Position numbers and translations under genes: made by a program
Source of the DNA: Entophlyctis helioformis
Lineage: Eukaryota; Chytridiomycota; Chytridiomycetes; Chytridiales; Chytriomycetaceae
Length of the DNA: 64,000 nt
Assembly (NCBI GenBank): GCA_025526915.1
Contig: JAHLKH010000033.1
Span: 119,514-183,513 of the forward strand
Direction of reading: 5' to 3'
The notes under the pieces: model-generated
The model's input: only the letters and a program-made list of their open reading frames with translations
The model's database searches: none
What the model was told of the DNA's origin: nothing
Shown here: positions 1 to 64,000 of the stretch, one piece after another
Layout: each line of letters starts with the position of its first letter
Position numbering within the stretch: the first letter of the stretch is position 1

Positions 1-442
1 CTACCTCCTCGCCAGCCTCGCTGAGTCGGGTGCTCCCGACGCTGCCAAGATCTCGGCCATCCTCTCGTCTGTCGGCATTGAGGCCGAGGACGCCAGAATC
101 GAGACTCTCATCTCTGAGCTCGAGGGCAAGGACCTCGCTGCCGTACGTGCATCCGCATTTGCGCGCTCGCAGGAGCTCGGCTGCACCGCCCAGTCTTGTC
201 ACTGACACGCCACGATTGCTTTCTTGTCGATTCTTTTACCGTGCATCTGCTTCGTATAGGTCATTGCTGAGGGCACCACCAAGCTCGGCTCCATGCCCGC
301 TGGTGGCGCTGCCTCGTCTGGCGCTGCCCCCGCTGCCGCCGCCGGTGCCCCCGCTGCCGCTGCTGCTTCCAAGAAGGAGGAGAAGAAGGAGGAGCCCAAG
401 GAGGAGTCTGACGACGACATGGGCTTCGGTCTCTTCGACTAA
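1..442 (+). CDS. RPP2: 60S acidic ribosomal protein P2 (5' end outside window)
   Basis: Ribosomal stalk protein P2, which forms P1/P2 dimers on P0 and recruits translation GTPases on the large subunit. Coding starts before the window. The visible exon runs to 142 in frame 2. A GT-AG intron occupies 143-259, and the last exon runs 260-442 with TAA at 440-442. The visible part is 107 residues of a family usually 105-115 long, so only the first few residues are missing. The N-terminal helical domain is followed by an Ala/Gly-rich hinge, a Lys/Glu-rich stretch, and the diagnostic C-terminus [13 protein letters not shown] shared by all P-proteins. P2 rather than P1 is inferred from the [20 protein letters not shown] segment. 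Confident identification. Confidence 0.95.
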
Positions 443-923
443 AGGCTCTGACTGCTTCTGTATGCAATACACCCCGCTCTTTCTATGACTGCCGTTTACC
501 GTTCGCTCTGATCATCTTGCCTTGGTTGTCCTGCGCAGATGCACCTGCTGCGCTCTTGTACGCCCGGATAAATTTCCTGTCTGCAGATCACTTGCATTCG
601 GGACCAGACACCTGGCAAAAGCAATATCCTCTTGGATTGGGCATTGGATACACCCGCCAGGACTCGATCCTGGCGCATGGCAGCTCGACCACTTGATGGT
701 CTTGTTGCCAGGTGCGTCCAGTGCCGACACTCGCTCATCAATGAAATCGCTTTCGTCCAGCACATTATTTGTAATATCGGGCCAGAAATCCTCACAAGCA
801 GTCGAATGAAAATGCTTCATTGATGTTCCGTGTCGTTCCCACATTATGTTCACCAGCACCACCCGCACCACCGTCCACAACCGCCGTCCACAACCGCCGT
901 CCACAACCGCCAAGGAGAGGCCA
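443..923. other. intergenic stretch between RPP2 and PAM18 3' ends
   Basis: This 481-bp gap holds the 3' flanks of two convergent genes. I see no convincing coding frame or RNA gene. A perfect tandem repeat of three 13-bp units (CCGTCCACAACCG) lies at 871-909, just beyond the PAM18 stop. Confidence 0.6.
871..909. repeat. 13-bp tandem repeat, 3 copies
   Basis: Three perfect copies of CCGTCCACAACCG directly downstream of the PAM18 stop codon. It is probably a simple minisatellite in the 3' flank, and no function is suggested. Confidence 0.85.
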
Positions 924-1250
924 TCATCTGCCCTTCTCCAGCAGCTCCTTGGCCTCGTTAATCTTGGACGCAAGCAACGGCGAGCCGCCCCGATCGGGAT
1001 GGTTGAGCAGCATGATGTTTCTGTGCGCCGCCTTGAGCTTGTCCTTTGACACCGACTCGGTCACGCCGAGAATGAGGGCGGCCTCACGGCGAGACATGGT
1101 GGGCTCGAAGCCGCCGCGGAGGAAGGCTTTGCCGCCTGGACCGTGGAGCGACGGTCCGCCGACCGATGTCGCCTTGAATGCGCGGATGGCTGCCCTGCCA
1201 GCGATAGCTGCTGCGGCGATGCCTGCACCCACAAGGATTGCCGTGGCCAT
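924..1250 (-). CDS. PAM18: Mitochondrial import motor J-protein PAM18/TIM14
   Basis: J-domain co-chaperone of the TIM23 presequence translocase. It stimulates the ATPase of matrix Hsp70 during protein import across the inner membrane. The 108-residue single-exon frame has an N-terminal hydrophobic segment (about residues 3-25), a short linker with GGFEPTMSRREAALILGV, and a C-terminal J domain with the HPD tripeptide (NHPDRGGS) that contacts Hsp70. Ending shortly after the LL(E)KGR helix is typical of TIM14. Length and layout match animal and fungal TIM14 forms with a short N-terminus. It lies 39 bp downstream of another minus-strand gene. Confidence 0.93.
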   Translation of the reverse strand: MATAILVGAGIAAAAIAGRAAIRAFKATSVGGPSLHGPGGKAFLRGGFEPTMSRREAALILGVTESVSKDKLKAAHRNIMLLNHPDRGGSPLLASKINEAKELLEKGR

Positions 1251-1289
1251 TGTTGTTGTTTCTGAGGGGAGGATGCGACGAAAAATCGT

Positions 1290-2072
1290 TCATGTCAATG
1301 TAGTGCTGGTGCTGGTGCTGGTGCTGGCCAGCTGGAGCCGGTGCAGGCGGGAGACGGCAGCCAGGATCTGATCGCACATGAAGAGATGGCCCGACGGCTG
1401 CGTGCACGGGCCGGCAGACTGCGGTGCCGCGTAGAGCGCCGCCGGGGCGAACAGGTACCGCAGCTCTTCGCCATAGAGCGAATCGACCGTCTGCTGCAGC
1501 CTTCGTGTGCCGCACAGATCGACCAGGTAGGTGAGGACGAGGCATGCCTTGTACGTGCCTGCGATCGTGGAGGGCGGGATGCGAGACGGGCGAGTGGTCC
1601 AGAATCCTTTCGACGTGCGAACCGCGGGCGGTCGGTGCGGGCCAGCCGACACGCAGCTGTGGCGATGCGCGAGTTTGGGCGATGTAGCGAGGACCTGTGC
1701 CAGCCGCGACGGGTGGATGTGCCGTGTGTACTCGACACGGCCATACGCCTCGCAGAAGCGGATGAGAACCGAGACGCTGGTCGCCATGACGCCGTCGAGG
1801 TTGGTTGTGTTGTGGTAGTGCACCAGCAGGTCGTCGAGTGTCTGTCGCGAGTCGCGGTGTGCAAGCCCAAACTGGATCAAATGGTGCAGCAGTGTGATGC
1901 CGCGTGTGTGCAGCCGGCCCAGCTGGCGCTCGACGTCTGCGTTGGTTGTTCTGGCGGGCAGGCTGCCGACGGCAGTTGCTGGTGTCGCGAGTGTCTCTGC
2001 CAATGGCCACGATTCCAGACTTGTTCGCACGGGATCCAGCGTCAAGCTTGTCGCTGCCATGACAACCGCCAC
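1290..2072 (-). CDS. Unrecognised protein, 260 aa
   Basis: A single long open frame from ATG at 2072. I do not recognise the family. The first half looks like an all-helical region (LHTRGITLLHHLIQFGL, then MATSVSVLIRFCEAYGRVEY). A Pro/Arg-rich linker follows around residues 125-160, then a second helical part (YKACLVLTYLVDLCGTRRL). The C-terminus ends in an alternating Ser/Thr run encoded by a CTGGTG microsatellite. The linker could hide a short intron. The frame lies between PAM18 and the 2321-3803 gene on the same strand with short spacers, which supports a real gene. Confidence 0.5.
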   Translation of the reverse strand: MAVVMAATSLTLDPVRTSLESWPLAETLATPATAVGSLPARTTNADVERQLGRLHTRGITLLHHLIQFGLAHRDSRQTLDDLLVHYHNTTNLDGVMATSVSVLIRFCEAYGRVEYTRHIHPSRLAQVLATSPKLAHRHSCVSAGPHRPPAVRTSKGFWTTRPSRIPPSTIAGTYKACLVLTYLVDLCGTRRLQQTVDSLYGEELRYLFAPAALYAAPQSAGPCTQPSGHLFMCDQILAAVSRLHRLQLASTSTSTSTTLT

Positions 2073-2320
2073 GAGATCCTCAAATGTGTACGGGCTGTCG
2101 CACCGACGTTAGTCGATTGACTGCAGCCACCACAGCTACTGCATCAACGGCTGCAGCTGTCGCACACCTCTTGGCATCAAGGAGACACGATCGTTCTTGC
2201 ACAGTCTCTGAATCTGCCAGCATGACACTCAGCACATGCAAGCACCGCTCAACGCACCTTGTCGAGCGCAGTATGTCAGTGCGTCCATCTCTGCATCGAT
2301 CCTTGCAGCACGCATGCAAC

Positions 2321-3803
2321 TCACACAAGGCTCGAGTAGCAGATGCGTGCCGGGACGGCAGGAACGCCGGTCGGCGCCAATCGGACAACCAGCGGCTCCT
2401 TGAACACATCGCGTGCAGCCCACGGCACCTGCTTGACAAGCGCCAGCTTTGCTTTAATGCGATCCTCGAGCGACGGCGAAGCAACAGCATACGGATCGTC
2501 TCCATCAGGAAACAGCCGTCTGCCTTTCCCATGGTGCGTCACATGCGGCGGCGTTGTCTGTGGCTCAGCGGGCAGCATGCGGCGGTGTTGGCTGATGAAC
2601 CGCAACACATGGCTGCTCATGAGAGTGTCCACGTCGTCCAGGATCCTCTCATACAGTCCGGATTTCTGCTCTCTCGCTCATGTCAGTCGAGCCCACATTC
2701 TCAACACGGCCAATGCGGACGTGCCACTCACCCAGAACGATTGCTTGGACGACCGGCTGGCTTTGGCCATGCGGCTCAGATCGACAAGCATGCCGCCCAC
2801 ATCTGCCAGATGGCTTTCAAGATCGCCGTATGACTTGAGTGCGCTGCAGCGTGGCATGGCCACAATGTCCCGTATCAGGTCTTCAGTGTCAACCGAGTCG
2901 CGCGGATCTGACGTCAACTTGATGCCCAGCACATGTCTCTGCGCACGGGCATGGACAGCCGTTCAGCAGCAGTCGTCGCATATGCTGGTTTGAGCCATTC
3001 CCGCTTACAAGATTGGCGTCGACGACGGCTCGCTGCAACAGCCGAGGCAGCTGCCATGTGCGGCGTCCAGTTCTGATCTCGATGCGCTCGACGGACGGCT
3101 CCTTTGTCTTGGACTCGACAAGAAACTCTATAGTCAAATGCGGCAAGCCCTGTGACACATTGTCAGGCGAGTCTGTTGGCCGAACCCTCGCCAATACAAG
3201 CAGACACCCTCTTACGCCAAAGAACAGCGCCTCGTGCCGCCGCGATGTCTGTTTTGCTCGCGCGTGTCAGCAGTGATATGGCGCGTGGCAGTGCGTGCCG
3301 TTATGGCACTGATACAACATGGTTTTCTTACACGCCGCATGCCGCGAATCTGGAGCAGTGGCACTGCATGTACAACAGTCTTGCCGCCTGGAGCAGTGAC
3401 AAGCAGCGCATCTTCAGACACGCAGACGAGCCGCATGTCCTCTGCACTCGATAGCGGGTCAGTGCGATCGCATGCGATGCCGACACGAGATGCACTCACC
3501 AAGAAGCGCATCAAGCAGCGGAATGCCGCACTCGCCGACATACAGAATGGCGTCGTCTGTGCTGCCGAGCAGGTCTGCAGTCGATGGCGATGGCGATGGC
3601 GATTGCGCGGCGTGGCTGTCCAGCTGAGCCTTCCGCAGAGTCTTGCGCAGGTGCGGCAGGATCTGCGTCTCTGCGTGGGCTCTGTCCAGCCTGGCTCCCT
3701 CAACGATCATCGGCGAGTGTGTTTGAAACGCCAACAAATCTCTGTGCTTTCCGCAACACACAAAAATGTAAGAGGGATGCGGCCGCTCGTCACTCACCGC
3801 CAA
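2321..3803 (-). CDS. Unrecognised protein, about 379 aa, six exons
   Basis: Exons deduced from phase-consistent GT-AG junctions are 3803-3500, 3441-3332, 3248-3216, 3149-3009, 2938-2732 and 2665-2321, giving 380 codons including TGA. All five introns close in phase, so the model is probably right, but I cannot name the family. The protein starts MAVSDERPHPSYIFVCCGKH, has a Ser/Pro linker near residue 70, then beta-rich stretches (DALLVTAPGGKTVVHAVPLL, PHLTIEFLVESKTKEPSVER) and a helical C-terminal third. There is no signal peptide or TM segment. It lies head to head with adenosine kinase, with about 96 bp between the start codons. A conserved adaptor-like eukaryotic protein is possible, but that is a guess. 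Confidence 0.6.
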
Positions 3804-3899
3804 AGCCGATGCTTGCTGCTGTGTTCAACTGGCGGTTACTGACTCGCTGGCCTTGGCTACTGCTGCTACTGTTGCTACTGCTGCTGCTACTACTACAGA

Positions 3900-5188
3900 A
3901 TGGCACCCGCTACCAACGAGTTTATCCTGCTCGGCATCGAGAACCCGCTGCTCGACATTTCCGCCGTCGTCACCGAGGACATTCTTGCCAAGTACGGTGT
4001 CAAGGCCAACGACGCCATCCTCGCCGAGGAGAAGCACAAGCCCATCTACGAGGAGCTCGTGCGCGACTTCAAGGTGCAGTACATTGCCGGCGGCGCTGCC
4101 CAGAACGCTCTCCGTGGCGCCCAGTGGCTCCTGCCGCCGCGCTCGACCGTCTACTTTGGCGCTGTCGGCAAGGACAAGGAGGCCGAGATTCTCGCCGAGG
4201 TCGCCGGCCGCGACGGCCTCCGCACCGAGTACCAGGTCGTGCCCGAGCTGCCCACCGGCAAGTGCGCCGTGCTCATCACCGGCACGCACCGTGCCCTCGT
4301 CACCGACCTGCTCGCTGCCAACGCCTACAAGCCCGACCACCTCGAGCGTCCCGAGATCTGGGCGCTCGTCGAGCAGGCCCGCTTCTACTACGTCGGCGGC
4401 TACTTCCTGACCGTCTCGCCGCCCGCTGCCAACAAGATCGCCCGCCACGCCGCTGCCACCAACAAGGTCTTTACCCTCAACATCTCGGCTCCCTTTATTG
4501 CCCAGTTCTTCACTGAGCCTCTCAAGGAGCTCCTCCAGTACGCCGACGTTGTTTTCGGTACGTCGGCCTGTTCATGCTGGCTGTTTTGTGTCGCTGGCTG
4601 TGCGCAATGCCGTGCATGCATGCATGCATGCATGCATTCGTGCATTCGTGCATGCATGCCACCACCGCTGCCTCCACCACCTTGTGCACCGGCAGCCAGC
4701 GCCGCCATCAACCGACTTGGGCCGGACAGCCACGCCGGCCTGCGTTGATTTGTCAGCATTACTAACCAGCCATCGCGTCGCGGAAACGCGCGATTTGTGT
4801 GCTTGCAGGTAACGAGGCCGAGGCCGAGGCTCTCTCCACCGCCCTCAACTTTGGCACCACCGACCTCAAGGAGATTGCCCTCAAGACCGCTGCTCTCCCC
4901 AAGGCCAACGGCGCCCGTGCCCGTCTGGTCGTCTACACCCACGGTGCCGAGGACACCGTCGTCGCCTTCAACGGCGTTGCCACGGTCTTCCCCATCATCG
5001 CCATCAAGCGCGAGCAGATTGTCGACACCAACGGTGCCGGTGATGCGTTTGTCGGCGGCTTCCTTTCCCAGTTTGTCCAGGGCCACTCGGTCGAGCGCTC
5101 TGTCGCTGCTGGCCACTACGTCGCCAACGTTGTCATCCAGCGCTCTGGCCCGTCGTACCCCGCCGAGCCCCACACCTTCACTTTCTAG
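3900..5188 (+). CDS. ADO1: Adenosine kinase
   Basis: PfkB-family ribokinase fold enzyme that phosphorylates adenosine to AMP, salvaging adenosine and relieving S-adenosylhomocysteine hydrolase. Exons are 3900-4557 and 4809-5188, joined in phase (codon GGT split), giving 345 residues, the normal family length. The N-terminus MAPATNEFILLGIENPLLDI matches the start of the first beta strand and nucleoside-binding residues. GGAAQN is the PfkB signature 1 region. The C-terminal exon has the anion-hole and catalytic-base motif DTNGAGDAFVGG. The 251-bp intron contains a run of TGCA repeats (about 4615-4660). A short CTG/CTA-rich tract precedes the ATG. Confidence 0.95.
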
Positions 5189-5267
5189 AAGCTGTTTCTT
5201 ATCTTGGTTATTGAATTCCCTCCCTTCACACACGCACCTTTGCCACTTTTACATTCCTGTGCATCGT

Positions 5268-5801
5268 GATGGCCAAGGTCGTTGAAGAGATCGACCGCGT
5301 GTACGCCGACCTCGACGGCAACCTCACGGTCGAGAATCTCTTCCAGTTCAGGCGAGTCTGACACTGTTACCACTCGCTTGCCCGCACTTGGAGACTAACG
5401 CACCGCACCGCACCACACCACACCGCACCGCGCCACAGCTATTTGGACTGGGTCATCAAGGAAGTCATGCGCATCAACCCAGTGTTCCGGGTGCTGGGCC
5501 GCGAGTCGATCAAGCCCGTGACCGTCCTTGACCGGGCGTTTCCACCCAAGACGTTCTTCAACCTGTCCGTGATCGCGATCCACCGCGACCCGCACTACTG
5601 GCCCAACCCCATGCCGTTTGGCAACGGGTCCATGGTGTGCATTGGCCAGAAGATGGCCAACATCGAGAGAGGCGCATCATGATTATCGAGCTGCTGCGTC
5701 GCTTCTCGTTTGAGCTGGTGGCCGACCAGGAGATTGAGTATGTCATGACCGTCTCGTTTGGCCTCAAGCACGGGTTCAAGGTCAAGGTGTCTGAACACTA
5801 G
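5268..5801 (+). pseudogene. Cytochrome P450 C-terminal fragment, decayed
   Basis: A relic of a P450 close to the intact gene at 60180-62302. Homology begins at VMAKVVEEID, equivalent to the middle of the intact protein, so the N-terminal two thirds are missing. An intron sits at the same position and phase as in the intact gene, but its donor reads GCGAGT instead of GT. The K-helix (KEVMRINPV...GRES) and haem loop (GNGSMVCIGQKMANIE) are readable. About 18 codons just before the haem loop (the FNPDRW...FIP region) are deleted. A one-base deletion after NIE, near 5665, throws the frame into a TGA; the other frame then continues with the usual C-terminus to a TAG at 5799-5801. No upstream P450 exons are present. 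Confidence 0.9.
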
Positions 5802-5965
5802 TGACTGCAGCTCACTCTTTCTCTGTTCTGTTCTGTTCTGTTCTGTTCTCCTCTTTACCAAACTGGTATATATGCGATACACAACTTGATGTTCATTGGA
5901 GGACGGCACTTGTACACGGTGGTGGGAGGCGGGAGAGAGAGCGAGACGGCAAACGAGCAAGAGGG

Positions 5966-6274
5966 TCAGATGCGATGGTCGTCCGAAAAGGGATCAAACT
6001 CGGCGAGCACCTTTTTCTGGCCAGCCGAGTACCGCGTCGAGCTGGCCGTGGAAGTCGCGTACTCTGGCCGTTTGGGCAGCTGCGGCGACGTGCTCAAGGT
6101 CGATCGTGCAGGCACACCGAGGCCGCCATAGCCGGATGCACCGGTAGGCGCAGGGACAGGGGCACTACCTGCTGCGGCAGCAAACGGGTTGTGTGCACTG
6201 TTCCACGACGATGCGTTGGACGGCGACACGGCCCGCAGAGCCGCATACGGGTCGCTGCTTGTGCTGTTCCTGCC

Positions 6275-6312
<38 letters not shown>

Positions 6313-6988
6313 GCAGTGACGACGCCGAGGGGATAGGCTGGGACACAGCGCTTCGGCCGCTGCCGTACATGGGCGGAAGCAGGCCCGCCTCGGCCGAGCC
6401 CATCCCAACAAACGCAGCCGAGGCCGTCGTCCCGCGGAACGGCAATGCCGGCGACGATGCTGACGGCGATGCAGACGACGACGACGATGCATAGGGCCGG
6501 CCGGGCAGCGACTGAGGCGGCGGCGGGCCTGCAGGCGGGGCGTAGGACGGCACACCGCCGATCGGCGTGCCCGAGTAGGTCGAGTCCAGGCTGTCAAACT
6601 GCTCGAGCAGCAGGCTGGCGGCGGCATCGACCTTCCAGCCGGCCCTGTGCAGCGCATGGCGGATCTTGCCCTCGTCGGTGAAGCCCAGGCCGGCGAGCGC
6701 CAGCACGGCCTCCTGCTCCTTGAGCGCCAGCACGGGGAACACGTACAGCGGGCCTGTGTACGCAGCGGGCTCGGCGGGCGGCGCGGCGGGCGGCTGGCCA
6801 CTGGGCCGGCGGGCATAGATCTCTGCGAGCGGGCGGTCCTCGTGCACGTCGTCGAGGTCGTTGTTGACAATGTACTCGACGGCAAGGGCCACGCGGCCGC
6901 CGGCCTTGGCGAGCGCGCGCCGGTTGGTGGCCGGGTCGGTGAAGCCGTACGACACGAGCACCTTCATGCCGGGCGGGTCGCTGTCCAT
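5966..6988 (-). CDS. Protein with two UBA-like domains and NPF/DPF motifs
   Basis: A single-exon 340-residue protein. Two ubiquitin-associated-like three-helix segments are visible: residues about 8-45 (KVLVSYGFTDPATNRRALAK) and about 90-130 (VLALAGLGFTDEGKIRHALH), both with the hydrophobic MGF-like loop replaced by YGF/LGF. The rest is disordered, rich in Ser, Pro, Gly and Asn (including a GN repeat), with one NPF and one DPF tripeptide near the C-terminus. Such motifs bind EH domains and AP-2/epsin-type endocytic adaptors. A ubiquitin-binding adaptor in trafficking is therefore inferred, and no specific orthologue is claimed. It lies tail to tail with the P450 relic and 99 bp from the divergent selenoprotein H gene. 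Confidence 0.7.
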
Positions 6989-7087
6989 GTTGGTTGTAGT
7001 TGTTAGAAGTTGTGGTTGTGGATGTGGTTGTTGTTCTTGTGGATGTGGTCGTTCTTGGGCAAAGCAGCGCCTTTATCCGCCATCTTG

Positions 7088-7654
7088 ATGCCCCCTAAGA
7101 AGCGCACGCGAGCAGCCTCCAAGCAGGACGACGCAGACGGCTCGCCTGGCGCCGTTGCGCTGGCCGTCGACGTGCCCGCTGCCGACGCAGAGCCCGCCAA
7201 GCGTCCACGCCGTGCTGCTGCCGCTGCCGCTGCGTCTTCGGCAAGCGCCAAGCCAAAGGCCGAAGTCAAGCCCAAGGCCGAAGTCAAGCCCAAGGCCGAA
7301 GTCAAGCAGGAAGCAGCACCAACACCAGCACCAGCACCAACAGCCGCAGCGGACGGACTGCACATCCGCATCGAGCACTGCACCAGCTGATCCACGTACA
7401 AGTCGCAGGGGTCGCGCCTGGCCGCTTCACTGCGGTCGGCGTTCCCCGCTGCGACGGTCGTCGTCAACCCAACCAAGCCGCGCTCCAAGTCGTTTGACAT
7501 CCACGTCCGCACGGGCGGGGATGCAGGCGCCGATGGCGGTGGTGCCGAGGTCACCGTGTGGGCCGGCTCCGCCAAGGGCCCGCCGCGCAAGGACAAGTTT
7601 GTCGACCACGCCGTGGCCGTCGAGCTGGTCGCGGCGCAGCTCAAGGCGGCGTGA
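7088..7654 (+). CDS. SELENOH: Selenoprotein H (in-frame TGA at 7388-7390 read as selenocysteine)
   Basis: Thioredoxin-like Rdx-family selenoprotein H, a nuclear/nucleolar redox protein in animals. Starting at ATG 7088 the frame gives a basic N-terminus (MPPKKRTRAASK), an Ala-rich region, three KPKAEV repeats, then the redox loop IRIEHCTS followed by TGA (7388-7390). The same frame stays open for 87 more codons to TGA at 7652-7654, for 188 residues counting Sec. The post-TGA part carries the family hallmarks VVVNPTKPRSKSFDIHV and GPPRKDKF, so the TGA sits exactly where animal SELENOH has Sec in Cys-x-x-Sec. No splice donor or acceptor could remove the TGA without losing the motif. The upstream in-frame ATG at 7010 gives a Trp/Leu-rich leader unlike the family and is not preferred. 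A candidate SECIS follows in the 3' UTR. Confidence 0.9.
7388..7390 (+). other. Selenocysteine codon (TGA)
   Basis: Codon 101 of the 7088 frame. It follows TGC ACC AGC, forming Cys-Thr-Ser-Sec, and strong SELENOH homology continues in the same frame on both sides. Confidence 0.88.
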
Positions 7655-7726
7655 TCGCCGACGGTGCGTGTCGGCGTGTCGGCGTGGCGAGTTGGGCGGT
7701 GTGTGCGAGTGCGACGGACCCGCTGC

Positions 7727-7783
7727 ATGAATCGGATGGCTGCGAAAGCTTATCAGACGCTTCGTCTGCGCGCCTCTGATGAT
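7727..7783 (+). promoter_or_regulatory. Candidate type II SECIS element in SELENOH 3' UTR
   Basis: Hand-folded hairpin 73 nt after the stop codon. The core is ATGA (7727-7730) facing GAT (7781-7783), allowing A-G, G-A and U-U non-canonical pairs. Helix II pairs 7731-7736 with 7775-7780, 7738-7740 with 7772-7774, and 7742-7744 with 7769-7771 (12 bp with bulged U at 7737 and 7741). AAA (7745-7747) lies at the apical bulge. An extra mini-stem CAGACG/CGTCTG (7754-7759 with 7763-7768, loop 7760-7762) fits the type II form. The quartet-to-AA distance is 14 nt, slightly long for the usual range. Helix I is not clear. Strong by pattern but not proven. Confidence 0.65.
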
Positions 7784-7942
7784 ACTACAAGCTCTGTGCC
7801 GTGTGTTGACGCGCGGCCGAGTCAGACTGGGATCTGCGTTCTTGCATGCACTGCACCACCATCGCCACTGAATAAACTCGTAAAAGCATCTCGCTGACTC
7901 GCTGGCTCGCTGGCTGGTTTATTATAAGCGTGGTGGGCACAG

Positions 7943-8956
7943 TCAAAAGGCAGAGGTGGACGTGCCTGCGAGCGTGTTGGCTGCAAGGATGTCGGTGTTG
8001 CTGCCAAACGCGCCGTTTGCACCACCGCCACTTGCACCGAGCGAGGCGGTGGCGGCGACCGTCTTGACAGCGACTGTCTTGGCAGGCCCGACACGGTTGC
8101 CCAGCGACATGCCAGTCGACGCATCGTCCTCGTCGCCCATGGCGCTCTGGTCAATCAGCGAGTCGCGCATGAGATTCGAGAACACGTCCGTGAGCATGAT
8201 GCGAAAGGCAAACAGCGTCGAGTTGTACACCCAGTACGTGTCGCGGCCCGTCGCCATCACCGAGACCATGGTCACGGAGAGCGCAATCATCCCAAACAGC
8301 GTCACGATGCTCAAGTAAAAGAACTGCGGCTTGACGAGCGCGAGCCGCTGGCCAATAGACGTCCTTGACAGCGATCGGTTGAGAATGTACATGCGCGCAA
8401 TGAGGAGCAGGTCCAGCCCGGCAGCCATCAGATCGCTGGCAGCATAGATCGACACGGCGCGGTTGTACACGGTCGAGTAAAACGCGACTGGCCCGCCGGG
8501 TAAGGTGGCGTACAGCGCATAGCCAAACGCCGCACCCATGACGCACTGCATGGCGACCGTCAGGTACAGCACGGGCTGGCGATGCGGTCGCGGCCAGATC
8601 GCCATCAGCCGATGGAACGTGAACCAGAGCACGAGGCTGCGTGCGACAATGTCGCAGATCCAGCCGAGCAGCGCAAACGTAAAGGCGAGCGGGAATCGGC
8701 CGCCGTACACGGACACGAGGCAGAGGAAGAGCGTGGAGAAGAACCAGACGAGTGCGGCGATCCAGGGCATTTTGGCAATGCGGGCATTGGTATAGAGATG
8801 GCGGGACGAGAGGGTGATGGCGACAAACCCAACGAAACTGACGAGAGTGGATGTGATAGAGAGCTGTACAAACAGCCAGTTGTCGAATGGAACAAGGCCA
8901 GAGACGCCTGGGACCATTGGTACGGTGCTGTCGCTGCTGTCGCTGCTGTTGCTCAT
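7943..8956 (-). CDS. Seven-transmembrane protein, 337 aa
   Basis: A single-exon frame with seven clear hydrophobic helices between about residues 25 and 265, a short Ser/Asn-rich extracellular-type N-terminus (MSNSSDSSDS) and a Gly/Ala/Ser-rich C-terminal tail. Helix 3 carries ICDIVARSLVLWFTFHRL and helix 7 WVYNSTLFAFRIMLTDVF. Topology suggests a G-protein-coupled-receptor-like or orphan fungal membrane protein, but no diagnostic DRY or NPxxY motif is obvious, so no family is assigned. It converges on SELENOH: its stop lies about 160 bp beyond the candidate SECIS. Confidence 0.75.
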   Translation of the reverse strand: MSNSSDSSDSTVPMVPGVSGLVPFDNWLFVQLSITSTLVSFVGFVAITLSSRHLYTNARIAKMPWIAALVWFFSTLFLCLVSVYGGRFPLAFTFALLGWICDIVARSLVLWFTFHRLMAIWPRPHRQPVLYLTVAMQCVMGAAFGYALYATLPGGPVAFYSTVYNRAVSIYAASDLMAAGLDLLLIARMYILNRSLSRTSIGQRLALVKPQFFYLSIVTLFGMIALSVTMVSVMATGRDTYWVYNSTLFAFRIMLTDVFSNLMRDSLIDQSAMGDEDDASTGMSLGNRVGPAKTVAVKTVAATASLGASGGGANGAFGSNTDILAANTLAGTSTSAF

Positions 8957-9102
8957 GGTGTGTTGCGATTTGTAATGTGGTATGCAATGTCAATGTGTGG
9001 GCAACCCGTTTGTTTGCTGCGTTGCCGCCCATGTCCAGATCTGTGCACTGGTCATTTGAAAAGCATTTACGAGGCATTCCACATGTATTTTAGAGTCGTA
9101 CA

Positions 9103-12100
9103 TCAGTCCTTGGCACCACCGCCGCCCGACGCCCGCCGAGCCCAGAGAGCCGCCTTGCTCGGGATGCAGGCCGCATCAAATGCCGACGCAACGCGTTTGG
9201 CCGTCTCGCGCCAGATAAACAGCGGCCGCGCAGACGCATCGGCGGTCATCGTGTATGCATGCAGCCGGCTGTACCACACACCGATCGGCTGGGTGTCGAC
9301 ATTGACGCGAATCAGGTTGTTGAGGTTGCGTTCAGACACGCGCGGCCGTCTGACAAACATGCCAACGGGTGCTCCGCGATGGCTCACTGACGATGCAGTC
9401 GACGCAACAGACGACTGGCTGCGTAGTCGGTTGATGCCCAGCACGAGCGACGACGACGGGACAGAGGGATCGAGCGGCAGAACCGGCCAGACCTGGTCAT
9501 CAAACGCAGCAGCAGCGCGATGGGCAGCAAAGGTGTAACGACGCTTGACGAGAAGATCAATGAGCAGGTTGCAAACCTCGATGGCAGGAATGCGGCCACC
9601 GTGTGCATCGGTGTACGCCTGCACAGCTGCCACCGCAAGTCCAATGTATCCACTCGACCGCCGCATCGCCTTGTACTGCTGGCGAGCGAGCGTGCCGTGG
9701 CGGTTGGCGACGACGCGTGCAGACGCAGTGTCGGTGACAGAGAGTGGATGGCGCGACGCAGACGGCGAGAGAATGCCGATATGTTCGGCACAGAGCCGCA
9801 CGATCTGCGCGAGTGTCCATGGAGTCGGCGCGTGGCCAGTCTGCCGCAACGCCGTGTAGTGAGCATGCACAGCAGACAGCCAGCCGGGCATGGACGGATT
9901 CACTTTGCGGATCCTGCGGCAGAGCGTGTGGGCGTGGACGTAGTCGAGGACCGTCTTGTCCGTGGTTGGGAAGGCGTCCACGATACACGACGGGTCGATA
10001 TCGAGATCATACAGACACGCAGCATACGCACGCAGCAGCTCGATCGGCGGGCTCTTGCGTTCCTGCCCTGGCGCTTCGCGTCTGTTGAGCACCGTGCCAT
10101 CAGCAGCAAGCTGCACGCTCACACCAAGCGCGCGGAACGCTTGCCGGGCCCACACGATGCCCTCGCTGGGTACGCCCTGGTCACGGCAGAACAGCACCAA
10201 CGCAGCATAATCTTGGCCGCTGTGCACAACGCCTTCGGCATTCGACCCCAAGATCGCTTGCTGGGCTCCGAGCGCAACCATGCTGCTTTTGGCGTACACC
10301 AGTGCAGTCGCCTCGCTCCCGCCATCCACCGTGCCCGCGATGCCGTCGATCCATGCACAGACGCTCGCCCGCGGCACGCCCGCAGCCACCTGCACCGCAG
10401 CAATCCACGTCACCGTATCCGAGTGCACACGGCCGCCCAGCCGCGACAGCCGAGTGCACCAGCGTGCAGCCGTCTCGCCATCACCGCGTCGCACAAACTC
10501 CCAGACGAGATCCTGCACCGCCAGCACGCTGGGACGGTAACCAAACTCGGCCAGATCCGTGTATAGGGCATCGAGCACATCGGCATGCTCCGGATGCCTC
10601 GCCAGCGTGGTCATGTAGGCAGTCACCACTGGCTGAGAGGGCCACACGCCGTACGAGCGTGTGGCAAGATCGTAGATCTCGCGGGCATGGAGGACATCGC
10701 CGAGCGACAGGCACAGCGAGAGGAGTGTGTCAATGAGTGGCTGGAGCAGGCCGCTCTGGGGATGCGCAGAGACGTCCTTGAAGATGCGGATCGCAAAACG
10801 AAGGTGCCGCGGATCAGCGCGTGTGAGGTAAGGGTGTCCAGCATGGCGAGACCGATGCTGCGCGTCCGAGAGCGAGACGACTGGCAGTGTCTTGGACTCT
10901 GCCGGTGACGCAGGCGAGAGGTCGGAGCCCGAGGCAGCAGACAAGACAGCTCGGAAAAGACTGTCCTGGACGATCGACGGCAGCTGCAGGCCGAGATTCG
11001 AGACCGACGTGTAGAGCCGCTCAGCAGCATCAAAGTCGCTGCTGTCGATCGCGTCTAGAACCTCGAGTGCCAGCCGATGTGCCTGCACCAACGACTGGTA
11101 CGTCTGCCATGTCCGCGACCGCGACCCAGCGGTTTCCAGAACACCGTCACCGTTGCTGCTGCCACCGCCCGCTTCCTCGCTGTCGCCAGCACGACTGTCC
11201 CGGCCACCCTCGGCGTCCGCATCAAACATGGCCGCCAGGCTGTGAAACTCTGCATGTGCCGTGAACAGCATGTAGTGTGCCTTCAAGGCACACACGAGAG
11301 CCACGTTATCGGCATGCACGCCATCAGCCCGCATGCGCACAAACCACCGGACCGTCGCCTCCCACTGGCGATCGCGCAGACACGCCGCCATCACTTGCGT
11401 GTAGATGCGGGCGTCGCGGTCAAAGCCAGCGCGTTTCATCTTGCCCAGCATCTGGCTGGCAGCATCGACGCGGTTAGCGGCGCACAGGCCACGGATCAGC
11501 ACGGCATAGACATGGCGGTCCTTTTCGACGCGCAGGGCGTTCATGGACGCCTCGACGTTGAGTGCCTCGTTGATGTCGCCGCGGCTGACCCACATCTCGA
11601 TGAGCGCGCGAAAGGCTTGCAGGGGCGGCATTTTCCCGCTCATGGCGAGCTTGCCAAACCAGAGCATGGAGCCCTCGACAGCGCCGACCATGCAGCAGTG
11701 CTGTATGAGCCAGGTGTACAGGCTGGGCACGGCGGTCGTCGACATGGCGGGGAAGCGGCGGTCGATGTTGGCGATCCACTTTTCGGCCGTGTCGAGCTGG
11801 TTCGAGGTGCATGCGGCAAGGGCCATGTGGAAGAAGAGCCGCCACGGGAGATGGTGCGGCGCGACATTGAGCGAGCGGAGATGGGCCATCCAGCGCTTGG
11901 CTTCAGGGTACGCACGGTCGGGCGGCAGCGACTCTGCGGCACACTTGATGAGCGCGTTGACGACGAGGACGTCTGGGTGCACCAGCGCGTCGTCTTGGTC
12001 GCTTTGGCCGTCGTCGTGATCGTGATCGTTGTTGCTTGCTGCTGTTGCTGCTGTTGCTGCTGTTGCTGCTGTTGCTGTTTGAGCGCAGGCCGCGATGGAC

Positions 12101-12721
12101 GCTGCGGTGGGGCACGATGCCCAGCGCCATGAGGTGCGGGAGGTCGTCGCGGTCGTCGCGGCCGTCGCGATCGGCGGGCAGCAGCAAGCGCACTTGAAGG
12201 AGCTCGTCAAAGGCGGCGACGGCGCGGTCGTAGGCGCGGTTGTATGCGAGCAGGATGGCGAGCGAGCGCAGGGCGGCGGGCGTGCGGGTGGGCAGACGCA
12301 GATGGCGCATCTCGGCCAGCACGGCGCGCGCGCGGGCGAGCCTGTCGGCGGGCGAGCGGCCGTGCTTGGCCAGCAGGAACAGAAGGCGGTCGAAGGCGGC
12401 GGGCGGCCAGCGGGCACGCTCGGCGGCAGGCGTCTGCGCAAACACGGGCCAGGCGTCGCCGATCCTGGGCGGCAGCCTCGCCGGCGGTGCGGCCGTGGCC
12501 GTCGTGGCCGTCGTGGTCGTCGTGGACGTGGCCGCTTTGGAATGTTCGTGTCGTGTCGTGGTGGTCGTGGTCGTGGTCGTGCTGCTGCTGCTTCTGGTCG
12601 TGGTGCGACTGGCGGTGGTGGCCAGCGAGCGCAGCTGTAGGCGCAGACGGGCGGGCGACGGGCGTGCACACTCGCACGGCTGCAGGCGCGGCGTGGGCGG
12701 CCTCGGCGGCCTCGGCGGCAT
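9103..12721 (-). CDS. Pentatricopeptide-repeat (PPR) protein, probably mitochondrial; one frame break
   Basis: A protein of about 1200 residues. The N-terminal part reads from ATG 12721 (MPPRPPRPPTPRLQP) with an Arg/Ser/Ala-rich, acid-poor leader typical of mitochondrial targeting. It continues in one frame to about 12080. Past a CAGCAGCAA repeat (about 12031-12080) the coding continues in another frame to the stop at 9103, so a one-base indel or an unseen intron lies in the repeat. PPR-type helix pairs are visible at roughly residues 300-470 (PSLYTWLIQHCCMVGAVEG, HVYAVLIRGLCAANRVDAAS, RIYTQVMAACLRDRQWEATV). PPR proteins bind organelle RNA, so a role in mitochondrial RNA processing or translation is inferred. 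The gene diverges from YME2 across 167 bp. Confidence 0.78.
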
Positions 12722-12888
12722 GTGCAGGCGAAGGCGAAGGCGAAGGCGTCAGCGGCTTTCCGCGATCGCGGCCAACGGCGACAAGCACAAAGCGCGCGAC
12801 CGCGACGACCGCAAGGACGACGACTACGACCACAACCACGACCACAAGGACAACCACAAGGACAACCACACGCACGGCCACGACGCGC
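12722..12888. promoter_or_regulatory. Shared upstream region of PPR gene and YME2
   Basis: The 167 bp between the two divergent start codons probably hold both promoters. The sequence is low-complexity (GACCACAACCACAAGGACAA-type runs), and no TATA box is evident. Both neighbours are mitochondrial proteins, so co-expression is plausible. Confidence 0.4.
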
Positions 12889-15800
12889 ATGCTGCCCCTG
12901 CTCCTGCCCCGCCTGCCGCCCCGCGTGCGCACGGGCCTGCTGCCTGCGCGCTTCTCGGTGCACGCCGCGGCGGCCACGGCGGCCTCACGGCGTCTGCTGG
13001 TGCACGGCGCCGGCCTGCCTGCGACGCCTGCCACTGCCCAGGCCCTTGCCCGCCACTTGGTGCGTCAGCCTGCCTGCTACTGCCTGCTACCACCACCGCC
13101 GCCGCCGCCTACTCACCACCACCTACTCACCACCACCTACTCACCACCACCGCCTGCCCAGTCCTCGTCCGCAGCTCCGCCGCCGCCGCCAAGCGCCAAG
13201 CCCAAGCCGGTGGCCGCGGCCGCAGACGTCGACGACGTGGTCCACGTCACCACCGGCGCGGCCGTCGACGCCAAGACCGAGACCGAGCTCGACGCGCCGC
13301 CGCCGCCCGCCGGCCCGATCGAGAACCCAGACTATGCGCGCGGCACCATCTGGCTCGACAACATCTTCCCCTTCAAATGGGGCAGCCTGCTCGACCCACG
13401 CACGCTGCTCATCCGCCGCTACGCCGACCGCTTCGTCAAGGACGAGGCGTGGCGTCGCCTGATCCCCGCCACGTTCCCCGGCAACGCAGAGTTCCAGTTC
13501 CGCGAGGCCGTGCCCAACCGCAAGGAGGGCGGCCTGTACCTCAAGTTCAAGTACAAGGGCGGCACCATCGAGGAGGCTGTCGAGGCCATCCGCGAGCATA
13601 TCCAGACCGAGCGCATCCGCTCCGTGTTCAATCTGGCGCCGATCAATGCCTACCAGGTCAAGGTGCGTTGCGTCGCATCGCTGTCAGTGTTACTGTTACT
13701 CGTGTTGGTGCACTCTATGCCCGTTGGCTGCCTTCCAAGCAAGCCACTCACTCACTCACTCGCCTTGCTCCTGTGCATGCACTTGTGCGCCGCGTGACGC
13801 GCAACAGGGCCGTCCGTGGATCGAAGACATGGTGTCGCGCGTGCCGTCGGCGCGGCTGCATGTCGAGTTTCATGGCCCCGACCTCACCGTCGAGCAGCTG
13901 TTCCGCGAGTTTAGAAACTTTGGCCGCATCATGGACATTACGCCGCAGCCGTCCACGTCCAAGGAAGTGCCGCGCTACGCGTCGGTCGAGTTTGTGCGCA
14001 AGCGGTCGGCCACCAGTGCACGCAACTGCATCCACGGCGAGTTTATTGACGGCACGCGCGTCTTTATCGGCTACGAAAAGGTGCGCGTGTGCTGCTTGTG
14101 TTGGGAGCATCGTCCGTGTGGCTGGCTGGCTGTCTGTCCAGTTTGTTTCTGGCTCTGACACGCGCGCATCATGCTCTTTAATCTGTCCGGCATATACAGA
14201 AGCAGAACCCGTTCTTCTTCTGGACATGGGCCATGGCCAACCTGCGCATCTCGATCCCGATTGCGCTCGCGCTGGCTGCGGGCATCACCTACATTGTGTT
14301 TGACCCGCTGCGCGTGTTCTCAATCACGAACAAGATCACGGGCCGGTTCTCGCTGGAAAAGTACGCCGAGTCGGCCGAAGAGCTGTGGTCCGTGACGTCG
14401 TCGTCGCTCATGGCGACGCTGTTTGGCGGCAGCGGCAAGCGCCACCACCGTGCGGCGCGCAGCTCGATCGGCTGGGAGGAGCGCGAGAAGGAGGAGAAGC
14501 GGCTCGAGCAGCATTTCAAGCAGACGCCAGACTCGCTTGTGCTGGTGAGCGGGCCCAAGGGGTCTGGCAAGTCTGACCTCGTTCGCAAGGCGCTTGAACA
14601 CCACAAGTGCGTTTTTGCTTGTTGTTTTGGTGTCTCCCGACGTGTTTGTGGGTCAATGTGGATGCTGGGCCGTGACTGACTGGTAGGGGATGCCGACACC
14701 GATGCTCGTACAGGAACAAGGTCGTGATCCACTGCGCCGATCTGGTCGGCCAGCTGGACCACGTGCTGCTGTCGCGTCTGGCGTCGCAGGTGGGCTTCTT
14801 CCCGTCGTTTGGCTTCATGACGCAGATCTCGACGTTTGTCGATGCGCTCATCACGGCGACGACGGGAGCCAAGGCGGGCTTAAGCACCACGAACGAGGGC
14901 GAGATCCGCAAGATCCTCGAGTGCCTCACGGACGCGGTCACGGACCTCACGGTCAAGCAGCGCGCGGCGCGTGCGCGTGCGCTGGCTGAGCTTGCGAACA
15001 GGTCGGCCGACGACGATGTGAACGAGCCTGGCGCGCTGCTCAGCGGCGGCGGTAGTGGCAGTGCGGTTGTGGTGCCGGACGTCGAGTACCCGGTCATTGT
15101 CATTGACGACTACCTCGGCAAGGAGAACGCGCGCGGACACATGCTCGCCAAGGTGATTTCCGAGTGGGCAGCGGTGGTCAGCACGCAGCTGCGGGTCGCG
15201 CACGTGGTGTTTGTGTCGGACAACCCGGCGGCGGTGCGCGAGCTCGGCAAGGCGGTGCCCACCAAGAGCGTCGAGACGTTTACGCTGCGCGACGCGACGC
15301 CCGAGTCGGCCATGGCGTATGTGCGTCGCCGGCTGCCCGAGGTGCCTGCGGCGACGCTGCGGCCCATGCTCGATGTCCTTGGCGGGCGGCTGCACGACCT
15401 GGACCTCTTTGTGCAGAAAGTCAAGGCGGGCCAGGAGCCAGAGAGTAAGTGGCTTGGCGTGTCTTGGCCTGTGTCGCGTGTCCTTCATACTCTCCTTTCC
15501 CCCATCCATCCATCCATCCATCCATCATCCATCCATCCATCCATCCATCCATCCATCCATCCATCCATCATCCATCCATCCATCCATCCATCCATCCATC
15601 CATCCATCCATCCATCCATCCATCCATCCATCCATCCATCCATCCACCCATCCATCCATCCATCCATCTCGTACTCACATGCGGACGCATGCACACAGAT
15701 GCGTTCAAGGACATGGTGCACCGGTCCATCACGGAGCTGCGCAAGATTGGTCTGGGCGAGGACACGGACCCAGCGACGACGGCCGCCACGCACCCGTGGT

Positions 15801-16318
15801 CGCCGGTGCAGTTCTGGAAGATTGTGTCGACGCTGTCGGCGGCGCCGACGGTGCCGTTTGACGCGCTGGTCGCGCACCCGGTGTTCCGGCTGGACGCGAC
15901 GCCGCTGCACCTCATGGAGCGCGACGGGCTGGTTGTGCTCGTGCACGAGAACGGACGGGCCGTCAGCGTGGCGCCCGGCAAGCCCATCTACCGCGCAGCG
16001 TTCCGCGCCATGACGGACGACGCGGCGCTTGTGGCCAGCATGGGCATTGTGACGGCCAAGACGCTCGTCAAGGCCGAGGAGGCCCGTGTGCGCGGCATCG
16101 AAGACGAGATGCGCGTGCTGGCGGGCGTTGTGGAGTCGGCGGCCGCCGGCGGCGTGCTCGGCAATGCCATCCTGGGCAGCAGCACGCACTCGGAGGTGCG
16201 TCGTCGGCTCGAGTTCCTCGCCACGCTCCTTGGCGAGAGCACCCGCAAGATTGCTGCGTGGACCGACGACGAAAACAAGTACAAGAAAATGCTCAAGCTG
16301 CCCGAGCCGTCTTCATGA
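12889..16318 (+). CDS. YME2: Mitochondrial escape protein 2 (RNA12 family)
   Basis: Inner-membrane protein of mitochondria with matrix RRM and intermembrane AAA-like parts, involved in mtDNA escape and nucleoid maintenance in yeast. Exons are 12889-13662, 13808-14080, 14200-14606, 14714-15444 and 15699-16318, phase-consistent for 934 codons. An optional 102-bp intron at 13060-13161 (phase 0, repeated CTACTCACC) would remove a Pro/His-rich insert. Visible: mitochondrial leader, the conserved block [14 protein letters not shown], an RRM from about residue 270 ([20 protein letters not shown]), a membrane span near 362-383, and a Walker A GPKGSGKS near 466-473. The Asp-rich [17 protein letters not shown] fits a Walker B region. 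The yeast protein is 850 residues. A (CCAT)n microsatellite fills intron 15445-15698. Confidence 0.92.
15502..15668. repeat. (CCAT)n microsatellite in YME2 intron
   Basis: About 167 bp of CCATC/CCAT tetranucleotide repeat with a few one-base slips, lying wholly inside the last YME2 intron. The flanking donor (AGTAAGTGG) and acceptor (CACACAG) are intact. Confidence 0.95.
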
Positions 16319-16366
16319 TCAAAGTAGCGCACGCGCAATAAAACGCGCGTCTGTCTGGGACTGTAT

Positions 16367-19300
16367 TTACATTAGGGTGAAGTGGGTGACGTGACGGACG
16401 GTGTGGCGGGCCGTTGCAGGTGTTGGTGCTGGTGCTGGCAACGACTGTGTGCCATGGTCGTCGTGTTGAGCATCCCACAGCGACACAATCGACGACAGGG
16501 ACGACAGCGGCGATATCTGCGCGATCGGCGGCACACTCGGCGCCGACTCTTTCGGCTGGTCTCGGGGGTCTCGGTGTTCGAGTCGGTGCGACGGCAGCGA
16601 GTGGTCGCGTGGCGGTATAACAACCTCTCGCGACGGCATCGACGACAACGAGCCGCCGCCATTACCACCGACAGGGGGAACAGGAGGAGCAGGAGCAGGA
16701 GCAGGAGCGGGCCGCTTAAGTACATGTTTGCGAATGTGCACAAACAGGGTCGAGAAGCGCAGCCGCTCTCCTTTCGCGTTGTACAGGGGCACGTGTCTGT
16801 AGCCTATGGAGCCAAAGCCATTCGATGCCAGTGCGTGAGTCCCCTGCTGCCACCGTCCACCACACACAAACACACACGAGCACACACACACCTTGTTCGA
16901 GCGAGCCGAGGAGAATGGAATAGCATCCGACAAGGTTGGTGGCGACACGCGAATCGGCGTCAATGACCTGTATGCGCAGAAAGGCGAGCTCGGGCCGCTC
17001 GACCATGAACTTGCATTCCTCGTTCCATGTGGTGGATAGCCCCTTGGGCCGCACGGACCGCGTATGGAACTTGGCCGTGCTGTACACGTTACCGTTGACG
17101 GGCGGTGCAGACGCGGATGCGGACCCAGACGCAGTCGCGGATGCGGATGCCACGGGCGGGAATGCGTCCGGGGAGATCAGCTCAAGATCGACGTACGGGT
17201 TGATGGCGTCGGTGGCGAGCGTGTCCATGGGTTTCGGCAACTGCTGGGCCGAGATGACCTGCGCAACGCGTCAGCAGAAGCCACACAAGCAACAGATGCG
17301 ACAGATGCGACAGATGCAGCGTACCTTGATGACGAGCATCATGGCGTCCGTGGGTGCCGCAGCTGTTGACGAGACATCCGCAAGCAGGCTCGGCGGCCGC
17401 AGCACGTAGCCACACCGGCCGTTGATATCAAACAGTGCCTGGTTCAGCTGCATCGCCTTGTCTGTGCCACAATCGAGCACGCACGCATGCATCGGCCCGA
17501 GCGTCAGTCTCCCACTACTCACTCACCAACATGCACGCGTGCCACTCACCAAACGTCTGGAAGTTGAGTGCAACCATCTGCGAGCCAGCAAACCAGTGCG
17601 GCACGGGGTCGTAGTTGGTGGACGTGAACCGGATGATGGACGGGTACACGCGTGTGAGATGCGTCAGGTTATGGGCACGCATGTCCGCACACTGTTTGGC
17701 GAGTATGGTGTGTGCCCGCGACTCGCTGATCGAGTACATGGCGTCCGGCTTGATCGCGTCTGCCATGCCCGTCGTGTGTCAGTGGTGGCGGCAGGGCACG
17801 GCATGCGTTTGTGGGCGTCAAGGTGAGAAAAGTGAACGTACTGGGCACAAGCGTTGATCCGTGTAAGCTGACACTGACGCAGTAGACAACAAGGTCAGAC
17901 AGTGCGCGGCCGATCGGCACTTTGGGCGGCTTGACCGGCAGACTTGGCTCCGTCGGTTCGGTCTCGCCACCACCACCAGTGCCAGTGCCGACACCAGTGC
18001 CAGTCGCCGCGATCGTCGTGCCCAGGGTGGCAGAGGCGACTGGTGGCGATCCAATCCCGTTGCCCATACTGCCCCGGCCGCTTGTGAAGCTGGATGCAGT
18101 GTCGACTGCACCACCGACTGCACTGTCCGCAGGTACAGCAACAGGCACCGCTGCACCCGCGCTTGTCTCCACACGCGTGTCCTCGACATCAATCGCCACA
18201 TCGTACGTGTATCCATCACTGTCGGTCGTCGCGCTGGCTGCGCTTACAACAGGCGGCGCACTCAGCGCAACCGGCACGACCGTCCTGGCCGTCTTGAACC
18301 GGCCGGCAACCTGTGCACCGCCACCAATGCTGGTGTACCCCGTGCCACCGACACCGCCGAGGAGCGCGAGCCCGTACGCCGATGCCCCTGGCAGTACAGC
18401 CGATCGCGGCAGTGTCCCTCCGCCCGTGCTTGCCGAAACACTGCTGCTCGGTGGTGGTGGCGGCGATGGCGATGGCGATGTAGACGGTATCGCACTTGCC
18501 GACGCAACAGACGCGACTGACGCTATGCTCGCTTTATGCGTGAGGCTCATGACCGGCGTCGAGGGCGGCCGGCCTATCCGTCCAATCGACAGCCGTCTGC
18601 CGCCACCGCCATTCCCATTCCCATTCCCATTCCCATTGCCGTTTCCGTTTCCGTTTCCGTTGCCGGTGACACTCCCATTCCCGCTGACAGTGCTAGTACG
18701 TGCAAGGCCGCTCGATGGCCCGCCATCAAGACCCGGCTCCTCGTCCGATTCGTACTCGACCTGCCCAGGCGTAGACTTTTTCGCCTGCCACACCAGCACG
18801 ATCAGAGTCTCTCTCCAGCCGCCCATACACGCAGACACACACACACACACACACACACGCCAGCACACACAAACGCATACCTTGACAATAACACGCCGTT
18901 TAAGCTCAGCAGGCGAGGGTATCATACCACCACTGCCACCGCCACCGCCGCCAACAGGTTCAAGCAGAAGCGCGTCGCCAAACACCTCGCGGATGATGCG
19001 CGCCATGGTATCCTGCTGCGGAATCGTGCAGTGCACTTCGAGCGACAGGATGAGGGGGTAGTCGGACGCGGCAAACGCGTATGTGGCAATCGCTTGCGCC
19101 ACGTCGCGGAACATGAGCTTCGAGGTGAGCGTGCGGCCGTGGTAGATGAGCGGCTGGCCATTCGGGCCGTCCCAGCAGTCCACTGGGTCTCCACGCAGGA
19201 CAGAGCATTGGTGCGCCAATCGCCCGTAGCAAGGCAGCGCGTCAGCACGCCAGCCAAGAAACGCAACAACAACAAGAGAAGCAAAAGGAACAGCAACTGC

Positions 19301-21684
19301 AGTAAAACTCACGCTCGACACAGCGGCACCCTTTTTGCAGCGCGCGAATGTAGCCCTCCACGGAGCTCTTGCCCGTGATCTGGTCGCCGAGTAGGTACGT
19401 GTTGTGCGACGTGCTCACAAAGTACTCGGGCAGCGGGCGGGTCATGTCCTGGTGCACGGCCATGTGGCTCTTTTTGAGCACCGAGTTGCGTGCCGACATG
19501 AGGAACGCGGTAAAGTGCTCCACATCCATGAGACCGGTCTCGGGCGACTTGAATTTGTCGTACGTGGCCTGGCAGCGGGCCGGCGACCAGTCCACGTGCT
19601 GGATGTGGACGAGAAAGTCGGCAAAGGCTTGCGCCGTGAGCGTCGACTGGTTGTGGGCGTGGCCGTGTCGATGGCCGTGGCCGTGCGAGTGGCTGCGGTT
19701 GTGGGAGTGGCTGTGGGATTGGGCGTGTTGGTGGCTGCTGCGGCTGACGTCCAGTGCGCGATCGTCGGAAAACGACGGCTGCCGCGATCCTGCCCCTGCT
19801 CCCGTGGTGCCGACAGCTGGCCCACCAAGCTCAAGCGCCGACGGCGATTGCGACGTCAACCCAGCAGCAGCACCTCCACTGCCACTGCCAGCGCCAACAA
19901 CCGGCGACGGCGCCAATCCATTCCCAGCGGCCAGCCGCTCAAACACCTCGGCGACATCCGACCGCGACCGCAAGCCGCGGTACAGCTTCTCAAACGCATT
20001 GAACGTAAGGGACCCGCCCGGGGCGATGCTCGCCTGGCGAAACAGACTCTTGATCTCGGGCCTCGACAGGCGGAATTTGAGGCGCTTGAGGAGGTCCGTG
20101 ACCTGGTCGAGGTTGAGCCGGCTGTCTTCAGAAGCCGCGTCGTGCAGGGCGTCGGTCCAGAGCTTGCGTAGCCAGTCTGTCGTGGCAAGGTGCGGCTGGC
20201 CGTCGGCGGGCCGGTCTGTGAGGCGGCCCTTGTCGAGCTGCTCGCGGAGGAGCATGATGCCGTTGACCCAGTGGCTGCATTCCTGCGCTGATGGTGCAAC
20301 TGGATACGCGTGCGAAGCGATGTGCTGTTAGAAAAGTGTCGCGAACGAGGAGAGAGAGAGAGAGAGAGAGAGAGGAAGGAGGGCTCGTGCTTACTCAGGT
20401 TGAGTGTCTTGTACTCGCCGCCGCTCGTGTAAATGATGCTAAAGGCACGCTCTTCGTGTTCGGGCCTGCGGCCATGGTGATCAAAGGCACGGGTGTTTTG
20501 GCCGAGACGGATCTCGACAATGGAATGAAAGTCGGCCGTGGACGACTCTTTCTTCTTGGACTCCCACGAGATGCGGAGCGGCATGGAGTCGATGCGGATG
20601 AGGCGTTCGGCCGGGCGGGACGAGGCCTTGTTGGGGATCTTGATCATGGTGGTGCCGTGCGAGAGCAGCTCGTCGAGTTTGACGATACTGAGGCTGGGCG
20701 AGGGAACGGGAGATGCGGCGTTGGCAGGTGGCATGGCGGACGAAGGGGTTGGGGAGCCCGACGCGGTGCTGGCAGTGGCAGTGACAGTGACAGTGGCAGC
20801 GGCAGCAGTGTCTGGCGATTGCGCGGCTGGTGGCAGTGGTGCAGTTGCGGGTGGATCAGGCGTGGGCAGGGCCAGAGGCTGTGGTGGCAAGGGCGAGGCC
20901 AGCACGGACGGCGGGGGTGGAGATGCGGCCGGCTGCAGAGTGGCCGATGGCAACGCGGCTTGTGCACGCGGCGCAAGGTCTTGCGGCAGCTGCGGCAGCA
21001 TGGCCAATGGAAGCAAGGCGGGCGAGGCGGGTGCACAGGCGATCGGGGCGGTGCTTGCAAGCGTGGCAAGCGTGGGCGGCAGCATGGCCAACGGAGGCGA
21101 TGGCGACGGCGATGGCGACGGCGATGGCAGTGGCAGTGGCAGCGGCGACGGCGACGTGGCAGCCGGCGGGGCGGAGGCGATCTGGGCGTGGTTGTGGTGT
21201 GGCAGTGGCATGGGCAGTGACGCAGGCATTGGCAGCAGGCCGAGGGCGGACGACGGGGCCGGATTGGAAGGTGCAGCGGTGCAGATGGTGCAGCGGGTGC
21301 AGATGGTGCAGCGAGTGCAGTAGACGTCGAAGGCGCAGCCGAGAGCAGCGACGCCAGGCTGGCAGACGAGCGCAGCGGCGTCACAAAGGGCGGCGTGTGG
21401 CAGGCGTTGTCGTCGTCGTCGTCGTCGTCGTCAAAGTCGTCGAAGCCGTTGGTGGTGCCGTTGGTGGTGGTGGTGGTGGTGGTGGTGGTGGCCGATGCGT
21501 CCAAGTCGTCACGGCGCGGGCCGGCCAGGGCGGCAGCGCCAAAGAGCAGCAGGGCGGCGGTCGGCGTGGACGTGGGCGTGGATGCAGGAATGTGTGCGGG
21601 TGCAGGTGCAGGTGCAGGTGTAGGAAGAGGGGCGGACGTGCAGGCGGGGCCAGGCACGCCGAGGCCGTCGCTGTCGCTGTGCAT
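16367..21684 (-). CDS. PLC1: Phosphoinositide-specific phospholipase C (delta type)
   Basis: Hydrolyses PI(4,5)P2 to IP3 and diacylglycerol at the plasma membrane. Exons: 21684-20395, 20287-19313, 19182-18881, 18784-17842, 17759-17550, 17461-17325, 17258 to about 16889, and about 16846-16367 (last junction uncertain), roughly 1570 residues. Order: Pro/Ala-rich N-terminus, PH domain (GTTMIKI...MPLRISWE), EF-hand-like region, X box with catalytic residues in STSHNTYLLGDQITGKS, CVELDCWDG, YHGRTLTSK and LSLEVHC, a long disordered X-Y linker, Y box (MYSISESRAH; QLNQALFDINGRCGYVLRP), and C2. All catalytic residues expected for an active PLC are present. The frame is broken by one base near 21287 in a repeat (see findings). 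The PI-PLC core is conserved, but the N-terminal and X-Y extensions are unusually long. Confidence 0.92.
18836..18860. repeat. (CA)n tract in PLC intron
   Basis: A short CA-dinucleotide run in the intron between the X-box exon and the X-Y linker exon (18785-18880). Confidence 0.8.
20349..20375. repeat. (AG)n tract in PLC intron
   Basis: A run of AG dinucleotides inside the first PLC intron (20288-20394), read as a CT-rich tract on the coding strand upstream of the acceptor. Confidence 0.8.
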
Positions 21685-22288
21685 GCTGCGCGGTGCCGAG
21701 CTGTGCTGGTGGCGTGCTGGTGACGTGGCAGATGCAGAGGTAAGAAGAAGAAGACGAAGACGAAGACGACAAATGCGTTCATTGGAGAGCAGGTGCAAGG
21801 CGTGTTGGTGCAAGGCGTGTTGGTGCAAGGCGTGTTGGTGCGTGTTGGTGCGTGTGTGGCAAGACGACGCTTGAGTAGGCAGGACGGTGGCTGCTCGCGT
21901 GCATGGCGAGGCCGGCCAGCGCGAGGCCGGCCATAGTGCCAGTGTGCCGTCGTGCCATTGTGCCATCGTGTCGTGATGGCGGGCGTGTGGGCGTGTGGGC
22001 GTGTGGGCTTGTGGGGCTTGTGGGCTTGTGGGCGTGTCGACGGGCTGCCCGTCCATGGGCAGCGGGATGGCTTGGAGCGAGAAGAACAAAAGAACAGATC
22101 AAGTAGAGAAAGGAAGAGAGATGACGAGAAGAAAGAGATGCCGAGAAGAACAAGAACAAGAGGACGAGGAAGAGGAGGAATACACGGATCCGGGACAAGG
22201 CGCCCGACCCGACACGAGCCAAACGAAGAAACAACAACAAGAAGAGACGAGACGAGACGAGACCGCGACGTGCACCGATCGGCGGCCG
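21685..22288. other. Low-complexity stretch upstream of PLC
   Basis: This 604-bp gap separates the PLC start from the next minus-strand gene's stop. It contains three perfect copies of a 15-bp unit (GTGCAAGGCGTGTTG, 21793-21837), GCGTGTGG-type repeats around 21980-22035, and a GAGAC run near 22245-22262. The PLC frame is open upstream to about 22089, but that translation is repeat-derived and is not taken as coding. No gene is supported. Confidence 0.6.
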
Positions 22289-23454
22289 TCAGATCGAGTG
22301 GATGAGCAGCTCCTCGGCCGACACGCCCGTCACCAGCTTGGTGGACGACGACGACCACGACAAGGGAGCGGGCGGCTGCTGCTGGTTCTGCTGCTGCTGG
22401 GGAGTCGGGATGGGGATCGGCAGGGGCAGGCTGGGTGCCGTGGGCGAGGCGGGCGGCGAGGCGACCGACGCATCCGACAGCACCGAGTCGCGGCGCTTGT
22501 CGACGCTGTAAGGGGGCGGGGCACGGCAGCAGGCGTGAGTAAGAGAGTGAGCGAGCGAGTGAGCGAGCGAGCAGTGCCTTTTACAGCCAGTCAAAGTGGT
22601 GGTTTTACAGCCCGTCGCGCCAGGGGCCGTGGCCGTGGCCGTGACCGTGGCCGTGGCTGCTCCTTCCCCGAGAGAGGGAAGGGAACAGGCGCACGAGGGA
22701 ACAAGCACGCCAAAGGCGCATCCCTTCCCTCGATCCACGCACACACACGACCAGGCACACGTCCACTCACGACCACGCACACACAGCCACCCCCTTGCCC
22801 GCACGGTGCCATTTGCGCCACAATCGTCGTTTCATGCATCGCACAACGCATCACCACATTGGAGCACCACATTGCTTCGCATCGCAGCGCATCGGAGCGC
22901 ATCGGAGCGCTTCGCATCGCACAAACTCACTTGGCAAACGAGTCCTGGTGCGACAGCAGGCTGCCGTGCGTCGGCGACCGCGAGAGCAGCCCGATGGGCC
23001 CGATGGGTCCGATAGGCGCCTTGGCTGCCATGGCCGCCGTCTGCAGGCTGCCGAGCCGCCCGACGTTGGGCATCGGCACGGGGCCCTGCGCACCAGACGG
23101 GCCGAGCTGGCCACCGAGCTGGCTGAGCTGCCCGCCCAACTGGCTGAGCTGCCCGCCGAGCTGCCCGCCGCCGGCCTCGCTCGACCGACGCACCAGCCGC
23201 ATCTTGAGCGCCGTCTGGCCGTCCTGCTTGACCAGCTGGATGATGCTGTTGTTGTTGGCGTTGTTGGCGTTGTTGTTGGCGTTGTTGCCGTTACTGCCAC
23301 TGGTGGTGGTGCCGGCGTCGGGCCCAAACGGGATCGCTGTAAACGACGACCGGCGGGTCGGCCCGCCGTTGTTGGTCCACAGGGCGCCCGCGGTGGCGGC
23401 GGTCGCGGCGGTGGCGGCGGCGGCGGCTGCAATCACAAATGTGTGTCCGGCCAT
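22289..23454 (-). CDS. Unrecognised protein, 246 aa, two exons
   Basis: Exons are 23454-22931 and 22505-22289, joined in phase 2 across a 425-bp intron. The protein begins MAGHTFVIAAAAAATAATAA, a hydrophobic Ala-rich stretch that could be a signal or membrane anchor. An Asn-rich segment (NGNNANNNANNANNNS) follows, then a core with SIIQLVKQDGQTALKMRLV, Gly/Gln repeats (GGQLSQLGGQLSQL) and a C-terminal Ser/Pro/Gln tail ending STKLVTGVSAEELLIHSI. I recognise no family. The conserved-looking C-terminus and clean splice sites support a real gene of unknown function. Confidence 0.5.
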
Positions 23455-23822
23455 GAGTGAGTTGAGTTGAGTGTTGGTTGAGTGTTGGTTGAGTGGAGTT
23501 GAGAGTTGTCTGAGAGCGAGCAGCCGGTTTATGAAGCAGAAGCAGAAGCAGCCGGAAAGCTTGCTCGCTCGCGTGTCAAGTGCTTGGCTCGGCGCGGCTT
23601 GGCTCGGCTCGGCTCGGCTGCTGGCGCGTGTGCCGACCACGCGACTTGCATAAATCCACCGCTGCGATGGCTGCGCCACTTGTGCACGCCAGGGCCACTC
23701 CACAATGCCCCCTCGTCGACTCCCACTCGCCCACACTCCCACTCGCCCACATCCACGCTCTCACGCACCACCCTCAAGGCATCTGCTTTGAAAAAACAAT
23801 GTATTTCGACGCCGCGTGCGGC

Positions 23823-25624
23823 TCAGCGAGACCACTGCCGGCTGTCATTGCCGCCGCCACCACCGCGGCCCTGGCGGTAAAAGTCCTTGCCGTCCCCAAC
23901 CCGGCGGTCCTCGCGCTGCTGCCGGCTGTGCTGGCTCTTCTTGCGGTCCGTCTTGCCCGACGCGCCAATCACAAGGTGCACAGACGGCGGCACCGTGAAC
24001 CCGAACCCGCGCGCAACCTTGGCGAGATCCAGCACGCTCACGTCGAAAATGCCCTTGAGCGAGTGCGACGCGTACGCCTGCAGGTACGACCGGTACCCGT
24101 CCTTGGCCGACTTGTTCAGGTAGTAGTTCTTCTCAATGAGCCGCTCCAGCTGGCTCTGCACGTTGGCAATCTTGCTCGGCGGGAACTGGTACTCGTTGAG
24201 CGGCACCTTGGCCTGCTTGAGGAACCGCAGGAACCCGAGCTCGCCCGGCAGCAGGAACAGCAGCGCCTTGCCGCGTCCGCCCGCTCGCGCCGTGCGGCCC
24301 ACTCGGTGGATGTACTCGCGCGGGTCGTCCGGCGGGTCAAACTGGATGATCCAGTCCACCGACGGAATGTCCAGGCCTCGCGCCGCCACGTCCGTGCACA
24401 GCATGATGCCCGACTCGGCATTCACAAACTCAAAGAACGTGCTCGTGCGCTTCTGCTGCTTTTGCTTGCCCTGCGTCGCGGAAACGAAAAGAGAGAGAGA
24501 GGGAGAGAGAGAGAGTGGCAAGAGAGGAGAACAGGCAGCGTCAGCATGTGCACCAACCGACAACAGCAACAGCAGCAACGGCAGGGCAGACAGCCGCTCG
24601 CACCACTCACATGCAGGTCCAAAACGGGAATATCGATATAGTTCAGCAGCTCGGCGTAAAACTTGACGGCGTTGCACGACGACAAAAAGACAATGACCTT
24701 CTTCTTGAGGTTCTTCTTCAGGAACGTGAACAGCAGCAGGAACCGCTGCTCAGAGGGACACACGACGTAGCCCTGCTCGAGACCGTCCGCCGTGGCAACG
24801 TCCTTGTGCTCGTCCACGTTGATGTACAGCGGCGCCTTCTTGAGCGACACACGCGCGAGATCCTCGACCTTGGTCGTCTGGGTTGCCGAGAACAGCATCG
24901 TCTGGCGCTCTTCAGATGGAAGCCGGGGGCAGCACGACAAGACAGACATAGTCAGCATCTACACAGCATGTGCACAAGCGGGTCAAGGAAGCGGGGAGAG
25001 AGGGGGTGGGAAAGGGACTGTTCGTGTCATACCTATAACGCTGCTGCATGTGGTGCAGGTGCAGCGCCTCAAACAGACACGATAAGCGGCTTTGATCTGG
25101 CACAGTTGCCCTTGAGGGAACGCTGCCGCAGCCACGACACGAGTGCCGCAACCACGGCCGCGCACTCGCAGCACTCCACACAGACGGGTGTTCGTGGAGC
25201 GCTGCAAGTCAACCTGCGGCGGGAGAGGAAAGAGGGGTGGGATGGGATGGGATGCGATGCGATGGGATGGGATGCATGCAAGGAAGACTCACCACTGGGC
25301 AGCAGAGCGACAATCTTGTGCATCTCCTCCTCGAAACCAACCTCGAGGATGCGGTCCGCCTCGTCGATGATGAGCATCTGCAGGTTCTTGAACACAAAGC
25401 CCTTGGTGTTCTGCAGGTGGTCGAGGAGGCGGCCGGGCGTCGCCACGAGCAGGTTGACGCCCTTCATGAGCTTCTCGACCTCGGCCTTGCGGGCGGCGCC
25501 GCCCATGACAATACCAAACGTCTGGCTGTGGTGCTGGCAGAGCTCCTTGGCGACACCAAAGATCTGGAGAGCGAGCTCGCGGGTGGGCGAGATGATGAGC
25601 ACGCCCGTGCCTGGACAGCCGACA

Positions 25625-25656
<32 letters not shown>

Positions 25657-26486
25657 AGAAGCCGCAAGAGCATCACGGCAGCATCATGGCAGCATCACGG
25701 CACAACAGCGAGCAGCAGACGCAGCATGTCAGCACCAAGCGCAGTGCACAAGACTGGAAGAAAAAAAAAAAAAGAAAAAGAAACCGCGGGAACATTTTCA
25801 GATCAGCACAACGCACCGTTGCGTGGTTTGAATTCGAGCTTGCGCAGCAGCTCGACGGCGGGCAGCAGAAAGGCGAGCGTCTTGCCCGAGCCCGTCTTGG
25901 CCGCACCGAGGATGTCGCGGCCCGTGAGCGCCGGCTGGATCGTGCGCGCCTGGATCTCGGTCATCTGCGTGAAGCCCATGGCGTTGATGCCCTTGCGCGT
26001 CTGCTCCGACAGCGTCAGCGCTGCAAACGAGCGGTCGCCCAGCGGCCCGCTGGCTGTCGTGGAGACGTCCAGATGTGAGTGGTCGGCCGGCTCGGCTTGG
26101 CCATCGTTGTCGTCGCCGTCCGTGCCGTCGTTGTTGCTGCTGTCGTTGCCGTTGGATGCCGATGCCGATGCAGACGCCTCGCGCTCGTCGGCGTCGTCGT
26201 CCGTCTTGGCCTTCTTGGCATGCGATTGCTTCGCCTGCTTCTGCTTCAGCGGCTGCTGCTGCTGCTCCTCCTCCTCGTGGTCGTGGTCGCCATCACTGCC
26301 GTTGTCGGCAGCGTCGTCGTCCTCGAGCGCACGCTTCTGCACCTTGGCCTGCACCTTGGCCTTTTTATCTCCAGATGCCTTCTTCTTGGCATCGCCAGTC
26401 GGTGCTGGTGCTGGTGGTGGTGCTGCTGCTGGTGCGACGGCTGCTGCCGCCTTGGCCTTCTTCTTCTTGGGCTCGGCAGGTCCCAT
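23823..26486 (-). CDS. HAS1: DEAD-box RNA helicase HAS1 (DDX18)
   Basis: Nucleolar ATP-dependent RNA helicase for ribosomal subunit biogenesis (removal of snoRNAs, maturation of 40S and 60S precursors). Exons are 26486-25817, 25610-25293, 24909-24611 and 24470-23823, in phase, for 644 residues. A Lys-rich then acidic, Ser/Asn-rich N-terminus (1-155) precedes the Q motif (FTQMTEIQ), Walker [10 protein letters not shown] (about 195-204), [24 protein letters not shown] (MLFSATQT), [20 protein letters not shown] and [10 protein letters not shown]. The [17 protein letters not shown] block and the C-terminal [17 protein letters not shown] are specific to HAS1/DDX18. The yeast protein is 505 residues, and the extra length here is N-terminal. 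Intron 2 contains GGGAT repeats, intron 1 a (GAC)n run. Confidence 0.96.
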
Positions 26487-26597
26487 TGTCGCAACGGTCA
26501 ACGCTCGCTGGGTCAGAGAGCAAACACCAAAAAAAAAAAAATTGTTGATTCGTTGAGCAAGCGGCAATTCATTGCGAGTCACGTGACCACTGGCTGA

Positions 26598-27725
26598 TCA
26601 CATTCTGAACTCGGACTGCAGGCAGGCGACGTGCTTGGTGTCGGCGTTGCTGACGTCAATGTGGATCTTGTACTTGCCCTTCGAGGCAGACAGAGGCAGA
26701 CAGCGGCAGACGGCAGGCAGCGGCAGACAGCGGCAGAGACAGCGATCAGCAGCCTATTCGCGCTGGCACACAAACAACGACAACAAACTTACAGGAGGAA
26801 GCTCGCGGGGAATGTCAAACGCCTTTTGCACCGCGAGCGGGCCCTCGGGCACCGGGCACTCGAGGTCGACGGCGCCGACCTGCTCGCACAGATCGTACTC
26901 CGAGTCCAGGATCTGGATAAAGCCCAGCTTGACCGTCACGCGCACCTTGGCGCCAGCGACAAGCGGCTCCGACAGCGTGCCGTTGAGGGCAAAGGCGAGC
27001 GGCGCGCCGCGCTGGGGCGGGTCCGGGTTGAGCACAAACGACTCGAGCGTGAGCACGTCGCCGTCGAGGCCGCAGTTGACGGTCGAGTCGAGCGTCGACG
27101 ACGGTGGCGTGGTCGGAATGCGTGCCGGCGGTGTCACGGGCGGTGCCGGTGCCGGTGGTGCCGGTGCAGCGGGAGGCGTCGCAGGCGTCTGCCACCACCA
27201 CCATCCAAGTGCGCCGACGCTGGACTTGGGCTGGGCAGCCTCCTGCGCTGCGACTCGGGAGCTGTGTGCCAGCAGCATCGCAGGCTTGCTGCTGCCCTTG
27301 TTGCCCTTGCGGTCGGCCTTCTTGTTAGCTTTCTTGGCGGCCTTGGCGGCCTTGCTGCTGCTCGAGCGGAACAGCGACAGCAGCGTCGCTGCCTCTTCCT
27401 CGTCATCGCTGTCGCTTTCACTGTCACTGTCGCTCTTCTTGCCGGCCTTGCCGCCACTCTTTTGCCTCTTGGCCGCCTCCGTCGCCTGCTGGATGAACTT
27501 GGCCAGCGCAGCGTCCATCGCCTGGTCATCGGCGGCGCCTTGGTCCTCCTGCAGCGTCTGCAGGCTCAGCACCTGCGGCTGCTGCTTGAGCAGGTCGTAC
27601 TGCTTGACGACCCCCTGGCGCACGGCACGGCCGCCGACGGCAATGGCTTGCGTCTGCGGGGCTGCCGACAGTGCAATGAGCGTGCAAGCCAGGGTGGCCA
27701 CCAGCGACTGGCTAACGAACAGCAT
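26598..27725 (-). CDS. Secreted ML-domain (NPC2-like) lipid-binding protein with long insertion
   Basis: An MD-2-related lipid-recognition protein of the NPC2 or PG/PI-transfer type, expected in the secretory or vacuolar lumen. Exons are 27725-26793 and 26678-26598 (337 residues). ATG 27725 gives a signal peptide (MLFVSQSLVATLACTLIALS). The ML core is C-terminal (about residues 205-335): STVNCGLDGDVLTLESFVLN, RGAPLAFALNGTLSEPL, KVRVTVKLGFIQILDSEYDL and the last exon YKIHIDVSNADTKHVACLQS. Between signal and ML domain lies a 180-residue unusual region with an acidic Ser/Asp/Glu run, Lys/Ala-rich repeats and WWWW. Fungal ML proteins are usually about 170 residues, so the insertion is notable. 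An upstream in-frame ATG at 27923 exists but would bury the signal peptide. Confidence 0.8.
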
Positions 27726-27932
27726 TCCGGATGCAGCGCAAACTTTGTTTCTCCGACACGGCGGCGTTTCAACGATCGATGCCGGTACCAAGAGTGCAGC
27801 GAGGCAGGACAGCGATACAAGACAGCAAGAGCGACGCACAGCAGCGACGCACGGCGAACTGGCAAAAGGAGTCGATCCGACAGCCATCACCATCGGTTTG
27901 CCAAAAGGTAGTGTAAGCAACAAAAAGGAAAA

Positions 27933-28004
27933 ATCCCAGCCGGGACTCGAACCCGGAATCGCCTGCTTAGGAGGCAGGCGCCTTATCCATTAGGCCACGG
28001 GGAC
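27933..28004 (-). tRNA. tRNA-Arg (anticodon CCT)
   Basis: A 72-nt cloverleaf on the minus strand. The acceptor stem starts GTCCCCG. The D-arm carries GGCCTAATGG. The anticodon stem CCTGC/GCAGG encloses loop CTCCTAA with anticodon CCT. The T-arm is CCGGG-TTCGAGT-CCCGG. No intron. The A and B boxes (TGGCCTAATGG and GGTTCGAGTCC) are intact. It decodes AGG. It lies 12 bp from the left end of the retrotransposon, which sits at the upstream (transcription start) side of this gene. Confidence 0.96.
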
Positions 28005-28016
28005 TCCACTTTAAGC

Positions 28017-28331
28017 TGTTACGGGCTCAGCCGCCTAGCTCGGTGGATCGCCTCCAGGGGGATGCGCCTCTCGATGTCTCAGGATTGGACATGAGACTCG
28101 GCCATTCGGCCGAGGGGCGCAACCCACAGTTGGGGCGCGCCTAGACGCCACAAGTTGTTTCGGGCTGTTGCCTCATGTCGAGTGTGTTAGGCCGCGTACT
28201 TAAAGCGTGCCTTGCCCTGCGTGCAGTCGGCTCTAAGCGTATCTGACCGACTGCACAGGTTCGGCCTTGAATGCTACCACGTGTGTGTAATGAAGCGTAT
28301 CTGACCGACTGCACAGACTTGGCCCGCTACA
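28017..28331 (+). repeat. 5' LTR
   Basis: 315 bp, TGTTACGG...GCTACA. A 24-bp direct repeat (28235-28258 and 28293-28316) and a perfect 10-bp inverted repeat (28221-28230 with 28247-28256) lie in its downstream half. No standard TATA box; a TACTTAAAG sequence (28197-28205) may serve. Confidence 0.95.
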
Positions 28332-28333
28332 AC

Positions 28334-28341
28334 TGGTAGCA
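28334..28341 (+). other. Primer binding site (initiator tRNA-Met type)
   Basis: TGGTAGCA starts 2 nt after the 5' LTR and is complementary to a tRNA 3' end TGCTACCA, the 3' end common to initiator tRNA-Met. The match does not obviously extend further, so the primer assignment is tentative. Confidence 0.65.
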
Positions 28342-28351
28342 CTGGGAAAGT

Positions 28352-29728
28352 ATGACAGTGTTCAGTAGCGAAGGAAACCCGCAGGACGCCGCACAGGGCA
28401 ATCAGGCCGGTGCTGGCAGAGGAGCCGCCGCCGCTCAAGGAGGAGCCGCTGGCGTGGACAACGAGATCGCATCCACCACGAGGGTCGATGCCGCGACTGT
28501 TTCAGTCAACAGTCCAGTGGAGACGCAACTTGCGTTTATTGTGAACGCGCTGCTGGGTGCCTCGCAAGCCCAGAACGCCAGCGCCCAGTCCGTCGCGGCC
28601 ACCGCATCGATGGTCGCCGGAGCCACGCCCTCGGCGTTTCTGCAAGCGGTCGCCGCTGCCGCTTGGCGTGCCACGAGGCTGCCCGACGCCGCGCCAGCTA
28701 GTATCATCGCCGCGGCCGCCGAGTTTGGAGCCACCATGTATCAGCCGCCGGTCGCGCCGCTGCCGGTCGCCCCGCCACAAGCCGGTCCGTCGACAGCCGC
28801 CCCGGGCCGTCCAGCGGACGACGTGAGCCGCGAGGTCCGACGCAAGTTCACGCTCGGGACTTTCGCCGGTGTGGCAAACCAACTCGAGGCGGCCACAGAC
28901 TTCCAACGACGCCTGGAGCAGTTCTTCAAGTTGTACGCGCATGCGAGCGAGGACGAGCTCGAGGCGCTTCTGCACCCGGCGCTCATTGGCGCCGCGGGCC
29001 AGTGGCTGGTGCGCCACGTCAGCCGCTTTGGTGGCGTCCGCCGCGCGGAGTTTCTCGCCGATTTCCGCGCCACGTTCCTGCCGGCTGCCGCGCTCAGCCG
29101 CATCAAGGACGTCCTCGTCAAAGTGTCGCAGGGCAACGCCACTGGCACCACCTACGTTTCGCGCTTCGAGTCCCTCGCAAGCGGCCTCGACATCGCCGCC
29201 AACGACGAGTTCCTCACCGATACGATGGTGCGCGGCCTCTCGGAGTCCTACGCCATCGAGGTGCGTCGTGAGCTGCGCCGTGCCGCAATGTCGTTCCCAG
29301 AGCTCTGCGAGTTCGTCCGCGGTCTGGACGACATCTTCCGCGGCGGCCCGCTCCCTTCGGTGGCGTCTCGAGGCGCGACTGGCGCCACCCCGATGGAAGG
29401 CGTCGTGTTCCACCAAGCCAACCCTGTGGCGTCGTCATCGTCATCGTCATCGTCATTGTCATCGTTTATGCCAGCCAGCCGACCACGTCACCGCCAGTCG
29501 GCTGAGGATCGCAACACCTGTTTCACCTGCCATGGCGTGGGCCAGCACCGTCCACACTGCCGGTCGACGTTCCGTTTCCCAAACCGTCGCCCTGCGCAGT
29601 TGCACTCGGTGAACATGGCCGATCTGGTCGCAGCCCTGCGCGGGCTTGGCGTTGTGCCTGCTGCCCCGACCCCTGCCGCAGGCCCCAACACCGCCGGCCC
29701 GTCTGCCGAGGGCCCCGCCCAGCACTGA
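28352..29728 (+). CDS. gag: Retrotransposon Gag polyprotein
   Basis: A 458-residue frame starting 20 nt after the LTR. The N-terminal 120 residues are Ala-rich and disordered. A retrotransposon capsid-like region follows (about 165-330; LTDTMVRGLSESYAIEVRRE). A Ser run precedes a zinc-knuckle-like CFTCHGVGQHRPHC, spaced CX2CX5HX3C instead of the usual CX2CX4HX4C. It ends at TGA 29726-29728 followed by CGG. The downstream frame is open and in the same phase into pol, so Gag is probably both a free product and the N-terminus of a Gag-P read-through protein. Confidence 0.92.
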   Translation: MTVFSSEGNPQDAAQGNQAGAGRGAAAAQGGAAGVDNEIASTTRVDAATVSVNSPVETQLAFIVNALLGASQAQNASAQSVAATASMVAGATPSAFLQAVAAAAWRATRLPDAAPASIIAAAAEFGATMYQPPVAPLPVAPPQAGPSTAAPGRPADDVSREVRRKFTLGTFAGVANQLEAATDFQRRLEQFFKLYAHASEDELEALLHPALIGAAGQWLVRHVSRFGGVRRAEFLADFRATFLPAAALSRIKDVLVKVSQGNATGTTYVSRFESLASGLDIAANDEFLTDTMVRGLSESYAIEVRRELRRAAMSFPELCEFVRGLDDIFRGGPLPSVASRGATGATPMEGVVFHQANPVASSSSSSSSLSSFMPASRPRHRQSAEDRNTCFTCHGVGQHRPHCRSTFRFPNRRPAQLHSVNMADLVAALRGLGVVPAAPTPAAGPNTAGPSAEGPAQH

Positions 29729-29824
29729 CGGTGCCGGCGTGGTGATGAGCGTGTATGGAATGAAAGCAGTCTTCCTACACAACCATCGCCACGTCCGGTA
29801 CCTCCATCTAGCAGCCCTCCCGCC

Positions 29825-32800
29825 ATGAAGCCTGCCCCGCCGGTGCTGCCTGCACCACCCGTGCCTGCTGCGGAGCCTGTGACGCCTGCTCCGCCCGCCC
29901 CGCCTGCTCCGCCAATGCCCATGCCCAAGCGCTCATTCGCCGATGTGGTGGCGGGCAGATCTGGCGCGTCGTTTTTCAAGCTGGATTTCGCGCCATCGGC
30001 TCGCCCGCTCCGTCGATTCTCGGTGGCCATCGGATCTGTATCTGCCACAGCATTGGGCGACTCAGGCGCTGGTGCCAACTTCGTCGGTCTGCGTCTGTAC
30101 CAGCAGCTGGTCGCCAAGGGTCTGGTCGAGACACACCAGCTGCCACGCGGCGTACCGCTACGCCTCGGCGACGGCTCGGACGACATCACGCTGTCCAAGG
30201 CGTGCGTGTTTGAGCTGCAGACGCCCGACGGTCAGTCGCTGGGTCGGCTGGATGCATTCGTGGCACCCATCGACGAGCACCACGACTTGGTGCTGGGCCT
30301 GCCGTGGCTCGAGGCGGTCCGGGCCGAGTGGCGGTTCGGGCGTGACGGGCAACTGTGTGCCAACACGCCGCGTGGACCAGTCGCCATGGCTGACGCCAAG
30401 GCCAGCTCGCCGCCTGCGTCGCTCGCCGCCAGCGCCGTTGAACTGATGTCGTATGATCAGTTCAAGCGGGCCAACAAGCGCGGCGAGATCGAGTGGGCTG
30501 TCAGCCTGTTCGAGCTCGCCGCCACTCCGGAGGAGGATGGATCGTTCCCCGAGTGGGTCGAGACCTTGCGCAGGGAGTTCCCTGGCGTCCTCCCGCCCGC
30601 TGGTAGCAAGCTCAAAATCTCTAAAGAGCTTGCACAGCTGGGTGAGCATGGCATGCACCGGATTGAGCTGTTGGACAGCACGCCGGTCAAGCGGCAGGCG
30701 TACCGCATGAGCCCGCGAGAGCTCGATGAGGTGCGCAAGCAGCTGATCGCACTGCTGGAGGCTGGCGTCATCCGCCCCAGTAGCAGCCCATGGTCGCTGC
30801 CGATCCTCTTTGTCAAAAAGAAGGACGGCACTCTGCGGATGTGCGTGGATTATCGCGCACTGAACCAGCAGACCAAAGCCGATGCGACGGGTTTGCCGCG
30901 CATTGATGACAACCTGGATCGGTTGTATGGCATGCGGCGCTTTGCGGTGCTGGACATGCAGTCTGGCTACCAGCAGGTGCCCATGGCTGAAGACTCAGTC
31001 CAATACACTGCATTCAACACGCGGTATGGACAGTTTGAGTACTTGGCTATGCCATTTGGGCTGAGAAATGCGCCGGCCACCTACCAGCGCATGATGAATC
31101 GTGTGCTGGAGGGTTTGGTCGATAGCATTTGCGTTGTGTATCTCGATGACATCCTTGTGTATGCGGCTGATGACCAACAGCTGCAGGAGCGCGTCCGGGC
31201 GGTGTTCGAGCGGCTGGCCAAGTACGGACTGGTCGCCAATGCCAAGAAGTGCCGGTTCGGCCTCGACGAGGTCGAATACTGCGGCCACCTGGTCTCAGCC
31301 GCGGGCATTCGGCCGGATCCGCGCAAGCTGGAGGCGATTGCCAGCTGGCCAGTGCCTAAGGAGTTGGTACAGTTGCAGTCGTTCATGGGGCTTTGCAACT
31401 ATTACCGCCGCTTTGTCCGCGACTACGGCCGCATCGCCATCCCGCTCAACCGCCTTACACGCAAGGACGTGCCGTTCGCCATGGGCCCGGACGAGATGGC
31501 GGCGTTCCAGGCGCTCAAGGACGCGCTCGTCTCGGCGCCCGTCTGCGCCGCGCCAGACTTCAGCAAGCCAATGCACGTATGGACGGATGCCAGCCAGGAC
31601 GCCGTCGGCGGCGTGCTCTCGCAGGATCACGGCAAGGGCCACCAGCCGATCGCGTTCTTGTCGCACAAGCTGTCGCCGGCGGAACGCAACTACTCGGCGA
31701 CCGAGCGCGAGGCGATGGCTGTGATTCACGCGCTGCGCACTTGGCGCTGTTATGTGGATGGCGTCCGCACGATTGTGCACACGGATCACCAGCCGCTGAC
31801 GTGGCTGAAGGGGTTGGATCGACCTGGGCCACGGCAGTGGGGTTGGCAGCTGGAGTTTGAGCACTACGGGCCGTCGCTGGAGTACACGCCTGGCAAGTGG
31901 CAGCCTGCAGACGCGCCGTCCCGCCGCACCGACCTGCCCGAGCCCGCGGTTCCGATCATCGATGCTGACCCGTATGGCATTCGCGCTGACGCTGTTCAGC
32001 TGCACCCACTGGAAGCCGCACCAGCCGCACCGCCGCAGCTGGATCCAGAGCGCGATTGGCCGATGCACGCGCTCCAGTTCAAGCTCAACAACACGGTGCC
32101 GCCTGGTCTGTCGCCGCGCCACACTGCTCTGATCTCGCAGCAGAACCGCCTGTTTGTGCTGCGCGACGACACTCTGCAGCGACGGGTCATGGTCAACGGC
32201 AAGGAGTTTGTGGTGCCATTCATTGTGTCTACGGAGCGCGACGCCATCATGGACAAGTTCCACCGCACGCTCGGCCACATGGGAGCCGCCTCGCTGTATG
32301 GCGTGCTGCAGACGCGCTACTGGTGGCCCAACATGGAGGCTGAGCTGATCGAGTTTGTGCGCCGCTGCTCGGTCTGTCAGCTGCACGAGACGCCAGCGCC
32401 GTCGGTTCGCAACCCGCTGCATCCGCTCGAGCCCGCCGCGCTGCCCTTTGAGAGGTGGGGGGTGGATATTGTGCAGGATCTGCCTGCGACGGCCGACGGC
32501 AACACGCAGCTGTTCACCGCGATCGACTACGCCACACGCTGGGTGGTGGCCAAGGCGTATCCCAACCGCGACGCCACGACCGCCGCCAAGTTCATCTACG
32601 AGGAGATCCTGTGCCAGTTTGGTGCACCACGCGAGATTATCACGGATCGCGCGAACGTGTTCACCAACGACGGTCTGCGCGAGTATCTCAAGCTGCAAGC
32701 GACCAACCACCTGCCGTCGACGCCGTACCATCCGCGCACGAATGGAGCCGTCGAGCGCATGCACCGGTCGCTGAACGCCATTCTCACCAAGCTGTGCGCC

Positions 32801-33613
32801 GGATCGCCCGAGCGCTGGGACAAGTACGTGCCACAGGCTCTGCTCGCGCTGCGCACGCGGCGCCACGAGGTCACGGGCTACTCGCCGTTCTACTTGCTGT
32901 TTGGAGTCGAGCCGCGCCTACTCGGAGATGACAGCCTGCCGCATGAGTACGATCCCAAGGACTGGCAGGACATGGCCGCCTGGACCGCCCGCGGTCTCGA
33001 TGAGGTCGGTCTTGCACGCCAGGCCGCGTACGTGCGATCGCAGGCTCAGGCCAAACGCATGGAGGAGCGCTACAACACGACGCACACGGTGCAAGCAGAT
33101 CGGTTTGTCGTGGGCGAGTACGTCAAGCAGAAGCATCACGACAAGACCAAGTTTGAGCTCTCGTGGACCGGGCCATACATTGTGCAGGAGGTCGGGCCCA
33201 ACGACACGTACCGATTGATGCGCGCCAACGGATCCATGCTCGAGAATCTTGTCAATGGCGACCACCTCGCACCATACTACAGCCCGCAGACAGACGTGTT
33301 CTATGGAGGAGCGTCCAATCAGCCGCTCACGCCGGTTCCAGCAGCAGCGGCCGCTCCGCCACGCATCGCGGCACCAGCACCTGCCGTTACTGGCATTCAG
33401 CGCGACACGCGCGGCGTTCCCATCGTGCAACGCGCTCGCCCGGCCTTGTCGTCTGCGGACGTGACGTCCTCTAGGAAGGGAGGAATGTTACGGGCTCAGC
33501 CGCCTAGCTCGGTGGATCGCCTCCAGGGGGATGCGCCTCTCGATGTCTCAGGATTGGACATGAGACTCGGCCATTCGGCCGAGGGGCGCAACCCACAGTT
33601 GGGGCGCGCCTAG
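29825..33613 (+). CDS. pol: Retrotransposon Pol polyprotein (protease, RT, RNase H, integrase)
   Basis: A 1262-residue frame from the first ATG at 29825. The open frame actually starts at 29729, directly after the gag TGA and in the gag frame. Domains in order: Pro-rich linker; aspartic protease (LGDSGAGANFVGL); reverse transcriptase from about residue 270 with VDYRALNQQT, the LDMQSGYQQV strand and the catalytic YLDDILVYA; RNase H (WTDASQDAVGG, TDHQPLTWL); integrase with the zinc-binding HRTLGHMG...CSVCQLHE, then D, D and E residues in VDIVQD, ITDRANVF and HPRTNGAVERMH; GPY/F-like WTGPYIVQEV. The last 43 codons lie inside the 3' LTR. Translation by UGA readthrough is inferred. Confidence 0.95.
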   Translation: MKPAPPVLPAPPVPAAEPVTPAPPAPPAPPMPMPKRSFADVVAGRSGASFFKLDFAPSARPLRRFSVAIGSVSATALGDSGAGANFVGLRLYQQLVAKGLVETHQLPRGVPLRLGDGSDDITLSKACVFELQTPDGQSLGRLDAFVAPIDEHHDLVLGLPWLEAVRAEWRFGRDGQLCANTPRGPVAMADAKASSPPASLAASAVELMSYDQFKRANKRGEIEWAVSLFELAATPEEDGSFPEWVETLRREFPGVLPPAGSKLKISKELAQLGEHGMHRIELLDSTPVKRQAYRMSPRELDEVRKQLIALLEAGVIRPSSSPWSLPILFVKKKDGTLRMCVDYRALNQQTKADATGLPRIDDNLDRLYGMRRFAVLDMQSGYQQVPMAEDSVQYTAFNTRYGQFEYLAMPFGLRNAPATYQRMMNRVLEGLVDSICVVYLDDILVYAADDQQLQERVRAVFERLAKYGLVANAKKCRFGLDEVEYCGHLVSAAGIRPDPRKLEAIASWPVPKELVQLQSFMGLCNYYRRFVRDYGRIAIPLNRLTRKDVPFAMGPDEMAAFQALKDALVSAPVCAAPDFSKPMHVWTDASQDAVGGVLSQDHGKGHQPIAFLSHKLSPAERNYSATEREAMAVIHALRTWRCYVDGVRTIVHTDHQPLTWLKGLDRPGPRQWGWQLEFEHYGPSLEYTPGKWQPADAPSRRTDLPEPAVPIIDADPYGIRADAVQLHPLEAAPAAPPQLDPERDWPMHALQFKLNNTVPPGLSPRHTALISQQNRLFVLRDDTLQRRVMVNGKEFVVPFIVSTERDAIMDKFHRTLGHMGAASLYGVLQTRYWWPNMEAELIEFVRRCSVCQLHETPAPSVRNPLHPLEPAALPFERWGVDIVQDLPATADGNTQLFTAIDYATRWVVAKAYPNRDATTAAKFIYEEILCQFGAPREIITDRANVFTNDGLREYLKLQATNHLPSTPYHPRTNGAVERMHRSLNAILTKLCAGSPERWDKYVPQALLALRTRRHEVTGYSPFYLLFGVEPRLLGDDSLPHEYDPKDWQDMAAWTARGLDEVGLARQAAYVRSQAQAKRMEERYNTTHTVQADRFVVGEYVKQKHHDKTKFELSWTGPYIVQEVGPNDTYRLMRANGSMLENLVNGDHLAPYYSPQTDVFYGGASNQPLTPVPAAAAAPPRIAAPAPAVTGIQRDTRGVPIVQRARPALSSADVTSSRKGGMLRAQPPSSVDRLQGDAPLDVSGLDMRLGHSAEGRNPQLGRA
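33473..33485 (+). other. Polypurine tract
   Basis: AGGAAGGGAGGAA lies immediately before the 3' LTR and is the expected plus-strand priming site. It overlaps the end of pol. Confidence 0.85.
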
Positions 33614-33800
33614 ACGCCACAAGTTGTTTCGGGCTGTTGCCTCATGTCGAGTGTGTTAGGCCGCGTACTTAAAGCGTGCCTTGCCCTGCGTGCAGTCGGC
33701 TCTAAGCGTATCTGACCGACTGCACAGGTTCGGCCTTGAATGCTACCACGTGTGTGTAATGAAGCGTATCTGACCGACTGCACAGACTTGGCCCGCTACA
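33486..33800 (+). repeat. 3' LTR
   Basis: 315 bp, identical by eye to the 5' LTR. Its first 128 bp encode the C-terminus of Pol. It is followed by the 4-bp target duplication AAGC. Confidence 0.95.
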
Positions 33801-34048
33801 AAGCAACTCTTCTCCACTGACACTATGAACCCGACCGCTCACATGCAGACACTAGCCACTCTGTTGGTTGCCGCTTGTACCGCATCGCAGCAGATCCGCT
33901 TGCTGGAGCAAGACGCCGTGGCCAGATGGCTGCCAGACTGCCCCCGCATCGCACTCGCATTGCCGTCGCATCGCAATGCCGAGGCAGCCATGGGCCCAAA
34001 GCATCCGCACGGCGCTGATCTGCGCTTTCCCCAGCAGCCACAACCGCC
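33801..34048. other. Gap between retrotransposon and methyltransferase
   Basis: Upstream region of the methyltransferase gene. A 75-codon open frame (33825-34052) is present but shows no family features and overlaps the methyltransferase start; it is not called. Confidence 0.5.
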
Positions 34049-35225
34049 ATGACCGCCGACTGTGAATCGTCGCAGTCGCCATCGCAGACAGCGGCTCAGA
34101 CAGCGGCACAGACAGCGACGCCCAAGCAGCGCAACACCGTCTACGACGACGACGACTTTGACTCGGCCAAGTACAGCCAGTACAGGCCCACGTACCCGCC
34201 GTCGCTGCTCGACCTTGTGCTTGCCTTCCACCGTCGCCACGGTCAGTCCCGCGTCCATCGTGCATGCCCTGCCCTGCCCTGCCCTGCACCCTGGTCGTGG
34301 CTGTTCCGACTAACGGCCGCTCGCCGTGCAGATGGCGCTGCGCTGGACTTGGCTATCGATGTGGCCACTGGCACCGGCCAGACTGCCCTTGCGCTCGCAG
34401 ACGTCTTTACACAGGCAAGCCGCTCGTGCACTGCACGCACATCTGACTCATGGCGATCCACTGACAACGACCGTGTTGCAGGTGGTTGGCACCGACATCA
34501 GCGCAACCATGCTCAGGTCGGCTGCCAAACACCCCAGCGTCGAGTACAGGGTCGCCACGGCAGAGACGTTTGTCAGCCAGGGCGTGATCGCGCCAGAGTC
34601 GGTGGACCTGATCGCCGTGTCGACGGCCGCGCACTGGTTCGACATGGCCCCCTTCTACGACCAGTGCTTCAAGGCGATCAAGCCGTCGGGCACGGTCGCC
34701 GTGTGGGCCTATCTGCATTTTGAGGTGCACGGCTTCCCCGAGATCACCCGCCTGCACCACGAGTACTCGGAGGTGTTCCTGGCCGACTACTGGGACAAGC
34801 GTCGCGACCGTCTGGACCGTCGCTACACCGACGACGACTTTATCCACACGCCGTTCCCCGTGTTCCAGCGGTAAGAGACTGCCCGTCTGCCAGCCTCTGC
34901 CATCCAGCCGGGACGCTGATCTTGACATTTATCGATGCTAACGCCTGCCATTGCGATGCACTCTGCACAGTCTGGTCGTGCCGCAGGACAATGCAGCCGT
35001 GTCCATGACAAAGACGTGGCCGCTGACGCCATTCGCGGCTACCTGCGCACGTGGTCGGCTTACAAGACATACAAGGAGAGACATCCCACCGAGCCCGACC
35101 CGGTGGACGTCTTTTGCGACCAGATGATGAAGATCATCGGCACGGACTCGATGGACGCCGAGCTCACGCTGACCTGGCCCCTCGTTGTCCTGCTCATGAA
35201 AAAGAGCGTGACGGACGCTGCGTGA
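34049..35225 (+). CDS. Class I SAM-dependent methyltransferase (trans-aconitate methyltransferase-like)
   Basis: A methyltransferase-11 family enzyme resembling fungal trans-aconitate/CRG1-type methyltransferases. Exons are 34049-34241, 34332-34414, 34482-34870 and 34997-35225 (297 residues). Motif I is AIDVATGTGQTA, motif II VVGTDISATML, and post-motifs VDLIAVSTAAHWFD and IKPSGTVAVWAY. The C-terminal GYLRTWSAYKTYKE is characteristic of the family. Intron 2 uses a GC donor (CAG/GCAAGC). The fourth exon is uncertain. Splicing at CACAG 34970 would encode the more family-like LVVPQDNAAVSMTKTWPL but needs a one-base shift to rejoin; splicing at 34996 keeps the frame but loses that stretch. Substrate is unknown. 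Confidence 0.82.
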
Positions 35226-35826
35226 CGAGCCGTACGCGGACACGTATGGATCTGTTGATGCGTTGTTTGTGTGAATGAAAGTGACGCGCGTTCATGTACG
35301 AGTCGGCGTTACAGCACACGTCATGTCGGAGTTGGCGCACCGGAATGCGAGGGGATGCGAGGGGATGCGAGGGGATGCGCGCGGCAGCCGTGTGTGCAAC
35401 AAACACAGCGGTGGCGGCGACTCTGGGCCGCCGCTGCCCAAGCCCGTTGGGAAGGGCGAGCAACGGCAGTGCGGCGGCGTGTGCAAGCAAGGTGGCTCCG
35501 TGCCGCCACGCGCCGTCCGCTTCTTCCCCTGCTCTCTGCACAACACACACAGCGACGGCGCTGACCAGCAACGACGCAGACGCAGCAGACAGCAGCAGAC
35601 AGCAGCAGACAGCCAGCAGCAGCCAGCAGACAGCAGTCTTGTACGTTGGCGCATTTCGGTGTCAGATGCAGGCTCTCGCTGACACGTCCTTGGCTGTATC
35701 TGCGTCCTGCTGCATGCCCTGCTGCACCCGACAGAGCTCCACCGTCTGTTTCTGCGACCGCTGGCCAAGTCGCTTTGACTGCACGCACGGAACAGGGCCA
35801 GCATTCGGTATCTGCCCTCGCGGCGG
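35226..35826. other. Intergenic stretch with short repeats
   Basis: Six hundred bases between a plus-strand stop and the next plus-strand start. It holds a 10-bp tandem repeat (ATGCGAGGGG, three copies at 35345-35374) and CAGCAGACAG-type repeats near 35580-35635. No gene is seen, and it probably contains the promoter of the following gene. Confidence 0.6.
35345..35374. repeat. 10-bp tandem repeat, 3 copies
   Basis: Three perfect copies of ATGCGAGGGG in the intergenic region, followed by a partial fourth copy. Confidence 0.85.
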
Positions 35827-35844
35827 TTGCACGCATTGAACGCC

Positions 35845-38800
35845 ATGTCGTCGCTGCCGTCTCCAAGCGCTCCGGTCTTGGATGCGACCGCGACCGCGAC
35901 CGCTTCTCGACCTGCACAACCGAGCACTGCCAGCACTGCAAGCACGCCGCGTCCCTCAGCGCTGCCTTCATCGCCAGCGGGCGAGTCGGCACCTGCACCC
36001 AACACAAACACCAACACGCCGGCATCGGCATCGACGTCGACATCGACATCGACCCTCACGTCATTCGCCTTTGTTGCATGCGCATTCGCGCTGACCGTGG
36101 CCGTGCTGCTCGCAGCGTATCTGGTTTACATGCGGGTCGTTCATAGGCGGCAGCCTCTTGCAGCCTTGCTCGATCTCGTGCCTTGCTGCACCGGCCGACG
36201 CCGCAATCCGTTCTACCGCCAGTCCGACGCATCCTCGCTCGCCCCGAACGGCCTGCCGTTTGGTGCTCGCAGCAGCCGCCTTCCCGATGGCCCGCCTCGG
36301 CCACGAGCCACACTCGCCGAGGCGTCTGCTGCGGCTGCCGCTGCCGCTGCAATCGTCTACGGGAGCGACATGAGCCAGCACGGCAACGCAGGCAACGCGG
36401 GCAACGCGGACAAGCGGACGCGAGAGCATGGGCAAGCAGGCGGCCTCGGCGGCAGCGACAGCGTGTCCATCGCCATGCGGCCGACGCTCAAGGTGTCCTC
36501 GGGGTCGCTGTCGTCAGCATCCTCGTTTCCGTCCGTGCCGTTCTCTGCCCCGGCCGCCCACATCGACGGCGACGGCGACGGCGCTGCTTCTCCACGTGCC
36601 ACCACCACCACCACAACCTCCAAAGGCGTCATTTTGGACAACCGCGTCGTTGCACCAGCCGTCGGACTTGGCTCGCCAGCGCCACTCATCACCTTTGCGC
36701 CTCCACCCGCACCATCGCCTGCATCTCCTGCACCACTTCTTGCACGACCTCCTTCTCGCTTTCCCATCTCTCGCCCGCACACCACCATCACCACCACCAC
36801 CATCACGAGCCCACACACACACAGCGCGTACATGACCAAGTCTGGCTTTGGCCATCAGCGCCAGCCAAGCGAGAGCCTCGACACCGCCCACTCCAGATCA
36901 AACGTGCGCATGTCGTTTGTGAGTCTGGGCGGCGAAAGCGTCGTTTCGAGCGTGATGCCATCGCACGCTGGCAGCCAGAACGGCCACTTTGGAGTCCCGC
37001 CACCAATGCCGGACCCGATGCAGGCCTACCAGTACACCTCGGTGGCCATGCAGCCCATGCACGGCAGCGGCTCTGCATTGCAATCCCCAATGCCGGCCGT
37101 CCCAGCATCTGCACATTCGCTTACGAGCCCGCACACGATCAACGCGCAGACGCACGACCGCAGCAAGCCACTGAATCTGCTCAGAGACAAGGACGCTGAT
37201 CTTGGTGCAGGCTTCAGCAGTCTGCGGCAGTCTCTCATCCCCATGTCATCCGTCATCCACATCGAAGAGGAAAGCGTCATGGTGCCTGCCGTGTCCCGTA
37301 GTGCCAGTCGCAGCGGTGCAGGGGCCAGTTTTGTCATGCGATCAGAGTCGTCCGGTTTTCTGCAGTCTGGCGACAACAGCGCCAAAGGTGGCTTGGCACC
37401 AAAGCCAGCCATTACCAATCCGCACTTGAGCCGCGTCGCCACGCTGGACTCGCCGCGTATGAGCAGCGCGCCAGCCGCACCGAGCGCGTCACGCAAGCCA
37501 CCAAGACCAACGACCCAGTCTGGATCGGTCAGTGCATGGGTCGACTCGGTCAACCAGTCCACCATGTCCATCTACCCGCCTCCCTCCAGAGCATCTGCTA
37601 GCTCATCTGGCCCATCCAGATCTGGCTCTGGCTCTGACGTTCCAAAGCGCCGTTCGTCCCATCCAAAACACGCACCATCGTCAACTGCGCCACAAAAGCA
37701 GCAGCAGCAGCAGCAGCCGTCTGCACAAACACCCATCTCGCCACCGTCCACATCCCCGTCCCGTGACCGTGCACTGCCGGCACCAACTACCACATCGAGC
37801 TCGTCGGCATTCCAGCATCCCGAAAGCAAGGTTATCTCGCCTCCCTCCACTCCAAAGTACCGCAAGCCGCCGGCAATCATCACCGATCTGCAGTCTCTCT
37901 CCCGAGACAAGAGCCAGGCTGCCAGCCAACCCGTCAGTCAACGTCCAGCCTCGCAGGATCGCCACCTGGATCGTCATGAGGAGCAGACTGGAGACCAACG
38001 AGATGGACTGAGCAGAAGCCGCAGCCGATCTCGTAGTCGAAGCCGAAGCCAAAGTCGCGCAGCAGGCCATACCGACTCAAGCCCTTCGAGCAGTGCTCTT
38101 GAAGCAAATCCAAAGGTAGCAACAGACAGCAGCAAGGCCGGCAAGACGGAGACGGCTATCATGAGCAACGACGCGCTTGCTGCAAGCCACAGCATGACGA
38201 TACAGGCTGCCAGCCAATCCGTGCTTCTTGACCAGCCAGTCGCCCGTATGTTTGCATCGCCTGTCCGAAATTCGCCTGCCACGGCTCTGCTGCCATACGG
38301 TGCCTTCTCCAGTCCAACTGCCGTCAAACTCGACGCGTTTGCCACGGCTTCCAAAGTGCAACAGCCAGCATCGACTCTGTCCAGATCCAACAGCACGCGC
38401 AGTCGTGGTCGTTCAGCTGCAACAAATGACCAGCCACCTGCGTCATCGGCAAAGCCACCACTGCCCAAGACAAAGACATCCGCGCCGTCTTCAAAGGCAA
38501 GCCTGCTGTCCGACAGCGGCAGCAAAGACGGCACCATGACGAGCACATCCAGCAAATCAAGCACAGGAAGCGCACTCGCACTATCGCAGGAGATCCCCAA
38601 GCCAGCGCAGATGGCAGCACCCGTGTTCCCCGTCAGAGTCAGCAGCCTTGAGATTGCAATGATCAAGGAAGAGATTCGCGCATTGCAGTCGCAGCCGGAC
38701 GCCGTTGTTGGGCAGGCTGCTCGCCAGGCTATGAGCGGCTCACACGCACCGGCTATCGGGACGCCGTCATATCTTTCGCCGGATCAGCCCAAAGTACGCC

Positions 38801-39897
38801 CAACCCCGCTGTTGACGCCATTGTCAATGACCAACACACAGCCTCCATCATCGGCCCAGCTGCAGGATCAGCAGATTGAGCAGCAGTCTGAACAGGCGTT
38901 GCAGCAGCAGGAGCAGCCGCAGCCGCAGCAAGCCAACAGCGAGATGGTCGGATCACCAAGCGAGGCAAACTCGCCAAGCCTGCCGTCGATCGACATGTCC
39001 CAAGACCCGCTAGCACAACGTGGACAGGCGATCGAGTTCATCAAGCACGCGTCGCTCAAGCGGACCGCAGGCTCATTGACTCGCCGCATGCTGCCAGACG
39101 ACGTGAACCACACTCCGCAGCCACTCTCAGCGCAGCAGCCAGAGAGCCAAGCGGCACCGACCGGCACATGGATGTCCCGCACGCCTTTCCTGCCTCTCAG
39201 GATTCAGGCTACACCGGATGTGGCGACATACACGATGCCCCAACACGTGCAAGTGATCGCGTCTCGCTTCTCGCACCAGTCGGTCACACCGTCTATCCAG
39301 ATCGTGTCGCCCATCGACCAGATGAGCCCAGGCTTGGAGGTCCTGGTCGAGTCGCCCACATCTCCCGGAGGCTTTGAGTTTGCGCAGCGGAAATCATCGA
39401 TCGCATCCATGTCTGACCCGATGGCGCATATGGCACGGCTGTCGACGCAGCACCACCAACGGCAGCTTCGGTTCCAGCGGCCGCGGACGTTTCTGCGACC
39501 CAAATCGCCTGTACAGCTGGATTTGACGATGATGACGGTGGACTCGGAGGTCGACGCGGACGGCACCATCGATCGGCGCGGCAGTACGGCCGAACCTTTT
39601 CTGCTCAAGGCACTCGGCGCGAGCTGTGAGACGGCCAAGCCAGGTGATGGCGGCGATGCTATAGCGGATCTCGGCAGTGTCCCTGCATCTGTCATTGCGC
39701 AGGCAGGGGCTGCTGATGGCATTGATACACCGGACGCGGATGCACAGGGGCTCATGGCGGACAAGTCATTGCACTTTGATCAGCCGTCCTTTGCACACAA
39801 TCGGACAGCAAGCGAGACGAGTTTCTCCGTGACCATGATGCAGGAAGCCATCAGGCTGCTCACCAGCAACCGATCTGTCCCCGCTGCCGCACAGTAG
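35845..39897 (+). CDS. Large single-TM, Ser/Pro/Gln-rich protein, about 1350 aa
   Basis: A single-exon frame. An in-frame ATG also exists at 35827, but 35845 (MSSLPSPSAPVLDA) is a reasonable start. A Ser/Thr/Pro-rich N-terminus of about 70 residues is followed by one strong membrane span (FAFVACAFALTVAVLLAAYL, about 73-95) with a basic flank (YMRVVHRR). A 1250-residue cytoplasmic-type disordered tail carries poly-Gln, poly-Ser, an RS run (SRSRSRSRSRSRSQSR), and a few more ordered stretches (SLEIAMIKEEIRALQ; GQAIEFIKHASLKRTAGSLT). The layout resembles wall-sensor or signalling-scaffold proteins, but no domain is recognised. No introns over 4 kb, unlike its neighbours. Confidence 0.7.
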   Translation: MSSLPSPSAPVLDATATATASRPAQPSTASTASTPRPSALPSSPAGESAPAPNTNTNTPASASTSTSTSTLTSFAFVACAFALTVAVLLAAYLVYMRVVHRRQPLAALLDLVPCCTGRRRNPFYRQSDASSLAPNGLPFGARSSRLPDGPPRPRATLAEASAAAAAAAAIVYGSDMSQHGNAGNAGNADKRTREHGQAGGLGGSDSVSIAMRPTLKVSSGSLSSASSFPSVPFSAPAAHIDGDGDGAASPRATTTTTTSKGVILDNRVVAPAVGLGSPAPLITFAPPPAPSPASPAPLLARPPSRFPISRPHTTITTTTITSPHTHSAYMTKSGFGHQRQPSESLDTAHSRSNVRMSFVSLGGESVVSSVMPSHAGSQNGHFGVPPPMPDPMQAYQYTSVAMQPMHGSGSALQSPMPAVPASAHSLTSPHTINAQTHDRSKPLNLLRDKDADLGAGFSSLRQSLIPMSSVIHIEEESVMVPAVSRSASRSGAGASFVMRSESSGFLQSGDNSAKGGLAPKPAITNPHLSRVATLDSPRMSSAPAAPSASRKPPRPTTQSGSVSAWVDSVNQSTMSIYPPPSRASASSSGPSRSGSGSDVPKRRSSHPKHAPSSTAPQKQQQQQQPSAQTPISPPSTSPSRDRALPAPTTTSSSSAFQHPESKVISPPSTPKYRKPPAIITDLQSLSRDKSQAASQPVSQRPASQDRHLDRHEEQTGDQRDGLSRSRSRSRSRSRSQSRAAGHTDSSPSSSALEANPKVATDSSKAGKTETAIMSNDALAASHSMTIQAASQSVLLDQPVARMFASPVRNSPATALLPYGAFSSPTAVKLDAFATASKVQQPASTLSRSNSTRSRGRSAATNDQPPASSAKPPLPKTKTSAPSSKASLLSDSGSKDGTMTSTSSKSSTGSALALSQEIPKPAQMAAPVFPVRVSSLEIAMIKEEIRALQSQPDAVVGQAARQAMSGSHAPAIGTPSYLSPDQPKVRPTPLLTPLSMTNTQPPSSAQLQDQQIEQQSEQALQQQEQPQPQQANSEMVGSPSEANSPSLPSIDMSQDPLAQRGQAIEFIKHASLKRTAGSLTRRMLPDDVNHTPQPLSAQQPESQAAPTGTWMSRTPFLPLRIQATPDVATYTMPQHVQVIASRFSHQSVTPSIQIVSPIDQMSPGLEVLVESPTSPGGFEFAQRKSSIASMSDPMAHMARLSTQHHQRQLRFQRPRTFLRPKSPVQLDLTMMTVDSEVDADGTIDRRGSTAEPFLLKALGASCETAKPGDGGDAIADLGSVPASVIAQAGAADGIDTPDADAQGLMADKSLHFDQPSFAHNRTASETSFSVTMMQEAIRLLTSNRSVPAAAQ

Positions 39898-40042
39898 CTG
39901 TCCACTGTCTTTGTGCCATCTTTTGTTCAACTTTCCTCTTTATTGTCGTTATTCTGATCTGCCTTTCATCATCAGCAATGAACACTTGTCTGCATACACT
40001 TGCGCGTCTGTCCACGCATCGCATGCATCCGTGTCGTTACAT

Positions 40043-44045
<4,003 letters not shown>

Positions 44046-44082
44046 TCCACTGACGCGATTGGGGCAAACTTGTATTGCCATT

Positions 44083-47000
44083 TCATTCAGGTATATCTTG
44101 GTCAAGTCCGGCAGGGCGTTTTGCGGTAGTCTGCCTTCCGCGGCGAGCTGCGCTATTCGGGCCGCTTGGAGCAGGCGGTGCGGCTGTTGGCGACGATGGC
44201 ACGTGCAGTGTTGCGGACGCTGCCGATTTGTTTCTGCCTGAGCTACCCGCAGATGAACTGGATGAGCTCTCTGCTCGCGGAGGTCCGGCTGCAAACGAAA
44301 ACGCCGTTGTTGGAGAGAGGGCAATGAGCGCGCTTGGCCTTCGCGTCGGCGTGGTCTCCACCTTGAGATTCTCTGGCTCGCGACTGAGTACGTGCCACTT
44401 GAGCTTGTTCAGCGCTTCTTGCATTGCGGCGTCGGCGTCGACCGGTGCTGCACCTGCAGAGCCTGCTGTCCCAGGCGTTGCTGTGCCATGTTGAGCGCCT
44501 GCATGTGCATGGCTCGCTCCACGTCCAGATGTCGTAGACACACGTCCATGCGGGCCGGCAGCGCCACCATGGCTGTTGGGCACTACGCCCTTGTCCATCA
44601 TCTTCTCCAGCCGCTGTAGAAGCACAGCTGCTCTTCGCTGGCTCTCTTGCTGCTCGGCAATCGCTGCTGCTGATGCAAACGCCGGCCCGCTCCCGCCGCC
44701 GCTGCCATTGGATCCGACAGAAGACGACCGCCGCCGTCCACGGCGCTGCGAAGGCGGCGTGACAACAGGCTTGAAAAACGTTGCATCGTGCTCGGCAGCC
44801 TGGAGCGACGGCACGCCTTCCAGCAGCAGCATGGTCGTCGTTGAGCTGATCGATGGTGTAACATGCTCCTCCCCCGCGTCGCCTGCACCGCGGATGCTCT
44901 TGTTGAGCACCTGTGCCGGCATGTCCTTTGTAAACTGTTCGCCAAACGGAAGCTTGATAAACGGACTCAGCATCTCCTCGAGGTCTTCTTCGATGGGCTC
45001 CACAACCGGCTCGCCGTCGGCAAACGCCTCGTCAAACATGTCCTCATCGCTATCTCTGAACGTGTCGGGTATGCTGCCGAATCCGCCAAACCGATCGTTT
45101 GATCCAAAGGACCGCAGCTTGCTCAAGCCGCCGCCAAGCTCTGCGACTTCCTCATCCTCCTCGTCAAGACTGTTGAGTCTTTGCACCGACTTGAGCTCCT
45201 GCATGATGATCTTGGCCTTTTCCTATTGAAACCACGAGCATGTCAGCCACGGTGCACAACGCGTGTGGCGATAAGCAAACGGTGCCTACACGAAAGTTGT
45301 TGGGGCACTTGAACTCTTTGGCCTCGAGATGTCGCTCGATCAGTATCAGACCTCCCAGGAAGAGCTCATACACCTCGTCCAGCGTGTTGGCAATGCATCT
45401 GTAAACAATTCACGTCAGTTCATGCTTGAGACGAGCCCCAGATGCCATATCGGCTCGTGTTGCCCACAAAAACTCACGTCACAGGCAACAAGTCCGGTCC
45501 GATAGAGTCTGACTTTGTGAAGATGAACCCAAAGCACCGCCACTGGTCGAATCCAACGTTGCGCTTGGCAAGTTTGGCGAGCGCTCCGCGCCGAGACAGG
45601 ATCGACACGATGCCGTGTCTGAGGTTGTCAAAGTGCAGTGCCACGCGAGTCGGCGACGGCGGAATGGCGTTCTGGAACTTCTTGAGCGCCTTTTTCTGCG
45701 AGCCAACCGTCACGTGCTTGTCAGCCCATCTGCTTTCCAACCGCTCATCCATCGCTACCATGGCTGCTTACTCGGTCGCCGTATATAGATGTCGTGAGAT
45801 GCTGCAGTTTGATGGGCAGATCAATTCGGGAGTACGACATGCCGTAGCCAGTCTTGTCTGTCTTGCATCCGATCGAGATGAGAATCGCAGACGCTCGCTG
45901 CAGTTGAACGGTAAAGTACGGCTTGAGTCGTGTTGCCACAATCATCGTTTTGCTCTACCATCAGTTCACATAACGACCTGTGTTAGCTTGTGAGTGGCCT
46001 TCACACGCTGATCAGCTGGGCTACGTAGTTACCGTGATGGGATCTTTCCATGCCCAAAACTCGACCGTGACGGCACCAAAGATCTCGCGTGCAGAGCATA
46101 CTTTGGCGACCTTGTAAATGTACTTGATCAGCGTCTCCGAGTCGCAGCTCTGCTGGGGCACAACAATGCCAAACGTCTTTCCATTGTGCATTCGCTGCAT
46201 CGAGCTGTCAGCCTTGATCAAAGCCTGTCCCCGGCATCTTGGCTGACTGGCACACAACATACCGTTTCGCAGCTGACAATGAGACGCCACTGCAGTGACC
46301 ATTCCACGCTGATGCCGACTTCGATGATGCGGAAGTTGCCCTCTGCATTAGGATACGCGCGCACAACACCTCCTTTGCCATTCCAGTGCGCCAGAAGATC
46401 GTCCACGCTTGTGTCCGGCAGCTTGTCCGACATGCGGATCGACGACAAGATGACTGCTGCCTGCTGGGCCGGCACAACTGGCAATGCCGAGTCGCGAGAG
46501 TCTTTTGTGCTACTGCTGCTGCCGCTTGTCTTGCCGCCCATGGCTGGACGCTGAGCCGGATTCAGACGGCTTCCTAGCCCTGGCTGAAGCCGGCTGACGG
46601 GACCAGTAGGCGACTGCGACCTGTCCGTGCCAGGCAGACGCGAACTCGGCGCGCCAAACTGGCCAAGTGCACCACTCAGCGGCTGGCGAGGGTTGCCCAT
46701 CTCCATTCGAAGAGACGATGGTGGAAGCGCTCCTCCCCCAAAGCGCGATCCTGCCCCCATCGATGGTGGTCCAGACGACGCTGACTGGAACAGGTTGGAT
46801 GTAGATCCAAAGCGAGACGGTGCCGCAGAGCCTGCTCTGGAGTTGGCAACGCTGGCCAGAAAATCGTTTCCTCGTCCCGGGCCGCGTCGCTTGACAGGAG
46901 CAACACCAATATCCGATGTACCTGTGCAGTATCAGCGCAAACATGTCAATACCAGCCATGAATGCATGCATGCATGTTCGGGCACGTGCGGACATGCTTA

Positions 47001-50000
47001 CAGATGACCGCCGCTGCCGTTTCCATGTATGAGCATTCCGTAACAAGAGGAACAATCGGCTTGCGCGGCCAGAACGACCAAACGGGCACGCTCTTGCACA
47101 TGGTTGCGGCTTTGAATATCGTCCCAACAAACTCGGCCTGGCTCTTTCCCTTGGCCTCGTACTCTTTGATCGTTGGAATGCAACAGTCCCGTAGAAACTT
47201 GCGCTCTCGTGCCGGATCGCACGTGACAGTGTCGTACGCCTCGGGTAGTGTCCCAAAGTACGGGATATTCAGAGCCTATCATCGTCCAAGTACCACACGT
47301 CAGACTTCCAAGCCGTTGGACACACCAGTGTGTCTGACTGGTGAACAGCCAGAGCCAGACTTACTGTACAGCATCGAACCACATACTCGTTCATGAAATC
47401 GCTGCAGATCAGTGCCGTCTTTTCTATGCACATGGCTTTGATCTGGCTGAGCGCCTTTGAGCTGAAGAACAGCGCAGCTGCTACGGACGAGTTCTTTGGC
47501 AGGAACTTTGCTATCTCTGGGACAACGAACCGCAGCCGCCCAGACACAATGGGGCTTTTCGGAAACGCCGATGTTTCTGTCGAGATAGTAAGAACGAGCG
47601 TATCTATAGCGCCAAGGCAGACGGGCTTACCAAACACGCTCTTGAAGTAGTTTAAGCGCTCCTCGCTTAGGTGAGGCAGCACAAAGATCATATCCACGTG
47701 ATCATCGTACATGGCAAGTGCCCTGCCGTGTTGGCAACAAGCACATCAGCCAATGGCAGCCTTCAGCAAGACAACCAGAAGTAGCAGCACCCCACCGTCC
47801 AATGTCCAGATCCGACATGTTGGCCTCTGATCCTTCGTGTGTCACAGACCACGAGCACAGCTGGATGATGATGCGCTTGTATCCAAAGATCTGAATGCGA
47901 TCACGCTTGACAATCGACCAGAGTCGACGGAACCCGCTCTTGTACGTTGTTTGGTATCGCTCCTGTCCAATCGATTCGCACATTAGAGGGGAGACCATCG
48001 GCGACACTGGCAGGATTACTCACCTCGACCTTTTGCCACAACTTCTTCAGTGCCTTGCGTCTGTCCCAGTATTTCTGAATCATTCGCGAGGCACGAACGC
48101 GGACCATTTCGGCCAGATGCTCTTTGCTGCCATCGTGCAACGCTTTCAGTGAGTCGACCGGTCGTTACGTGTCAGCACCACGCATGTCCTGGCCCACCGT
48201 TTCACATAACGTCGATATGCATTCTGGATGGTCACGGCAGCAAGCGGCTCTGATCCTTGCGCGCGGTACCGCTGGCCAGGCTTGAGCAGCAGCTCAAGTA
48301 CCTCTTCGATGTTTTCGATGCAGTTCATGATATCTTCGTGGCGCAGTGGGTATAGACACGGCCGCTGTGCGCACGCAATGATCCTCGCGCACTTGAGCTC
48401 GGCGTACGGAACTGTCCATTCATCCACACATCCCAATCAACAATCAATCAGCAATACACCTAAGAGGCTGCAAGCAGGCAGATGGCTCGGACAGGCTGAC
48501 CTGAAAACTCTTTCATGTAGCTTGTGATGCGCTCGATGATCCACAGGGCAGCAATATCAATGCCGAGCTCCGTTGTGACTTGAGCAAACTTTTCAAAGGC
48601 TTTGGTCTCTGTTTGCAACTGCCACAGCTTGATCGTAATGACCCAGCCAGGCAGCACGGGAAGACCCGTGTCCGTAACGCGATGGCGGCCGCGCAGTTGA
48701 CTGGCACCTGCTTCATCAAGCAGGGCCGATCCGTCGAGGTCAAGAGAGTGCATCGGAACGAGCGGCACTGGATACGTGTAATTGTAGAAGCGATGTCTGT
48801 GGTAGCTATCATGCTCATCGACTCTCGGTTGGCAAGCCCCATCGCGTTGGCCGGACTCTGGCTCGCTTGCTGCGTAAATGCTTGACCGATCAGATCCATG
48901 CGACCGAGCCTGTTTAGCATTGCTGTTGCTGCCACTGCTGTTGTCGTGCTGCGGGCCATGGCGGCCATTGGCGGCGGCGCGTCGGCCAGCCATGGTGGTT
49001 CCACCGCCGCTGACAATGGTCATGCTGTCCATGTCGCTCTGGATGGTTGGCGGCGGCCGAATGAACTGCAGGATATGTGCAACGTCGTCGCGCATTGCTG
49101 CGGGCAGATGGCGAAGCGGTGCGAGCAGCGGCCGATCGCTTCCGAGCAGCGTCTCTGTATCCGCACCAAGCATGGTTTCCGTCTCGGCATCTGCATCCGA
49201 TGCTGCGACCAAGTGAGCCTCTTTGGCGTATCGCCTTGCAGCAATGGCAGCCGCAGTCGTGGTGGTTGTCGCTGCCGTCGTTGTGATGGTTGCCGTGGTT
49301 GATTTGCCTGCAACAGACTCTGGTGCGCGAGGAATGCTGTCCTGGTAGTTGGGCAATGCAGCAAAGCCTCTGGCCATCCCGTCTCCTTCCTTTGGTATCC
49401 GATGACCGTCCCTTGGCGCATCTGAGATCGACAAGTACGGCTGGGATCCAATGACGCTGCCTGCCAATGCCTGTCCCTCGTGCGGCCTCTGGTGATGCGT
49501 TGCATGTGCTGTGTGGTCCAGGAACACGGACGAATCCTTGACAGATGGCGACATGGACGCGAGCCGCAGGCCAGGCAGGTACACGCCTGGATGCCTGCTG
49601 CTGAACCCGGCCCTGAGCGCCTTGCGGTGCTCGCTTGTGAACATCTTGGGCTTGACGTGCTGCAGCAGTTTGTGGCCAGACTCGTCCGTCAGCAGCAAAC
49701 GCGACACGTCGCCAACGAACCCAGGCATCAGGCCACGCTCAGTCATGGCGTAGTAGCCGCATTCGGTGATGGTGCGTGCAATGGCTTTGACGTCCTCGGT
49801 CGACACTGGCTTGACCTGGCGCAGCTTGGGCAGCAAAGTGCCGTAGTGCTGGCTGAGTCGTTCAAACACCAATCCTTGCGATGCGGTGCTCGGTGCTGCG
49901 GCTGGCGCGGCTGGTTTACCCTTTCCAGACGCTTGAGGCTTGACGGTCGTCAGTGGCTGCCTCTTTCTCTGTTGCTCTAATGCCTGTTGCTGCTGCTGCT

Positions 50001-50512
50001 GCTGTTGTTGTTGCTGAAGCTGGGCCTGTTGCTCCTCAAAGATCCTCTGGAACGGATCGCTGGCATAGTGGTGCTGCGACTGAAGGTGCTCAAGCAAGAT
50101 CTGACGGTACTCGTGCGGTCGATGCGACCCAATAGGCCCATGTGGCGGATCGGCTGCTGTTGCATGGACCACTGCACGGATCTTGGGCACAAAAAGAGGC
50201 GGCAGATGCTCTGGATGCAGCGCATGGGCCGTTTGCTGAAATGCAGCTGTCAGTGACGGTTGACTGTCGCGAGTCGGCAGATGGAAGAGGTACCTTTTGG
50301 AGACCAGACATGTCTGAAGCTGTGGACCGATCATTGCTGAGATCCTGCCACGTTGCAGCGGCATGGCTGGCTTCATCATCATCCTGCTGTTGCTGCTGCT
50401 GCTGCCAGGGTGAAGACTTCTTGCGCGGGTCAGGGATGGCAAGCGGCGGAAACGACAGGAACTCGTCGCCAGTGCGCCGCGTTGTGCTCGTGGCTGCTGG
50501 CCCGCTCTTCAT
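44083..50512 (-). CDS. IQCH: IQ motif-containing protein H (IQCH) orthologue
   Basis: Fourteen exons: 50512-50294, 50235-48501, 48411-48198, 48126-48024, 47962-47796, 47722-47631, 47576-47365, 47275-47002, 46921-46263, 46194-46033, 45954-45772, 45695-45478, 45398-45290, 45222-44083; every junction closes in phase (1828 residues). Diagnostic blocks in family order: EDIMNCIENIEEVLELLLKP followed by GQRY, two IQ motifs (VTIQNAYRRY and ASRMIQKYWDRR, about 700-755), VDMIFVLPHLSEERLNYF, RLRFVVPEIAKFLP, LNIPYFGTLPEA, GGVVRAYPNAEGNF and IVVPQQSCDSETLIKYI. IQCH is a calmodulin-binding protein of motile cilia and sperm in animals. Presence here implies a flagellated life stage. Human IQCH is about 1030 residues; this protein is extended by poly-Gln and disordered N-terminal regions and a 380-residue C-terminal exon. 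Confidence 0.88.
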
Positions 50513-50620
50513 CGTCCGTGATGGTCAAAATGTCCAGACGCGACTCTGCGTAAACGACCCAGCAGTGTATAATGACGTCATTGTTCATTGCCTATAAATG
50601 GGTGGCGGATGGGTGCAGAG

Positions 50621-52848
50621 CTAGGCTGCCTGTGTTTCGTTTGCTTGCTGCTGGCCTGGCGCTTCCATCGGATTCACAGGTGCAGCTGCTTCAAGCGGAG
50701 AGGCTGGCGCATTGATGCTCACGGAAACGCGCGGAACCAGGTCGACTTGGCGAGAAAGCGCCGAGGTTCGCATGGCTGGAAAGGCATTGTAGTGTGAGCC
50801 AGACGGTAGAGCGGCACTGGCACTTGCTGGATTGGAGCTGGTCGCGACACTTGACCGGCCAGACTCGATCACAATCTCAAGAGGCGTAAATGCCGCAATG
50901 CCACTGTTGCCTCGCGAGAATGACGGGCGTCGCTGCCCCTTGTCCTTGCCGTCCTCTGCTTGGGTGTTGGCCGGCGACGCCGATGAGTCAGTCTCTCCGA
51001 CAACGCTGCTGCGATTGCTCTCGGATGTGTGAACGATGCTGTTGCGATTGCTGGCCGTGTCTGCAGTGCCTTGGAGCTTGGGGTTGTATGCAACAACAAC
51101 GGCGAGCTCATCGTGAGTCTTGTTGATCGCGCTGATAAACTCTGCCGTGACTTCAGAGAGCTGCTCTGGTGTATGTGCTGCATCCGCCTGCACGATCGAA
51201 AAGCGGGCTCCGGCTTTGGTCAGCGACTGCAGGGTTTCTTGGAAGGCGTCCAATTTCTCCTTGTGGCAGTCGATACAGTCCAGATTGAGGGTCTTGCCAA
51301 GCTCCTGCATCATGAGTGTGCGGATCGCAGTCTCAATCGCGAGCGAGTGGGTGACCATATCGGCATCAACCTGCTTGATGCGCTGACGCAGCTGCATCGC
51401 TGTGCCCTCGGGCTTTTCCGCAATATCCTTGAGCGTCTGCAGTCCTTCGCGAAGTAGGTTGGCAAGTCGCGGAACGTCGTCTTGGAGGTTGGACGAGAAC
51501 ATTGACGGTTGCTCTTGCGATGGCTGATCGCTCGCCGGCACAATGATATCGTTGGCACTGGTGGAGGTTGACAGCGAGCTTTTGGACTTGCGCCGGAAGA
51601 AGTTGCTTCCTGGGATGTTCAAAAAGCCTCCAAAGCCGCCGCTTTCTGGACCATTACTCGGTCCGGACGATCCACTGCGGATGATCAGAGGGCTCTTTGC
51701 TGGCGACGTGGCCGATGCATTTCCGCCTTGGCCTGTACCCGGTGATGCAGAGACATTGATGGCTACACCGATCTTGGGGCTGTTGCTGCCAGATCCGGTC
51801 TTGGGCTGCGGCTGGGCTGTGGCTGGTGATGGTGATGGTGACGGCGATGCTGTTGTTGGCGACTGGTTGCCGTTGTTGGCGGCTTGATCCACTGCTCCCT
51901 TGGCGGGACTGGGCCGCTCGATCGAAGCGAATCCAGCATCCTTGTCTCCAGCCAGCGGGGACTTTTTGCTTGGCTTGACTGGAGTCGTGGACAGACTGTC
52001 GATGCGCGACACCGAACCGAGCCGCCCATGTTGCCTGTCCGATCGATGCCGACTCGTGGACGCATCGGACTGCTTGGCTGCGAGGAAATCGAGTTGGTTG
52101 AGCCGACCGACAGTCCGCGAGTGCGCAGGCTTGGGCGGGCTGATATTGCTGCACCAGCGCCCATTGCACTCTCGGCGCCATTTGAACTAGTGGTTGCAGT
52201 GCTGGACGGAAACGGCGCCAGATCGGATGCACCTGGAGGATGGGAGGCTGGGTTGGGCGACACAGCACCGCCGACAGGACCGGCCAGTGCAGGCTGGCCG
52301 TTGGGACTCAGCCCACCTGCATTGACGGCAGGATCCGTCGGGCTGCTTCCGTGCATCGGGCTTGACGGACTTGGCGCACCAGCAGCCGCGCTCAGCATTC
52401 CCGGCACGGTCAGCAGCGATAGGCTGCCTGCAGGTGCCGAGACGCGCTTGCCACGCGGCGACGATGTGACAAGCACCTCGTTTGCCCGCGCGACCTTGAG
52501 ATTCCACGCCTTCTTGACCTCCTGCTGGATGGAGTCGACCCAGAACTTGGCCTCTTCCGGCGTCCGGCCTGCAAAATAGATCTCCGAGCCGTCACTTGCC
52601 GTGATGCAAAAGACGTTCTTGACTTTCTCGACCTTCTCCTTGTCCTTGATGCCGTCGAGCATGAGCGTCACTTTGGCGATGTCGAGGCAGCGGATCTTCC
52701 AGCGGTAGTCAATATCTGTGTCCGCCGAGTGGTAGTATGCGACGGCCGAGTTTTGCAGACGGACGTGCCGTTTCGACCAGCTAATGCCCTGGCGGCGGTT
52801 GAGCTTTTGCAGAAACCCTGCACAGATCGGCACGACTTGCGGCGACAT
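50621..52848 (-). CDS. PH-domain protein with Ser/Pro-rich and helical C-terminal regions
   Basis: The frame from ATG 52848 begins MSPQVVPICAGFLQKLNRRQ, a PH domain at about residues 8-115 (WSKRHVRLQNSAVAYYHS; FCITASDGSEIYFAGRTPEE; AKFWVDSIQQEV). A long Ser/Pro/Ala-rich linker follows. The rest is read in another frame to TGA/TAG at 50621, so one base is missing or extra near 52010-52110 (or a tiny intron is present). The C-terminal part holds a helical stretch (LANLLREGLQTLKDIAEKPE; HSLAIETAIRTLMMQELGKT) and disordered ends. The PH domain suggests phosphoinositide-dependent membrane recruitment. It is adjacent to a second PH protein with the same architecture. Confidence 0.72.
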
Positions 52849-53054
52849 CCTGTTGTGGCGGTTGCGACTGCTCTTGGTGGTGGTGTACGAGAGTGTTGAT
52901 GACGGACGGGTCTGTGCCAGGGATCACTCCCCCGGGTATGCACTGGTCAGCGAGGCGGCGGTTGAGGTGTTGCCGATGGCTGGAATAGGTGTAAACAAAC
53001 CTTGCATTTTTGGCCAGGAGGACCACGACTTGGCCGTGGATGCATGCGCTCAGT

Positions 53055-55346
53055 TTATTCGCCAAAGAAGGACATGATGGTTTCCACCTTTTCAGCGGCC
53101 GAGTCGATCGCTTCATGGAACGCTTGCCGTGCCTTTCCCAGCGACTCTTGCTGCAGTTTCTGCATCTGCATTGGATTCGGCGTTGCAGAGTCTGGCGGGT
53201 CCGCAAAGCTGTTGAACGATCGCGATGCCGGAAACGACGCGCCAGAGCTGTTTTCGCCAATGAGTTGAAGAAGATATGCTTTTGACGACATGCCGAGGTG
53301 TTGCATGGCAACTTGGAACGTCGAGGCAAACGCAAAGCTGTCCATGTCGGACGCGTTCAGCTGTGACTGCGCATCCGACATCTTGGCAAGCACAGCGTCA
53401 TTCATGCGCGACGAGATCTCCACACTTTCCTTTAGCAGCACGTCGACGAGACTCAGGATTCCGTTGATGTTGGAGCGGAGTGACTCGGTGCGTAGCTGCA
53501 GGAGCTGTGTCAAGAACGTGATGAAAATGTCGTTGAGGTTGCGGTTCTTTAGCGGCGTGCCTGCAGTCGGGGTGTCTTGCGATTCCAAGGCTTGCAAGTC
53601 GGGCGGCGGAGGCCGGTTGAGCGATAGTGGTAGCGGCGAGGGCAGGCGGTAGTCTTTTGAGGCGGTGCTGGCAGCCGAATCGATGGGCATGGGCGACCTT
53701 GGTCCAAGCTGCGTCAGCAACTGAATCGATCGTCTCTTGCCGGTGTTGACGATTGTTCCTGTCGCCAGCTGCTCGTTCGACTTGACGGATCGCATTCCCT
53801 CGGACTCTCGCGCGAAACCAAGGGATTGGGCGGATCCAGTTGCGTCGGCTGGCTGGGACGGCGATGCAATGGCAGATGCCGAGCCACTTGGCGACGATGG
53901 CGTCAACGGAGCCTTGAGCTGCACAACTTGGGCGGCACGGTTCTGGCGCAAGATCTCTTGGAGACGCGAGCCGCTGCCGCCATTGAGAACCTCGGTACTA
54001 CGTGCTTGCCCTAGAGAAGTCTGGCCTGTGCGACTGCGATGCGTGCTGCTGAGCGTGGCAGTGTCAGATGCAGGTGCTGCATTGCTGGGCCGTGCAGCAG
54101 ATCCATCAGTCGCCGGTGCTGTGGTTGACGCGCCAGAAACTCGTGCGGGTGGAATGGCGGGAACAGGCGGGACTGCAGCCTCCACAGGTATCGCGTGGCG
54201 ACCCTCCAGTCCGGTGCTTCCAAAGTAAATGGTGCTCGCTGCATTGTTGCTGAAGAAGATGGTCTCTGGCCGATCGTTGACATAGTCTGCACTCGGCTGG
54301 CGTCTTGGCACTGGTGCAGCATATGCAGTCGGCTGTGGCGCAGCCTGTGGTTGGACCGACCGTGCATCTTCGCTGTTGCCGTCAAACTGGAAACCAGATG
54401 CGCTGCTTGCTGACGTCTTGAGACCGCCAAAGCCATCGACTGCACCGTTTGCACTGACAACCATTCTGTTGGAGACGAGCCCAATGCCGCTCATTCGGTT
54501 AGATCGCTCGATTCCAGCAGCTGCGGCTGCATTCGCAGCATCGGCCTTTAGTCGCGCTGTTGCGGCAAGGTCGCCAAGTGATGAGAGGATGTTTGTGTTT
54601 CCAGATGGACGTGCAGATGGTGAAGGCGACGTGGCTGATGGTGACATTGGCGTTGCTGCACTTCCTGGATTGGCCTGGTGGAGACTGCGCGCCACTGACG
54701 GCTTGCGCGACAGGTTGGAGATGCTGCCGGGTGCTGACACACCGCTGGCGTTGCTCTTGAGATTGTCGAGCGATCGCGAACTGCCGAGTGCGGTCGAGCC
54801 GGCCTTTTTGAGCACCAGATCGTTATGCGAACCGGCAAGCGATGCGTTTGAGCGAGAGGACCCGAGACACTGGTTGAGTTTCTTTGACCAGTGCGACTGC
54901 AGGCGAGACTCGAGGCCGTGCGTCCACTGCTTTACTTCCTCCTCGGTCTTGGCACGGAGCTCAAACACCTCGTCGTTCTTCATGCGCACCTCAAAGGCCA
55001 GGTCGCCCAGCTTATGGACGGACTGGATGTCCTGGCAGCTGACCGACCACGATGCAGACTGCGATGACGACGAGCTGCTGCTGGAGCCGCTGTTATCGCC
55101 TGGGTCGGAGTGGTAGTATGCAAAGGTGTCTCGTGTCAGACGAAACACTCGAGGTGCCCAGCGACGAATGGCACCGGACGTGCGCTTGTACAGCACGCCG
55201 CGGATCTCGGTGTCGGCTGCTCCGCTGAGCGACGAGACCGACTCGGCCTTTGGCATGACCATGACAGTGACATTGTTTGGCATGCCAGCGGTGATGAGCG
55301 CCTCGACAACTGCAAAACATGTCCGTCGCGTGTTGGCGGTCCGCAT
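53055..55346 (-). CDS. PH-domain protein, about 760 aa
   Basis: A single open frame. Either ATG 55346 or ATG 55283 (MPNNVTVMVMPKAESVSSLS) could start it, and an acceptor-like GTTTTGCAG just downstream of the first ATG leaves room for an upstream exon. A PH domain (about 45-150: GVLYKRTSGAIRRWAPRVFR; FAYYHSDPGD; DLAFEVRMKNDEVFELRAKT; VKQWTHGLESRLQ) is followed by about 450 disordered residues. A helical C-terminus (NDIFITFLTQLLQLRTESLR; NGILSLVDVLLKESVEIS; TFQVAMQHLGMSSKAYLLQL) ends in KVETIMSFFGE. The layout matches the neighbouring gene at 50621-52848, suggesting an old tandem duplication. Confidence 0.75.
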   Translation of the reverse strand: MRTANTRRTCFAVVEALITAGMPNNVTVMVMPKAESVSSLSGAADTEIRGVLYKRTSGAIRRWAPRVFRLTRDTFAYYHSDPGDNSGSSSSSSSSQSASWSVSCQDIQSVHKLGDLAFEVRMKNDEVFELRAKTEEEVKQWTHGLESRLQSHWSKKLNQCLGSSRSNASLAGSHNDLVLKKAGSTALGSSRSLDNLKSNASGVSAPGSISNLSRKPSVARSLHQANPGSAATPMSPSATSPSPSARPSGNTNILSSLGDLAATARLKADAANAAAAAGIERSNRMSGIGLVSNRMVVSANGAVDGFGGLKTSASSASGFQFDGNSEDARSVQPQAAPQPTAYAAPVPRRQPSADYVNDRPETIFFSNNAASTIYFGSTGLEGRHAIPVEAAVPPVPAIPPARVSGASTTAPATDGSAARPSNAAPASDTATLSSTHRSRTGQTSLGQARSTEVLNGGSGSRLQEILRQNRAAQVVQLKAPLTPSSPSGSASAIASPSQPADATGSAQSLGFARESEGMRSVKSNEQLATGTIVNTGKRRSIQLLTQLGPRSPMPIDSAASTASKDYRLPSPLPLSLNRPPPPDLQALESQDTPTAGTPLKNRNLNDIFITFLTQLLQLRTESLRSNINGILSLVDVLLKESVEISSRMNDAVLAKMSDAQSQLNASDMDSFAFASTFQVAMQHLGMSSKAYLLQLIGENSSGASFPASRSFNSFADPPDSATPNPMQMQKLQQESLGKARQAFHEAIDSAAEKVETIMSFFGE

Positions 55347-55492
55347 CTCGTTCGACGCGTTGAAAATCTGGTTGGTTTCGGTTGGTGGCGCACCAGCAAC
55401 GCCTGTTTCAGGTCATGTCTGAAGTGCTCGGGCGGTCCATATCAACGATCTTTCCAAGCATCCATATTCAGCCATCGACTTGCTGCACAGCC

Positions 55493-58024
55493 ATGCCAAC
55501 CATCAACAGCCTTCCGCTGGAGGTGCTGTCGGCCATTCTCTCGCACCTCGCCTTTGAGGACAAGTTCCCCAAGTTGTCGCTGGTGCACTCGCGGTGGCGT
55601 GCATGCCTCAAAGACAGCCGGGTGAGCTGCGCCTCTTGCTGCAATGCTGCGCAGCAGGCTGCTAATACATGCTCGTGAAACCACCCAATGCAGGCCATCA
55701 AAGTCAAGGCGACAGAGGCAACCAAACGCATTGGCCTGCAGAACATTGTGGACTCGTTTCCGCTGCTCGAGGAGCTGCACCTGGATGCAAGCTACCGCAA
55801 CGCCAGCACGACCAAAGACAACTCGAAGCTTGTTCACGAAGTGGCGCAGCAGTTCAACGGCCACCCTCGTCTGCGTGTTCTCGAGAGCGCCAGCGACCTT
55901 GTTGTCCGCGGTGTCATGTACGGATGCCCGCGTCTGGAGGTACTGCGGCTGCCCGCCGAGCCAATGTCTTACAGCGACGATGAAGACTCCATGTTCGAGA
56001 TCGGCAGCGACAGCAGCTTGATTGCCGGCCAACTCAGTGCACGTCCGTACAACCCAGACACGCTCGGGCCGCGTGGTCGTCGCAACGTCGGGCTGATGCT
56101 GCGCACCGTGCCGTCCCTGCGCCGCCTTGAGGTTGACGGCCCCTCCTTCTGGCGTCGTGAGGCTGTGCCGCACATTGGCGGCTTGGGCATGGATCTGGGA
56201 TCATCAGCTGCACAGGCCCTGTTCGCGTCGTGTGTGCCGTTCCGTACAACGCCGCCAGCCTCGAGCTTGCAGTCGCTCAAGATGACGTCCATCAGCAGCT
56301 GGACACTGGTCAATCTGCTCAACTGGCTGGGCAACGCCACTCATGGACCGCGCATGCCCGAGCTGCGCCATCTGCATCTGGACATCGACTACCTGCATTT
56401 TCCGCAACACGGCATCAAGGACATTGCAGCTGGATGCCCAAACCTCGAGTCGCTCAAGATCAAGTTTGGCATGATGCCGCGCGACGCCTTGTTTGACATT
56501 GCGACACACATGCGGTCGCTGCGGTCGCTGTCGCTGTCCAAATGCGATGTGTGGTTCGTGTCGCAGAGCTGGTCGCATCTCACCGTGTTCCTAGCGTCCA
56601 ACCTCCCTTGCATCGAGAAGATGTCGTTCAATAGCGCGAGCATCCAGACGCTCGACGATCCGCACTGGCACAGTCTCTTTGACAGCCTCATGGCCACGGT
56701 CGGTGGCCCTGCTAGCCTGGACTCGCTTGCTGGGCTGCGCCATCTCAAGATCCTGGACACGAGCGACTCGCGGCCTGATGCGACTGTGCTGCACACGGTT
56801 GCAGTCGCGTTCCCAAAGCTCGAGTCGCTCAGGCTAGACGTAACGGCAGACTGCTTCCCGGCCTGGGACCGTGTGTATCTTGACAACATCCGCAAGGGCT
56901 TCCGCCATCTGCAGAGACTCGAGCTGCGTGCGGGCAAGTTCAGCGGCGATCCGGAGAAACTGTTCCATCCGTCCATGTCGTCGGGGTTCGTGGAGCAGAT
57001 GCCGGCCGACCAAAGCATTCACATGCCAGCACTCCGCCATCTGTCGCTCTGGTGCTTTCCATCGTTCCCGCACCATCTGATCCATCCCAACACCGCCACC
57101 ATCGAGCACCTCGTTCTCAACTATCCCGTCCTGACCCCAGCTAGTCACGACGGTGCAACAACTGCCGATCCGAGCGATGGACGTCCGTTGCTCAACCGTG
57201 AACGCGATCAGCCAGAAGCGATACGCGATGATGAGCAGCCGAGCGATGATGAGGATCCCGAGACGTTGCTTGCAAGGTTCGACTCGCCGACGCCGTCCAA
57301 TGCGTCGCTGCCATCCAGCCTGGATTCAGCCTCGCCCAAACTGGTGCCACTGCCAACGCCAGCGTCGTGGCTGCCCGCACAAGACACGCAGGCACCGCAG
57401 TACGACTTTGCACGGCTCCAGACGCTCGAGATCCGCGGCCTGTCTGCCGCGGCACACAACATCTGCCTCGCAGCGCTGGATCTGGTTCTGGGCAGTAAAC
57501 CACACTCGCGGCTTGCGCACATCTCTCTCGACGCACTGAGCCGCCTGAATGCACCGCTACCGGCAAAAGTGCTGGCCAAACTCGCGGCGTCGACGCCGAA
57601 TCTCTCGCACTTTCGCACATCCAACTTCATCTTGCCCATGGACGGCATGGCCATCTTGCGCGACTCGTGGCCGCACCTCCAAAGCCTCGAGATTCTCGGA
57701 TCGCACAGCGTCCCATCCATAACGCGCGACTTTGAGACTGCAGAGCTGGCGCCATTGCTGGACTCGCACCGGAGTCTGCAGAAGCTGGGGCTTGGCGTGT
57801 CGGGTCTTTCTCTGCCTGGATACGAGCTCATGAACTCGGACACACTCAGGTCGAGACTGTCTATGCGCGGGAACGTGGGCCCAGACGACTTCTCTGGCGA
57901 GTTTGTGCACATGGTGCAGACGGCCAATCTGGCCATCTACCGACGATACGAGACTGAGCTGATGCGCCGATACGAGTGGCTGAGGGCGTGCACGATCCGT
58001 GGCCCGTTTGACATGGGCCACTAG
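55493..58024 (+). CDS. F-box protein with leucine-rich-repeat-like C-terminus
   Basis: Exons are 55493-55621 and 55694-58024 (819 residues). Exon 1 encodes a complete F-box (INSLPLEVLSAILSHLAFED...LSLVHSRWRACL), which binds Skp1 in SCF ubiquitin ligases. The rest shows irregular leucine-rich repeats (LRHLHLDIDYLHF, LESLKIKFGMMPRD, LRSLSLSKCDVWFVS, LKILDTSDSRPDA, LRHLSLWCF) expected to recruit substrate. An acidic disordered insert lies near residues 555-610. The gene starts 146 bp from ATG 55346 of the divergent PH-domain gene. Confidence 0.85.
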
Positions 58025-58074
58025 GTTTCCAAGGAATAAACGATGGGGACTTGGCCAGTTTATGTGGCTGTGAA

Positions 58075-60108
58075 CTATGAGGGCGGCGTGGGTGAAGACG
58101 ACGATGACGAAGGAGTCGACGGCTTGGCTTCAAAGTACTTTGCACGGAATCCGGCATGCCCGAGCTCTTTGGTGCGCGACGACGATGGCGTGCCGATGGG
58201 CTCATCGTCCACCCGAAGGCCGGCCAGCTCTGCTGCCGAGAGCTTTTCCATCGTGATCAGACGACGGCTCCATTTACCAAAGCTCTGCTCGCTATTCGAG
58301 ATCAGACGCAGTTTGGGATGGGTGGGGATATCCTGCGGCTCGTACCTGCAGAGCACGTGTAAGTTTGGCGGTTTCGAGCAGTGAGCGCATCCCATGCTTA
58401 CTGCTCGTTCAAGGTGGGAAGCCAGAATACAAGGCGACCGCCAGGATTGAGGTAGTCGGCCGAGAAGTTGATGAGGTCGGCAATGACGTCTTCCATCTCA
58501 TAGACGACCGTCTGAGGGAACCTCATCTCTCCGTTCCTGGACATCAAGAAATGCGTGAGTGTCTCCAAGGTGCACGCCAACAGTCGCAGCCACTCACGGT
58601 TTCAAGGGATCCATCGGCTTGATCTTTGGGTTCCGCGAGATCTTCTTGGCACCGGCACGCACGCCATACGGCGGGTCGCACACAATGGCGTCCCACCAGC
58701 CGACCTTTCTGAATGGATGATGTGCTGCAGAGCCATGCCAGTGTCAGCCATCTGTTGCATACAAGGAGCACAGAGTCACCGAGATCACGAACCGATATCG
58801 CAAACAAGAGTGCCCAGAACAAGGTTCTCGAGCTTGTATTGGGCAACGTTGGACTCGATGCTCTTTTGGCCTGTGCCGCGAATCTGGCGGCCATCGATAT
58901 CCGAGCCCATGGTGTATGCGCCGAAATGAGCGCACGAGACAAGAAAACTGCCTGTGCCGACAAAGGGGTCCAGAACAAGCGATCCAGGTCCAACCTGTCA
59001 TGGCAAAGACAGTGAGCAACGAAGTATGTGTAGATGCCAGTAGAGCCATTCTCGACAAGAGCAGCTGGAGACCAGGGCATACCAGCGCCTGGTTGGCCAT
59101 GACGAGCGACAGCTCGGCATCCATGCTGGTTGTGCCAAGGTATCCACGCTTCTTGAGATCGTACTGCGTGACGATGCCGCGGTTACCCTTGGCGATCTGG
59201 CGCATCCAACACTCTCCTGTCAGTGACCACAGCCGCAGCCGCCACCAATCCAAGGCGACACACGAACCCAGCGACCAAAGAATCGCTGCAGAGGCTGCTC
59301 GGGGATCGGCAGGCCCTTGGTTCCGTTGAATCCATAGTCCTCAAAGTACGAGAAGATAAAGGTTGGAGCCTTGAGATCAAAAGGACCGTCAAAGCCGAGC
59401 CATTCCATCGTTTCGATGCGCTCGATCTGCTCTGGCAGTGTGAGTGACCTGCCCACTGCCTCGACATGGAACTTGAATGACAATGTCTGTACTCGGGCTG
59501 AAGGTAGGTGAAGCGTGTCAGCGGCTGACGATGCATGTGTGTGCGGTTGCTGATGCAGGCGATCCTCACTCTGAGATACTGGCCGTCGGATCTGATGTTG
59601 TCAAACATGTCCTGGAGAGAGTCGCCCGTTGCCCACAGCTCGATAATGTCCCTGTGCGTGCTGCCGTCAGCCGTCTGCCGCTGGGAAACGACAGGCAAGT
59701 TGGCCGACTCACTTGACCAGAATCGCCCGGGAAATCAGGCGTTGGGCGTCCTCGACACTCGGCAGCTCGACCACCAGAAAGGCACACTGCAGCCAACGCA
59801 TGCAAGGCATGGTCAGCCTCGTGTGCGAGTCTGCACTCGTGCTGTGCATGGCAAGCATGGTGTGGACGGTTCGCCGCCCGCAGCGCAGCACTCACATCGT
59901 CCGAGTACGTGGCTGCATCAAACGACATGGCCACATTCTCGAGCTTGGCGAGCGACTCGAGCTCTGTTGTCGGTGCCGTCGAGCAGCGCTGGCTGCGTCA
60001 GTGCATGCCGGTCGATGTGCTGGTGGCGAGGGATGGTGAATGCAGGCACTCACCAGGCAGCCGGAACTGCAGATGGAACTGAGCAAAGTGCACGAGGAAG
60101 CGTGGCAT
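58075..60108 (-). CDS. TRM11: tRNA (guanine(10)-N2)-methyltransferase TRM11
   Basis: The catalytic subunit that forms m2G10 in tRNA with its partner TRM112. Ten exons: 60108-60054, 59963-59896, 59786-59713, 59660-59570, 59486-59264, 59216-59083, 58994-58793, 58724-58598, 58536-58402 and 58345-58075, all in phase, 459 residues (human TRMT11 is 463). The N-terminus FLVHFAQFHLQFRLPELESL and the THUMP-like half are followed by SFKFHVEAVGRSLTL, GTTSMDAELSLVMANQAL, SAM motif I LVLDPFVGTGSFLVSCAHFG, GSDIDGRQIRG and the catalytic DPPY (AIVCDPPYGVRAG). It ends with the family RRLITMEKL block plus a Ser/Pro tail. Its start is 71 bp from the divergent P450. Confidence 0.96.
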
Positions 60109-60179
60109 TGGCAAGGCTTAAGTCGGCAAAGCCAAAAACAAAGAAAACCCAAAGAATTTCTTGCCGTTATCTTGAAAAC
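60109..60179. promoter_or_regulatory. 71-bp divergent intergenic region between TRM11 and P450
   Basis: The only sequence between the two start codons, A-rich on the P450 side (AAAAACAAAGAAAACCCAAAG). It must hold both core promoters or overlap the 5' UTRs. No TATA box is apparent. Confidence 0.45.
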
Positions 60180-62302
60180 ATGGCCATCATATCGACGCTT
60201 TGGAACAACTCAACGGCCGAGCAGCGCACGTATGTTGCGATTGCAGCTGCGGTTGTGCCGCTGCTGTATTTCGCGGTGAAGGCTGTTCTGCCCAAGATCC
60301 CCAGCGGCGTGCCTGGCCCGTATCCGTGGTTTCTTGTTGGGCAGACGTCTGAGCTGATGAAGTGAGTGGGCCTTGCCTGGCACGTTTGGCAATCTGTGCT
60401 GGTTTGGCCCGACCGGGTATGGTCGGATAAGCCCCGTCCACGGCGATCTGGCCTGGTTTGCATGACCTGGTCGGATTTGTTTGGTCCTGACGCCACTCCA
60501 CCACCACAACAACAACCACAACCACAACGGCTGGCTGCATTGTCCATTATGTGCTGCACAGATACGCCAAAGACAGCCTGCACAAGTACATGATCTACGG
60601 GCACGGGAAATGGGGCCCCATCTTCGCCGTGCCGCTTTTTGGCCCTGCATACACGGTGTTCGTGTCTCATCCAGAGGCCACCAAGCAGATCTTGACTGAC
60701 TCGGCCAACTTTGGCCGCGGACACGATGCATGGAACGCTGCAAAGTGAGAATCGCGCGCGTGCAGCGTGTGTGTGTGGCCGATCGTCGGTAGACCCAAAC
60801 TATGCTGACATGCATGCATGCCAAAGCTCGTACTTCCCCAATGCGCTGTTCCTCGCGCCGCCTGGCCCTCTATGGTACCGCCATCGCAAACTACTGATGC
60901 CAGCGTTTGGGCCGTCGCACCTGCGGCTCACGCGCATCGCAGCACAAGAGATTGCCGGCAAGGTCGCCTCCGAGTGGCGGCTCTCCCTCGAAAAGGCCGG
61001 CCAGCGTGAGATTGTGGTCAATCTGCACGACTATTTTACAGCCGTGGCGTTTGATGTGATTGCGCGCATTGCGTTCTCCAGAGACGTTGGTGCTGTTGAG
61101 AGTGTTGGGCTGCATGAGTACAACAAGGTGTGTTCTATCGCGATTGTGTGCGCGTGCGTGTGAAACGGGCTGTGTGTTCATGCACTGAGAGGCTTGTACA
61201 GACAATGGGGATGTTTGACGAGGTGTTCAAGATCCTGCAGCTGGTGAGTCGAGACATGCTGCACGGCATGCTGCATTGCCACGGACGCGATGCTGACCAG
61301 CGCACCACCCGCCTGCAGCGCGTGTTCACGCCGTCGCTCATATGGCCGCTCATGGGTCTTGGTGACCACTCTCCCCGCGTGGCCAATCTCCGAGCCAGCC
61401 TGCAAAAGTTTGTCAAGGACATCATTGCGGATCGCCGGGCCGCCATGAGTCGCGGTGAGCGCAACGACAAGGGCGGTGCTGAGATGGATGTGCTTGACCG
61501 GCTGCTCGTCAATTCTGCACAGGCCAATGACGACGGCGAAGGACTTTCCGAGGAAGAGATTGCAGGCGAAACGATGGGGCTGTTCACTGCTGGCCACGAG
61601 TAAGTCTGGATAGGGCGGCATTGTGTGGACAAGGATCCAATGACGCTGACGCCCTGTGAAATGGATGCAGGACCACGTCGAATTCTCTGACGTGCGTGGT
61701 GCTTGCGTTGTGCGAGAACCCCGATGTGATGGCCCGGCTTGTTGCCGAGATTGACAAGTACTACGAAGATGTCAATGGCGAGATCACGTACGAGGTGCTG
61801 CTGGGCCAATTCAAGTATGCGTCATCCATCTATCCATTCATGTCTGATCGTCCATGCGCGCACACGGCTAACAGTGCACTCTAGGTACCTTGACTGTGTC
61901 ATCAAGGAAGCCATGCGTCTGTACCCAGTCATTCCTGGCCTGGCACGCGAGACACTGCAGCCCGTGGAGATCCTCGGACACGTCTTCCCAGCGAAAACGC
62001 AGCTGATTGCCACGTTCATTACCATGCAGCGCGACCCGCTCTATTGGACAGACCCGATGACGTTCAACCCCGATCGCTGGGCATCGCCGCCTGTTCCGGG
62101 AACCTTTATTCCGTTTGGCGACGGCCCCAACGTCTGCATCGGCCAGAAGATGGCCAACATCGAGATGCGCGCGGTGCTGGTGTACCTGCTGAGACGGTTC
62201 ACGCTCTCCAAGGTCGAAGGCCAGCACGTCGACTTTGTCATGAGCATCACGGTTGGGCTCAAGAATGGGTACAAGGTCAAGGTGGCTGAGCGCAACTTCT
62301 GA
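60180..62302 (+). CDS. Cytochrome P450 monooxygenase
   Basis: A microsomal haem-thiolate monooxygenase of 516 residues. Exons are 60180-60361, 60562-60744, 60827-61127, 61202-61243, 61319-61599, 61671-61814 and 61885-62302. The N-terminal anchor AAAVVPLLYFAVKAVLP (about 20-40) is followed by the hinge IPSGVPGPYPWFLVG. The C-helix has WYRHRKLLMPAF. The I-helix oxygen-binding motif is AGHETTSNSL. The K-helix ExxR is KEAMRLYP...LARET, followed by FNPDRW and the haem-binding loop FIPFGDGPNVCIGQ with the ligand cysteine. The general layout is CYP4/CYP52-like, but substrate and subfamily cannot be given. A decayed relative lies at 5268-5801, with one shared intron position. Confidence 0.93.
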
Positions 62303-62486
62303 CGTATCGTGTGCTATCGTGCTGTCTGGCAGCTCTGGTGTGGTAGGTTGTCGAATGAATGGCCGCTCACTAGCGTCCTTCAACCACTTGCTCATCAACC
62401 CTGCATTCTACTAGTAGCACAATACGAGTGTATTTTCAATTGATGGATGCAAAGTGAGGTGGGGTGAACGTGATGGCGGAGACGTA

Positions 62487-62511
62487 TGTGTGTGTGTGTG
62501 TGTGTGTGTGA
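62487..62511. repeat. (TG)n tract
   Basis: A TG dinucleotide run between the P450 and GPCR stop codons. Confidence 0.85.
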
Positions 62512-62517
62512 GACGCG

Positions 62518-64000
62518 TCACCGGCGCGTGCTGGGCTGTGGACCAAACGACTCGCTGTTGTCAGCAAAGAGAGCCGTGCTGTTGCCGTAGATGTTGTTGC
62601 CGTTGAAGTCTCCCACGCGTGTCTGGCCAGCCTGGGCATCGGCGGGGTGGGGGAACGCAAAGTGTGGCGCGAGAGGCGTGATGGGCGACGGCAACACAGG
62701 GCTGAGGTGCGACGCTGGGTTGTCCTGCTTGGGGATGGACAGGTGGCCGTAGGGCAGCTTCTTGGGCTGGGCGGCTCCTGTCTTGTAGTCCTTGCTGTCC
62801 ATGTACGCGTTGGCGTAAGGGGAGTTGAAGCCGCTGCTGTCGCTGCTGTGGCCCATGGCAGACTCGCTAAAGTGGAAGGTCGGCATGGCAGTCAATCCGC
62901 TGCTGCCGCCGTTGGGCTGGTTGTCGGGAGTGTTGTGATCCGACTCGGACAGGAGTGCGCTGATCGAGAGCGGCGCCTTGTTGCGCAGTGCACGGTACTT
63001 GTTGATGACAAACAAGCGGCACGTGTCGTCCTGCATGACAAAGATCCAGGCCGTCGCAGAGCACAGGAGACCCAGACCAAAGTTGACAGCCATGTTGAGC
63101 AGTTGGGGCGGCTGGACCTTGTAAACCATGGCGTAGAGCATCTCAAAGCCGGTTGCCCAGAAGAGGAGCACAAAGGCAATCGCTGTGAGCTTGGAGCGAC
63201 GGACGACCAGGGCGACCATCTTTTGTGCGCGAGCCGACTCCTTGCTGATGTTCCGGAGGTTGGAGAACTCGTTCAGCTTGGCCTCGATGTGCGACGCGAT
63301 CTTGGAGTAGCCGTAGTAGAGCATAAAGGGCGTTGCGCCGATACCGACCAGGCCGTTGATGAAGAGGACGAGCATGACTGGCTTGGTCGACTCGACCTTC
63401 CAGTAGCAGACCAGCTTTGAGCTGCGCATCTCGTACGGGTCGACGATGCCGCCGGGCCACAGAGGCACCGTTCCAATAAAGATGCTGTACATCCAGATGC
63501 CCACAAAGATGGAGCTGAGACGGGTCTTGATGACGTTGCCATGGCCGAGCACGACACCAACATACTGCCATCCACAGACAACCCACAGCGTGCTGGAGTT
63601 GGCGGGCGGTCAAGGAGAGCGATCAAGGAGGGCGATCAAGGAGTGCAAGTTAGTCATCAAGAGTCACGTTACACGAAAACACAAGCGGCGACAACGTGAC
63701 ATCAAAGGGTCCAAGCCATTTTTGGGCAGATTGGCCGATGCTGAGCAGTGCTTGGTGCTGGCCGCATGCAACGACAGCGATACAGCCGCCGCCGCCGCCG
63801 TCGCAAGCCCTCTTGAAACATGCACAGACAGATGGACAGACAGATGGACAGACAGATGGACAGCCGGTGCACACAAGGACAAACGTACAGCAAGATCATG
63901 CTCTCGCAGACAGCAAAGATGAAGCCATAGACCTGGCAGGAATAGAACCCGAGCGAGAAGCGGTTCTCGTACAGGTTGGCCGAATCCGTGACGACAAAAG
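62518..64000 (-). CDS. Rhodopsin-like GPCR (5' part beyond window)
   Basis: Visible exons are >64000-63889 and 63592-62518, joined in phase (CT/C). About five TM helices are visible, starting in the third: FYSCQVYGFIFAVCESMILL; YVGVVLGH; SIFVGIWMYSIFIGTVPLW; an extracellular KLVCYWKVES whose Cys could pair with that in FYSCQ; VMLVLFINGLVGIGATPFML; basic third cytoplasmic loop; LTAIAFVLLFWATGFEMLYA; AVNFGLGLLCSATAWIFVM. The long Ser/Asn/Pro-rich cytoplasmic tail ends QPSTRR. A class A-like or cAMP-receptor-like fold is inferred; ligand unknown. The 12-bp repeat at 63827-63862 lies in the intron. Confidence 0.78.
63827..63862. repeat. 12-bp tandem repeat, 3 copies
   Basis: Three perfect copies of GACAGATGGACA in the intron of the GPCR gene. 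Confidence 0.85.

Follow-up and report, generated by a model that had tools for sequence, protein, structure and literature searches.

A gene in the window (the whole stretch of 64,000 nucleotides that was analysed) very probably specifies a genuine UGA-encoded selenoprotein H (SELENOH) of a selenocysteine-using fungus. By translation and homology, positions 7088-7654 encode SELENOH with a TGA at the family's selenocysteine (Sec) position, and UGA most likely encodes Sec here given the homology on both flanks, a SECIS-like element, and the genes found in the assembly for tRNA-Sec, SecS and an SPS2 with its own TGA and SECIS. The features of the locus are collected in Table 1.

Table 1 Features of the SELENOH locus, in window coordinates.
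Feature	Position	Strand	Details	Basis
SELENOH coding sequence	7088..7654	+	188 residues, Sec = residue 101, stop TGA 7652-7654	translation and homology
In-frame TGA, predicted to specify Sec within the CxxU motif (C-T-S-U)	7388..7390	+		translation, human SELENOH alignment
Low-complexity basic N-terminal extension	7088..7363	+	PPKKRTRAA, PAKRPRR, KPKAEV repeats	nuclear-localisation-like by eye
Predicted thioredoxin-like Rdx/SELENOH domain across the TGA	7364..7651	+		profiles and human SELENOH alignment
Type II eukaryotic SECIS-like element	7727..7783	+	quartet formed by ATGAA and TGAT; 11-bp helix II, two U bulged out; AAAGCUUAU unpaired; mini-hairpin of 6 bp	
Probable 3'UTR	7655..7895	+	end ~7895 guessed	AATAAA 7871-7876 spotted by eye

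Translation of the 189 codons in 7088-7654 gave TGA only twice, as codon 101 and as the terminal codon 189, with the residues GLHIRIEHCTS-U-STYKSQGSRLAASLRSAFPAATVVVNPTKPRSKSFDIHV...GPPRKDKF around the internal one. Human SELENOH aligned on both flanks without a change of frame (39/91 identical, E 3e-20). The initial annotation, which had claimed a single in-frame TGA at the SELENOH Sec position (Cys-Thr-Ser-TGA) and 87 further homologous codons including VNPTKPRSKSF and GPPRKDKF, is borne out on both counts, and the two motifs lie in the same frame. In the protein, the CxxU redox motif follows the first beta strand, and TGA is the codon at its Sec position. Family profiles matched below their cut-offs, both for NCBIfam CXXU_selWTH (residues 93-181, E 3.4e-7, 30.5 bits against 34.2) and for Pfam Rdx (E 4.3e-4, 20.9 bits against 22.6). 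A single-sequence structure model had the order beta-alpha-beta-beta-alpha at low confidence (mean pLDDT 58), with no PDB fold match to this model at E <= 0.001, and a search of a plasmid collection gave no match and is not informative. CTSU, VNPTKPR and GPPRK motifs, one Sec and a basic N-terminus are common to the window protein and human SELENOH, while the former differs by a longer alanine/lysine-rich N-terminus and seven additional residues around the VTVWAG strand.

SELENOH was found at a single locus at E <= 0.001 across the whole assembly (29,569,594 bases in 482 contigs, the window lying on contig C33), a search that an intron-split copy could escape. G+C by codon position was 0.75/0.62/0.66 upstream of the TGA, where the low-complexity N-terminus is included, and 0.69/0.56/0.87 downstream; the third-position value in this genome's eEF2 was 0.82. 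One of the two other forward frames likewise stays open over the 261 bases that follow the TGA, so that the case for SELENOH rests on homology and openness proves little. The gene converges with a seven-transmembrane-looking gene (by eye) at 7943-8956 (-), with 288 bp between the stops (7655-7942); the protein of this neighbour had no Pfam match at E <= 0.01. Elsewhere in the window, adjacent long frames of 458 and 1262 aa at 28352-33613 (+) resemble, on inspection by eye, the gag and pol of a retrotransposon of Ty3/gypsy type, and a tRNA-Arg(CCT) gene lies at 27931-28005 (-), about 350 bp from them.

The initial annotation made no mention of the SECIS-like element, which lies 72 nt past the stop and about 340 nt downstream of the UGA. 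An extra mini-hairpin of the kind seen here marks a type II SECIS. The AUGA, the GA quartet, the apical AA, a stable helix II and a 3'UTR position were all present in this element and in that of SPS2, described below. Available passages of one source list AUGA, a GA/GA quartet and an unpaired AA in the upper part as features of eukaryotic SECIS (PMC11227280). Relative to eukaryotic type II elements, our two share the 3'UTR position, the AUGA, the GA/GA quartet, the unpaired upper AA and the mini-hairpin, and differ in that both carry AAAGCUWAU.

The helix II energy of the SELENOH element, for helices of at least 10 bp, was matched in 3/2000 dinucleotide shuffles of the 300-nt 3'UTR. Across the window on both strands, one of 426 tiles of 300 nt held a site at or below −16 kcal/mol, and as the element lies inside one tile, this should be that tile. 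Among 152 SECIS-like candidates, drawn from both strands of the window and of seven other loci, the SELENOH element ranked second and the SPS2 element fifth by helix II energy, three candidates besides SELENOH having a lower energy than SPS2. The 296-nt SELENOH 3'UTR was more stable than its shuffles (z −4.14), while the 121-nt SECIS regions were not (SELENOH z 0.75, equalled by 155/200 shuffles; SPS2 z −0.58, equalled by 56/200). Helix I duplexes of the two elements, which contain bulges or mismatches, had energies of −11.9 and −12.2 kcal/mol. Rfam SECIS families had no match in the window at gathering scores, and none in 7655-8400 up to E 10, although such a match does not define a SECIS. 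The SELENOH element is predicted to bind SBP2 and direct Sec insertion.

SPS2 was located at C198:8554-9512 (TIGR00476, 126.8 bits summed over neighbouring matches, cut-off 125). It has an in-frame TGA in the context LKG-U-GC, which we take to be the Sec site of SPS2, and continues with KVPQ. Its 3' region reads ATGAC...AAAGCTAAT...mini-hairpin...TGAT, and the energy of this element was reached in 0/2000 shuffles. ATGA-N14-AAAGCTWAT is common to the SELENOH and SPS2 elements, and a looser pattern derived from the elements themselves, ATGAN{12,15}AAAGCTNAT, occurred at seven sites in the assembly against none for the reversed control. Those seven include SELENOH and SPS2; the folds at the other five were not SECIS-like by eye. 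Two other approaches to the shared element were set aside: a covariance model built on the SELENOH SECIS alone was too specific and missed the SPS2 element, and MAFFT misaligned the two sequences.

A gene for tRNA-Sec was found at C17:196127-196210(-), scoring 64 bits against a 47-bit cut-off and called tRNA-SeC(tca) with anticodon TCA by ARAGORN; two weaker matches, on C15 and C425, proved to be tRNA-Ser(TGA). SecS lies at C50:19676-20979 (Pfam SepSecS, E 3.1e-110; SecS chain of PDB 3hl2, E 1.3e-113). The assembly holds three of the elements by which the Sec trait is recognised, namely a UCA-anticodon tRNA-Sec, SecS and an SPS2 with a predicted Sec codon. Complete absence of the Sec machinery, which the initial annotation had set against its own reading, is not what we found: tRNA-Sec, SecS and SPS2(TGA) are there, with similar SECIS in both TGA genes. 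The contigs carrying SELENOH, tRNA-Sec, SecS and SPS2 measure 183, 214, 153 and 46 kb, and the stretches read from them have a G+C of 0.63, 0.65, 0.60 and 0.54. Window G+C is 0.609 overall and 0.54-0.69 in 2-kb steps, so that, as far as G+C goes, the four contigs fall about within the window range and nothing points to contamination.

The machinery that the initial annotation proposed to look for was recovered in part, as tRNA-Sec, SecS and SPS2 were found but no EFSec, SBP2 or PSTK was identified. NCBIfam selB gave 19 matches on 12 contigs across the whole assembly, all read by eye as GTPases other than EFSec. We take these to be mitochondrial IF2 (two copies on C282), eIF2-gamma (C89), Hbs1 (C63), eRF3 (C29), Snu114 (C92), EF1A (C11), a TypA-like protein (C65), mitochondrial EF-Tu (C237), GTPBP (C68 and C62), eEF2 (C25) and an EF-G-like protein (C232), of which eEF2 is the one checked against a database. 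The copies of the gene read as mitochondrial IF2 are inverted relative to each other, at 2558-3343 (+) and 22711-23496 (-) of their contig. Pfam euk_SelB_III had no matches in the assembly and none in control genomes either, and the best match to a human EFSec query was the gene read as eIF2-gamma. For PSTK, TIGR03575 had no matches in the assembly and a human PSTK query had none; the two PF08433 matches on C179 look by eye to belong to a single KTI12 gene. SBP2 gave no match with a single human L7Ae-domain stretch as query.

We know of no role for SecS and tRNA-Sec without Sec insertion, and for this reason we read the non-detection of EFSec, SBP2 and PSTK as assembly gaps or as divergence beyond the sensitivity of the searches. 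This is less comfortable for EFSec, given that the assembly yielded other members of its GTPase superfamily on 12 contigs, and EFSec is a real loose end, the one unexplained gap. It is very unlikely that this is a Sec-decoding fungus which has lost canonical EFSec, and perhaps SBP2 and PSTK too, but kept tRNA-Sec, SecS, SPS2 and SECIS-bearing mRNAs; Sec-tRNA would then be delivered by some other GTPase of translation or by an EFSec that has diverged strongly.

If the locus works as a selenoprotein gene, the ribosome would translate SELENOH mRNA up to the UGA, where the 3'UTR SECIS hairpin would recruit a SECIS-binding protein and the Sec-specific elongation factor, which would bring Sec-tRNA(Sec) to the codon. 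SecS would make Sec on tRNA(Sec) with selenophosphate supplied by SPS2, itself a predicted selenoprotein. The product would be a CxxU thioredoxin-like oxidoreductase, probably nuclear. We infer that Sec is actually inserted, that EFSec, SBP2 and PSTK functions exist, and that the protein has a nuclear redox role. SELENOH is described as nucleolar in animals in the passages available from one paper (PMC10650576), and the window protein, with its lysine/arginine-rich N-terminus, is probably nuclear like its animal counterpart.

A true codon of TGC or TGT, that is a Cys-SELENOH altered by sequencing or assembly error, would need one substitution to give the observed TGA. The initial annotation had held that an error in one base could not give rise to such a pattern; this fails, because such a substitution needs no frameshift. 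What disfavours a simple error is the SECIS and the Sec genes, not the shared frame of the two flanks: an error leaves the SECIS in the 3'UTR, the TGA of SPS2, tRNA-Sec and SecS unexplained, and we regard it as highly improbable. Even less credence goes to other ways of dealing with the TGA, be it generic readthrough, a variant of the nuclear code or removal of the codon within an intron; nothing specific speaks for any of them. The same gene terminates with TGA, which a simple reassignment of TGA as a sense codon would not allow, generic readthrough predicts neither SECIS nor SecS, and homology is continuous through the TGA on both sides, which leaves no room for an intron.

The undetected EFSec, SBP2 and PSTK, set beside EFSec-superfamily GTPases present on 12 contigs, would fit a recent loss of the trait, in which a descendant of a Sec user lacks EFSec, and perhaps SBP2 and PSTK, such that translation would now end at the TGA, leaving SELENOH as a decaying relic. 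However, no disabling change was seen in the parts read of SecS, SPS2, tRNA-Sec and both SECIS, and the SELENOH match spans nearly all of the 87 post-TGA codons, which have coding-like codon positions. Such a loss would by necessity be very recent, and we consider it unlikely compared with a working UGA-encoded SELENOH.

The search for further selenoproteins used a wider pattern, ATGAN{12,15}AAAGCN{23,38}TGAT, which occurred at 28 sites in the assembly against two for the reversed control; the excess beyond the two described SECIS may reflect composition. We scored 27 of the 28 by helix II energy and by an upstream frame broken by TGA, leaving out L059, whose letters are identical to those of L058. 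Within each of the contig pairs C298/C334 and C60/C359 the pattern-matched stretch is identical, suggesting duplicated or haplotype contigs. The frame test recovered SELENOH but not the Sec codon in SPS2, which is separated from the element by introns and too great a distance; other intron-bearing selenoprotein genes would therefore be missed as well. Helix II energies were −18.2 kcal/mol for SELENOH, −17.2 for L040, −16.3 for SPS2, −15.8 for L054 and −15.6 for L045. L040 overlaps an open frame of 352 codons and L054 one of 253, and neither has a helix that closes at the quartet, unlike the SELENOH and SPS2 SECIS. By eye, no further frame resembling a known selenoprotein lay upstream of the 27 scored sites, a survey that a SECIS with other apical letters would escape. 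Pfam Rdx found nothing in the assembly at E 0.001 and missed SELENOH itself, which makes this search uninformative on SELENOW/T. The selenoproteome may be very small, with SELENOH and SPS2 found in the families searched.

The affinity of the genome was assessed with eEF2, whose 694-residue frame scored 1168 bits to 7old, presumably a fungal entry, and 1132.6 bits to yeast eEF2, with a group at 1034 bits and below that includes 4v6w and 3j7p, which we take to be animal entries. The best scores, against structures taken as fungal, indicate a fungus or a close relative and support the earlier description of the source as an apparent fungus.

Two 2021 papers, in the parts available, still said that fungi encode no selenoproteins, one of them commenting on the 2019 report of fungal Sec use (PMC7988114, PMC8559351). 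According to the accessible text of two other sources, the Sec-using fungi reported by 2019 number nine and belong to Chytridiomycota, Zoopagomycota and Mucoromycota (PMC11378755); Harpellales account for seven (PMC10386755). This agrees with the earlier statement that Sec is known only from a few early-branching fungal groups. Nine sequenced Harpellales genomes have a G+C of 26-38% in the passages available (PMC5954228), and with 61% in the window our fungus is probably not a member of Harpellales. The remaining two Sec users, Gonapodya and Bifiguratus, have genomes that differ in size from the 29.6 Mb of this assembly. A new or rarely sampled Sec-using fungus, as had been proposed, is likely from a G+C outside the Harpellales range. 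Among the literature matches listed (titles and abstract openings, with few subscription papers) we recognised no further Sec-using fungus.

A fungal selenoprotein and Sec trait are of a kind already known, and what is added is probably a further lineage: a fungus rich in G+C, probably not of the Harpellales, in which SELENOH, SPS2, SecS and tRNA-Sec occur along with a pair of similar SECIS. This fits repeated loss of an ancestral Sec trait. A selenoproteome of possibly two members, in which SPS2 makes selenophosphate, would offer a setting for the question of why SELENOH has been retained. The likeness to Harpellales SELENOH is by description, not by sequence, in that available text gives SelenoH as common to Harpellales fungi (PMC12611240). 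The fungi of Mariotti et al. 2019 are mostly Harpellales, a group whose sequenced members have a low G+C, whereas the genome analysed here has 61% G+C in the window and EFSec, SBP2 and PSTK went undetected in it; with the Sec trait described there, in nine species of three early-branching groups, it shares SELENOH together with tRNA-Sec, SecS and SPS2, as far as the accessible parts of the sources go (PMC11378755, PMC10386755, PMC12611240).
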